From contig JAAVYL010000020.1 in the NCBI GenBank assembly GCA_022791075.1, forward strand, positions 1 through 44,795: a stretch of DNA of 44,795 nucleotides, written 5' to 3'. Within the stretch, counting starts at the first letter, position 1, and every line of letters starts with the position of its first letter. This stretch comes from Lawsonibacter sp. (GTDB lineage: Bacteria > Bacillota > Clostridia > Oscillospirales > Oscillospiraceae). Positions 1-44,795 of the stretch are shown one piece after another. Below the pieces are notes generated by a model. That model was not told the DNA's origin. It worked only from the letters and a program-made list of their open reading frames with translations, and ran no database searches. The translations under genes were made by a program, and so were the position numbers.

Positions 1-437
1 GCAAGCGCCTGGGGGCCAAGACCCTCTTCGCCACCCACTACCACGAGCTCACCGCCCTGGAGGGGGCCGTCCCCGGGGTGAAGAACTACAACATCGCCGC
101 CAAAAAGCGGGGCAGCGACGTGATTTTCCTGCGGAAAATTGTCCGGGGCGGGGCCGACCAGAGCTACGGCGTGGAGGTGGCCAGGCTGGCCGGAGTGCCC
201 GACCGGGTGGTCAAACGGGCCAGGGAGATTCTGGAGGAGCTGGAGTCGGGGAACGGCCCTGTAACCGGCGGGCGGATGATATCCGCCCCTACAGAGGACG
301 TTGCCCAGGTGTCCCTGGGGGACATCGGCGGGGAGTCCGTTTTGAAAAAGCTGCGTATGACCGACGTGAACATCCTCTCCCCCATTGAGGCGCTGAACCT
401 GCTGGCTGAGCTGAAGCAGGACCTGAACGGAGGCTGA
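1..437 (+). CDS. mutS: DNA mismatch repair protein MutS, C-terminal part (5' truncated by window edge)
   Basis: Frame 3 reads [21 protein letters not shown]..., the MutS ATPase C-terminal motif, then [13 protein letters not shown]; directly upstream of mutL. Confidence 0.95.
267..292. repeat. Half-element inside mutS, exact inverted copy of 20393-20418
   Basis: ggcgggcggatgatatccgcccctac is the reverse complement of gtaggggcggatatcatccgcccgcc. Confidence 0.85.
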
Positions 438-538
438 GGGGGGAGGCCTGCCCCACAGGACATCCGGACCTGCCGGCCCCCAAGCAGACACGGCTGACCC
501 CGGAATCCCTGCAATATGAGATATAATAGAGGTAATGT

Positions 539-2554
539 ATGCCAAACATCCAAGTATTAGACCCCCATGTGGCCGACCTGATCGCCGCCGGTGAGGTGGT
601 GGAGCGGCCGGCCAGCGTGGCCAAGGAACTGATGGAAAACGCCATCGACGCCGGGGCCTCCGCGGTGACGGTTGAGGTGACCCACGGCGGGCTCACCTTC
701 CTCCGGGTGACCGACGACGGGAAGGGCATCCCCGCCGGTCAGCTGAAGACCGCTTTCCTCCGCCACGCCACCAGCAAGCTGCGCACCGAATATGACCTGG
801 AGGCCATCGGCACCCTGGGCTTCCGGGGGGAAGCCTTGGCGGCCATCGCCGCCGTCTCCCGGGTTGAGGTGCTCAGCCGGACGGCTGACACGGACCTGGG
901 GGCCTCCCTGGCCCTGGAGGGGGGCGTCCCCGGACCTGTGGAGGAGGCGGGCTGTCCCGCAGGCACCACCATGGTGGTGCGGGACCTGTTCTTCAACACC
1001 CCCGCCCGGCTCAAGTTTATGAAAAAAGATGCCGCTGAGGGCGCCGCCGTCTTTGCAGTGGTCCAGCGTGTGGCCCTGTCCCACCCGGAGGTCAGCGTAA
1101 AGTTCATCCGGGACGGGAAGCAGGAGCTGCTCACCCCCGGAGACGGCCAGCTGAGGTCCGCCGTCTACGCCGTGCTGGGCCGGGAACTTGCCCTGGGCTT
1201 CCGGGAGGTGAGGTCCGCCGGAGAGGATATGTCAGTGGACGGCTTTGCCTCCCTGCCCGCCTGCTGCCGGGCCAGCCGGAGCTGGCAGTTCTTCTTCGTC
1301 AACGGCCGCCAGGTGAAATCCCCCCTGATGATGGCCGCCCTGGAGGAGGCGTATAAGAACCAGAGGATGGTGGGCAGGTTCCCCGGCTGCGTCCTCCACC
1401 TCCGGACCAAGCTGAACGCCGTGGATGTAAACGTCCACCCCGCCAAGACCGAGGTGAAGTTTGGCGGGGAACGGGCGGTGTTTTCCGCGGTGTATCACGC
1501 GGTGCTGTCCGCGCTGGAGGGGGCGTCCCACCCCCAGGCGGCCCTGAAAAACACCGAGATTTCCAATGTCCGCCAGCAGGACACCGTCACCCCGAACCAG
1601 ATCCGTATGGGCACGCCCGTCCCCCCCTCGATGGTGGAGGCGGCCCGAATCGCCGGAGGGGAGTCTCCCCGTCCGCCTGCACCTGACAGATCCCCCTCCA
1701 GGGGAGCCAGGGCGCCCTCCTCCGCTGTGGTCCGCGTACATGACAGCAGCTATACACCGCCCGCCCCCGTCCCCCCGCAGGGGCAAAAGCCTCCTTTGGC
1801 AAAGGAGGTGGCGCGGGCAGAGCCCGTGACGGAGGATTGCGTTTCGCGCGGAGAAACATACGAAGTAAAACAGGCTTCTGAGCCTTTGTGTGCTTCGCAC
1901 AGTTCGGCTCCGACGAAATCAAGCCTCAGTCAGCCTGCGGCTGACAGCTCCTTTCAAAAGGAACCTTTTCCGCCTGCGAGCGGGACGGAGGACCTCCCCT
2001 GGCGGGTCGCCGGGGAGGTGCTGAACACCTACATCATCGTGGAGCGGGGGGAGACGGTCTATCTCATCGACAAACACGCCGCCCATGAGCGGATGAACTT
2101 CGACCGGATGAAGGCCGCGGGCTACGACCCCATGGCCCAGACCCTGCTCACCCCGGCTGTCTGCCGTCTGGCCCCGGACCAGCGGGAGGCTCTTCTGGCC
2201 CGGCGGGACCTGCTGGAGGAGTTCGGCTTTGAGGCGGACGAGCTGGGCGAGGACCTGGCGGTGCGCCAGGCCCCCTTCGACATCGACCCGGCGGACATCC
2301 CCGCCGCCCTGGAGGAGCTGGCTCAGCGGCTGCTCACCACTGGGACCGCCGACCCCGCCGCCGCCCGGGATGAGCTGCTCCACACCATGGCCTGCAAGGC
2401 CGCCATTAAGGGCGGCTGGCACAGCGCCCCTCAGGAGCTGGAGCGCATTGCCGCCGCTGTTATGTCCGGCCAGGTAAAGTATTGTCCCCACGGCCGCCCT
2501 GTGGCTGTTGAACTGACCAAAAGGGAGCTGGAAAAGCAGTTTAAACGGGCGTGA
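539..2554 (+). CDS. mutL: DNA mismatch repair endonuclease MutL
   Basis: IQVLDPHVADLIAAGEVVERPASVAKELMENAIDAGA GHKL ATPase N-terminus; C-terminal CKAAIKGG...CPHGRP motifs. Confidence 0.97.
   Translation: MPNIQVLDPHVADLIAAGEVVERPASVAKELMENAIDAGASAVTVEVTHGGLTFLRVTDDGKGIPAGQLKTAFLRHATSKLRTEYDLEAIGTLGFRGEALAAIAAVSRVEVLSRTADTDLGASLALEGGVPGPVEEAGCPAGTTMVVRDLFFNTPARLKFMKKDAAEGAAVFAVVQRVALSHPEVSVKFIRDGKQELLTPGDGQLRSAVYAVLGRELALGFREVRSAGEDMSVDGFASLPACCRASRSWQFFFVNGRQVKSPLMMAALEEAYKNQRMVGRFPGCVLHLRTKLNAVDVNVHPAKTEVKFGGERAVFSAVYHAVLSALEGASHPQAALKNTEISNVRQQDTVTPNQIRMGTPVPPSMVEAARIAGGESPRPPAPDRSPSRGARAPSSAVVRVHDSSYTPPAPVPPQGQKPPLAKEVARAEPVTEDCVSRGETYEVKQASEPLCASHSSAPTKSSLSQPAADSSFQKEPFPPASGTEDLPWRVAGEVLNTYIIVERGETVYLIDKHAAHERMNFDRMKAAGYDPMAQTLLTPAVCRLAPDQREALLARRDLLEEFGFEADELGEDLAVRQAPFDIDPADIPAALEELAQRLLTTGTADPAAARDELLHTMACKAAIKGGWHSAPQELERIAAAVMSGQVKYCPHGRPVAVELTKRELEKQFKRA
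1785..1965. repeat. REP/MITE-like palindromic sequence inside the mutL linker
   Basis: cctcctttggcaaaggagg and cgggcagagcccg hairpins on the left; gtcagcctgcggctgac and cctttcaaaagg on the right. Confidence 0.6.
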
Positions 2555-2567
2555 GAGGAGGGTTTCC

Positions 2568-3230
2568 ATGTCCTGGAACGAATGTCTCTATCAGTACCAC
2601 AAAAAATATGGCGGGCAGCTTCTGGCCGGCGGGAGCGACGACGGCCTGCTGGTCTTTACCTGGAGGGACCGGCCCCTGGCTGTTGATTTGTCCGCGGAGG
2701 GCGGCGCCCGGGGCGGCACGTTCCGCTATGTTCGGGCCCGCATTCCTGTCGCCCTGGACAAGCCCTACAGTCTGACCATCGGCCCGAAAAAGCTGCTGTC
2801 CGGCGGGGTGAACGCAGTCCTACGGGCCGTGCCCAGCCTGCCGGAGACCGGCCTCCTGCCCTCTGACTTCGGCTTTCCCGAGATCACCCGGCAGCGTCTG
2901 ATCCGCTCTGACAACTACGACTTCACCAAGCTGGTGCTGGGCAGCCTGGACCTCCGCAGCGCTCTGCTGGCCTGCCCGGAGGACCGGGTGAAGGTTCGCC
3001 CCGGCCCGGGGGAGGAGAGCCTGATTACCGTCTCCACAGCCTCCCCCGTCAGCGGCGGCATCTTTGATGACGACGGGGACTGGTCCCTGTCCGATGTGAC
3101 AGACACCGCCGGGCAGAGGGTGGCAGGCAGCGCCGCTCAGCAGGCGGAGCTGGCGTTTTTCCCGCGGCTGGACCGCTTTCTGAACCTGGCCCGGACGGCG
3201 TACGACGCCCTTACGCAGTGGCGGATGTAA
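2568..3230 (+). CDS. Hypothetical protein downstream of mutL
   Basis: 220-aa ORF with RBS (gaggaggg) and start 14 nt after mutL; no family recognised. Confidence 0.75.
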   Translation: MSWNECLYQYHKKYGGQLLAGGSDDGLLVFTWRDRPLAVDLSAEGGARGGTFRYVRARIPVALDKPYSLTIGPKKLLSGGVNAVLRAVPSLPETGLLPSDFGFPEITRQRLIRSDNYDFTKLVLGSLDLRSALLACPEDRVKVRPGPGEESLITVSTASPVSGGIFDDDGDWSLSDVTDTAGQRVAGSAAQQAELAFFPRLDRFLNLARTAYDALTQWRM

Positions 3231-3266
3231 CCCCCTATTGACATTTATCCCCAAGGAGGCGATGGC

Positions 3267-4208
3267 GTGCCCCCCAAAGTCTTAGTTATAAACGGTCCCA
3301 CTGCCTCGGGCAAGACCTGGCTGGCCGTGGAACTGGCCAAGGCCCGCGGCGGCGAGGTGGTATCCGCCGACTCCATGCAGATATACCGCCGCATGGACAT
3401 CGGCACCGCCAAGCCCACGCAGGAGGAGATGCAGGGCGTCCCCCACCACATGATTGACGTGGCGGACCCGGAGGAGGACTTCTCCGCCGCCCGGTATGTG
3501 GACATGGCCGCCCGCTGTGTGGACGAAATCCTCTCCCGGGGAAGGCTGCCCATTTTGGCGGGGGGCACGGGGCTCTACATTGACTCCCTCCTTTCCGGCC
3601 GGACCTTCGCCGCCTTTGACGAGGACAGCTCCCTCCGTTCCGAGCTGGAGGCCCGATACGCCCGGGAGGGCGGAGCCGCCCTTCTGGCCCAGCTGGCCAA
3701 GGCCGACCCGGAGGCCGCCGCCCGGCTCCACCCCAACGACGCCAAGCGCGTTGTCCGGGCCCTGGAGGTATGGCTGTCCACGGGCCGGACCATCACCGAG
3801 CACAACCGGGCGACCAGGGCCGTTCCCCCTCGCTACGACGCCCTCACCCTCACCCTGGACTTTGAACGCCGGGAGGACATGTGGAACCGCATCGACCGGC
3901 GGGTGGACCGGATGATGGCCGCCGGGCTGGCGGAGGAGGTACGCGCCCTTTTAGACAGCGGAGTGCCGGAGCGGTGCACCGCCATGCAGGCCATCGGCTA
4001 TAAGGAGCTGGCCGCCGCCCTGCGGGGCAGCGGCGATCTCTCCGCCGCCGTACAGGAGGTAAAGCTGCGCTCCCGGCAGTACGCCAAGCGGCAACGCACC
4101 TGGTTCCGGCGCAGTCAGACGGCCAAACGGCTTCTGTGGGGGCCTGTCCCAAATTTGAGTCAGGCGCTCCAGACTTCGACAGCATATTTGGAAGAATTTG
4201 GTATATGA
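3267..4208 (+). CDS. miaA: tRNA dimethylallyltransferase MiaA
   Basis: NGPTASGKTWLAVELA P-loop; SADSMQIYRRMDIGTAKP; GGTGLYIDSLL. Confidence 0.97.
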   Translation: MPPKVLVINGPTASGKTWLAVELAKARGGEVVSADSMQIYRRMDIGTAKPTQEEMQGVPHHMIDVADPEEDFSAARYVDMAARCVDEILSRGRLPILAGGTGLYIDSLLSGRTFAAFDEDSSLRSELEARYAREGGAALLAQLAKADPEAAARLHPNDAKRVVRALEVWLSTGRTITEHNRATRAVPPRYDALTLTLDFERREDMWNRIDRRVDRMMAAGLAEEVRALLDSGVPERCTAMQAIGYKELAAALRGSGDLSAAVQEVKLRSRQYAKRQRTWFRRSQTAKRLLWGPVPNLSQALQTSTAYLEEFGI

Positions 4209-4274
4209 TGGTAGCACTCAAAGGGCACACAGGCTGCCGGCCTCCGCCCTTAAAAGAAAAAAGGAGTGCTACTT

Positions 4275-4523
4275 ATGTCAAACACACAGAAAACCAACAA
4301 CCTTCAGGACATTTTCCTCACTCAGGCCCGCCGGGAGCGGCGAAATGTCACCATGTTTCTGATGAATGGCTTTCAAATGCGGGGCTACGTCTCCGGTTTT
4401 GACGCTTTCACGGTCGTTCTTGTAAGCGACGGAAAGCAGCAGATCATTTATAAACATGCCATCTCCACCATTGTCCCGGAGCGCCCCATCCCCCTGAGCG
4501 ATGCGGGGGAGACGGGCGCGTAG
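4275..4523 (+). CDS. hfq: RNA chaperone Hfq
   Basis: [41 protein letters not shown]...[13 protein letters not shown]; follows miaA; RBS aaggag before ATG at 4275. Confidence 0.96.
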
Positions 4524-4581
4524 CAGGAGCTTTCTCCGTTTTCACAGCGGGCCCGACCTGCATCCAGAAAGAGAGAACCCT

Positions 4582-5868
4582 ATGAAGCAAGGAAAACCCC
4601 TTATTACCTTTGTGATTCTGATTTTAGCGGCCACCGTCGCCCTCTATTTCGGATACTATGTTTACAACTTTTTTTACGAGCCCTATCACACCGCCCAGGT
4701 CTACTCCTACACCGCACATGACAGTGTGGCGGCGGAGGGTCTGGTGGTCCGTCAGGCCCGGCTGCTCTCCTCCCCCTCCGGCATTCTGGAGGTCACCCGG
4801 ACCGAGGGGGAGAAGGTGGGCATTGGGCAGCAGATTGCCCTGGTCTATCGGGACAGCCAGGCCCAGGCCAATCAGACCGTGATCGAGGAGCTGACCATGG
4901 AGGTGGAGCTGCTGGAGGAGGCGGTCGCCCAGACCGGCGATTTGGAGTCCGCCGCCCGCCTGGATGAGGACATTCTCCAGGCTGTGGTCAGCCTGCGGGC
5001 CTCCTATGCCCTGGGGGACTACACCCAGTTGCGCTCCCAGGTGATGGAGGTAAAAAGCAGTGTGCTGAAGCGGGGCTACACCTATGGCGACGGGCTGACT
5101 GTCACCGATTTGTCCGCCCAGCTCCGGGAGCTGAAGAGCCAGCTGGCCGTCCTCAGCCGCCAGTCCGCCCAGGCCACCACCCGGGTTACCGCCCCGGAGC
5201 CCGGCGTGTTCTCCAATTTGGTGGACGGCTATGAGTCCCGCCTCACTCCGGAGACCCTGCGCCAGCTCACCCCCGCCTCCCTTCAGGAGCTGATTGACAG
5301 CCCCGCAGGCGAGGACAGCGGCTCTATGGGCAAGCTGATCACCTCAGACACCTGGTATTTTGCCGCCAATCTCCCCGAGCAGTCCGCCGGCCGGCTGACC
5401 GTTGGACGGCCGGCCACCCTGCGTTTTTCCGGCGAGCTGAACCGGGACGTGGAGATGACTGTGGACCGCATCGGTCCCACCCAGGACGGAAAAACCCTGG
5501 TGGTCTTCTCCTCAAACCGCTATCTCACCCTCACCACACTGCTGCGCCACCAGACCGTAGAGCTGATTTTCGACAGCTATTCCGGTCTGCGCATCCCCAA
5601 GGAGGCCCTGCGTCTGGAGAAATATCAGCCCTCCGACTCCTCCGGTACCAGCTCCTCCGGCACCAGCAGCTCCGCCGAAAGCAGCCGGGTGGGGGTATAC
5701 GCCCTGATCAATGGGCGGGCAGAATTCCGTGAGGTATCCATTGTCCACGAGGGCAGTGATTACTATGTGGTCTCCCCCGTGGCCGCAGGACGAAAGCTCC
5801 TCCGGGCCGGAGACACCATTATTACCTACGGCACCGGCCTCCAGGACGGCCTTCTGCTGGAGGGCTGA
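4582..5868 (+). CDS. HlyD-like membrane-anchored protein (biotinyl/lipoyl-like adaptor domain)
   Basis: N-terminal TM (LITFVILILAATVALYFGYYVYNFFY), AEGLVVRQARLLSSPSGILEV...GEKVGIGQQIALVY barrel-sandwich hybrid pattern, upstream of yggS/sepF. Confidence 0.75.
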   Translation: MKQGKPLITFVILILAATVALYFGYYVYNFFYEPYHTAQVYSYTAHDSVAAEGLVVRQARLLSSPSGILEVTRTEGEKVGIGQQIALVYRDSQAQANQTVIEELTMEVELLEEAVAQTGDLESAARLDEDILQAVVSLRASYALGDYTQLRSQVMEVKSSVLKRGYTYGDGLTVTDLSAQLRELKSQLAVLSRQSAQATTRVTAPEPGVFSNLVDGYESRLTPETLRQLTPASLQELIDSPAGEDSGSMGKLITSDTWYFAANLPEQSAGRLTVGRPATLRFSGELNRDVEMTVDRIGPTQDGKTLVVFSSNRYLTLTTLLRHQTVELIFDSYSGLRIPKEALRLEKYQPSDSSGTSSSGTSSSAESSRVGVYALINGRAEFREVSIVHEGSDYYVVSPVAAGRKLLRAGDTIITYGTGLQDGLLLEG

Positions 5869-5915
5869 CCATCCCAGCACAAACATCAATTTCCATTGCA
5901 GAAAGAAGAGATAAT

Positions 5916-6626
5916 ATGGATCTGTCCCAAAACGTGAGCGCGGTCCAGGCGCGGATCGCCGCCGCTGCCTCCGCCGCCGGACGCAGGCCGGAGGAGATCA
6001 CCCTTTGCGCCGCCACCAAGGTGCAGACAGACGAGACAATCCGGGCCGCCATCGCCGCCGGGATTCGCCTGTGCGGGGAGAACCGGGTGCAGGAGCTCAC
6101 CGCACATCAGGAGGCCAACGCCTATGCTGGCGCCGACGTCCACTTTATTGGCCATCTTCAGACCAACAAGGTCCGCCAGGTGGTGGGCCGGGTCTCTCTG
6201 ATCCACTCTGTGGACTCTGAAAGGCTGCTCCGGGCGATTGACAGCCAGGCAGAAAGGCTGGAGATGGTCCAGGACATTCTGCTGGAGGTGAACATCGGCC
6301 GCGAAGCGAGCAAGGGAGGCATTTCCCCGGAGGCCCTTCCCGCCCTTGCCGTTCTGGCCCTGCAGTCCCCCCATGTCCGCCTGCGCGGATTGATGGCAAT
6401 CCCGCCAGCCGCAGTGCTTCCCGGGGCCAACCGAAAATATTTTTCAGAAATGTACCATCTTTTTGTTGACATAATGAAGGAAATGTCGGATAATCATAAT
6501 GTAATGGACTGTCTTTCTATGGGCATGAGCGCCGACTATGAGGATGCCATCGCGGAGGGAGCCACCCTGGTCCGGGTGGGCTCCGCCCTCTTTGGTCCCC
6601 GCCCCCCCATGGGCACCCCACGCTGA
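5916..6626 (+). CDS. yggS: YggS/YlmE family PLP-dependent (PLP homeostasis) protein
   Basis: LCAATKVQTDETIRAAIAAGIRLCGENRVQEL; HFIGHLQTNKVRQV; SMGMSADYEDAIAEGATLVRVGSALFG. Confidence 0.95.
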   Translation: MDLSQNVSAVQARIAAAASAAGRRPEEITLCAATKVQTDETIRAAIAAGIRLCGENRVQELTAHQEANAYAGADVHFIGHLQTNKVRQVVGRVSLIHSVDSERLLRAIDSQAERLEMVQDILLEVNIGREASKGGISPEALPALAVLALQSPHVRLRGLMAIPPAAVLPGANRKYFSEMYHLFVDIMKEMSDNHNVMDCLSMGMSADYEDAIAEGATLVRVGSALFGPRPPMGTPR

Positions 6627-6699
6627 CGGCCCCCTCTGCCCTGTTTGCCCTATACACATTTTTGTACACCTTGTACACCGGAGAAAAGAGGATTATCTT

Positions 6700-7224
6700 A
6701 TGGGAATCTTTGATGAGTTTAAACGCCTGGCCCGCCCGTATGAGGATGAGGAAGAGGACGACTACGATGATTTTGATATCTCTCCCCGTCCGGTAGAGCG
6801 CCGGGAGCGGGAGCGTCCCGAGCGGATTGACCGTGAGCGCGACCGCGACCGTGACCGTATCCCCCGTGACAGCGGCTACAGCAGCTATCCCCCCCCCGCT
6901 CCCGAGGAGGAGCGCCGCAGCAACAAGGTGGTCAATATCCGGGCCGCCACCCAGCTTCAGGTGGTTCTGGTCAAGCCCGAGCGGTTTGAGGACGCGTCCT
7001 CCATTGCGGACCACCTGCGGGAGAAGCGCACCGTAGTGCTGAACCTGGAGTCCACCAACGGCGAGATTGCCCGCCGGGTGCTGGACTTTTTGGCCGGCGT
7101 GTCCTATGCCCAGGACGGCAAAATTAAAAAGGTGGCCATCTCCACCTACATCATCACCCCCTATAATGTGGACATCCTGGGTGACCTTATTGATGAGCTA
7201 GAGAACAACGGACTGTACTTTTAA
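6700..7224 (+). CDS. sepF: Cell division protein SepF
   Basis: MGIFDEFKRLARPYEDEEEDDY N-terminus; C-terminal VVLVKPERFEDASSIADHLREKRTVVLNLE...RRVLDFLAGVSYAQDG. Confidence 0.95.
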   Translation: MGIFDEFKRLARPYEDEEEDDYDDFDISPRPVERRERERPERIDRERDRDRDRIPRDSGYSSYPPPAPEEERRSNKVVNIRAATQLQVVLVKPERFEDASSIADHLREKRTVVLNLESTNGEIARRVLDFLAGVSYAQDGKIKKVAISTYIITPYNVDILGDLIDELENNGLYF

Positions 7225-7342
7225 GGAGGAATATGTCTGTCTGTAGAGGTCGGCGTCCTCGCCGGTCTCTGTTCGCGGTCAGGCAGCCAGGCGGGCTGCC
7301 AGAAAGGGCGGCCCTTACATAGAGAGCTGGAGGAACCACATC

Positions 7343-8125
7343 ATGCTTACACCACAGGAAGTATCCGAGCGCGCTTTTCAGAAAGCGTCCTTTGGCGGCT
7401 ATAATATGGCCCAGGTGGATGAGTTTTTAGACATCCTGACTGGGGACTATTCTGCGCTGTTCAACGAAAACGCAGTGCTGAAGAACAAGATGAAGGTGCT
7501 GGTGGACAAGGTAGAGGAGTACCGCTCTACAGAGGAGGCCATGCGCAAAGCCCTGATGGCCGCCCAGCGGATGGCCGATGACCTGGTGAAGGAGGCCGAA
7601 CAGAAGAAGTCTGAGCTGCTGGCCCAGGCGGAGCAGGAGCTGCGGAACCGTCAGGCCGCTATCGCAAGGGATATGCAGGCGGAGGAATACCGTCTGCAGC
7701 AGGTTCAGCAGGAGACCGCCGCCTATGTGGAAAAGGTCCGGGCCCTCCACGCCAAGGAGGAGGAATACCTGTCCCGGCTGGAGGACCTGTGTCCTCCTGA
7801 CGCCAAGCCCCACGTGGAGACGGTGGATGAGAAGGTCTCTGAGATTGACGACAATGTTCAGCGCCTGCTGGCCCAGGCCATGGAGGCCGCTGCCGCGGAA
7901 AATCTGCGGGCCAAAGCCGCTGAGGAGGAGCAGGACCTGACCGACACTGCGGAGTTTGCCCCTGTCTCCGCGTTGGAACAGGAGGAGGAACCGCCCCGCC
8001 CCTTCCAGGACCAGGAGGAGGACGGCTATGACGACTACAGCGACGACGACCCGCCTCCCCCCTCCTCCGGCAGCCGCATCAATTTCGGCGAGCTCCAGTT
8101 TGGCCGGGACTATGAAATTACCTGA
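7343..8125 (+). CDS. divIVA: DivIVA domain-containing protein
   Basis: MLTPQEVSERAFQKASFGGYNMAQVDEFLDILTGDYSAL...; coiled coil; follows sepF. Confidence 0.93.
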   Translation: MLTPQEVSERAFQKASFGGYNMAQVDEFLDILTGDYSALFNENAVLKNKMKVLVDKVEEYRSTEEAMRKALMAAQRMADDLVKEAEQKKSELLAQAEQELRNRQAAIARDMQAEEYRLQQVQQETAAYVEKVRALHAKEEEYLSRLEDLCPPDAKPHVETVDEKVSEIDDNVQRLLAQAMEAAAAENLRAKAAEEEQDLTDTAEFAPVSALEQEEEPPRPFQDQEEDGYDDYSDDDPPPPSSGSRINFGELQFGRDYEIT

Positions 8126-8289
8126 CAGGCGCGGCCTCTGCCCGCTCAGATAGGACAAGGGCGCTGCTATGCGCTATAAGCTCGCCCCATAACATCATTT
8201 CTCCAAATATTTTTACAAATGCCACACACCCCTCCCCCATCCGGGGGCAGGGGCGTTGTCGCGTCTCCATTCTCTGTCAAAAATCGAGG

Positions 8290-8305
8290 TGTTCCACGTG
8301 AAACT
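8290..8305. promoter_or_regulatory. parS-like ParB/Noc-family binding site overlapping the mfd start
   Basis: TGTTCCACGTGAAACT; one mismatch to the parS consensus TGTTNCACGTGAAACA. Confidence 0.8.
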
Positions 8306-11300
8306 GCTTACTGCTGCCTTAAACCGCCTTCCCGAATTTCAGCAGCTCCTCGCCGCCCTGGAGGGGGGGCGGTCCCCTGTTGCCCTGTCCGGGGCGGCCG
8401 CCATTCACCGCTGTCACATCGCCGCGGGCATCGGCCTGATGAGCCAGCGTCCTGTTGTTGTGGTGTGCGCTGACGAGGGGGAGGGCCAGAAGCTGGCCCG
8501 AGATCTGGAGGCCTTTTCCGGAGCCCCCGTCCCCCTGCTGGGGACCAGAGACTTCACCTTTCACAACGCGGCCTCCATCTCCCGCCAGTGGGAGCACCGG
8601 CGGCTGGCGCTGATGAAAGAACTGGCCGCCGGCATGGTTCCCTTTCTGGTGGTCACGGTGGAGGCGCTGCTCCAGCGCACCATCCCCCCCGCAGTCCTGG
8701 AGGAGGCCTGCCAGGAGCTTCTGGTCGGCAGCGTCTGCGATCTGAATGAGCTGGCGGAGGGGTTGTCCGCCGCCGGCTATGTGCGGTGCGAGCAGGTAGA
8801 GGGAGTGGGTCAGTTTGCTCTGCGGGGCGGCATCCTGGACGTCTTCTCCCCCGGCATGGACGCCCCTGTTCGGGCAGAGTTCTTTGGCGACGAGATTGAC
8901 GCTATGGGGGTCTTTGACCCCGCCACCCAGCGGCGGACCGAGAACATTGAAAGCACCCTCCTCCTCCCCGCCGCAGAGGTTTTGCCCCAGCTCTCCCCCG
9001 GCGGGCTGGCCGGGCTGTCCAAAAAGCTGTCTCAGCTGGCGGCCAAAGCCCTCCAAAACGGGAACAAGGCCCTGGCCGCCACCCTGGAGCAGGACGGGGA
9101 GGCCGTCGCCCAAGGCCGGGCCTTTCCCGCTCTGGACCGATATCTGCCCCTCGTCTACCCGGAGCTGGCCACTGCGGCGGACTATCTCCCCGGAGACGCC
9201 TGCGTCATCCTCGACCAGAGTCCCCGGATTGCCGACCGGGCCAAAAGCTACCAGTGGCAGCTGGAGGAGGACGTCAAGGCCCTGCTGGAGCACGGAGAGC
9301 TGGACGGCTCCTGCGGAGAGCTGGCCCGCACCTTCCCCCAGCTCCTCCAGCGCCTGGAGGACTTCCCTGTGGTCTATCTGGACTCCTTCACCACGGCCAG
9401 CTGCCCCACGCCTCCCAGAGAGCTGCTCTCCCTCACCGCCAAGCAGCTGCCCCCCTTTCTGGCCAGCCTGGAGACGGCGGTGCAGGACCTGGTCCACTAC
9501 CAGAACAGCGGCTTCTCCTCTCTGGTGCTGGTGTCCGGAGAGCAGCGGGCCCTGGACCTGCAGGCCCTTCTGAGGGAGCAGAAAATAAAATCCGCAGTGG
9601 ACTTTCAGCTCAAGGCTCTGCCCCAGCCCGGGGAGGTGGTTATCTCCCTGGGGGGCCTGTCCAGCGGCTTTGAATATCCGGGGATCAGGCTGGCTGTCCT
9701 CACCGAGGGGGAGAAAACCGCCTCCAGAAAGCCCCGCCGGCAGAAGGACGCCACCAACCGGCAGAAGCTGAAATCCTATTCCGACCTCACCCCCGGCGAC
9801 CTGGTGGTCCATGAGCACCACGGCATCGGCCGCTATGTGGGGATGGTGAAGATGCCTGTGGAGGGGGTGGAGCAGGACTACGTGAAGATCGCCTACGCCG
9901 GAACCGATGTGCTCTATGTTCCCGCCACCCAGCTGGACCTGGTGAGCAAATACATCGGCGGAGGCGAAGACGCCAACGAGACCAAAAAACTCAACCGCCT
10001 GGGGGGCCAGGAGTGGGAGAAGGCCAAGAAAAAGGCCAAGCGGGCGGTGCAGGACCTGGCCAAGGGGCTGATCCAGCTCTACGCCCAGCGCCAGCGCCAG
10101 CCAGGCTACGCCTTCTCCCCCGATTCCCCCTGGCAGCGGGAATTTGAGGAGCAGTTTGAATACACCGAGACCGACGACCAGCTGCGGTGCATCGGGGAGA
10201 TCAAGTCTGACATGGAGCGGCCCACCCCTATGGACCGGCTGCTGTGCGGCGACGTGGGCTACGGTAAGACGGAGGTCGCCTTCCGGGCCATGATGAAGTG
10301 CGTGCTGGACGGCAAGCAGACCGCCATCCTGGTGCCCACCACGGTTCTGGCCCGGCAGCATTACCTCACCGCCCTGCGCCGGTTTGCCAAGTATCCGGTG
10401 AATATTGACGTGGTTTCCCGCTTCCGCACCCCTGCGCAGATGAAGGAGACCCTGCGCAAGGTGGAGGCGGGCCAGGTCGATATCCTGATCGGCACCCACC
10501 GCCTCTTTAACAAGGATGTGCGCTTCAAGGACCTGGGGCTGCTGGTGGTGGACGAGGAGCAACGTTTTGGGGTACAGCACAAGGAGCGGCTGAAGGAGAC
10601 CTTCAAGCAGGTGGACGTCCTCACCCTCTCCGCCACCCCCATCCCCCGGACCCTGAACATGGCGCTGTCCGGGATCCGGGATATGTCCACCCTGGAGGAG
10701 CCCCCCGCCGACCGTCAGCCGGTGCAGACCTATGTGCTGGAGCACGACTGGAACCTCCTGGCCGACGCCATGCGCCGGGAGCTGGAGCGGGGCGGCCAGG
10801 TGTTCTATCTCCACAACCGGGTGGAGACCATTGACCGCTGCGCCGCACGAATCCAGATGCTCCTGGGGGAGGACGCGGCCATTGGCGTCGCCCACGGCCG
10901 AATGACTCAGGAGGCCATTGACGATGTGATGGCCCGGATGACGGACGGGGAGCTGAACGTTTTAGTCTGCACCACCATCATTGAGACGGGCATCGACCTG
11001 CCCAACGTGAACACCCTCGTTATGGAGGACGCTGACAGGCTGGGTCTGGCCCAGCTCCACCAGATTCGGGGCCGGGTGGGCCGGTCCAACCGCCGTGCCT
11101 TCGCCTATCTCACCTATCGTCGGGGCAAGGTCCTCTCTGAGGTGGCCTCCAAACGGCTGGAGGCCATCCGGGAATTTGCCGAGTTCGGCTCCGGCTTCAA
11201 GATCGCCATGCGGGATCTGGAGATTCGGGGGGCAGGCAACGTCCTGGGCCCGGAGCAAAGCGGATTTCTGCTGTCTGTGGGCTATGACATGTATCTGAAG

Positions 11301-11798
11301 CTGCTGGAGGAGGCCGTCCTCCTGGAGCAGGGCCAGCCCCTGCCCACCCGCACCGAGTGCGCCGCCAGCCTCAGCGTCTCGGCCGCCATTCCGGACCGGT
11401 ATGTTCCCTCTCCGGAGCAGCGGATGGATCTGTACCGGCGGATCGCCGCCATCCGCACCGAGGAGGAGGCCGATGAGCTGGTCGATGAGCTCATCGACCG
11501 GTACGGCGAGCCTCCCAGGCCGGTGAACAACCTGATCTCTGTGGCACTCCTCCGCTCCGCCGCCGGTCAGTGCCGCATCAGCGACATTGCCCAGAAGGGC
11601 GGCGGACTGATCTTCACCCTGGAGGAGTTCCGTTTGGAGCCCTTCTCCGCCCTGTGCTCCCAGGAGAAGTACGCCAAGCGGCTGCTCCTCATGCCTGGGG
11701 ACACGCCTCGCTTCTCCCTCCGTCTGACAAAAAACGAGGACCCCCTCCGGGCCGCCCGCCAGACTGTGGAGGACTATGGAAAATTGCTGAGCCTATGA
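8298..11798 (+). CDS. mfd: Transcription-repair coupling factor Mfd
   Basis: UvrB-interacting and RecG-like helicase motifs: LLCGDVGYGKTEVAFRAMM, VDEEQRFGVQHKERLK, TLSATPIPRTLNMALSGIRDMS; GTG start at 8298 preceded by gaggtg. Confidence 0.96.
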   Translation: MKLLTAALNRLPEFQQLLAALEGGRSPVALSGAAAIHRCHIAAGIGLMSQRPVVVVCADEGEGQKLARDLEAFSGAPVPLLGTRDFTFHNAASISRQWEHRRLALMKELAAGMVPFLVVTVEALLQRTIPPAVLEEACQELLVGSVCDLNELAEGLSAAGYVRCEQVEGVGQFALRGGILDVFSPGMDAPVRAEFFGDEIDAMGVFDPATQRRTENIESTLLLPAAEVLPQLSPGGLAGLSKKLSQLAAKALQNGNKALAATLEQDGEAVAQGRAFPALDRYLPLVYPELATAADYLPGDACVILDQSPRIADRAKSYQWQLEEDVKALLEHGELDGSCGELARTFPQLLQRLEDFPVVYLDSFTTASCPTPPRELLSLTAKQLPPFLASLETAVQDLVHYQNSGFSSLVLVSGEQRALDLQALLREQKIKSAVDFQLKALPQPGEVVISLGGLSSGFEYPGIRLAVLTEGEKTASRKPRRQKDATNRQKLKSYSDLTPGDLVVHEHHGIGRYVGMVKMPVEGVEQDYVKIAYAGTDVLYVPATQLDLVSKYIGGGEDANETKKLNRLGGQEWEKAKKKAKRAVQDLAKGLIQLYAQRQRQPGYAFSPDSPWQREFEEQFEYTETDDQLRCIGEIKSDMERPTPMDRLLCGDVGYGKTEVAFRAMMKCVLDGKQTAILVPTTVLARQHYLTALRRFAKYPVNIDVVSRFRTPAQMKETLRKVEAGQVDILIGTHRLFNKDVRFKDLGLLVVDEEQRFGVQHKERLKETFKQVDVLTLSATPIPRTLNMALSGIRDMSTLEEPPADRQPVQTYVLEHDWNLLADAMRRELERGGQVFYLHNRVETIDRCAARIQMLLGEDAAIGVAHGRMTQEAIDDVMARMTDGELNVLVCTTIIETGIDLPNVNTLVMEDADRLGLAQLHQIRGRVGRSNRRAFAYLTYRRGKVLSEVASKRLEAIREFAEFGSGFKIAMRDLEIRGAGNVLGPEQSGFLLSVGYDMYLKLLEEAVLLEQGQPLPTRTECAASLSVSAAIPDRYVPSPEQRMDLYRRIAAIRTEEEADELVDELIDRYGEPPRPVNNLISVALLRSAAGQCRISDIAQKGGGLIFTLEEFRLEPFSALCSQEKYAKRLLLMPGDTPRFSLRLTKNEDPLRAARQTVEDYGKLLSL

Positions 11799-12001
11799 CA
11801 AGGCGGCGGCCGCTTGGACGTATTGACATTTTTCAAACAAGCCCTAATCCGGCAGCTCTCCCCCGCCTGCTCAAGCTCCAAAATGACATCGGTGTCGAAG
11901 CAGGTGGTGAGGACGTCTCCGCACAGAATTGCCTTGCCCCACCCCCAAATCTGTGCTATGATAGGTTCCAGCGATTCTCTCGCAGGAAAGGAAACACACA
12001 C

Positions 12002-13222
12002 ATGAAAAATATGAAACGGCCTGCGGCCCTGACGCTGGCCCTTGTAATCACCCTCTCCGCCCTCGCCGGCTGCAGCGGCAAGGTCCCCGGCTCCTCGGCT
12101 GACCCCGGCAGCAGCTCCGGTTCTGCGCCCGGTTCCTCCTCCGAAGGACCCGGCGCAGTCCAGCCCATGGACCTAACCGGGGTGAGTGACCCCTATCTGT
12201 CCACTGCCGGAATGCCGGGCAGCACTGTTGTCGCCACTGTCGGCGGGGCGGACATCACCGCCGCCGAGGTGCTCTACTGGCTGAACTCCAACGCAGTTGC
12301 TTATCTGGATCAGTTCCAGGGCTACCTCACCGAGATCCCCTGGGACACCCAGCTGGAGGAGGGCACCCTGGGCAGTCAGCTGCGGGACGGGGCGCTGGAG
12401 GCCGCCGCCTTTTACCGCATGATCAACCTCACCGCCGGGAAGGAGGGGCTCTCCCCCTCCACGGACATCGATGCCAGCCTGGAGCAGGAGTTTGCCGACC
12501 TGACTGAGCAGCTGGGCAGCGAAGAGGCTGTAACCTATGTATTCTGGTCCAACCTGCTCACCCGTGATCAGCTGTCCTATCTGAACAGGAGCTCTGACCT
12601 GTACCTTCAGCTTCAGGAGCTGTATTACGGGGAGAACAGCGGCCATTACCCCACTGACGCTGAGGTTATGGCCTGGCTGGATGAAAACGGCTATTTTCGG
12701 GTAAAGCATATCCTGCTCATGACCGTTGATCAGAACACCCGGACCCCTCTGGACGACGAAACCATTGCCGAAAAGAAAGCCTCCGCCGCCGACCTGCTCT
12801 CCCAACTCCAGGCGGCAGAGGACCCCATTGCCCTTTTTGACCAGCTGATGCAGGAGCACAGCGAGGACGGCGGTCTGATTGCCAATCCAAACGGCTATAT
12901 TTTTAACGAAACTGACTCTCTGGTGGGGGGCTTCCGTGAGGCCGCCCTGGCTCTGGATGTGGGCGAAATCTCCGACGTGGTGGAGACCGATTACGGCTTC
13001 CACATCATGCTCCGCCTGCCCATCGACCCCAAGGACTATCGGGTCAAGGTAGTTCAATCCCGGATGCAGGAACGGGCCGACCAGTGGAAAACGGAATACC
13101 CTGTAGAGAAGACAGCCGCCTTTGAGCAGATCGACCCCGCTTCCTTCTGGGAGCAGAGAACTGCTCTCAAAGCAGCGGTTGACGCTGTTATAAAGAGCAG
13201 CTCCAGCAGCAGCCAGGGCTGA
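12002..13222 (+). CDS. Parvulin-type peptidyl-prolyl isomerase lipoprotein (PrsA/SurA-like)
   Basis: Lipobox LSALAGCSG; VKHILLMTVDQ...LFDQLMQEHSED...GYIFNETDSLVGGFREAALALDVGEISDVVETDYGFHIMLRL. Confidence 0.9.
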   Translation: MKNMKRPAALTLALVITLSALAGCSGKVPGSSADPGSSSGSAPGSSSEGPGAVQPMDLTGVSDPYLSTAGMPGSTVVATVGGADITAAEVLYWLNSNAVAYLDQFQGYLTEIPWDTQLEEGTLGSQLRDGALEAAAFYRMINLTAGKEGLSPSTDIDASLEQEFADLTEQLGSEEAVTYVFWSNLLTRDQLSYLNRSSDLYLQLQELYYGENSGHYPTDAEVMAWLDENGYFRVKHILLMTVDQNTRTPLDDETIAEKKASAADLLSQLQAAEDPIALFDQLMQEHSEDGGLIANPNGYIFNETDSLVGGFREAALALDVGEISDVVETDYGFHIMLRLPIDPKDYRVKVVQSRMQERADQWKTEYPVEKTAAFEQIDPASFWEQRTALKAAVDAVIKSSSSSSQG

Positions 13223-13231
13223 CCAAACCGA

Positions 13232-13262
13232 GGGACGCCCCAAAAGGGTGTCCCGTTCTGTT
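13232..13262 (+). terminator. Putative terminator after the parvulin gene
   Basis: gggacgccccaaaagggtgtccc hairpin; poor U-tract. Confidence 0.5.
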
Positions 13263-13291
13263 CCGGGCCCTGCCAGTCCGTTTTTCAGATG

Positions 13292-13383
13292 GATGTAACA
13301 GATATGTTACGGATTTTCCCCTGACGTAAAGACATGTTTCCGTAAATTTCAATAAAAAGCAGGGCGATGTAAACATATGTTGG
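13292..13383. promoter_or_regulatory. Three similar operator-like repeats upstream of the XRE regulator
   Basis: gatgtaacagatatgttac (13292-13310), gacgtaaagacatgtttc (13323-13340), gatgtaaacatatgttgg (13366-13383). Confidence 0.55.
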
Positions 13384-13410
13384 TGGCCTTTTGACCAAAG
13401 GGAGGCTAAT

Positions 13411-14535
13411 ATGAAATTAGGACAACAGCTGCGGGATATGCGGCTCAAGCGGGGCCTGTCCCAGGAGTCCCTGGCTGAGGCAATGCAGGTCTCCCGCCAG
13501 ACTATCTCCAAGTGGGAGATGGGGACGGTTCGTCCCTCTGCCAACAACCTGGCCCGCCTGGGTCAGGTGTTCGGCGTGTCTGTCGATAGTCTGTTGAACG
13601 AATGCCCGAAGCAGGAGGTCCAGTCTCCTCCTTCCCCCCACTGGGAGCCTCCAGCAGACTGTGAGACCATCCCGGAGCCAGCTTTTGAACCACCAGTGGA
13701 GCAAAGGGAGCTTCCCACGGTGCAGAGCAGAACGGATCGCCGCCGCACCCTCCGGCTAACTGCTCTGGCCCTGGTTATTCTGGCTGCTGAGGTGTTCATC
13801 GCCCTGCTGTCTGCCTCGGAGCGGGACAGCAGCTCCAGCTCTGTGGGGGAAGCGGCCGCCCAGGCCACCCCCATTTCACTGGTCCTGTCTTCGGTGAAGC
13901 GGGGACCTGTCCCCTCCCCGGCAGACAGCTTTTTCTCCTTTTTCTCCCAAATGCCTCGGGAGCAACTGGCTAATCTGAGGCCTGAGCTGGCCTATCCCGC
14001 TCTGAAGGAAGAAATTCTGGCCGCCCGGCGGGACATTGTCTTTGGCAGGCAGGCCTGGACCGTAGGCGGGGCCCTGTCCACCTTTGACCAGGACTCCGGC
14101 GCTGTGGAACCCCTCCCCGAGTTTTCCGACCTCTTCCCCGGCTGGGAGGTACCCGAGATCAAAACGGTCCCCACAGACGCCGGCCCCCCCGAGCAGGCCA
14201 GAACTCAGGTCATTGAACGGAACATCAACAGTGCCCTCTCCCTCACACTTGACCTTTCCGCCGGAAAACAGCTCTCCGTCTTTCAAGGCAATGACCGCGA
14301 CGTCCGACTGTTCGCCCAGACCGATCCCCGGGACGACGCCCGGTATAATCTGGGGGTCTTTGACTCGGTTACTGGGGCTGGACTGGGGTGGGCACCCAAT
14401 CTGAGCCGCCGCTCCCGGGGTGCAGTGCTCCATTCCCAGGCCGCTGTTGTCTATAATGTGCGGTGCAGCGTATTCAATCCAGAGGACGAGGGCTTCTATC
14501 ACTTCCGCATTGACAGCAGCACCGCCCCGCCCTGA
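13411..14535 (+). CDS. XRE-family HTH regulator with central TM segment and C-terminal extracytoplasmic domain
   Basis: MKLGQQLRDMRLKRGLSQESLAEAMQVSRQTISKWEMGTVRPSANNLARLGQVFGVSVDSLL HTH; TM LRLTALALVILAAEVFIALLSA; C-terminal domain shared with the next gene. Confidence 0.9.
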   Translation: MKLGQQLRDMRLKRGLSQESLAEAMQVSRQTISKWEMGTVRPSANNLARLGQVFGVSVDSLLNECPKQEVQSPPSPHWEPPADCETIPEPAFEPPVEQRELPTVQSRTDRRRTLRLTALALVILAAEVFIALLSASERDSSSSSVGEAAAQATPISLVLSSVKRGPVPSPADSFFSFFSQMPREQLANLRPELAYPALKEEILAARRDIVFGRQAWTVGGALSTFDQDSGAVEPLPEFSDLFPGWEVPEIKTVPTDAGPPEQARTQVIERNINSALSLTLDLSAGKQLSVFQGNDRDVRLFAQTDPRDDARYNLGVFDSVTGAGLGWAPNLSRRSRGAVLHSQAAVVYNVRCSVFNPEDEGFYHFRIDSSTAPP

Positions 14536-14569
14536 ACGAAACCGATTTCAACTGAAAGGAAGAAGAACC

Positions 14570-16060
14570 ATGAAAAAACTGCTATCCGCCGCCCTGGCCC
14601 TGACAATGATGTTCACCCTGGCGGCCCTCCCCGCCGCCGCCGCTCCAGGTGAGAAGCTGGAGGATCTGGCCTACCAGAACCTGGAGTCCGCTTCTCCGGA
14701 GCAGAAAGCGGCCATCCTGGCCGCCCGGGAGAAGATTATCTACGGCGGACAGTCCTGGACGGTTGACGGATCACTCTCCCTCATCGACCTGGAAACCGGC
14801 GCTGTCACCCCTCTCCCCGAGTTCTCCGATCTCTTCCCCGGCTGGGACCTCCCTGCAGTCCAGGTCGATCCGCCCGCGGACGCAGACCTGATTCAGGAGA
14901 GCGACAAAGGGGTTAACGCCAACCTCCACAACAGTGCGGAGATCGGATTTGGCCCGGCTGCCCAGTTTGCCGCTTTCTGGGGGTCAGGGAAGGCGGTCAC
15001 CGTCACCCCCAAAACCGGCCCCCGAGCCGGCCGGTGCAATCTGGGCGTCTGCAGCGGAACTCGGCAGACCTCCCTGGGCTGGGCCTTTGGTCTGGATCCC
15101 CGGCAGCAGGCCCTCCAGGTCAGCACGGAGCAGGGCTCCTTCTACAGCCTGCGGGGCAACGTGTTCACGCAGGAGAGCCAGGGTTTTTACCACGTCAGCG
15201 TGGCGGGGGCGGGCAGCGTCCCCGGCCAAACGGAGGACAAGCCCTCAAGCGGCTATCTGGATCAGCGCACTGTGCACTTCCCGGCGGGACATACCTGGAA
15301 GGACGGCAGCCGGGCCTCTGTGCTTCCCATGCTGGATCAGGACCTATACATCCATGTGTCTCCGAGCCCGGAGAGCGTTCCCTATCATATGTCCATTTCC
15401 ACTGCAAGCACACTCTTGGCCTGGTATCCCAACCTGATTCCCGGTCAAACCGGCGCGGTATTTCACGGTTCCAAACGTCTGGTAGAGGACCTGTGTGTCA
15501 GCGCGGCCCAGGCGGCGGATATGGAGCTGATCATCTCCAGTCAGCCCACCCCCGGCATCACCTATATCCAGGCCAATCCCTTTGCGGATATCCCCCAGGA
15601 CGCAGACTACCTGGACGCCGTCCTTCACGCATATGCAGAGGGCCTGCTCTTCGGCACCGATACCAACACCTTCTCCCCTGACCTGCACTTCACCCGGGCA
15701 ATGATGTGGGCAGTGATGGCCCGGCTGGATGGCGCACAGCTCCAGTCCGGCTCCCCCTGGTATGCCCCGGCCCGGGAGTGGGCTATGGCCGGCGGCGTCT
15801 CTGACGGCACCGCCCCCGACCGGCCGGTCTCCCTCCAGGAGGCCGTGGCTATGCTGCACCGCTACCTGGGCAGCCCCGCCCCCAACCGGCCTGTGGACGT
15901 CAACGAGTACGGCCCGGTCTCCGACTGGGCCCTGGATGCCATGCGCTGGGCGCTGTCCACCAATTTTCTCTATAACGTCATCGACCACACCGCCCCCACC
16001 GCCAGCCTCACCCGTGCAGACCTGGCAGTCCTGCTCTCCCGGTTTGCCATGGTGCCCTGA
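14570..16060 (+). CDS. Secreted surface protein with C-terminal SLH-type repeats
   Basis: Signal peptide MKKLLSAALALTMMFTLAALPAAAA; NPFADIPQDADYLDAVLHAYAEGLLFGTDTNTFSPDLHFTRAMMWAVMARL and two further SLH-like repeats. Confidence 0.88.
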   Translation: MKKLLSAALALTMMFTLAALPAAAAPGEKLEDLAYQNLESASPEQKAAILAAREKIIYGGQSWTVDGSLSLIDLETGAVTPLPEFSDLFPGWDLPAVQVDPPADADLIQESDKGVNANLHNSAEIGFGPAAQFAAFWGSGKAVTVTPKTGPRAGRCNLGVCSGTRQTSLGWAFGLDPRQQALQVSTEQGSFYSLRGNVFTQESQGFYHVSVAGAGSVPGQTEDKPSSGYLDQRTVHFPAGHTWKDGSRASVLPMLDQDLYIHVSPSPESVPYHMSISTASTLLAWYPNLIPGQTGAVFHGSKRLVEDLCVSAAQAADMELIISSQPTPGITYIQANPFADIPQDADYLDAVLHAYAEGLLFGTDTNTFSPDLHFTRAMMWAVMARLDGAQLQSGSPWYAPAREWAMAGGVSDGTAPDRPVSLQEAVAMLHRYLGSPAPNRPVDVNEYGPVSDWALDAMRWALSTNFLYNVIDHTAPTASLTRADLAVLLSRFAMVP

Positions 16061-16195
16061 GGGGCTTTGCAGATTCATTTCAGGAGCGCCCCTGAAAGCC
16101 GTGTATTCCGCCCTTGTCAGCACCTGACGCAGGGCACTGCCAGCCAATTTCCCGTCCTTTTTAGCACAGGTCCAACAGCACCAGAAGGTGTCACA

Positions 16196-16501
16196 GTGAA
16201 TATTGTACTCGCATTTGCTGCCACAATCATCATGGGCCGCGTCGGCAGCTGGTTCAGCGGCCCGGATTTTCCGGAGCTGGGCCCTGTTCTGTCCATCGCC
16301 ACGATGGGCGGTTTCATCCTCTACGAGCTGCGGAAGCTGCTGGAGCAGCTGCGGGGGTCGCAGGAGGTCCAGCGCTGTCAAGCAGAGCAAAAATGCTCCC
16401 TGCTGGCCGCGTTCATCATGAGCGACCTGCAAAGCATGTTTGACCGCCTGAAGGGCTCCCACGGCAGGGACACTACCCAGGGGCCACGGCGGGATTCATA
16501 A
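16196..16501 (+). CDS. Small putative membrane protein
   Basis: GTG start after agaagg; one or two hydrophobic segments (IVLAFAATIIMGRVGSWF, LGPVLSIATMGGFILYEL). Confidence 0.55.
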   Translation: MNIVLAFAATIIMGRVGSWFSGPDFPELGPVLSIATMGGFILYELRKLLEQLRGSQEVQRCQAEQKCSLLAAFIMSDLQSMFDRLKGSHGRDTTQGPRRDS

Positions 16502-16527
16502 TAAATTCAGCGTTTGACAAGCGGAAA

Positions 16528-16562
16528 GAGCGCCCCGTCAGGGGCGCTCCTGTTATTTTTTC
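16528..16562 (+). terminator. Rho-independent terminator
   Basis: gagcgccccgtcaggggcgctc then ctgttatttttt. Confidence 0.85.
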
Positions 16563-16587
16563 TCGCTAAAATACGTTTTGGATTGAA

Positions 16588-17583
16588 TTACCGCTCCTCA
16601 CGGAAGTAATTCAACCCCAGGGCGGCGGGCTGACCAGAGCCCTCCCGCTTGCGGACGGAGGAGGCGATGAGGACAATGGCGGTAATGAGGAAGGGCAACG
16701 CCTTGAACAGGTGGGGAGGCACAGCGTTGAGCCAGCCCAGGGCCCCAGGGAAGGCGCCGGCCAGCGCGCCGGAGTAGATCTGCAGGGTGTTGAAGAAGCC
16801 GAAGACCAGGGTACCCAGGACGGCCAGCAACGGGTTCCAGTTGGCGAAGATGACTAGGGCAATGGCAATCCAGCCATAGCCGTTGATCCAGCAGTTGGAG
16901 CCCTCAAAGGAGCCGCTCATATTCAGCGCCATATAGAATCCGCCCAGCCCCATAATCCCCGACCCGGTAATGATATGGAGGTATTTATACAGCAGGATAT
17001 TCACCCCCACGGAGTCAGCCGCGCCGGGATTCTCTCCCACAGCCCGCAGGCGCAGGCCGGTTTTGGTGTAGCTCAGATACCACCAAACCAGGGCGGCGAC
17101 AGCGATCCCCAAATAGACCAGGCCATTCTGAGAGAAAAATACCTTGCCTAAAACGGGAATCCTGGACAGCAGAGGTATTTCCAGCGCCGCAAAGCCCTGT
17201 ACCAGTGCAGGGGCGCTGGTCATGGCAGGCCAGTCCGCCCCCATGCCCTTTCCAGTGAAGAAGTACAGCCCCAGGCCAAAGGTGGTAATGGTCAGACCAG
17301 TGACGTTCTGGTTGGCCTGAAAGGTGACTGTAAGCACCGAAAATAGCAGTCCGCACAGTCCTGCCGTCAGGAAGGCGACCAGCAGTCCCAGAAGCAGGCT
17401 GTTGGTCATGCACCCGGCCAGGTAGCCGAACATGGCGCCCACTGCCATAGTGCCCTCCACTCCCAGGTCCAGACTGCCGGATTTCTCCACCACAATTTCT
17501 CCCACTGTACCATAGAGCAGAGGGATATTTACCAGAACAATGTTGAACAAAAACAGGGTCAGCACGCTGATGGGGTCGTTCAT
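16588..17583 (-). CDS. ABC transporter permease (nucleoside/BMP type, YufQ-like)
   Basis: GTVGEIVVEKSGSLDLGVEGTMAVGAMFGYLAG; downstream of permease and ATPase genes. Confidence 0.93.
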   Translation of the reverse strand: MNDPISVLTLFLFNIVLVNIPLLYGTVGEIVVEKSGSLDLGVEGTMAVGAMFGYLAGCMTNSLLLGLLVAFLTAGLCGLLFSVLTVTFQANQNVTGLTITTFGLGLYFFTGKGMGADWPAMTSAPALVQGFAALEIPLLSRIPVLGKVFFSQNGLVYLGIAVAALVWWYLSYTKTGLRLRAVGENPGAADSVGVNILLYKYLHIITGSGIMGLGGFYMALNMSGSFEGSNCWINGYGWIAIALVIFANWNPLLAVLGTLVFGFFNTLQIYSGALAGAFPGALGWLNAVPPHLFKALPFLITAIVLIASSVRKREGSGQPAALGLNYFREER

Positions 17584-18701
17584 TTCGTGCCCTCCTTTCC
17601 GGTCCGCACCGCCAGCCGGAAGCGGGTAAAGAAGTCCGCCGCCAACACAATGAAGAGGATTACCCCCTGGAGCAGGCTGGCAAAGTTGGAGTCAATGGCG
17701 GGGTAGGTGGTGCTGGCCGTTTGGCAGCCATACTGGAGGACCGTAATCAGCAGCGAAGCCACCACGATGCCCGCCGTATTCAGCTTGGCCAGCCACGCCA
17801 CCACAATACCTGTCCAGCCCACGTCGTTGGTGGGGGAGGCGGACATCACCCCGGCAGAGGACACATGGAAGGCCCCCGCCATGCCGATGAGGGCGGCGGA
17901 CAGGAAGATGGTGCGAATCACAATCCTCCCCACCCGCATCCCGGCATACCGGGCCGTATTGGGGCTGTCTCCCACCACGGCGATCTCATACCCGCGCTTG
18001 GTGTAGCTGAGATAGATGAAAATAAGTATGCACAGGACCAGCGCCACCACCAGCGACAGGTTCAGATTGAAGGGCCCGATGGGTATGGTCATCATCTGGG
18101 CGCTGTCCGGGAAGCGCGCAAACCGGGGCCGGGCGGACTCCGGATCCAGGAAGAAATTCCACTCCCCCTTGGTTTCAGCGAAAAACTGGAGAAAATAGAG
18201 GGCGATATAGTTGAGCATCAGGGTGAGCAGGGTCTCATTGGTCCCCCACTTCACCTTCAGCGCCGCAACGAACACTCCATACAGCCCGCCCCCCAGGGCG
18301 CCGCACAGGGCCATAACCAGCAGCATCAGCGGCTTCGGCAGGCTCTCTCCCAGCTGCATCCCGGCCACAGCGGCCCAAAACGCACCCATGATAAACTGTC
18401 CCTCACCGCCGATGTTCCAAAAGCGCATTTTAAAGGCCAGGGCCAAAGCCAGCGAGACGATAAGCAGCGGGACAAACAGGCGGATAAAGTTTTCAACCGC
18501 CCGCCAGGGATACCGGCTGCCGGGAATGCCCATGGTAAACATCTGCCGGTAGAAGGTGAGGGGCTCCACCCCCTGAACCGCCAGCAGCACCGCGCCAACC
18601 GCCAGGGCCAGGACCACAGCTGCGAAATAGGCGGCGGCCTGCCGGCCCAGGCTGGCATTCTCCCGCTTGACTACATGGAAAAGGGGCTGTCGGTTTTTCA
18701 T
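17580..18701 (-). CDS. ABC transporter permease (nucleoside/BMP type, YufP-like)
   Basis: IGGEGQFIMGAFWAAVAGMQ, LKVKWGTNETLLTLMLNYIALYFLQF; 4-nt overlaps with neighbours. Confidence 0.93.
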   Translation of the reverse strand: MKNRQPLFHVVKRENASLGRQAAAYFAAVVLALAVGAVLLAVQGVEPLTFYRQMFTMGIPGSRYPWRAVENFIRLFVPLLIVSLALALAFKMRFWNIGGEGQFIMGAFWAAVAGMQLGESLPKPLMLLVMALCGALGGGLYGVFVAALKVKWGTNETLLTLMLNYIALYFLQFFAETKGEWNFFLDPESARPRFARFPDSAQMMTIPIGPFNLNLSLVVALVLCILIFIYLSYTKRGYEIAVVGDSPNTARYAGMRVGRIVIRTIFLSAALIGMAGAFHVSSAGVMSASPTNDVGWTGIVVAWLAKLNTAGIVVASLLITVLQYGCQTASTTYPAIDSNFASLLQGVILFIVLAADFFTRFRLAVRTGKEGTK

Positions 18702-20284
18702 TCCTCCACCTCCTCGGCCTCTCCGATGCGGCTGTCCCGGGCGTAGCCGGCCGGCTTGTCCTCATACCTGTGGGACAGGTCCAGGGAACCCGTCATCATC
18801 AGTCCCAGTTCCTCCTTGGTGGTCTTGTGGGCATGGACAACCCCCATCACCTTCCCATGGCACAGCACCATTATCTTATCACACAGATCAATCATCACAT
18901 CCAGGTCCTCTCCCACAAAGAGGATGCCCACGCCGTCCTTCTTCTGCTGATTCAGAATGTTGTAGATGGCATAGGAGGAGTTAATATCCAGCCCCCGGAC
19001 AGGGTAGGCCGTGACAATAACGTTGGGACCTGCCTTGATTTCCCGGCCCAGCAGCACCTTCTGCACATTGCCGCCGGACAGCCGGCGCACCGGCGTCTCT
19101 GAGGAGGGGGTGACAATTTCCAGGTCCTCCACCACCTGCCGGGCCTCCGCCCGGCCCGTCTTACGGTCCACAAACGGCCCCTTGGCCTGGTCATACTTCT
19201 TCAGCAGCATGTTGTCGGTAATGGACATGGAGGGAGCCAACCCCATGCCCAGCCGGTCCTCGGGGATGAAGGACATGGAGATGCCCTTTTCCAAAATGGC
19301 CTTGGGGGACAGGCCCACAATATTATCCCCCTTGTGTATCATCATGCCGCTCTCAATCGGCCGCAGTCCGGCGATGGCCTCACACAACTCCTTCTGGCCG
19401 CAGCCGGCAATGCCTGCCACCCCCAGAATTTCTCCCCCGCGGATATAGAAGCTCACGTGGTCGATGGCCGTGGCGCCCTCGTCACCCTTGATGGTCAGGT
19501 CCCGGATCTCCAGCAGCGGCCGGGTCTTCTCCACCACAGGGCGGTCGATATTCAGCTCCACCTTTCGGCCCACCATAAATTCGGTGAGCTGCTGCTCGTC
19601 CGTGGCGGCGGTATCCACAGTGCCGATATACTCCCCCTTGCGGAGAATAGCCACCCGGTCGGAAATTTCCAGCACCTCATTGAGCTTATGGGTGATGATG
19701 ATAATGGCGTGGCCCGACTCCCTCATGCGGCGCAGCACATCAAAGAGCTTCGCCGTCTCCTGAACGGTAAGGACGGCGGTGGGCTCGTCCAGAATGATAA
19801 TCCTGGCCCCGTAGTACAGCACCTTGATGATTTCCAGGGTCTGCTTCTCCGACACCGCCATATTGTAAACCTTTTTTCGGGGATCAATGTCAAAGCCGAA
19901 CCGCTGAGTCATCTCACGGATGGCGTCGTACCGCTCCTTTTTCAGCACGGAACCCGACTTGTCGTCCCCCAGCCAGATATTGTCGGCGGCAGAGAAGACG
20001 TCCACCAGCTTGAAATGCTGGTGGACCATACCGATCCCCAGCCTCTTGGCGTCCTCGGGGGAGTTGATTACCACCTCCCGGCCGTCCACCAGAATATCTC
20101 CGCTGTCCGGCTTATAGATGCCAGACAGCATATTCATCAGCGTGGTCTTGCCCGAGCCATTCTCCCCCAGCAGCGCCAGAATCTCTCCCGGCTTTACGTT
20201 CAGGCTGATGCTTTTATTCGCTGCGACACTGCCAAAGCTCTTGCAGATGCCCCGCATCTCTATGGCGTATTGCTGCTCTCCCAT
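18698..20284 (-). CDS. ABC transporter ATP-binding protein, two NBDs (nucleoside/simple-sugar type, YufO-like)
   Basis: LLGENGSGKTTLMNMLSGIYKPDSG; ILDEPTAVLT; second NBD RRLSGGNVQKVLLGREI. Confidence 0.95.
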   Translation of the reverse strand: MGEQQYAIEMRGICKSFGSVAANKSISLNVKPGEILALLGENGSGKTTLMNMLSGIYKPDSGDILVDGREVVINSPEDAKRLGIGMVHQHFKLVDVFSAADNIWLGDDKSGSVLKKERYDAIREMTQRFGFDIDPRKKVYNMAVSEKQTLEIIKVLYYGARIIILDEPTAVLTVQETAKLFDVLRRMRESGHAIIIITHKLNEVLEISDRVAILRKGEYIGTVDTAATDEQQLTEFMVGRKVELNIDRPVVEKTRPLLEIRDLTIKGDEGATAIDHVSFYIRGGEILGVAGIAGCGQKELCEAIAGLRPIESGMMIHKGDNIVGLSPKAILEKGISMSFIPEDRLGMGLAPSMSITDNMLLKKYDQAKGPFVDRKTGRAEARQVVEDLEIVTPSSETPVRRLSGGNVQKVLLGREIKAGPNVIVTAYPVRGLDINSSYAIYNILNQQKKDGVGILFVGEDLDVMIDLCDKIMVLCHGKVMGVVHAHKTTKEELGLMMTGSLDLSHRYEDKPAGYARDSRIGEAEEVEE

Positions 20285-20300
20285 TCAGTCCCCTCCCTTT

Positions 20301-20378
20301 TGTAGGGCAAGGGCTCTGCCCTTGCCTTGTCAGGGTTCCGCCTTGTTGGAGAGGCAAGGGCAGAGCCCTTGCCCTACA
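20301..20378. repeat. MITE-like palindromic element with perfect 26-bp terminal inverted repeats
   Basis: tgtagggcaagggctctgcccttgcc (20301-20326) is the exact reverse complement of ggcaagggcagagcccttgccctaca (20353-20378). Confidence 0.85.
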
Positions 20379-20392
20379 TGCGTACCCTCTGC

Positions 20393-20463
20393 GTAGGGGC
20401 GGATATCATCCGCCCGCCTGAACCCCGGCACATGACCGGCGGGCGCATGATACGCGCCCCTAC
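20393..20463. repeat. Second MITE/REP-like element with imperfect (23/26) terminal inverted repeats
   Basis: gtaggggcggatatcatccgcccgcc ... ggcgggcgcatgatacgcgcccctac. Confidence 0.85.
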
Positions 20464-20475
20464 ATACGTTCCTCT

Positions 20476-20514
20476 ATAAAACACACGGGCCGGCCGGGAA
20501 TTTCCGGCCGGCCC
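20476..20514 (-). terminator. Terminator-like hairpin downstream of the BMP lipoprotein gene
   Basis: gggccggccgggaatttccggccggccc; minus-strand tail gtgtgttttat. Confidence 0.65.
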
Positions 20515-20546
20515 GGTTCGGGTCTGCGCATCGGCGGGGGGAGGGC

Positions 20547-21824
20547 TTAGCCCTCCTCAACCCCTGCCACGTTGTAATCCATGCCGCCGGTGATCACACT
20601 GTCCTCCACAGAGGGGCCGCCGGCAGCCACGATGACGTTGCCCTGGTTGTCCACCAGATCAGCGTCGGTCCTGACGATCTCCACCTTGCCATCCTCAGAA
20701 ATGTTATAGGACAGCTTTACACCGGAGAACACGTCCCACTCGCCGGAGACAATCAGCTCCCGGACAGCGTCGATCACCGCCTGAGTATTGGGGGCACAGT
20801 TGCTGCTCAGGGGGGAGACATCCACAAAATTCTCCTTCAGGCCGGCATAGTAGGCGGGACCATTCATGTTCTCCACAAACTTGGTGGCGTCACCGTTGCA
20901 GGCAATAGCGGCCTCCAGGGCGGTCTGATAATAGACGTTCCAGTGCCAGACGGCGGCGGTGAGGTGGCCGTTGGGGGCCTGCTCAGTCATGTCGGAGTTA
21001 TAGCCGCAGCCGAACACACCGTTCTCCTGAGCCACCAACTGGGGCTGGGCGGAGTCGCAGTGCTGGGAGATGACACAGCAGCCATAGGTGTCAATGAGGG
21101 CCTGGGCGGCCTGGCGCTCCAGGGTCTCATCACCCCAGGCGTTGATGACGTTTACATGAACCACAGCATCAGGGTTGACGGACTGGGCGCCCAAAGCGAA
21201 GGCGTTGATGCCGGAGCAGGTCTCGGCGTAGTCCAGGTTATAGGCGGCCACATAGCCGATATTATTGTTCTCCAGCTCCAGAGTCTTCATACCGGCGGCG
21301 ATGCCTGCCAGATAGCGGGCCTGATAGATGCGGCCAAAATAGTTATTGAAGTTGGTGTCGTTGGACTTGTAGCCGGTGCCGTGGGAGAAGATGACGTCGG
21401 GGTAGTCCGCCGCCTTTTGCTCCATGGCGTTGAGATAGCCGAAGGAGATGCCGAAGACGATATCGGCCCCCTGGTTAACCACAGTGTCGATGGCCGTCGC
21501 CACAGCGGTGTCGTCTCCATCCGGCACGCCGTCTACAATGATCAGCTCAGCGGGGTCCATTCCCAGGGCCTTCATAGCCGTGGTAATGCCGTTGTGGTGC
21601 TGGAAGGTGTAGCCGGAGGTGTCGTTCTGGCTGTTGATGTAGATGGCACCCACCTTGAGACTGGGCTTGTTGTCCTCCGGAGTGGACACGCTGCTGCCGG
21701 GGTTGCTGGCAGAGCCGGGGTTGCTGGCGGAGCTGTCTTTGCCGTTGCTCTTGTCCCCGCTGCCGCAGGCAGCCAGAGACAGGCTCATCGCAGCGGCCAG
21801 AGCCAGCGCAAGAATCTTTTTCAT
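20547..21824 (-). CDS. BMP family ABC transporter substrate-binding lipoprotein (YufN/BmpA-like)
   Basis: Lipobox LAACGSG; LKVGAIYINSQNDTSGYTFQHHNGI...DIVFGISFGYLNAMEQKAADYPDVIFSHGTGYKSN. Confidence 0.94.
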   Translation of the reverse strand: MKKILALALAAAMSLSLAACGSGDKSNGKDSSASNPGSASNPGSSVSTPEDNKPSLKVGAIYINSQNDTSGYTFQHHNGITTAMKALGMDPAELIIVDGVPDGDDTAVATAIDTVVNQGADIVFGISFGYLNAMEQKAADYPDVIFSHGTGYKSNDTNFNNYFGRIYQARYLAGIAAGMKTLELENNNIGYVAAYNLDYAETCSGINAFALGAQSVNPDAVVHVNVINAWGDETLERQAAQALIDTYGCCVISQHCDSAQPQLVAQENGVFGCGYNSDMTEQAPNGHLTAAVWHWNVYYQTALEAAIACNGDATKFVENMNGPAYYAGLKENFVDVSPLSSNCAPNTQAVIDAVRELIVSGEWDVFSGVKLSYNISEDGKVEIVRTDADLVDNQGNVIVAAGGPSVEDSVITGGMDYNVAGVEEG

Positions 21825-21871
21825 TGGTACTTCCTCCTTAGTGTTCGTTCGTTTTCATCCTACCTTATATA

Positions 21872-21895
21872 TTAAAACCGGGGTGCCGGTTTTAA
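21872..21895 (-). terminator. Hairpin between xpt and the BMP gene
   Basis: ttaaaaccgg-ggtg-ccggttttaa, 10-bp perfect stem. Confidence 0.55.
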
Positions 21896-21921
21896 TCGAC
21901 CCAATCGGAAGCGGACCTGCG

Positions 21922-22497
21922 TCAGTCGGCAAACTCCACGCCCCGCTCTTCACTCATGGCCTTCACCCGGGCCAGCGCCTCCACCCGGATCCCTCCGGCA
22001 CGGATACGGTCTCCCCCGGGCTGGAAGGCTTTTTCAATCACAACGCCCGCCCCCGCAAGCCGGGCGCCAGACTGGTTCACCAGGTCGATGAGGCCCTCCA
22101 GCGCAGCGCCGTTGGCCAGGAAGTCGTCAATAATCAGGACAGTGTCCTCCGGGCCCAGGAACTTTTTGGAGACGATCACATCGTAGACCCTGCCATGGGT
22201 GAAGGACTCCACCTTGGTGGTGTAGACCTCTCCGGCGATGTTTTTGGTCTGACTTTTTTTGGCAAAGACCACCGGGCAATGAAAAAACTGCGCTGTGACA
22301 CAAGCGATCCCGATGCCTGAGGCCTCAATGGTCAATAGCTTGTTCACGCCGCAGTCCGCAAAGCGCCGCTGGAATTCCCGTCCAATTTCCTCAAAAAGGG
22401 CAACATCCATCTGGTGGTTCAGAAAACTGTCCACCTTCAGCACGTCATTCCCCTTTACCGTGCCGTCCTGCCGGATACGCTCCTTGAGCAGCTCCAT
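21922..22497 (-). CDS. xpt: Xanthine phosphoribosyltransferase
   Basis: MELLKERIRQDGTVKGNDVLKVDSFLNHQMDVALFEEIG...EASGIGIA...VLIIDDFLANGAAL. Confidence 0.95.
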   Translation of the reverse strand: MELLKERIRQDGTVKGNDVLKVDSFLNHQMDVALFEEIGREFQRRFADCGVNKLLTIEASGIGIACVTAQFFHCPVVFAKKSQTKNIAGEVYTTKVESFTHGRVYDVIVSKKFLGPEDTVLIIDDFLANGAALEGLIDLVNQSGARLAGAGVVIEKAFQPGGDRIRAGGIRVEALARVKAMSEERGVEFAD

Positions 22498-22576
22498 CGT
22501 CCCCCACCGCCTTTTCGGAAAATAACAATAGCCCGGCTTCCGGGCCAAATCCTTCTGCGGAAATTATCACGCCTGT

Positions 22577-22605
22577 ATTATACAGGAAAGCCTTCTCATT
22601 TTCAA
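22577..22605 (-). promoter_or_regulatory. Sigma-A-type promoter for xpt
   Basis: Minus strand TTGAAA-17 nt-TATAAT. Confidence 0.75.
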
Positions 22606-22682
22606 TCCCTTTCTTCTCTTTTTTTTACAAAATTTGAATGTTTTTTCACAGTGCTCCGGGGCAGATTCGCCTGGGACCGGGT

Positions 22683-22696
22683 GTTCCCCGGGAAAT
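22683..22696. promoter_or_regulatory. Candidate Noc-binding-site-like palindrome upstream of noc
   Basis: gttccccgggaaat, 12/14 to the B. subtilis Noc site ATTTCCCGGGAAAT. Confidence 0.4.
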
Positions 22697-22857
22697 TTTT
22701 TCCCGCTGTCAGTGTTCGACAGTCTATTTTCCATTTTATGGTAAACTATTTTTGTAATCCAACTGCTCCCTGTTCTGAGGCAGCTCCGACAGCAGACCCG
22801 AAGAGCTCGCTTCCTTGCAAAGCAATTTTGACAATACCAAAGAAAGGCGGGATTTTT

Positions 22858-23667
22858 ATGTGGCCGCTGACCAAAAAAGGACTATTTGAGAATGGACGGG
22901 TACTCTTTCTCCCTGTAGATGTCATCCAGCCGAACCCCCATCAGCCTCGCCGCACCTTCGCACAGTCGGAGCTGGAGGAGCTGGCCGGCTCTATTCAGGA
23001 GTTGGGGCTGCTCCAACCCCTCACCGTGCGCCGCCGGGAGGGCCATTGGGAGCTGGTAGCCGGGGAGCGCCGCCTGCGGGCAGCCCGGCTGGCCGGGCTG
23101 GACACCGTCCCCTGTCTGTCCATTCAGACGGACAGCCAGTCCTCCTCCCTGCTGGCTCTGGTGGAAAACCTTCAGCGCCGGGACCTGGACTTCTGGGAGG
23201 AGTCCCTGGCCCTGCGCCGGCTGATTGACACCTACCATGTCTCTCAGGAGGAGGTGGCCCGGCGCATCGGCAAGAGCCAGTCTGCGGTCGCCAACAAGCT
23301 CCGGCTGCTGAAGCTTCCCCAGGAGGCCCTGGCGCTTCTCCGGGACGGCGGCGCTACGGAGCGCCATGCCCGGACGCTGCTGCGCCTGGAGACCCCCCAG
23401 CAGCAGCTGGACGCAGCCCGTCAGGCAGTGGATAACCGTCTCACCGTAGCTCAGACTGAGGCCCTGGTGGACGCTATTCTCGCCTCCAAGCCCAACCCCG
23501 CCCGGAGACGCCCCACCTTCATCGTCAAGGATGTGCGGCTGTTTCTCAACACCATAAACCACAGCATAGACGTGATGCGCTCCGCCGGTGTGGATGCTCA
23601 GTGCCGCCGCCAGGACAGCGACGAGGAGATCACCCTCACCATACATATTCCCCGCAGGGCGGGCTGA
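22858..23667 (+). CDS. noc: ParB/RepB/Spo0J-family protein, Noc-like nucleoid occlusion factor
   Basis: LPVDVIQPNPHQPRRTFAQSELEELAGSIQELGLLQPLTVRRR...LVAGERRLRAARLAG; directly upstream of parA-parB. Confidence 0.88.
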   Translation: MWPLTKKGLFENGRVLFLPVDVIQPNPHQPRRTFAQSELEELAGSIQELGLLQPLTVRRREGHWELVAGERRLRAARLAGLDTVPCLSIQTDSQSSSLLALVENLQRRDLDFWEESLALRRLIDTYHVSQEEVARRIGKSQSAVANKLRLLKLPQEALALLRDGGATERHARTLLRLETPQQQLDAARQAVDNRLTVAQTEALVDAILASKPNPARRRPTFIVKDVRLFLNTINHSIDVMRSAGVDAQCRRQDSDEEITLTIHIPRRAG

Positions 23668-23683
23668 CGTTTCACGTGAAACA
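23668..23683. promoter_or_regulatory. parS site
   Basis: CGTTTCACGTGAAACA; 15/16 to TGTTTCACGTGAAACA. Confidence 0.93.
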
Positions 23684-23716
23684 TCGGAGCTCAAACGAGC
23701 TTCGATGTTTCTTTTT
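23678..23716 (+). terminator. Rho-independent terminator downstream of noc, overlapping parS
   Basis: gaaacatcggagctc-aaac-gagcttcgatgtttc (15-bp stem, one G-U) then ttttt. Confidence 0.85.
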
Positions 23717-23817
23717 AAAGAAAAATGCAAAAACAGTTGAAATCTTCTCTGGCGGTTGATATAATATCTCTCTGCAAAAACCTTTTTGCAGTTCAACTGT
23801 ACCGAGGAGGCCTCTCC

Positions 23818-24573
23818 ATGGGCAAAATCATTGCTGTTGTCAATCAAAAGGGCGGGGTTGGCAAGACCACTACCACAGTCAATATAACCGCCGCTTTTCA
23901 CGACCTGGGCAAGCGGGTTCTGCTGTGCGACTTTGACCCCCAGGCCAATGCCACCTCCGGCATAGGTGTGGATAAGAACGCCGCCTCCCCCAACGTATAC
24001 GATGTGCTGGTCAGCGGCGCCGACCCTGTCAAGGCCGTGGTTGCCACCAAATTCGGAGATGTGCTGCCCTCCAATAAGGCGCTGGCCGGAGCAGGCATTG
24101 AAATGATTGGTATGGACAACCGGGAGAAGCTGCTCAAGCAGGCTCTGGACGTTCTGGCAGACAGCTATGACTTTATTTTCATCGACTGCCCCCCCTCCCT
24201 GGAGCTTCTCACCGTCAACGCCCTGTGTGCCGCGGGCTCCATTCTGGTCCCGGTACAGTGCGAGTATTATGCTCTGGAGGGACTGAGCGATCTGCTGACC
24301 ACTGTCCGCATGGTAAAGCGAAAGCTGAACCCCGCACTGGCTATGGAGGGCGTCCTGCTGACTATGTTTGACAGCCGCACCAACCTGTCCCTCCAGGTGG
24401 CGGAGGAGGTCAAGCGCCATTTCCCCGGGCAGGTCTACGCCACTGTCATCCCCCGAAACGTCCGTCTGTCCGAGGCCCCCAGCCACGGCAAGCCCATCTC
24501 CGCCTATGACCCCTACTCCCGCGGAGCCGAGGCCTACCGGATGCTGGCGGATGAAATGTGCTCTCAGGGCTGA
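23818..24573 (+). CDS. parA: Chromosome partitioning ATPase ParA/Soj
   Basis: MGKIIAVVNQKGGVGKTTTTVNITAAF; FIDCPPSLELLTVNAL. Confidence 0.97.
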   Translation: MGKIIAVVNQKGGVGKTTTTVNITAAFHDLGKRVLLCDFDPQANATSGIGVDKNAASPNVYDVLVSGADPVKAVVATKFGDVLPSNKALAGAGIEMIGMDNREKLLKQALDVLADSYDFIFIDCPPSLELLTVNALCAAGSILVPVQCEYYALEGLSDLLTTVRMVKRKLNPALAMEGVLLTMFDSRTNLSLQVAEEVKRHFPGQVYATVIPRNVRLSEAPSHGKPISAYDPYSRGAEAYRMLADEMCSQG

Positions 24574-24661
24574 GCGGTCCGGGTTGCTCTGGTCTATATC
24601 AGCTCGGGGAAGGAACCGCCCTGCGGACAAAGCATCTCATTTTATCAATAGAGGTAATAAT

Positions 24662-25555
24662 ATGGCAAAACGAACCAAGGATCTAGGCCTGGGGCGGGGA
24701 CTGAACGCCCTGCTGGGCGACCCGGATCTCCCTGAGCAGAACGAGGGCTCTATCTCCCTCCCCATCTCTCAGGTAGAGCCGGGGCTGAATCAACCGCGAA
24801 AACGGTTTGATCAGGACGCCCTGAACGACCTGGCTGACTCCATTCGAATTCATGGCATCATTCAGCCTCTGACCGTCCGGCGGCTGTCAACCGGCTACTA
24901 TCAGATTATTGCCGGCGAGCGGCGCTGGCGGGCGGCAAAATCCGCCGGACTTCAGGAGGTGCCCGCCGTCATCATCGAGGCGGATGACCGTAAGGTGATG
25001 GAGCTGGGCCTCATCGAAAACCTCCAGCGGGAGGACTTGAATCCCGCCGAGGAGGCACGCGGCTACAGAACTCTGATGGAAGACTATGGACTGACCCAGG
25101 AGCAGGTGGCTCACCAGATGGGCAAGTCCCGGCCGGCTGTCACCAACACACTCCGTCTGCTGGCACTGCCCGACGAGGTCATGCAGCTGCTGGAGGAGGG
25201 CTCCCTCTCCGCCGGTCACGCCAGGGCCATCCTGGGCGCCCCCACTGCCGCTCTGCAAAGAGAGACCGCCAAGCGGGTGGTGACGGACCAACTGTCCGTC
25301 CGGCAGACGGAAGCTCTGATTAAAGCCCTGCAAAAGGAGAAGAAAGAGAAGCCCAAGGAGCAGGAGGCCGACCTCTCCCTCTATCTGGGGGAGCTGGAAA
25401 AGAATCTCTCAGGCAGGCTGGGCCGGAAGGTAAAGATTGCCCACAAAGGCAAGAAGGGCCGGATTGAGCTGGAGTACTACAACGACCAGGACCTGGAGGC
25501 CCTGCTGGCACTGCTTCAGCAGCTGAATGCCGAAGGGGGTGGCTTCCATGCCTGA
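24662..25555 (+). CDS. parB: Chromosome partitioning protein ParB/Spo0J
   Basis: LGRGLNALLGD; QPRKRFDQDALNDLADSIRIHGIIQPLTVR; AGERRWRAAKSAG. Confidence 0.97.
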   Translation: MAKRTKDLGLGRGLNALLGDPDLPEQNEGSISLPISQVEPGLNQPRKRFDQDALNDLADSIRIHGIIQPLTVRRLSTGYYQIIAGERRWRAAKSAGLQEVPAVIIEADDRKVMELGLIENLQREDLNPAEEARGYRTLMEDYGLTQEQVAHQMGKSRPAVTNTLRLLALPDEVMQLLEEGSLSAGHARAILGAPTAALQRETAKRVVTDQLSVRQTEALIKALQKEKKEKPKEQEADLSLYLGELEKNLSGRLGRKVKIAHKGKKGRIELEYYNDQDLEALLALLQQLNAEGGGFHA

Positions 25556-26123
25556 GGAGCACGCGGAACAGACCTGCCCGGTCCAACGGCCCCGAACCAG
25601 CCGCGGACAGCAGCGCCGCCGCCAGCGGTCTGTATTCCAGTATATCACCATTCTCTTTGCTGCGGCCCTTGTCCTGCTGCTGTACACCTTTATGATGGAG
25701 CGCCGGCAATTTGAACAGAAGCAGCAGGAAGACCAGGCCAACATCAGCGACCTCAAGCAGGAGTCCGTCTCTGCTGTCCAACGCCTGAAGGCGCTGATTG
25801 CAGAAAACGAACAGCTGAAGGAACAGCTGGCCGGTCAGGAGCAGCAGCTGAAGGACCTGCAGGACCGGCTCAGCCAGCTTGAGATTGATTACAACACTGC
25901 GGAACAAGCTAACATCTTTCAGGGCCACACCACAGAGGCGATGGACTGGTTCTGGCAGATCAATGAGGCCTACGTCCGAGGAAAAAACAGCCTTTGCCGC
26001 AGCTTGATCAATGAAATGGGAGAGGAACTGGCCGGTTACCTCCCCGATTACAGTATCACCGACAACAGCCGCCCCTCCCCTGCCAGCCGGTATCAGGAGA
26101 TCTACGACAAGGTCATGAAATAA
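25548..26123 (+). CDS. Hypothetical single-pass membrane coiled-coil protein
   Basis: TM VFQYITILFAAALVLLLYTFMM then Q/E-rich coiled coil; start overlaps the parB stop. Confidence 0.8.
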   Translation: MPEEHAEQTCPVQRPRTSRGQQRRRQRSVFQYITILFAAALVLLLYTFMMERRQFEQKQQEDQANISDLKQESVSAVQRLKALIAENEQLKEQLAGQEQQLKDLQDRLSQLEIDYNTAEQANIFQGHTTEAMDWFWQINEAYVRGKNSLCRSLINEMGEELAGYLPDYSITDNSRPSPASRYQEIYDKVMK

Positions 26124-26128
26124 TCGAA

Positions 26129-26144
26129 TGTTTCACGTGAAACA
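26129..26144. promoter_or_regulatory. parS site, perfect consensus within a 22-bp palindrome
   Basis: gaaTGTTTCACGTGAAACAttc; 16/16 core. Confidence 0.97.
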
Positions 26145-26258
26145 TTCAGATCCGGCCAGCGGCGGTCCGCGCCCCGTCTCCCCCCTCTAAAGCGAATCCG
26201 CTTTGGGTTGGGACCCGCCTGTACCGGCACAAAATACACCAAACAAGGAGAAATCAAC

Positions 26259-27560
26259 ATGCTCGACATTCGTTTCATCCGGGAAAACCCGGAGGCCGTC
26301 AAAGAGAATATCAAAAAGAAGTTTCAGGAGGAAAAGCTCCCCCTGGTGGACCAGGTGCTGGCCCTGGACGCTGAAAACCGGGCTGCTATGTCAGAGGCCA
26401 ATGAACTGCGGGCCAGCCGGAACTCCCTGTCAAAAAAGGTTGGGATGTTCATGGGGCAGGCCAAAAAAGACCCCTCCAAGCTGGCCGAGGCGGAGGAGGC
26501 CAAGGCCCAGGTCAAGGCGAATGCCGACCGTCTGGCCGTACTGGAGCAGAAGGAGACTGAGCTGGCCGAGCAAATCCGCAGGATTATGCTGGTGATCCCC
26601 AACATAATTGATCCCTCCGTCCCTATCGGCCCTGACGACTCCGCCAATGTAGAGGTGGAACGCTTTGGCGAGCCGGTTACCCCTGATTTTGAGATCCCCT
26701 ACCACACAGAGATCATGGAGCGGTTCAACGGTGTCGATATGGACGCCGCCGGCCGGGTATCCGGCAATGGCTTCTACTATCTCATGGGCGACATAGCCCG
26801 CCTCCATGAAGCAGTCCTGACCTACGCCCGGGATTTTATGATCAATAAAGGCTTTACCTTCTGCATTCCCCCCTTCATGATTCACGGCAACGTGGTGGAA
26901 GGCGTCATGAGCCAGACCGACATGGAAGCTATGATGTACAAGATCGAGGGGGAGGACCTGTATCTCATTGGCACCAGTGAGCACTCCATGATCGGCAAAT
27001 TTATTGACCAGATCATCCCCGAGGCCAGCCTGCCCCAGACACTCACCTCCTACTCCCCCTGCTTCCGCAAGGAAAAGGGCGCTCACGGCATTGAAGAGCG
27101 GGGCGTTTACCGCATTCACCAGTTTGAAAAGCAGGAAATGATTGTGGTCTGTACGCCCGAGGACTCCATGGACTGGTATGAAAAGATGTGGCGGTACTCC
27201 GTCGAGCTGTTCCGCTCCCTGGACATCCCCGTGCGGCAGCTGGAGTGCTGCTCCGGCGATTTGGCCGATTTAAAGGTGAAGTCCTGCGATATTGAGGCCT
27301 GGTCCCCCCGGTAGCAAAAATACTTTGAGGTCTGCTCCTGCTCCAATCTGGGCGACGCCCAGGCCCGCCGGCTGAAAATGCGGGTCAAGGGCGAAAAGGG
27401 GACCTATCTCCCCCACACCCTGAACAACACTGTCGTGGCCCCTCCTCGAATGCTCATCGCCCTGCTGGAAAATAACCTCCAGGCTGACGGCAGTGTAAAA
27501 ATTCCGGAAGTCCTCCGCCCCTATATGGGCGGACTGGCTCTCATGACCCCTAAAAAATAA
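26259..27560 (+). CDS. serS: Seryl-tRNA synthetase interrupted by in-frame TAG at 27312-27314 (apparent pseudogene, recoded gene or sequence error)
   Basis: [21 protein letters not shown]...[17 protein letters not shown]...[32 protein letters not shown]...[40 protein letters not shown]. Confidence 0.93.
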
Positions 27561-27593
27561 GGGTATCAAATTACCAAGAAAAGGCGGTGCAAC

Positions 27594-28343
27594 ATGGGTA
27601 TTTTTTCTTTCCTCACTCACGATGACGACGAAGACGAAGAGAACGACAGCATTGAAATCGAAGCTTCTGCAGACATAGAACGCGATTCGGACCATGCCCT
27701 TACGGGAGAGCTGTTTGAAGGAATGCGGCTGGACGTCATGGATAAGGACGGCAGCCCTCTCCTCTCCGGACGGATCACCTCCTTCGACCCCGATACGCTG
27801 TCACTGGGGCGGCTCCCCGGCGAACTCTCCTTTAAAATCTCCCCGCTGGGCACCACAGTAAGCCTGAGCGGCTACGACAAAAAACTGATTCCTATCTGTC
27901 TCAGCGCCACAGTTTCCGAGTCCACCCGGACAACCTTTGTCCTGAAAAATCCAAAGGTAGAGAGCCACTCCGAGAACCGGGACAACTTCCGTCTTCCCTA
28001 CAGCGCGCCAGTCTCGCTTTACCGCAAGGAGGACACCCACTTCAAATCCCCCGAGGACTGCCTGCTGGTCAATATCAGCACCGGCGGCTGCTGCGTCCAA
28101 TCCGAATATATCCACATGGAGGACGAGGTGCTGCGCATTCGGGTCAAGCTGGACGAATACGCACCCTTAAACTTCCTGGGGCAGATTATCCGATGCGTGG
28201 AGCACACCCCCGGCGTATTCTGGTATGGCATTCTCTTCGCCCAGCTGACAGAGCAAGAGATCTCCGCTCTAAACAAAACCCTGTATAACCTGCAGATGGG
28301 CATCAAAGAAACCCGTATCCGGAAAGAGGACGGCTACTGGTAA
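27594..28343 (+). CDS. PilZ domain protein (YcgR-like)
   Basis: NRDNFRLPYSAPVSLY (RxxxR) and VNISTGGCCV (NxSxxG) PilZ motifs. Confidence 0.85.
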   Translation: MGIFSFLTHDDDEDEENDSIEIEASADIERDSDHALTGELFEGMRLDVMDKDGSPLLSGRITSFDPDTLSLGRLPGELSFKISPLGTTVSLSGYDKKLIPICLSATVSESTRTTFVLKNPKVESHSENRDNFRLPYSAPVSLYRKEDTHFKSPEDCLLVNISTGGCCVQSEYIHMEDEVLRIRVKLDEYAPLNFLGQIIRCVEHTPGVFWYGILFAQLTEQEISALNKTLYNLQMGIKETRIRKEDGYW

Positions 28344-28365
28344 AACAACAAATCGGAGGATTCAA

Positions 28366-28761
28366 ATGAAAAAATTCGTGGCTGAATTCAAGCAATTCAT
28401 CGCCCGGGGCAATGTGATGGATATGGCTGTTGGCGTCATTATCGGCGGGGCTTTCAGCGCCATCACCACCTCCCTGATTAACGACATCATCATGCCCATC
28501 CTGGGCATCTTCACCAGCAGCGTCTCCTTTGCCCAGCTGTCCATTACCATCAACGGGGCGGTTATTGGCTACGGTAACTTTATTCAGGCGGTACTCAACT
28601 TCCTGATTATGGCTCTGGTGGTATTCTGCATGATCAAAGCCATCAACAGCTTCCACAAAAAGAAGGAGACGCCTCCTGCACAAGCTCCCGCACCCCCCAA
28701 GCCCTCCGCCGAGGAACGGCTATTGGCTGAAATCCGCGACCTGCTGAAGGAGAGGTCCTGA
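28366..28761 (+). CDS. mscL: Large-conductance mechanosensitive channel MscL
   Basis: KKFVAEFKQFIARGNVMDMAVGVIIGGAFSAITTSLINDIIMPILG. Confidence 0.97.
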   Translation: MKKFVAEFKQFIARGNVMDMAVGVIIGGAFSAITTSLINDIIMPILGIFTSSVSFAQLSITINGAVIGYGNFIQAVLNFLIMALVVFCMIKAINSFHKKKETPPAQAPAPPKPSAEERLLAEIRDLLKERS

Positions 28762-29099
28762 TGGCTGACAACAAGCACACCCAGGAGCAGGAGGACTTGG
28801 GCTACATCCCCGCCTCCCCGGTCAAACGGACTCTGGCCTGGATTGGTCTGGCCTATGCGCTCATTCTCCTGGCGCTGACCACCTGGTTTTACTTTACTGG
28901 CACTGGCCTGGGTAACCTCGGTCCGCTGCTCACTGTTCCAGGACTGATTGGACTGGGCGCGGTCTCCCTGGTTTCCTGGCGGACTGCGGGCCGTCCGGGA
29001 AAAAAGACCGCTATTGCTCTGGCCGCTGGCTGCTGGCTGCTGGCCCTGGCTACCCTGCCCATCGGTATTGCCGGACTGATGTCTAATTTCGGGGGATGA
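28761..29099 (+). CDS. Hypothetical membrane protein
   Basis: 112-aa ORF with several hydrophobic segments; start overlaps the mscL stop. Confidence 0.75.
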   Translation: MADNKHTQEQEDLGYIPASPVKRTLAWIGLAYALILLALTTWFYFTGTGLGNLGPLLTVPGLIGLGAVSLVSWRTAGRPGKKTAIALAAGCWLLALATLPIGIAGLMSNFGG

Positions 29100-29102
29100 A
29101 GC

Positions 29103-29882
29103 ATGGAAACAAATGATATTCTAGCCATCTCCCACCAAAGCCCCGAGGAGCACGATGAGTTCTCAAACATCCAAGGGATTCTTCGCCAGGGCTTTACGGC
29201 GCAGGGCCTGCTGGATAAGGCTGACCCTGCTGCGCTCCAAAGCCTGGACCGCTTCTGCCAAATGCTTCTGCGGCAGAACCAGGTAATGAACCTCACCGCC
29301 ATCCGGGAGCCGGAGGGCGTGGCCCGGCTGCACATGCTGGACTGCGCCGCCCTGCTGAAATTCTGTGATTTCCAGGGCAAAACTCTCATTGACGTGGGCA
29401 CCGGGGCAGGTTTTCCGGGGATGGTTTTAAAAATGCTTGTCCCCTCTCTGAAGGTCACCCTGCTGGACAGTCTGAAAAAACGGCTGGACTGGCTGCAGGA
29501 GGTCTGTGGTTCTCTCAGCCTGCAGAGCATCCAAACCCTCCATGCCCGGGCGGAGGAGCAGTCCCTGGCAGAGGACTTCCGCGACAGCTTCGACTTCGCG
29601 TCGGCGCGAGCTGTAGCTGATCTGCGGGTTTTATGTGAGCTGTGTCTCCCCTATGTCAAAATTGGTGGGAGCTTCCTGGCCATGAAGTCCACCGGCAGCG
29701 ACCAGGAGCTGGCCGCTGCTGCCCACGCCATCCGCTTTTTGGGGGGCAAGCTGGCCGATATTCACGACTACACCATCCCAGGCACGGAAATTACACACCG
29801 GCTGATTATCATTCAGAAGACAGCTCCCACCCCCCGAAGCTATCCCCGGCGATGGGCAAAAATTCAAAAGGAGCCCCTTTGA
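29103..29882 (+). CDS. rsmG: 16S rRNA (guanine(527)-N(7))-methyltransferase RsmG
   Basis: QNQVMNLTAIREPEGVARLHMLDCAALLKF; TLIDVGTGAGFPGMVLKML; SARAVADLRVLCELCLPYVK. Confidence 0.93.
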   Translation: METNDILAISHQSPEEHDEFSNIQGILRQGFTAQGLLDKADPAALQSLDRFCQMLLRQNQVMNLTAIREPEGVARLHMLDCAALLKFCDFQGKTLIDVGTGAGFPGMVLKMLVPSLKVTLLDSLKKRLDWLQEVCGSLSLQSIQTLHARAEEQSLAEDFRDSFDFASARAVADLRVLCELCLPYVKIGGSFLAMKSTGSDQELAAAAHAIRFLGGKLADIHDYTIPGTEITHRLIIIQKTAPTPRSYPRRWAKIQKEPL

Positions 29883-29944
29883 CGGTTTTTTCCATAGAAT
29901 TCCGGCTAATTGTAAATTTTTTCTAAAAAAACCGCAGAAAATGG

Positions 29945-29972
29945 TTGACGGACCGCAAATTTGTGATAAACT
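29945..29972 (+). promoter_or_regulatory. Candidate sigma-A-like promoter for the minD-like gene
   Basis: ttgacg-16 nt-taaact. Confidence 0.4.
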
Positions 29973-29999
29973 AACTGTTAAGATTAGGAGGTCTCTTCC

Positions 30000-30734
30000 A
30001 TGGGGACAGTAATTTCGATTACTTCCGGAAAGGGCGGTACTGGGAAAACCTCCATTACCGGCGGCGTGGCCGGTTCCCTGGCCCTCATAGGCAAGCAGGT
30101 GCTGTGTATCGACATGGACATCGGCCTGCGCAATCTGGACATCTCTCTGGGCCTGAATGACAGAGCCCTGATGGACTTTTCCGATGTAGCGCTGGCGCGG
30201 TGCCCTTTGGCCCGGGCTGTGGTGGAACACCCTACACTGAAGGGCCTGTCTCTGCTTACTGCGCCCATGACGATGCCGCCCAGTCTCACCCCTGACAAGG
30301 TCCGTGACCTGCTTGACGCCACACGCACCATGTATGACTATATCCTTATCGACTCCCCCGCCGGACTGGGCGCCGGCTTCCGGCTGGCCAACTGCGGAGC
30401 TGACCGGGTTTTGGTCGTCGCCACCAACGACACCTCCTCCCTTCGGGACGCCCAGCGGACTGTGGCCCAGCTGGACCACATTAAACAGGTTCATTTGGTA
30501 ATGAACCGAATTCAAACCAAGCTGCTGCGCAGGCTCCGCACCACCATTGATGACGCCATGGACTCCGCCGGGCTGCCTCTGATCGGGGTAGTGCCGGAGG
30601 ACCCGCAGGTAATTCTCTGCGCCAACCTGGGACTGCCTCTCACCACCCGGGGGCAAAAGGGCGCTGCCCTGGCCTGCTGGAACATCGCCCAGCGGCTTGA
30701 GGGAAATAGGGTGCCGATCATGCGCATCCGATAG
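30000..30734 (+). CDS. MinD-like ParA-superfamily ATPase
   Basis: ISITSGKGGTGKTSITGGVAGSLALIGKQVLCIDMDIGLRNLDISLGL; YDYILIDSPAGL. Confidence 0.9.
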   Translation: MGTVISITSGKGGTGKTSITGGVAGSLALIGKQVLCIDMDIGLRNLDISLGLNDRALMDFSDVALARCPLARAVVEHPTLKGLSLLTAPMTMPPSLTPDKVRDLLDATRTMYDYILIDSPAGLGAGFRLANCGADRVLVVATNDTSSLRDAQRTVAQLDHIKQVHLVMNRIQTKLLRRLRTTIDDAMDSAGLPLIGVVPEDPQVILCANLGLPLTTRGQKGAALACWNIAQRLEGNRVPIMRIR

Positions 30735-30766
30735 TCCCAAACAAAATACAAGGAGGTTTTGATGCC

Positions 30767-31183
30767 ATGAACATTGCAATTATGAGCCATACCAAAAAGC
30801 AAGAGCTGATGGTACAATTCTGCACCGCCTACTGCGGGGTCCTGTCCAACCATTCTGTCTGCGGCACCAACGCCACCGGACGTATGGTTGCCGAGGCCAC
30901 GGGACTGCCTGTCCAGCTCTTCCTCTCCCATGAGCATGGGGGAATTGAACAAATCGGTCAGCGCATTATCTACAATGAGATTGATATGGTGCTCTTCTTC
31001 AACTCCCCCCAGGATGACGAGATGGACAAGGATGTGCTGTATATCACCCGCCTGTGTGACCAGCATTCCGTCCCCGTTGCCACCAATGTGGCCACCGCGG
31101 AGCTGCTCATTCACGGTCTGGCCCGGGGTGATCTGGACTGGCGCGAGGGTATGAACCCAAATCGGGTACCCTTCGCCCTGTAA
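30767..31183 (+). CDS. Methylglyoxal synthase family protein with altered active site
   Basis: MNIAIMSHTKKQELMVQF...HGGIEQIGQRI...PVATNVATAELLI. Confidence 0.85.
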   Translation: MNIAIMSHTKKQELMVQFCTAYCGVLSNHSVCGTNATGRMVAEATGLPVQLFLSHEHGGIEQIGQRIIYNEIDMVLFFNSPQDDEMDKDVLYITRLCDQHSVPVATNVATAELLIHGLARGDLDWREGMNPNRVPFAL

Positions 31184-31208
31184 GAAACAGCGCCACGAAG
31201 AAGGTATG

Positions 31209-31249
31209 CGCTCCCGTCCTAATCTCGTGGATGGGAGCGTCTGCTTTTA
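31209..31249 (+). terminator. Putative terminator after the mgsA-like gene
   Basis: cgctcccgtcc...ggatgggagcg stem then tctgctttta. Confidence 0.6.
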
Positions 31250-31288
31250 TAAACTGTGTGTAATTGAATAAGAAAGGAACTATGACTT

Positions 31289-32653
31289 ATGGCTAAGGTA
31301 CAACCCAGGACCCTCTCCGGCTTTATGGAGCTTCTCCCCGCCCGGCAGATTCAGTTTGACCGCATGGCCGCTATTATCCGGGAGTCCTTCTCCCTGTATG
31401 CCTACACCCCTCTGGACACTCCCCTCATCGAGGCCAGCGAGATCCTCCTGGCCAAGGGCGGCGGCGAGACAGAGAAGCAGATCTACCGCTTTACTAAAGG
31501 GGACTCTGACCTGTCCCTGCGCTTTGACCTCACCGTCCCCCTGGCCAAGTATGTGGCCCTGAACTACGCCAAGCTGGCCTTCCCCTTCCGCCGTTTCCAG
31601 ATTGGCAAGGTCTATCGGGGGGAGCGGGCCCAGCGGGGCCGCTTCCGTGAGTTTTACCAGGCCGACATAGACGTCATTGGTGACGGCCAGCTGGACATCT
31701 CCAACGACGCGGAGATCCCCGCCATCATCTACCGCACCTTTACCTCCCTGGGCCTGAAGCGGTTCCAGATACGGGTCAACAACCGGAAGGTCCTCAATGG
31801 CTTTTACGCTATGCTGGGCCTCACCCAGCAGTCCGGGGCCATCATGCGTACTGTGGACAAGCTGGAGAAAATTGGGGAAAAGTCCGTCCGCGACCTGCTC
31901 ACCGCCCCTGACATCGGACTGAATGACACCCAGGCAGCGGAAATTCTCCAATTTATCGACATCAAAGGAACCAACGCCCAGGTCCTCTCCGCTCTGGAGG
32001 GATACCGGGGCCGCCACCCCATGTTTGATGAGGGCCTGGACGAGCTGTCCGCCGTGGCCAAAAATCTGGCCGCCTTTGGCGTCCCTGAGACCCACTTCGT
32101 CGTAGACCTGACCATCGCCCGGGGCCTGGACTACTACACCGGAACCGTCTATGAGACCACAATGCTGGACCACCCGGAGATTGGTTCCATTTGCTCTGGT
32201 GGCCGTTATGATAACTTAGCGGAATATTATACAGATAAACAACTCCCAGGCGTTGGAATTTCCATCGGCCTGACCCGTCTGTTCTTTGTTCTGGAGGACC
32301 AGGGCTATCTGAACAACAAGCTGAACACCGCCCCCGCCGACGTGCTCATCCTCCCCATGACTGAGGACATGGGTCCCGCCATTTCCCTGTCCACCCAGCT
32401 GCGCGCCGCCGAAGTTCGTACCCAAATTTATGGTGAACAGAAAAAATTCAAGCAGAAGATGAACTACGCCGACAAGCTGGGGGTGCCCTATGTCATTTTC
32501 CTGGGAGACGACGAGATCAAGCAGGACAAGGTGTCCTTGAAGGATATGCGCTCTGGGGAGCAGGTCCTCCTCCCCACCGCCGAGGCCGTGGACAAGATCG
32601 TGGCCGCCATTTCCGCAAACGACGCCGAAGCCCCCATTTTGGACAAGGAATAA
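31289..32653 (+). CDS. hisS: Histidyl-tRNA synthetase
   Basis: FTKGDSDLSLRFDLTVPLAKYVA; VDLTIARGLDYYTGTVYE; ICSGGRYDNL. Confidence 0.96.
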   Translation: MAKVQPRTLSGFMELLPARQIQFDRMAAIIRESFSLYAYTPLDTPLIEASEILLAKGGGETEKQIYRFTKGDSDLSLRFDLTVPLAKYVALNYAKLAFPFRRFQIGKVYRGERAQRGRFREFYQADIDVIGDGQLDISNDAEIPAIIYRTFTSLGLKRFQIRVNNRKVLNGFYAMLGLTQQSGAIMRTVDKLEKIGEKSVRDLLTAPDIGLNDTQAAEILQFIDIKGTNAQVLSALEGYRGRHPMFDEGLDELSAVAKNLAAFGVPETHFVVDLTIARGLDYYTGTVYETTMLDHPEIGSICSGGRYDNLAEYYTDKQLPGVGISIGLTRLFFVLEDQGYLNNKLNTAPADVLILPMTEDMGPAISLSTQLRAAEVRTQIYGEQKKFKQKMNYADKLGVPYVIFLGDDEIKQDKVSLKDMRSGEQVLLPTAEAVDKIVAAISANDAEAPILDKE

Positions 32654-32659
32654 ATGATT

Positions 32660-32767
32660 ATGATTTCAGAGCGTCTCCACCAGCTTCGTACAGAATCCGG
32701 CATGACACAACAGCGAGACCTTGCCGTGACGGTAGTTTTAAATACAAATAGAAAAATATATATTTGA
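32660..32767 (+). pseudogene. Truncated XRE-type HTH remnant
   Basis: MISERLHQLRTESGMTQQRDLAVTVVLNTNRKIYI*; start of a Cro/C1-type HTH that breaks off. Confidence 0.5.
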
Positions 32768-32790
32768 TAATACAAACAGGAGTTGATAAT

Positions 32791-34581
32791 ATGGGTGACA
32801 CAAGCACCTTTTACCGCACCCACACCTGCGGCGAACTGCGCATCGAACAGGTGGGGGAAACCGTGACCCTGGCCGGCTGGATGGAGAATCTCCGGGAGGT
32901 GGGGCAGAACCTGGCCTTCCTGGTCCTGCGGGACTTCTATGGCACCACCCAGGTCGTGCTGGAGACCGAGGAGACCGTCCAGGCCGCCAAGGAGCTGAAT
33001 AAGGAGACAGTGATTGCCGTCACCGGCGCGGTTCGGGAGCGTGACAGCAAAAACCCCAAGCTGCCCACCGGCGACATTGAGGTGGTCCCTGTCAAAATGG
33101 AGGTGCTGGGCAAATGCCGGCACAATGAGCTCCCCTTCCCTGTCACCCGTTCTCGGGAGGCAGATGAGTCCGCCCGCCTGAAGTACCGCTATCTGGACCT
33201 GCGCAACCCTGAGGTTAAGCAAAACATTGTTCTGCGGTGCCAGGTGGTATCCGCTCTGCGCGCCGCTATGACGAACCAGGGCTTTTTGGAGATTACCACC
33301 CCAATTTTGACCGCCTCCTCCCCTGAGGGAGCCCGGGATTATCTGGTGCCCTCCCGCAAGCACCCCGGCAAATTCTACGCCCTGCCCCAGGCCCCCCAGC
33401 AGTTCAAGCAGCTGCTCATGGCCTCCGGCTTTGACAAGTACTTCCAGATTGCCCCCTGCTTCCGGGACGAGGATGCCCGGGGGGACCGCTCCCCCGGCGA
33501 ATTCTACCAGCTGGACATGGAGATGGCCTTTGCTAACCAGGAGGACGTATTTGCCGTTCTGGAGGATGTGCTTCCCCCCATTTTTGCGAAATACGGGACG
33601 TATAATATTGCTTCAAAACCACCATTTGTACGCATTCCCTACCTGGAGGCCATGGAGACCTACGGCACCGATAAGCCCGACCTGCGTATCGACCTGAAGC
33701 TGACTGATGCCACCCAGCTGCTGGCGGACTGCGGCTTTCCGCCCTTTGAACACCAGACCGTGAAAGCAATCGTGGTATCTGACTTCCAGGGCACCCGAAA
33801 GCAGATCGACGGACTGTGCAATGAGGTTGAGGTCCAGTCGGGCAGCAAGGCCTACTGGTTCCGATACGATGAAAACGGAGAAATTGTGGGCGGCATCGCC
33901 AAGTTTGTCCAGCCCATCAAGGACCAGGTGGTGGAGGCCCTGAAGCTGGAGAAGGGCTCCTTTGTGGGCCTTACCGCTGGAACACTGCTGGCCGCCCAGA
34001 AGACCGCCGGTGTTCTGCGCAATAAGCTGGGCGCCTTCTGCCCCGGCCACATGGACAAGGAGCGGTATGAATTCTGCTGGATTGTGGACTTCCCCATGTA
34101 TGAGATTGGTGAGGAGTCGGGCGGGCTGGAGTTCTGCCACAACCCCTTCTCCATGCCCAACGGCGGGCTGGACATCATTGAAAAGGCCATCCGTGGGGAG
34201 GTCGATCCCCTTACCATCACCGCCTATCAGTATGACCTGGTGTGCAACGGAGTGGAGCTGTCCTCCGGTGCGGTACGCAACCACGACCCGGAGATCATGG
34301 TCAAGGCCTTCTGGATGGTGGGCCTGGAGGAGGAGGATGTGCGGAAAAAGTTCCCCGCCATGTACAACGCGTTTACCTACGGCGCACCCCCCCACGCAGG
34401 CATCGCCCCTGGAGTGGACCGGATGGTCATGCTTCTGTCCGGCGAGGAATCCATCCGAGAGGTGATTCCCTTCCCCATGAATAAAAACGCCCAGGACCTG
34501 ATGATGGGAGCTCCCTCAACTGTGGAGCAGAGTCAGCTGGATGAGCTGAACATTGCAATCACTGCAAGAGAGGAGGATTGA
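32791..34581 (+). CDS. aspS: Aspartyl-tRNA synthetase
   Basis: THTCGELRIEQVGETVTLAGWMENLREVG; FRDEDARGDRSPGEFYQLDMEMAF; APPHAGIAPGVDRMVMLL. Confidence 0.97.
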   Translation: MGDTSTFYRTHTCGELRIEQVGETVTLAGWMENLREVGQNLAFLVLRDFYGTTQVVLETEETVQAAKELNKETVIAVTGAVRERDSKNPKLPTGDIEVVPVKMEVLGKCRHNELPFPVTRSREADESARLKYRYLDLRNPEVKQNIVLRCQVVSALRAAMTNQGFLEITTPILTASSPEGARDYLVPSRKHPGKFYALPQAPQQFKQLLMASGFDKYFQIAPCFRDEDARGDRSPGEFYQLDMEMAFANQEDVFAVLEDVLPPIFAKYGTYNIASKPPFVRIPYLEAMETYGTDKPDLRIDLKLTDATQLLADCGFPPFEHQTVKAIVVSDFQGTRKQIDGLCNEVEVQSGSKAYWFRYDENGEIVGGIAKFVQPIKDQVVEALKLEKGSFVGLTAGTLLAAQKTAGVLRNKLGAFCPGHMDKERYEFCWIVDFPMYEIGEESGGLEFCHNPFSMPNGGLDIIEKAIRGEVDPLTITAYQYDLVCNGVELSSGAVRNHDPEIMVKAFWMVGLEEEDVRKKFPAMYNAFTYGAPPHAGIAPGVDRMVMLLSGEESIREVIPFPMNKNAQDLMMGAPSTVEQSQLDELNIAITAREED

Positions 34582-34591
34582 TTTCAGCAAA

Positions 34592-34633
34592 GTCACAGGG
34601 CGGAGTTAAAACTCCGCCCTGTGACAGTATTTT
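34592..34633 (+). terminator. Rho-independent terminator after aspS
   Basis: gtcacagggcggagt-taaa-actccgccctgtgac (15-bp perfect stem) then agtatttt. Confidence 0.85.
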
Positions 34634-34663
34634 CCCACAAAGCAGCGGAAAGGGGCGTTATCT

Positions 34664-35356
34664 ATGAATCAAAGCTTTTTAAAAAGCGAGCTCACCGGCT
34701 GGAAACCTCTGGAATTGGCCTGGCTGGCCGCCGCCACGGCAGTGATATTGGGGCTGTCTCTCTACTGGCGGGACAGCCCGGTCAGCCTTCTGGCAGCCCT
34801 CACCGGAGTCTGGTGCGTCATTCTCACCGGAAAAGGCAAGCGTTCCTCCTTTCTCTTCGGAACGGTCAATGTGATATTTTACGCTGTCATCTCCCTCCAG
34901 GCCAAATATTATGGAGAGGTCATGCTCAACCTGCTCTATTACCTTCCCATGAATTTTGTGGGCTGGTTCGCCTGGAAAAGCCACATGAATGAGGAGACCG
35001 GAGAGGTTATCAAGCGCAGGCTTCCCCCCAAAAGGAGCGTCCTCATCTATGGCTTGACCGCCGCAGCCATTGTTCTGTACGGACTTTTCTTAAAAGCCAT
35101 GGGCGGGAAGCTCCCCTTTATAGACAGCATGAGCACTGTCGTATCGGTCACCGCTCAAATTCTCTCAGTCAAGCGGCTGACGGAGCAGTGGGTTTTGTGG
35201 ATTGTTGTGGACGTGGTAACCGTCATCATGTGGGGAATCAACTTTGCCCAGGGGGGTGAAACCGTTGCCACCTTGGCCATGTGGAGCGTATACCTCCTCA
35301 ACGCCATCATTATGTACATCCGCTGGAATAGGGAGGGCAGCGACAATGAGGTATAA
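34664..35356 (+). CDS. pnuC: Nicotinamide riboside transporter PnuC
   Basis: Polytopic; LYYLPMNFVGWFAWKSHMNEETGEV; QWVLWIVVDVVTVIMWGI; adjacent to nadR-like gene. Confidence 0.9.
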   Translation: MNQSFLKSELTGWKPLELAWLAAATAVILGLSLYWRDSPVSLLAALTGVWCVILTGKGKRSSFLFGTVNVIFYAVISLQAKYYGEVMLNLLYYLPMNFVGWFAWKSHMNEETGEVIKRRLPPKRSVLIYGLTAAAIVLYGLFLKAMGGKLPFIDSMSTVVSVTAQILSVKRLTEQWVLWIVVDVVTVIMWGINFAQGGETVATLAMWSVYLLNAIIMYIRWNREGSDNEV

Positions 35357-36356
35357 AACCGGCCTGTACGGCGGCTCCTTCAACCCCCTGCATCTGGGCC
35401 ACGTGGACTGCATCATTCGGGCCGCCAATCTGTGTGAACAGCTTTTTATCGTACTCAGTCACGGGTTGAACCGGCAGGAGATTCCTCTCCGGGTCCGGTA
35501 CCGCTGGCTGTATCAGCTGACCTCTCACATCGGGAATGTGACCATCCTCACCCTGGAGGACATTGCCCCAACCAAGGCGGAGTATACCCGGGACTGCTGG
35601 GAGCAGGACGCCGCCGCCGTCAAAGCCCAGGTGGGCTGCCCCATCGAAGTGGTTTTCTGTGGGGACGACTACGGCGAAGACAGCTTTTGGAACATCTGCT
35701 ATCCGGAAAGCGAGCTGATTATCTTCCCCCGAAATGAAATCAGCTCCACTGAGATCCGCAAAGACCCCTATGCCCACTGGGACTGGCTGCCCAACAAGGT
35801 AAAGCCATGGTATGTGAAGAAGGTCCTCCTTATGGGAGGGGAGAGCACGGGAAAATCTACCCTCACCATCAACCTGGCCCATCGGTTCAACACCAATTAT
35901 GTGGACGAGGCGGGACGGGAGCTCTCAGAAAAATCCGGCACCGACCTGATGATGCTGTCGGAGGATTTTACCGAAATCCTTCTCCAGCACAAGCTCAATG
36001 AGATTCACGCCCTGGAGTACAGCAACAAATTGCTGTTCATTGACACAGACGCCCTGGTCACCCAATTCTATATGGGTTTTCTGGAAGACCCGGATATTGA
36101 AAAAAACGCTGCTCTCTCCGACGCCTTGGACGCACTGAACACCTATGACCTGATTTTGTTTCTGGAGCCGGACGTGGCCTTTGTTCAGGATGGGGACCGC
36201 AGTCCTGTCATCCGGGCGGACCGGGAAAAATACTCCCGGCAGATTAAAGATCTGCTGGTCCGGCATCACCGCAATTTTGTCTCTGTCAGCGGCAGCTATG
36301 AGGAACGGTACTGCCAGGCCGTCCACCTGGCCGAAAAATTGTTAAGCCCGGCATAA
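35346..36356 (+). CDS. nadR: NadR-like bifunctional NMN adenylyltransferase / ribosylnicotinamide kinase
   Basis: TGLYGGSFNPLHLGHVDCIIRAA nucleotidyltransferase motif; VLLMGGESTGKSTL P-loop. Confidence 0.88.
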   Translation: MRYKTGLYGGSFNPLHLGHVDCIIRAANLCEQLFIVLSHGLNRQEIPLRVRYRWLYQLTSHIGNVTILTLEDIAPTKAEYTRDCWEQDAAAVKAQVGCPIEVVFCGDDYGEDSFWNICYPESELIIFPRNEISSTEIRKDPYAHWDWLPNKVKPWYVKKVLLMGGESTGKSTLTINLAHRFNTNYVDEAGRELSEKSGTDLMMLSEDFTEILLQHKLNEIHALEYSNKLLFIDTDALVTQFYMGFLEDPDIEKNAALSDALDALNTYDLILFLEPDVAFVQDGDRSPVIRADREKYSRQIKDLLVRHHRNFVSVSGSYEERYCQAVHLAEKLLSPA

Positions 36357-36400
36357 AAATCCCCGGAGCGGCTCAACAGAAGCCCTCCGGGGATTTTTAT
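36354..36400. terminator. Bidirectional terminator between convergent genes
   Basis: aaaaatccccggag...ctccggggattttta. Confidence 0.85.
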
Positions 36401-36411
36401 AAATTGCTCCG

Positions 36412-37377
36412 TTATCCGATCATCAGCATCAAGACCGGGAGGGTGACAAAGCAGCCCAGGATAGACAGGCAGGCGCCTGTGGCAGCGTACTCCTCGTCTG
36501 CCCCATAGGCACCGGCCATCACCGTCACCTGACTGACTACAGGCAGCGCACTCTCCACCAGGAAGACATCCCGGGCCAGGCCCTGCACATCGAAGAGCAG
36601 ACAGCACCCCCAGCACAGTACCGGCGCCGCTATCAGCCGCATTACCAGCATGGTGGGCAGACCGGGCAGCAGCTTCAGGTTTTTCAACCCCACCTCATAG
36701 ACAATAAATCCGCAGTAAATCAGTGCCAGCGGCGACACTGTGTCGCTGATATATGTAGTAAAACGCATTACCGGTCCGGGCAGCTCCACCTCCAGCATCA
36801 TCAGCGCAATAGCGGCGAACACAGCCAAAATAGGCGGCTTACCCACAATATCCCACAAAAAACGTCCCAACCCTCCGGATTGTTCCTTTTTCTGGGTCCC
36901 TGAATACTCAATCAGCACAAAGCCCGCCGACTGGAGGAAGGTGGTATTGCCCAGGTAATAGATCATGAGAAAGGGCATACTGGCCTCTCCAAAGAGCTGA
37001 TTACACACAGGTATGCCAATAAACAGTGTATTGGACAGTCCTGCCATGGTGACAAATACGCCCCACCGCTCCCGAGGCAGACGGATCAGCCAGCCAACCC
37101 CCATGGACAGCAGCAGAGTGAGTCCCACCCCCACCAGAGCCGCCGCCAGCTGCTTTCCGGCCTGACCCAGGCTGTCCCGGTTCAGATTGTTCAGTAGGCC
37201 CACAATGCAGTTGGCGGGCACAGCAATATTTATCATGTATTTGCTGAGAAACTGCTTTTCCTTTGGGGTCATCCACCCTCTCACGCCCATGAAATAACCC
37301 ACAGCCATGAGCATCAACAGCACCACACAGGCGGAAACTGCGTTTAAAAATCCCGTCATGTACTCACTTCTCTCCAA
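36412..37377 (-). CDS. AEC (auxin efflux carrier) family transporter
   Basis: Polytopic; LMAVGYFMGVRGWMTPKEKQFLSKYMINIAVPANCIVGLLNN. Confidence 0.88.
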   Translation of the reverse strand: MERSEYMTGFLNAVSACVVLLMLMAVGYFMGVRGWMTPKEKQFLSKYMINIAVPANCIVGLLNNLNRDSLGQAGKQLAAALVGVGLTLLLSMGVGWLIRLPRERWGVFVTMAGLSNTLFIGIPVCNQLFGEASMPFLMIYYLGNTTFLQSAGFVLIEYSGTQKKEQSGGLGRFLWDIVGKPPILAVFAAIALMMLEVELPGPVMRFTTYISDTVSPLALIYCGFIVYEVGLKNLKLLPGLPTMLVMRLIAAPVLCWGCCLLFDVQGLARDVFLVESALPVVSQVTVMAGAYGADEEYAATGACLSILGCFVTLPVLMLMIG

Positions 37378-37435
37378 GGCGGACCCGGCCGCGCCTCTGC
37401 GTCCGGGTCCGTTTCTCTCCCAAATTCATCAGCTT

Positions 37436-38584
37436 CTATTCCTGGGGCTTCCCTCCGCCCTTGTTGGGGCGGCGGCGGCGGCGGTTTCCGGAGGCAGGAT
37501 GGTATTCCTCAGCAGGCCGTTCCATTCCCTGCTCCTCCCGGGGGCGCCGTTCTCCGCCCTCACCCTTTCCGTGGCGATGCTGCCGGCGGCGGCTGGGCCG
37601 GCGTTCCCCCTGGCCCGGCTGCTCCTGATACTCCCGGCTGGGGAAGGCCGCCTCGATGGCGGCGGCCAGAGAATCCTCCTCTGTCACCGGCACAGATCCG
37701 CCCTCCTCCTTCCGGCGCAGCTTGGCCAGCTCCGCCAAGGGAGGCTCCACATAGCCCTCCGGTCTCTTCCCCTTTCCACTGCGGATCACACACAGCTCAC
37801 AGTTGTGATAGGTCTTTGGGCTCTCCGGGTCAGACTCCAGACGGACCTGTGCAGTCTGCCGCAGCAGATTGATGCCCGATACCGTTCCCGCCCCGTCTGG
37901 AGTCTCCACAAAAGACTCCTGCTTGGGGGCGCGCTTCACCAGGTCCTCATAGGCCTCCTGCTCATATTTCAGGCAGCACATCAGCCGCCCGCAGGTACCG
38001 GAAATTTTAGTGGGATTGAGGGACAGGTTCTGTGTCTTGGCCATTTTAATGGACACAGGCTGGAACTCCTCTAAAAACTGAGAGCAGCAGAAGGGCTTCC
38101 CGCAGATGCCCAAACCGCCCAGCAGCTTGGCCTCGTCCCGAACACCAATCTGCCTCAGCTCAATACGGGCGTGGAGGGTTCCGGCCAAATCCTTCACCAG
38201 GGCCCGGAAATCCACCCGCCCCTCAGAGGTGAAGAAAAAGAGAATCTTGCTGCCGTCAAAGCTGTATTCCGCACTGACCAGCTTCATCTCCAGGCCATGC
38301 TCCGCAATCTTCTGCTGGCAGATATCCATAGCCCGTTTTTCCCGTTCCTTATTCTTCTCCAAGAGCTTCATATCCTCCTGGGTCGCCATGCGCACAATGG
38401 GCCGCAGAGGGGCGGTAAGTTCAATCTCATCAATCATGTTATTGGCCCGGACACACTGGGCATACTCTGTGCCCCTGGTGGTCTCCACAATAACTCCGTC
38501 TCCCACCTGAACCTGGATTCCGTTGGGATTAAAGTAATATTCCTTACCGCCATTCTTAAAGCGGACGCTGATAATTTCTACCAT
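37436..38584 (-). CDS. yaaT: PSP1 domain protein YaaT/RicT
   Basis: VEIISVRFKNGGKEYYFNPNG; GICGKPFCCSQFLEEFQPVSIKMAKTQNLSLNPTKISGTCGRLMCCLKYE. Confidence 0.95.
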   Translation of the reverse strand: MVEIISVRFKNGGKEYYFNPNGIQVQVGDGVIVETTRGTEYAQCVRANNMIDEIELTAPLRPIVRMATQEDMKLLEKNKEREKRAMDICQQKIAEHGLEMKLVSAEYSFDGSKILFFFTSEGRVDFRALVKDLAGTLHARIELRQIGVRDEAKLLGGLGICGKPFCCSQFLEEFQPVSIKMAKTQNLSLNPTKISGTCGRLMCCLKYEQEAYEDLVKRAPKQESFVETPDGAGTVSGINLLRQTAQVRLESDPESPKTYHNCELCVIRSGKGKRPEGYVEPPLAELAKLRRKEEGGSVPVTEEDSLAAAIEAAFPSREYQEQPGQGERRPSRRRQHRHGKGEGGERRPREEQGMERPAEEYHPASGNRRRRRPNKGGGKPQE

Positions 38585-38630
38585 TCGTATTTTCTCCTCG
38601 ATATATTGCAAATTGTGTATCCAACAATTC

Positions 38631-39575
38631 TCACAGGGGGGCGTCTTCACGGATAAACATGCCGGCGCACAGCCACCCGGACAGCTGTCCGCCGCTGACA
38701 TTAAGCTGTGCAGCGCCTCTCAGCTGCCTGATCAGCTCCACCGCCCGCAGCAGACGGCGGCGGTTCCCCGACCGGACCACACGGCTGCCCAGCTCGCTCT
38801 CCAGCGCATCCAGAATCGCGGACAGCTCCTCTCTTCCCCGCTTTGCATCCAGGGCCACAGCAGTCTCCAGCAGCTCCAGCTCTCCGGCATTTTCCAGGGC
38901 GCCGGCCAGTTTTTTTGCCAAGGCTTTTTTTCCTTCACCGCCCTCACCGTGCCGCAGCTCGTCCACTGCCCGGCCTAAAATCCCCTGGCAGTCCAGGGCC
39001 GCTCTGCGCAGCTCCACCCCCGGTCTGTCCGGAAAATGCTCCTTCAGCCAAGCCTCACACACCTTGAGAGGCACCGGAGACATCACCAGTTCCTCGCACC
39101 GGGAACGCACCGTCTGAAGCAGGCCCCCGGAGTTGCCTGCAAGCAAGAGGAAAACCCCATAGGACGGGCCCTCCTCCAGCAATTTGAGCATGGCATTCTG
39201 GGCGGAGGGATTCATCTGGTCTGCGCCCTCCAGCAGATAAATTTTCCGACCGCCCTCGTTGGGACGGATATAGGCGTCCGCCCGAAGGGCACGAACCTGA
39301 TCCACAGTCACAGGCTTTCCCTCCCCCGGCCCGGAGATAACCGACACATCAGGATGAAGGTTTTTTAACACCTTGGTGCAGGCAGCACATCTGCCGCAGG
39401 GGGACTCCCCCTCTCCAGTACAGAGCAGAGCCGCCGCCAGCCGCCAGGCCAGGGTGTGCCGCCCCGACCCGGCTGGACCAGAGATGATATAAGCGTGAGA
39501 CAGTCCTCTCCCCTGCTCCCGCTGAAAGAGCTGCTCCTTCAATTTATCATTTCCCACAAGGGCAGAAAGGTCCAT
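38631..39575 (-). CDS. holB: DNA polymerase III subunit delta'
   Basis: GRGLSHAYIISGPAGSGRHTLA; CGRCAACTKV; KIYLLEGADQMNPSAQNAMLKLLEE. Confidence 0.92.
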   Translation of the reverse strand: MDLSALVGNDKLKEQLFQREQGRGLSHAYIISGPAGSGRHTLAWRLAAALLCTGEGESPCGRCAACTKVLKNLHPDVSVISGPGEGKPVTVDQVRALRADAYIRPNEGGRKIYLLEGADQMNPSAQNAMLKLLEEGPSYGVFLLLAGNSGGLLQTVRSRCEELVMSPVPLKVCEAWLKEHFPDRPGVELRRAALDCQGILGRAVDELRHGEGGEGKKALAKKLAGALENAGELELLETAVALDAKRGREELSAILDALESELGSRVVRSGNRRRLLRAVELIRQLRGAAQLNVSGGQLSGWLCAGMFIREDAPL

Positions 39576-39576
39576 A

Positions 39577-40911
39577 TTACGCCTCACTTATCACTCGAAC
39601 TTCTGATAGCATATTATACCCTATTTCCCGCAAATAGGCCAGTTCTTTTTTTCCGATTCGCTCCCCAGGGGCCACCACAGGAACACCGGGAGGATAGGGC
39701 GCAATCTGACAGGCAGCAATTTTCCCCTCGCAATCCTCCACAGGCCAAACCAGGCTGGGGGAAAAGAGGGCCTGCCGGGGGGAGAGCACCCGCTCTGGAA
39801 TTGGAGGGGCAGGGACAGCTCTACAGTCTCCCATCATATCCCGCAGCTCCTCCAGCCGGCCGGTCAGGTAAGAAATCACCCTTTCAGTGTCCTGACAGGT
39901 ACAGATAAACACTACATGGCCTCCGTCCTCCATCTCCGGAATATACCCCCACTCTCTCAGTCTTCGGACAAAAGCGGTGCCGTCCTTCACCTTCAGCACA
40001 AACCGGGTGGGGTCCAAGGAAAAGCCTTTATAAGGCCTGTCACTCACAGAGGGAAATTTCTGGCGCAGCTGAGCCACCTGCACCGCTGTTCGCTGATACT
40101 TCTCCGCTCCCCACTTTACCATCCAGTCCCGGACCACATCCAGACTGGCCAGCATCGGGTAGGAGGGACTGGAGGTGCCATAGACCGAGGCCAACTGCCG
40201 CACCCGGTCGGGATCGAAACCGCTGGAAAAGAGCAGGGCTGTCTGCCCCATAGCAGGGAGGGTCTTATGGGCGGACACCACCACCCCGTCCGCCCCCCAG
40301 AAGGGGGCCAGTCCCAGAAAGGGCAGATGGGCACCGTGGGCACCGTCCACAAAAAGCCTTCCCTCATGGGTGTGCACAATCTGGGAGATTGCCCCGACAT
40401 TTGATAATATCCCGGCATATGTTGGAGAGGTAATACAGACCGTTTTAATATCCGGATTCTTCTCCAGAGCCTGCTCCACATCTCCTGGAGAGATGGGGCC
40501 GGCAAGGCCTTCCCTGTCCAGCCAGGGCCGCTCCAGCCAAACTGGCTCCAGGTCCAGCAGGGCCAGGGCATTAAAAACCGCCCGGTGACAGCCCCGATCC
40601 ATCAAGATTTGCTCCCCCGGACGGGCACACAGGGCCAATCCGGTGTGAATACCCATGGTAGACCCTCCTGTGAGGAACTGGCAGTGTTCAAAACCGAACA
40701 GCTCCGCCCACAAGCTCTGGGCGGAATCAAAGGGCTCCCCCGTTTCATAGAGGTTTCCGGTTTCCGGCAGCTCGGTCACGTCGATGGGGGCCAGCCACTT
40801 CAGGTCCGCAGGTGAAAAGGGCTGGCCCTTGTGCCCTGGCATGTGAAAGCGGACGGGTTCCCGGTCTGCATATTTCCGCAGCGCGTCATAGAGGGGGGTA
40901 GGCATAATCAT
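39577..40911 (-). CDS. Orn/Lys/Arg decarboxylase family protein
   Basis: FHMPGHKGQPFSP; FLTGGSTMGIHTGLALC; VDGAHGAHLPF; VVSAHKTLPAMGQTALL (PLP lysine region). Confidence 0.92.
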   Translation of the reverse strand: MIMPTPLYDALRKYADREPVRFHMPGHKGQPFSPADLKWLAPIDVTELPETGNLYETGEPFDSAQSLWAELFGFEHCQFLTGGSTMGIHTGLALCARPGEQILMDRGCHRAVFNALALLDLEPVWLERPWLDREGLAGPISPGDVEQALEKNPDIKTVCITSPTYAGILSNVGAISQIVHTHEGRLFVDGAHGAHLPFLGLAPFWGADGVVVSAHKTLPAMGQTALLFSSGFDPDRVRQLASVYGTSSPSYPMLASLDVVRDWMVKWGAEKYQRTAVQVAQLRQKFPSVSDRPYKGFSLDPTRFVLKVKDGTAFVRRLREWGYIPEMEDGGHVVFICTCQDTERVISYLTGRLEELRDMMGDCRAVPAPPIPERVLSPRQALFSPSLVWPVEDCEGKIAACQIAPYPPGVPVVAPGERIGKKELAYLREIGYNMLSEVRVISEA

Positions 40912-40917
40912 ACCTCC

Positions 40918-40953
40918 AAAAAGGCGGAAAGGAGACTCCTTTCCGCCTTTTTT
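40918..40953. terminator. Terminator-like hairpin between jag and the decarboxylase gene
   Basis: aaaaaggcggaaaggagactcctttccgccttttttc. Confidence 0.8.
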
Positions 40954-40954
40954 C

Positions 40955-41989
40955 TTATTTCTGATGGGGGGCGTAGGCCACCACGGTGCGGCGGTTGGGC
41001 TCCACACCGGTGGAGTAGGTGGTAACCCCCTTGTAGTCCTGAAGTGCCGTATGAATCACATGGCGTTCATAGGCGTTCATGGGCTCCAGGGTCATATTCC
41101 GGCGGTATTTGATCACCTTGCCCGCCACCTTGACAGCCAGGCGCTGGAGGGACTCCTCCCGCTTGGCCCGATAGCCCTCTGCGTCCACATGGACCCGCAC
41201 CCGCTTGGACTGGCCGCGGTTGACGGCATAGCTGGTCAGCTGCTGAATCGCGTCCAGGGTCTCACCCCGGCGGCCGATAATAGACCCCAGACTTTCTCCC
41301 TGGAGAATTACCTTATAGTTCCCCTCATTAGTAATGAAAATCTCAGGCGCAGCCTGAACATTCATATGCTCCATCAGACCGACAAGGAATTTCCGAATGT
41401 GAACGGCTCTCTCGTCGTCGGGGCTGACTGGATCCAGGATCACCGGCTGCTGGGGCGCAGGGGCGGAGGCGCCGCCAATGAGGACCTCATCCCCCTCCTG
41501 CAGCCGCCCCTCCTGACGGGAACGAGGCCGCTCCCGCCGCTCAGAATGGGCCTTTTTTGGGGGTGCCATACCCGGCTTGGCAGCCAGGATGGTCTCCTCC
41601 GCCGGAGGCGCAGAAGGCTTTTTCTCCTTCACCGGTTCCTTGGCTCCGAGGATTTTCTCCTCCTTCACCGCCCCTTTGGCCGCAAGGATCCGCTCCTCCT
41701 TAACCGGAGGGGCTGGAAGGACAGTCTCAACCTCCCTGGGGGCGGCCTCCTTCTTGGGCGGCTCCTTCTCCTCCAAGGAGAGCCCGTCAGTAATGGGACA
41801 GGGCCGGCCGTCAATCTCCTCGTAGCTGACCCGGACCTTGGCCGGATTGCTGCCAAAGCCTAAAAAGCCGGATTTTGCCCGCTCTATAACCTCAACAGAT
41901 ACGTCATCCCGCCCTAAACCCAGCTGAAACAGGGCGGCAGTAATGGCGTCTTCCTCAGAGCGTCCTGTGGTTTCAATCCATTTTAACAT
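40955..41989 (-). CDS. jag: Jag/KhpB RNA-binding protein (Jag-N, KH, R3H)
   Basis: MLKWIETTGRSEEDAITAALFQLGLGRDDVSVEVIERAKSGFLGFGSNPAKVRV; GSIIGRRGETLDAIQQLTSYAVNR. Confidence 0.96.
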   Translation of the reverse strand: MLKWIETTGRSEEDAITAALFQLGLGRDDVSVEVIERAKSGFLGFGSNPAKVRVSYEEIDGRPCPITDGLSLEEKEPPKKEAAPREVETVLPAPPVKEERILAAKGAVKEEKILGAKEPVKEKKPSAPPAEETILAAKPGMAPPKKAHSERRERPRSRQEGRLQEGDEVLIGGASAPAPQQPVILDPVSPDDERAVHIRKFLVGLMEHMNVQAAPEIFITNEGNYKVILQGESLGSIIGRRGETLDAIQQLTSYAVNRGQSKRVRVHVDAEGYRAKREESLQRLAVKVAGKVIKYRRNMTLEPMNAYERHVIHTALQDYKGVTTYSTGVEPNRRTVVAYAPHQK

Positions 41990-41992
41990 TGC

Positions 41993-43435
41993 TTAGCCCT
42001 CCTTATTTTCATCCTCATCAATCTCAACCTCAATTTCCTCAACCTCCACTTCCACCTCTTCAGTCTCAACAGGGGCGGGGGCTTCAGTCTCAGGGGACGG
42101 CTGGAGAACAGACGGGATTTCCTGCACCGGCTCCTCCTGAACAGGGGGCTCCTCTGTCCGGACAGGCTCAGTTTTTGGGGGTTCCTGCTTTGCCTTGGAT
42201 CCCTTCTTTTTCTGGCCCGAGGCCTCAGCCTGGGCCCGGGCAGCCCTCAGCAGCTCATTGGGGTCGGAGTAGGGAGTCACCCCGCCATAGCGGTTGGGAA
42301 TATAGGCGCGGCCACGGGCATAAGCACGGATTCCCTCCCGGCTGTCGTCCTTATTGACCCCCTCCTGGTCGGGCTCCTCATCCTTCTTTTGGGCAGGCTT
42401 CTTCTTGCCCCGGTTTTTCTTCTCCTCCTCAATCCGGCGCTGACGCTCCAGCCGGGCCTCCTCCTTGCGGCGCTTTTCCTCCTCTTTTTCCTCCGCTTCC
42501 CGCTTGGCAGCGGCCTCCCGGGCAGCTTCATAGTCCTTTTTCAGCATCTTTCCGCAGATGACCTCCTGGACCATGGTGACAAAATACTGGGCAATCCAGT
42601 AGATGGACAGACCCGCAGGAACGGTAAAGCCAATCCACAGAGACATCAGAGGCATCATCCACATCATTGTCTTATTGGTGCGGTCCATGGTCTCATTACT
42701 GGTCTGGCTATTCATCTGGTTGGTGGCCATAGAAACCTTCATGGACAGAAAGGACACCACAGTAGAAATCAAGGGCAGCAGGAACAGGCCAATAGAATCC
42801 CAGCCAAGGCCCTTCTTCCAGAACATCAGCTCGGGAATTTTTGAAAGGTCGATCCTCAGAAAATCAAAGTTCAGAACAAACAGGCTTTCGGCCCCTGTTG
42901 CAGTCTGGAGAGAGGCCAAATTCTCCGCATTAACCAGAGAGAGCAGGTAAAGCTGATTATAAGCGCCGTTCTGGAAAAGATTTTTTGCCTTCTCCATTGC
43001 AGCAGCAGTCACCCAGCCCTCAGAGACAGCCACCTCTGACCAGTTCAGCTGGGTGGCCAGGGTCTGAATCTGTTCAGCGGACATGCTCATAAAGTAGGTC
43101 AGCGGCTCCCGGATGATGCCATACAGGGCAATGAGCACAAACATGGGGATCAGGGACCACAGACAGCCGCCCATGGGGTTGACCTTTTCCTTTTCATAAA
43201 GCTTTTGAATCTCCAGGTTGTAGCGTTCCCGATCTTTGCCATACTGCTTTTGCAGCTGCTGCATTTTTCCAGAGAGCATAGTGGTCTGAATCATGCTCTT
43301 TTTGCTCTTCAGCGTGACGGGGAAGAGAACCGTTTTCACTACAATGGCAAACAGGAGCAGAGCGATGCCATAGCTGCTGAACATATTATAAAAAAACAGC
43401 AGCAGCAGGGCAAAGGGTTGTAAAATAATACCCAC
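41993..43435 (-). CDS. yidC: Membrane protein insertase YidC/OxaA/SpoIIIJ with long charged C-terminal tail
   Basis: SYGIALLLFAIVVKTVLFPVTLKSKKSMIQTTMLSGKMQQLQKQYGKD; five-TM YidC core. Confidence 0.96.
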   Translation of the reverse strand: MGIILQPFALLLLFFYNMFSSYGIALLLFAIVVKTVLFPVTLKSKKSMIQTTMLSGKMQQLQKQYGKDRERYNLEIQKLYEKEKVNPMGGCLWSLIPMFVLIALYGIIREPLTYFMSMSAEQIQTLATQLNWSEVAVSEGWVTAAAMEKAKNLFQNGAYNQLYLLSLVNAENLASLQTATGAESLFVLNFDFLRIDLSKIPELMFWKKGLGWDSIGLFLLPLISTVVSFLSMKVSMATNQMNSQTSNETMDRTNKTMMWMMPLMSLWIGFTVPAGLSIYWIAQYFVTMVQEVICGKMLKKDYEAAREAAAKREAEEKEEEKRRKEEARLERQRRIEEEKKNRGKKKPAQKKDEEPDQEGVNKDDSREGIRAYARGRAYIPNRYGGVTPYSDPNELLRAARAQAEASGQKKKGSKAKQEPPKTEPVRTEEPPVQEEPVQEIPSVLQPSPETEAPAPVETEEVEVEVEEIEVEIDEDENKEG

Positions 43436-43474
43436 AATGTTACCTCCGCATAAAATTTGAAGCAGAAGCTTTGT

Positions 43475-43693
43475 CTATGGTACAGGATCGTACTGGACAG
43501 ACTTCTGCCGGTGAAGGGGGTGGCACCGCGCAATTCTGCGCAGAGCCAGCCAGCCCCCCTTAACCGCGCCGTATTTCTCCACGGCCTCCAGAGCGTACTC
43601 TGAACAGGTGGGGATAAAGCGGCAGCAGGGGGGGCGCAGGGGAGAAATGGCGCGCCGGTAGAACCGGATCAGGGACAGCAGCAGTCTTTTCAC
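43475..43693 (-). CDS. yidD: Membrane protein insertion efficiency factor YidD
   Basis: [52 protein letters not shown]. Confidence 0.96.
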
Positions 43694-44106
43694 TGGGACT
43701 TGTCCCCCTTTGGTCCGCAGACGACTGGTTTACCAGTTGACTGTGTTCCCGGGGAAAAGACTTTATCCTTGGGCAGTATAAGCCCCAGCTTTTTCATCTG
43801 CTGAACAAAGCTGCGCTCCAGGTCAGAGAACCGCCCGTAAATTACCCGGGTACGGGCCACAACTACGATATCATAGCCGGCAGACAGCTTCTGCTCGTGG
43901 GTGCGGTACAGCTCCCGAATGCGGCGGCGGGCCCGATTGCGCTTGACAGCGTTGCCCAGCTTGACCCCCGTGGTAATGCCAAGCCGGTTTACCGGCCGGC
44001 CGGTTTTTCGGCAGTAGATGACAAAATAGGGGGAGACAGTGCTCTTCCCCTTGTTGTACAGCCGGCGGAACTCATGATTTTGTTTCAAGGGAACGGTATA
44101 CTTCAT
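43690..44106 (-). CDS. rnpA: Ribonuclease P protein component
   Basis: [60 protein letters not shown]. Confidence 0.97.
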
Positions 44107-44248
44107 GGTTTCCTCCGTAAGCACATATAGGGCGGGGGAATTTCTCCCACGCCCCTGCTGTGTGCGTTATATTTACTGTGTCCTCTTGTCCCGTTCTGCG
44201 CGAACTCCGGTTCACTCTGCCGTTTGGACAAAGAAACCGCCCCACCCC

Positions 44249-44383
44249 TTAGTGGGTCAGACGGTCGCGGCCCTTGGCACGGCGGCGGGCCAGAACCTTA
44301 CGGCCATTGCGGGTGGCCATACGCTTGCGGAAGCCGTGCTCCTTGGAGCGCTGACGCTTTTTGGGCTGATAGGTACGAAGCAT
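44249..44383 (-). CDS. rpmH: 50S ribosomal protein L34
   Basis: [44 protein letters not shown]. Confidence 0.98.
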
Positions 44384-44513
44384 GGGGGACACCTCCTCAT
44401 TTGATTTCAAGCCGGCTCTCCCGGCCCAACAACAGCTCCGGTCAGGAGCTGCGGTCTGCAGTTTTTTCTTCAGAAGAGCAGAGCGTTCTCCTCCTCCAAA
44501 AGATACGCCCATC

Positions 44514-44543
44514 ATTATAGCGGATAAATACCGGCTCTGTCAA
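44514..44543 (-). promoter_or_regulatory. Sigma-A-type promoter for rpmH
   Basis: Minus strand TTGACA-18 nt-TATAAT. Confidence 0.75.
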
Positions 44544-44709
44544 CCATCTTTTTGCCTCCGGAGGGGGGAATTTTTCAAAATTTTCTGCTGTGACAACATC
44601 TTGTGGCTGAAACCCGGCAAATATACAAGTTCTGCCATACCTTATAAATAAAAAACGCAAAATGTCAAGACTAAATTACAAAAAATTATAAAAAGTTTTT
44701 AATAGCCCT

Positions 44710-44749
44710 AAAAACGGGGGTCCCGCTCCAGGTGGGATCCCCGTTTTCC
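44710..44749. terminator. Terminator-like hairpin in the AT-rich region upstream of rpmH
   Basis: aaaacgggggtcccgctccaggtgggatccccgtttt. Confidence 0.6.
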
Positions 44750-44795
44750 TCGCCTCCACGGCGCTGGCGGTGCAAAAATGGCGCAAAGAATTGGC

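Follow-up and report, generated by a model that had tools for sequence, protein, structure and literature searches.

A predicted membrane-bound XRE regulator and the adjacent SLH protein share an apparently undescribed module that recurs on and beside other signalling proteins

Two adjacent genes of Lawsonibacter sp., one for an XRE-family protein with a single transmembrane (TM) helix and the other for an exported protein with an SLH domain, encode homologous copies of a module of ~190 residues that, judging from our searches, is undescribed. The module sits on or beside membrane signalling proteins of three unrelated types, and an operator-like inverted repeat lies ahead of the pair. The reading that we favour, and to which we would give about an even chance, is that the two genes are one operon, encoding a one-component regulator in the membrane and a partner displayed on the wall, both with the same sensory or binding module. 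The window analysed here is a stretch of 44,795 nucleotides, taken from a 2.0 Mb genome (G000) that is 73% complete. The host of the pair is a gut-type bacterium.

The features of the pair are collected in Table 1. Residues 184-374 of the XRE protein and 31-218 of the SLH protein are identical at 72 of 193 positions (37%, BLASTP E 6e-37), so that their likeness is one of homology and not of chance, and over nucleotides 14101-14147 and 14801-14847 the two genes agree by eye at ~40 of 47 positions. A recent local duplication as the origin of the pair is not supported, on account of the 37% identity and the lack of a sister grouping in the tree, where the module copies of the genus group together (93/96). 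Besides HTH_3 and related HTH families, Pfam recognised only SLH in the two proteins and found no match in the region that they share. The one strong TM segment of the XRE protein, in the hydropathy window from residue 116, comes after the stretch RTDRRRTLR; from these basic residues we infer an N-in/C-out orientation, with ~240 residues predicted to lie outside the cell. The signal peptide of the SLH protein was judged typical by eye, and behind the only SLH repeat above the Pfam cut-off two degenerate SLH-like repeats can be made out, also by eye, to position 16057; three repeats are usual in surface proteins anchored by SLH. As the intergenic gap is short and holds no terminator, the two genes probably share one transcript.

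These results confirm what the initial annotation had observed: an XRE protein made up of an HTH, a TM helix and a domain repeated in the next gene (Pfam, hydropathy, BLASTP), and the local nucleotide similarity. The topology check that it proposed gave a single TM helix behind a basic stretch. The SLH gene does adjoin, although the gap is 34 nt and not the 35 nt that had been given. Upstream of the pair are genes for Mfd and a PrsA-like lipoprotein, neither of which looks related, and downstream, on the minus strand (16588-21824), runs a convergent and seemingly unrelated operon that resembles a BMP-type nucleoside ABC transporter.

Table 1. Coordinates of the gene pair, its domains and its candidate regulatory sites in the window.
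Feature	Position	Strand	Basis or remark
Candidate operator TGTAACAGATATGTTAC, inverted repeat GTAACA-N4-TGTTAC	13294..13310	+	
Extra half-site TGTAAA	13368-13373		
XRE-family HTH gene, 374 aa	13411..14535	+	HTH_3, one TM, shared module as predicted outer domain
HTH_3 (XRE) DNA-binding domain	13429..13590	+	Pfam PF01381, residues 7-60, E 4.5e-16
Single TM helix, residues 116-134	13756..13812	+	Hydropathy 2.47, basic residues ahead
Shared module (N-domain + beta sandwich), XRE outer domain	13960..14532	+	BLASTP, 16-member alignment, AlphaFold2 model
Intergenic gap, 34 nt	14536..14569	+	Ribosome-binding-like AAAGGAAGAAG, terminator absent
Exported protein, 496 aa	14570..16060	+	Signal peptide, module, second beta sandwich, SLH
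Shared module within SLH protein	14645..15223	+	BLASTP, alignment
Second beta-sandwich half, weak copy, SLH-protein residues ~223-325	15236..15544	+	hhalign E 5e-4; BLASTP secondary match E 0.001
SLH domain, residues 337-377	15578..15700	+	Pfam PF00395, E 5.4e-6

In an alignment of 16 module members the N-domain is conserved, with IL.AR..II, a W, a G and P.F..LFP.W invariant or nearly so, and the beta-sandwich behind it is divergent. The N-domain is also found without the sandwich, and even there its core W..G..P.F..FP.W is kept. The AlphaFold2 model (mean pLDDT 83.8) consists of three helices and a hairpin followed by eight strands, from which the module is predicted to join a novel helix-hairpin N-domain to a generic eight-strand beta sandwich. 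Searched as sequences and as a profile, the 16 members matched no curated family in Pfam or NCBIfam and no solved chain among the PDB sequences. The best Foldseek matches, at E about 1e-3, were generic beta-sandwiches (a calpain C2-like domain and the jelly roll of Tk-SP) and appear confined to the sandwich half. The initial annotation recognised no named family for the domain, and these searches bear that out; a literature search likewise found no description of the module or of the arrangement.

The distribution of the module is patchy. Within the genus it is present in 6 of 64 genomes and within the family in 20 of 401, with further copies in Paenibacillus and Halalkalibacter. That it might be common across the phylum was rejected, a phylum-wide sample having it in 2 of 398 genomes, one of them the window's own. 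This genome holds a third copy (C22:3707-4267) in an exported protein, and the gene order there is an XRE-TM protein (161 aa), a small exported protein (132 aa) and the module protein (235 aa). A contig labelled Candidatus Micrarchaeota (L019, JAHKLX010000103.1) encodes a module protein that resembles the Bacillota ones; the contig is probably mis-binned.

At 21 of 34 module loci the module is fused or adjacent to signalling genes: XRE-TM genes at four, BlaI/BlaR1-type M56 systems at seven and ECF sigma factors with TM anti-sigma-like proteins at ten. The XRE-TM cases are the window and three further loci, C22, L028 (genome G211) and L044 (genome G342), where the XRE-TM gene adjoins an exported module gene. 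In four Bacillales loci (L020-L023, of which L021-L023 were assigned by similarity to L020) an exported module gene is divergent from BlaI-M56; at L033 two M56 proteins carry a fused module with a BlaI gene alongside, and L082 and L045 are also of the BlaI/M56 type. Fusion to a TM protein directly after an ECF sigma gene was found at L024, L026, L027, L077 and L078, and adjacency to an ECF sigma/TM protein at L025, L029, L030 (by eye), L031 and L079; the anti-sigma label reflects position and topology, since only two of the adjacent proteins matched Pfam (DUF4367, DUF4179). No regulator linkage was seen at 13 of the 34 loci, and most module loci have no XRE gene. The chance of linkage at 21 of 34 is P 3e-10 under generous densities per genome (43 matches to HTH_3, at most 11 to M56 and at most 31 to sigma r2, with every XRE counted). 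In its linkage the module thus behaves like an input domain, and these gene contexts are good evidence, and our principal evidence, that it would act as one at the cell surface. At L045 (484-2121) the BlaR1-type M56 protein has a peptidase M23 domain behind it, and the next protein carries the module's beta-sandwich half. SLH genes (L077:6358-7701 and L032:3162-4805) are also found in the vicinity of module genes in a further two genomes.

One rival reading takes the copy in the XRE protein to be the product of domain shuffling, a generic beta-sandwich of surface proteins that plays no part in sensing. It would fit the patchy distribution, the occurrence of the module in unlinked exported proteins and the fact that its sandwich half has only generic structural neighbours. 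We regard this as very improbable, because linkage or fusion to three signalling systems is far above chance and the N-domain core is conserved even where the sandwich is absent.

The exact pair of a module-bearing XRE protein and a module-SLH protein was seen in the window's genome only, with one occurrence each of the XRE-module and SLH-module fusions, and so is best regarded as a local variant of a wider arrangement. The interpretation offered by the initial annotation, surface sensing by a membrane regulator, is accordingly supported in part: the module's place on or beside three signalling systems speaks for it, and the confinement of the exact pair to one genome against it.

According to our favoured reading of an operon whose two products share one module, the XRE domain would bind DNA while tethered to the membrane. 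Its target is probably its own promoter, at the repeat 13294-13310, which would make the protein autoregulatory, and the TM helix would put the module of the XRE protein outside. There the module would recognise a ligand of the envelope or the surroundings, which would alter DNA binding by the XRE domain and hence the amount of the SLH partner. That partner, with its own copy of the module displayed on the wall, would in turn bind or buffer the ligand, sensor and effector using one recognition module in common. With a small operon, one candidate operator and a single exported partner, the scheme is directly testable.

The XRE protein combines a DNA-binding domain with at least one TM helix in one polypeptide. 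As a putative regulator that would control transcription from the membrane on an outside signal, it would belong with the transmembrane transcription regulators (TTRs), the undescribed module being new. ToxR/CadC-like one-component TTRs likewise have a DNA-binding domain, a single TM helix and an outer domain in one polypeptide (PMC10269533), whereas the window regulator has an undescribed outer domain, of which the next gene encodes a second copy, and the wider XRE-TM class has tiny tails and exported partners. The terms XRE and HTH_3 are absent from the main text of the TTR survey (PMC10269533).

The closest working analogies for the favoured reading are RsgI and BlaR1. RsgI anti-sigma factors of Clostridium thermocellum have carbohydrate-binding or hydrolase-like ectodomains (CBM3, PA14 or GH10) and control cellulosome genes (PMC4711584). 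As membrane regulators they display outside a module of the type found in the surface proteins under their control. RsgI, however, binds a sigma-I factor, whereas the window regulator itself carries a DNA-binding domain, an XRE HTH, and inspection by eye of the ORFs surrounding the pair revealed no sigma gene. The carbohydrate ligand of RsgI is known, that of the module hypothetical. The BlaR1 sensor is homologous to class D beta-lactamases (PMC5957439), and the resemblance to BlaR1/BlaI (PMC9834060, PMC5957439) lies in a sensor homologous to an exported protein and in the fusion of module relatives to M56 BlaR1-type proteins. In contrast to BlaR1/BlaI, the window has no protease or separate repressor (Pfam found no M56 match in the pair; module relatives have M56 and BlaI), and the module is unrelated by sequence to beta-lactamases.

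With the small exported protein of C22 as query, a second exported beta-sandwich family was found at 24 places in 21 of 251 genomes, and an XRE-TM gene lies directly upstream at 18 of the 24. Its domain is fused behind the XRE TM helix in L107, behind a truncated HTH in L098 and, with a weak domain match (E 3.5e-6), behind an M56 protein in L108 (Pfam M56 E 2.9e-51). The binomial for this family was computed with 19 of 22; 18 adjacent and two fused cases were counted among the 24, which leaves the conclusion unaltered. Fusion of partner and regulator, as also seen in the window, argues that both act together outside. The model of the second family (pLDDT 89.7) is similar to GOLD domains of TMED/p24 proteins and to the jelly roll of Tk-SP (E 5e-4 to 3e-3, TM-score about 0.55-0.6); sequence identity to GOLD-like or pre-peptidase C-terminal-like beta sandwiches is ~10%, and Pfam gave no usable match. 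That this partner is a diverged form of the module's beta-sandwich was not supported (hhalign E 0.02, probability 2%). At L106 (892-1884) a small exported beta-sandwich is fused to a protein with a metzincin-like HExxHxxGxxH motif (HELTHNLGVNNH). What lies outside in the short-tailed XRE-TM partners of this family is an acidic tail of roughly 25-45 residues, in many cases with an end like EEFDLVPWE or EEFSIEGW.

The recurrence of XRE-TM genes with exported partners, fusions included, suggests that the window pair is a variant of this general plan in which the regulator has captured the module. Co-location in other genomes, which the initial annotation wished to see checked, thus fails for the exact pair but holds for XRE-TM genes with an exported module gene (three further loci) or with an exported partner (18 of 24 places). 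Among the other XRE genes of the window's genome, none of 14 regions showed the plan of a single TM helix, an outer tail and an exported partner; one of this genome's XRE proteins, with a TM segment near its C-terminus, stands beside an SLH-GH25 gene (L113:2561-4770).

A broader proposal, which we put forward tentatively and hold to be somewhat short of an even chance, is that there is an undescribed class of bacterial surface signalling. In it, XRE-TM regulators whose outer tail is short and acidic would read a beta-sandwich co-receptor exported from the same autoregulated operon, and two new exported modules would be exchanged as inputs between systems of the XRE-TM, BlaR1 and ECF sigma types. 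In the window the co-receptor would have been captured in cis, with a second copy anchored to the wall. If true, an undescribed input module would serve three signalling chassis, and Bacillota, in which little work has been done on membrane one-component systems, would possess a recurring family of membrane regulators that have exported partners. The chief rival to the favoured reading is a split receptor, in which the exported partner is the sensor and signals by docking to the tail that the XRE-TM protein exposes outside, in trans for short-tailed regulators and in cis in the window, with the SLH copy as a wall-anchored competitor or a reporter of wall state. The short acidic tails followed by exported beta-sandwich proteins at those 18 places point to it, as does L107, the one intact fusion, which has no separate partner downstream. 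We nevertheless think it unlikely, as the window has both cis and trans copies, superfluous for the simple version, and the module also accompanies M56 and sigma systems, which have no such tails.

Perfect copies of GTAACA-N4-TGTTAC number only three in the 2.0 Mb genome, two of them upstream of the window XRE-TM gene and the C22 XRE-TM operon. Across 20 non-redundant XRE-TM promoters, TGTAAM on one strand is present in 19, compared with 3.5 for shuffled sequences and 17% for upstream regions used as controls. Inverted repeats with arms of at least 7 are present in 11, compared with 1.9 for shuffled sequences and 20% for the controls. The exact palindrome TGTAAACC-N6-GGTTTACA occurs eight times in 401 genomes and its reversed control not at all; six occurrences precede XRE-TM/partner operons, and the other two have matching contexts in two other genomes with no XRE gene alongside. 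At L028 there are two tandem XRE-TM/partner units whose promoters, upstream of 523-1011 and 3715-4212, are nearly identical, which suggests a recent duplication of the unit.

The window site, TGTAAC-N5-TGTTAC, is related to the family palindrome yet different from it. We read its inverted repeat as a putative XRE operator, a WalR-type direct repeat being the other possibility. The WalR box has the consensus TGTWAH-N5-TGTWAH, which the window site fits. A WalR-like response regulator might then own the site, the pair being an ordinary target of cell-wall homeostasis and the XRE protein structural (RodZ-like) or minor; direct repeats with an 11-bp period in the XRE promoter of G342, and the genome's third perfect site, ahead of a small gene and a wall-hydrolase gene, would agree. 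This explanation seems improbable to us, since the palindromes found throughout the family are particular to XRE-TM promoters and favour an XRE operator, and no RodZ-type family matched: HTH_3 was best, HTH_25 fell under the cut-off (E 0.018) and Pfam found no domain after the TM helix. The third perfect site (L088:2756-2771, on contig C83) has a second TGTAAC 11 bp away and lies just after rpoC, upstream of a small gene and then an SH3-NlpC/P60 wall hydrolase gene; it may be a member of the same regulon or a WalR box.
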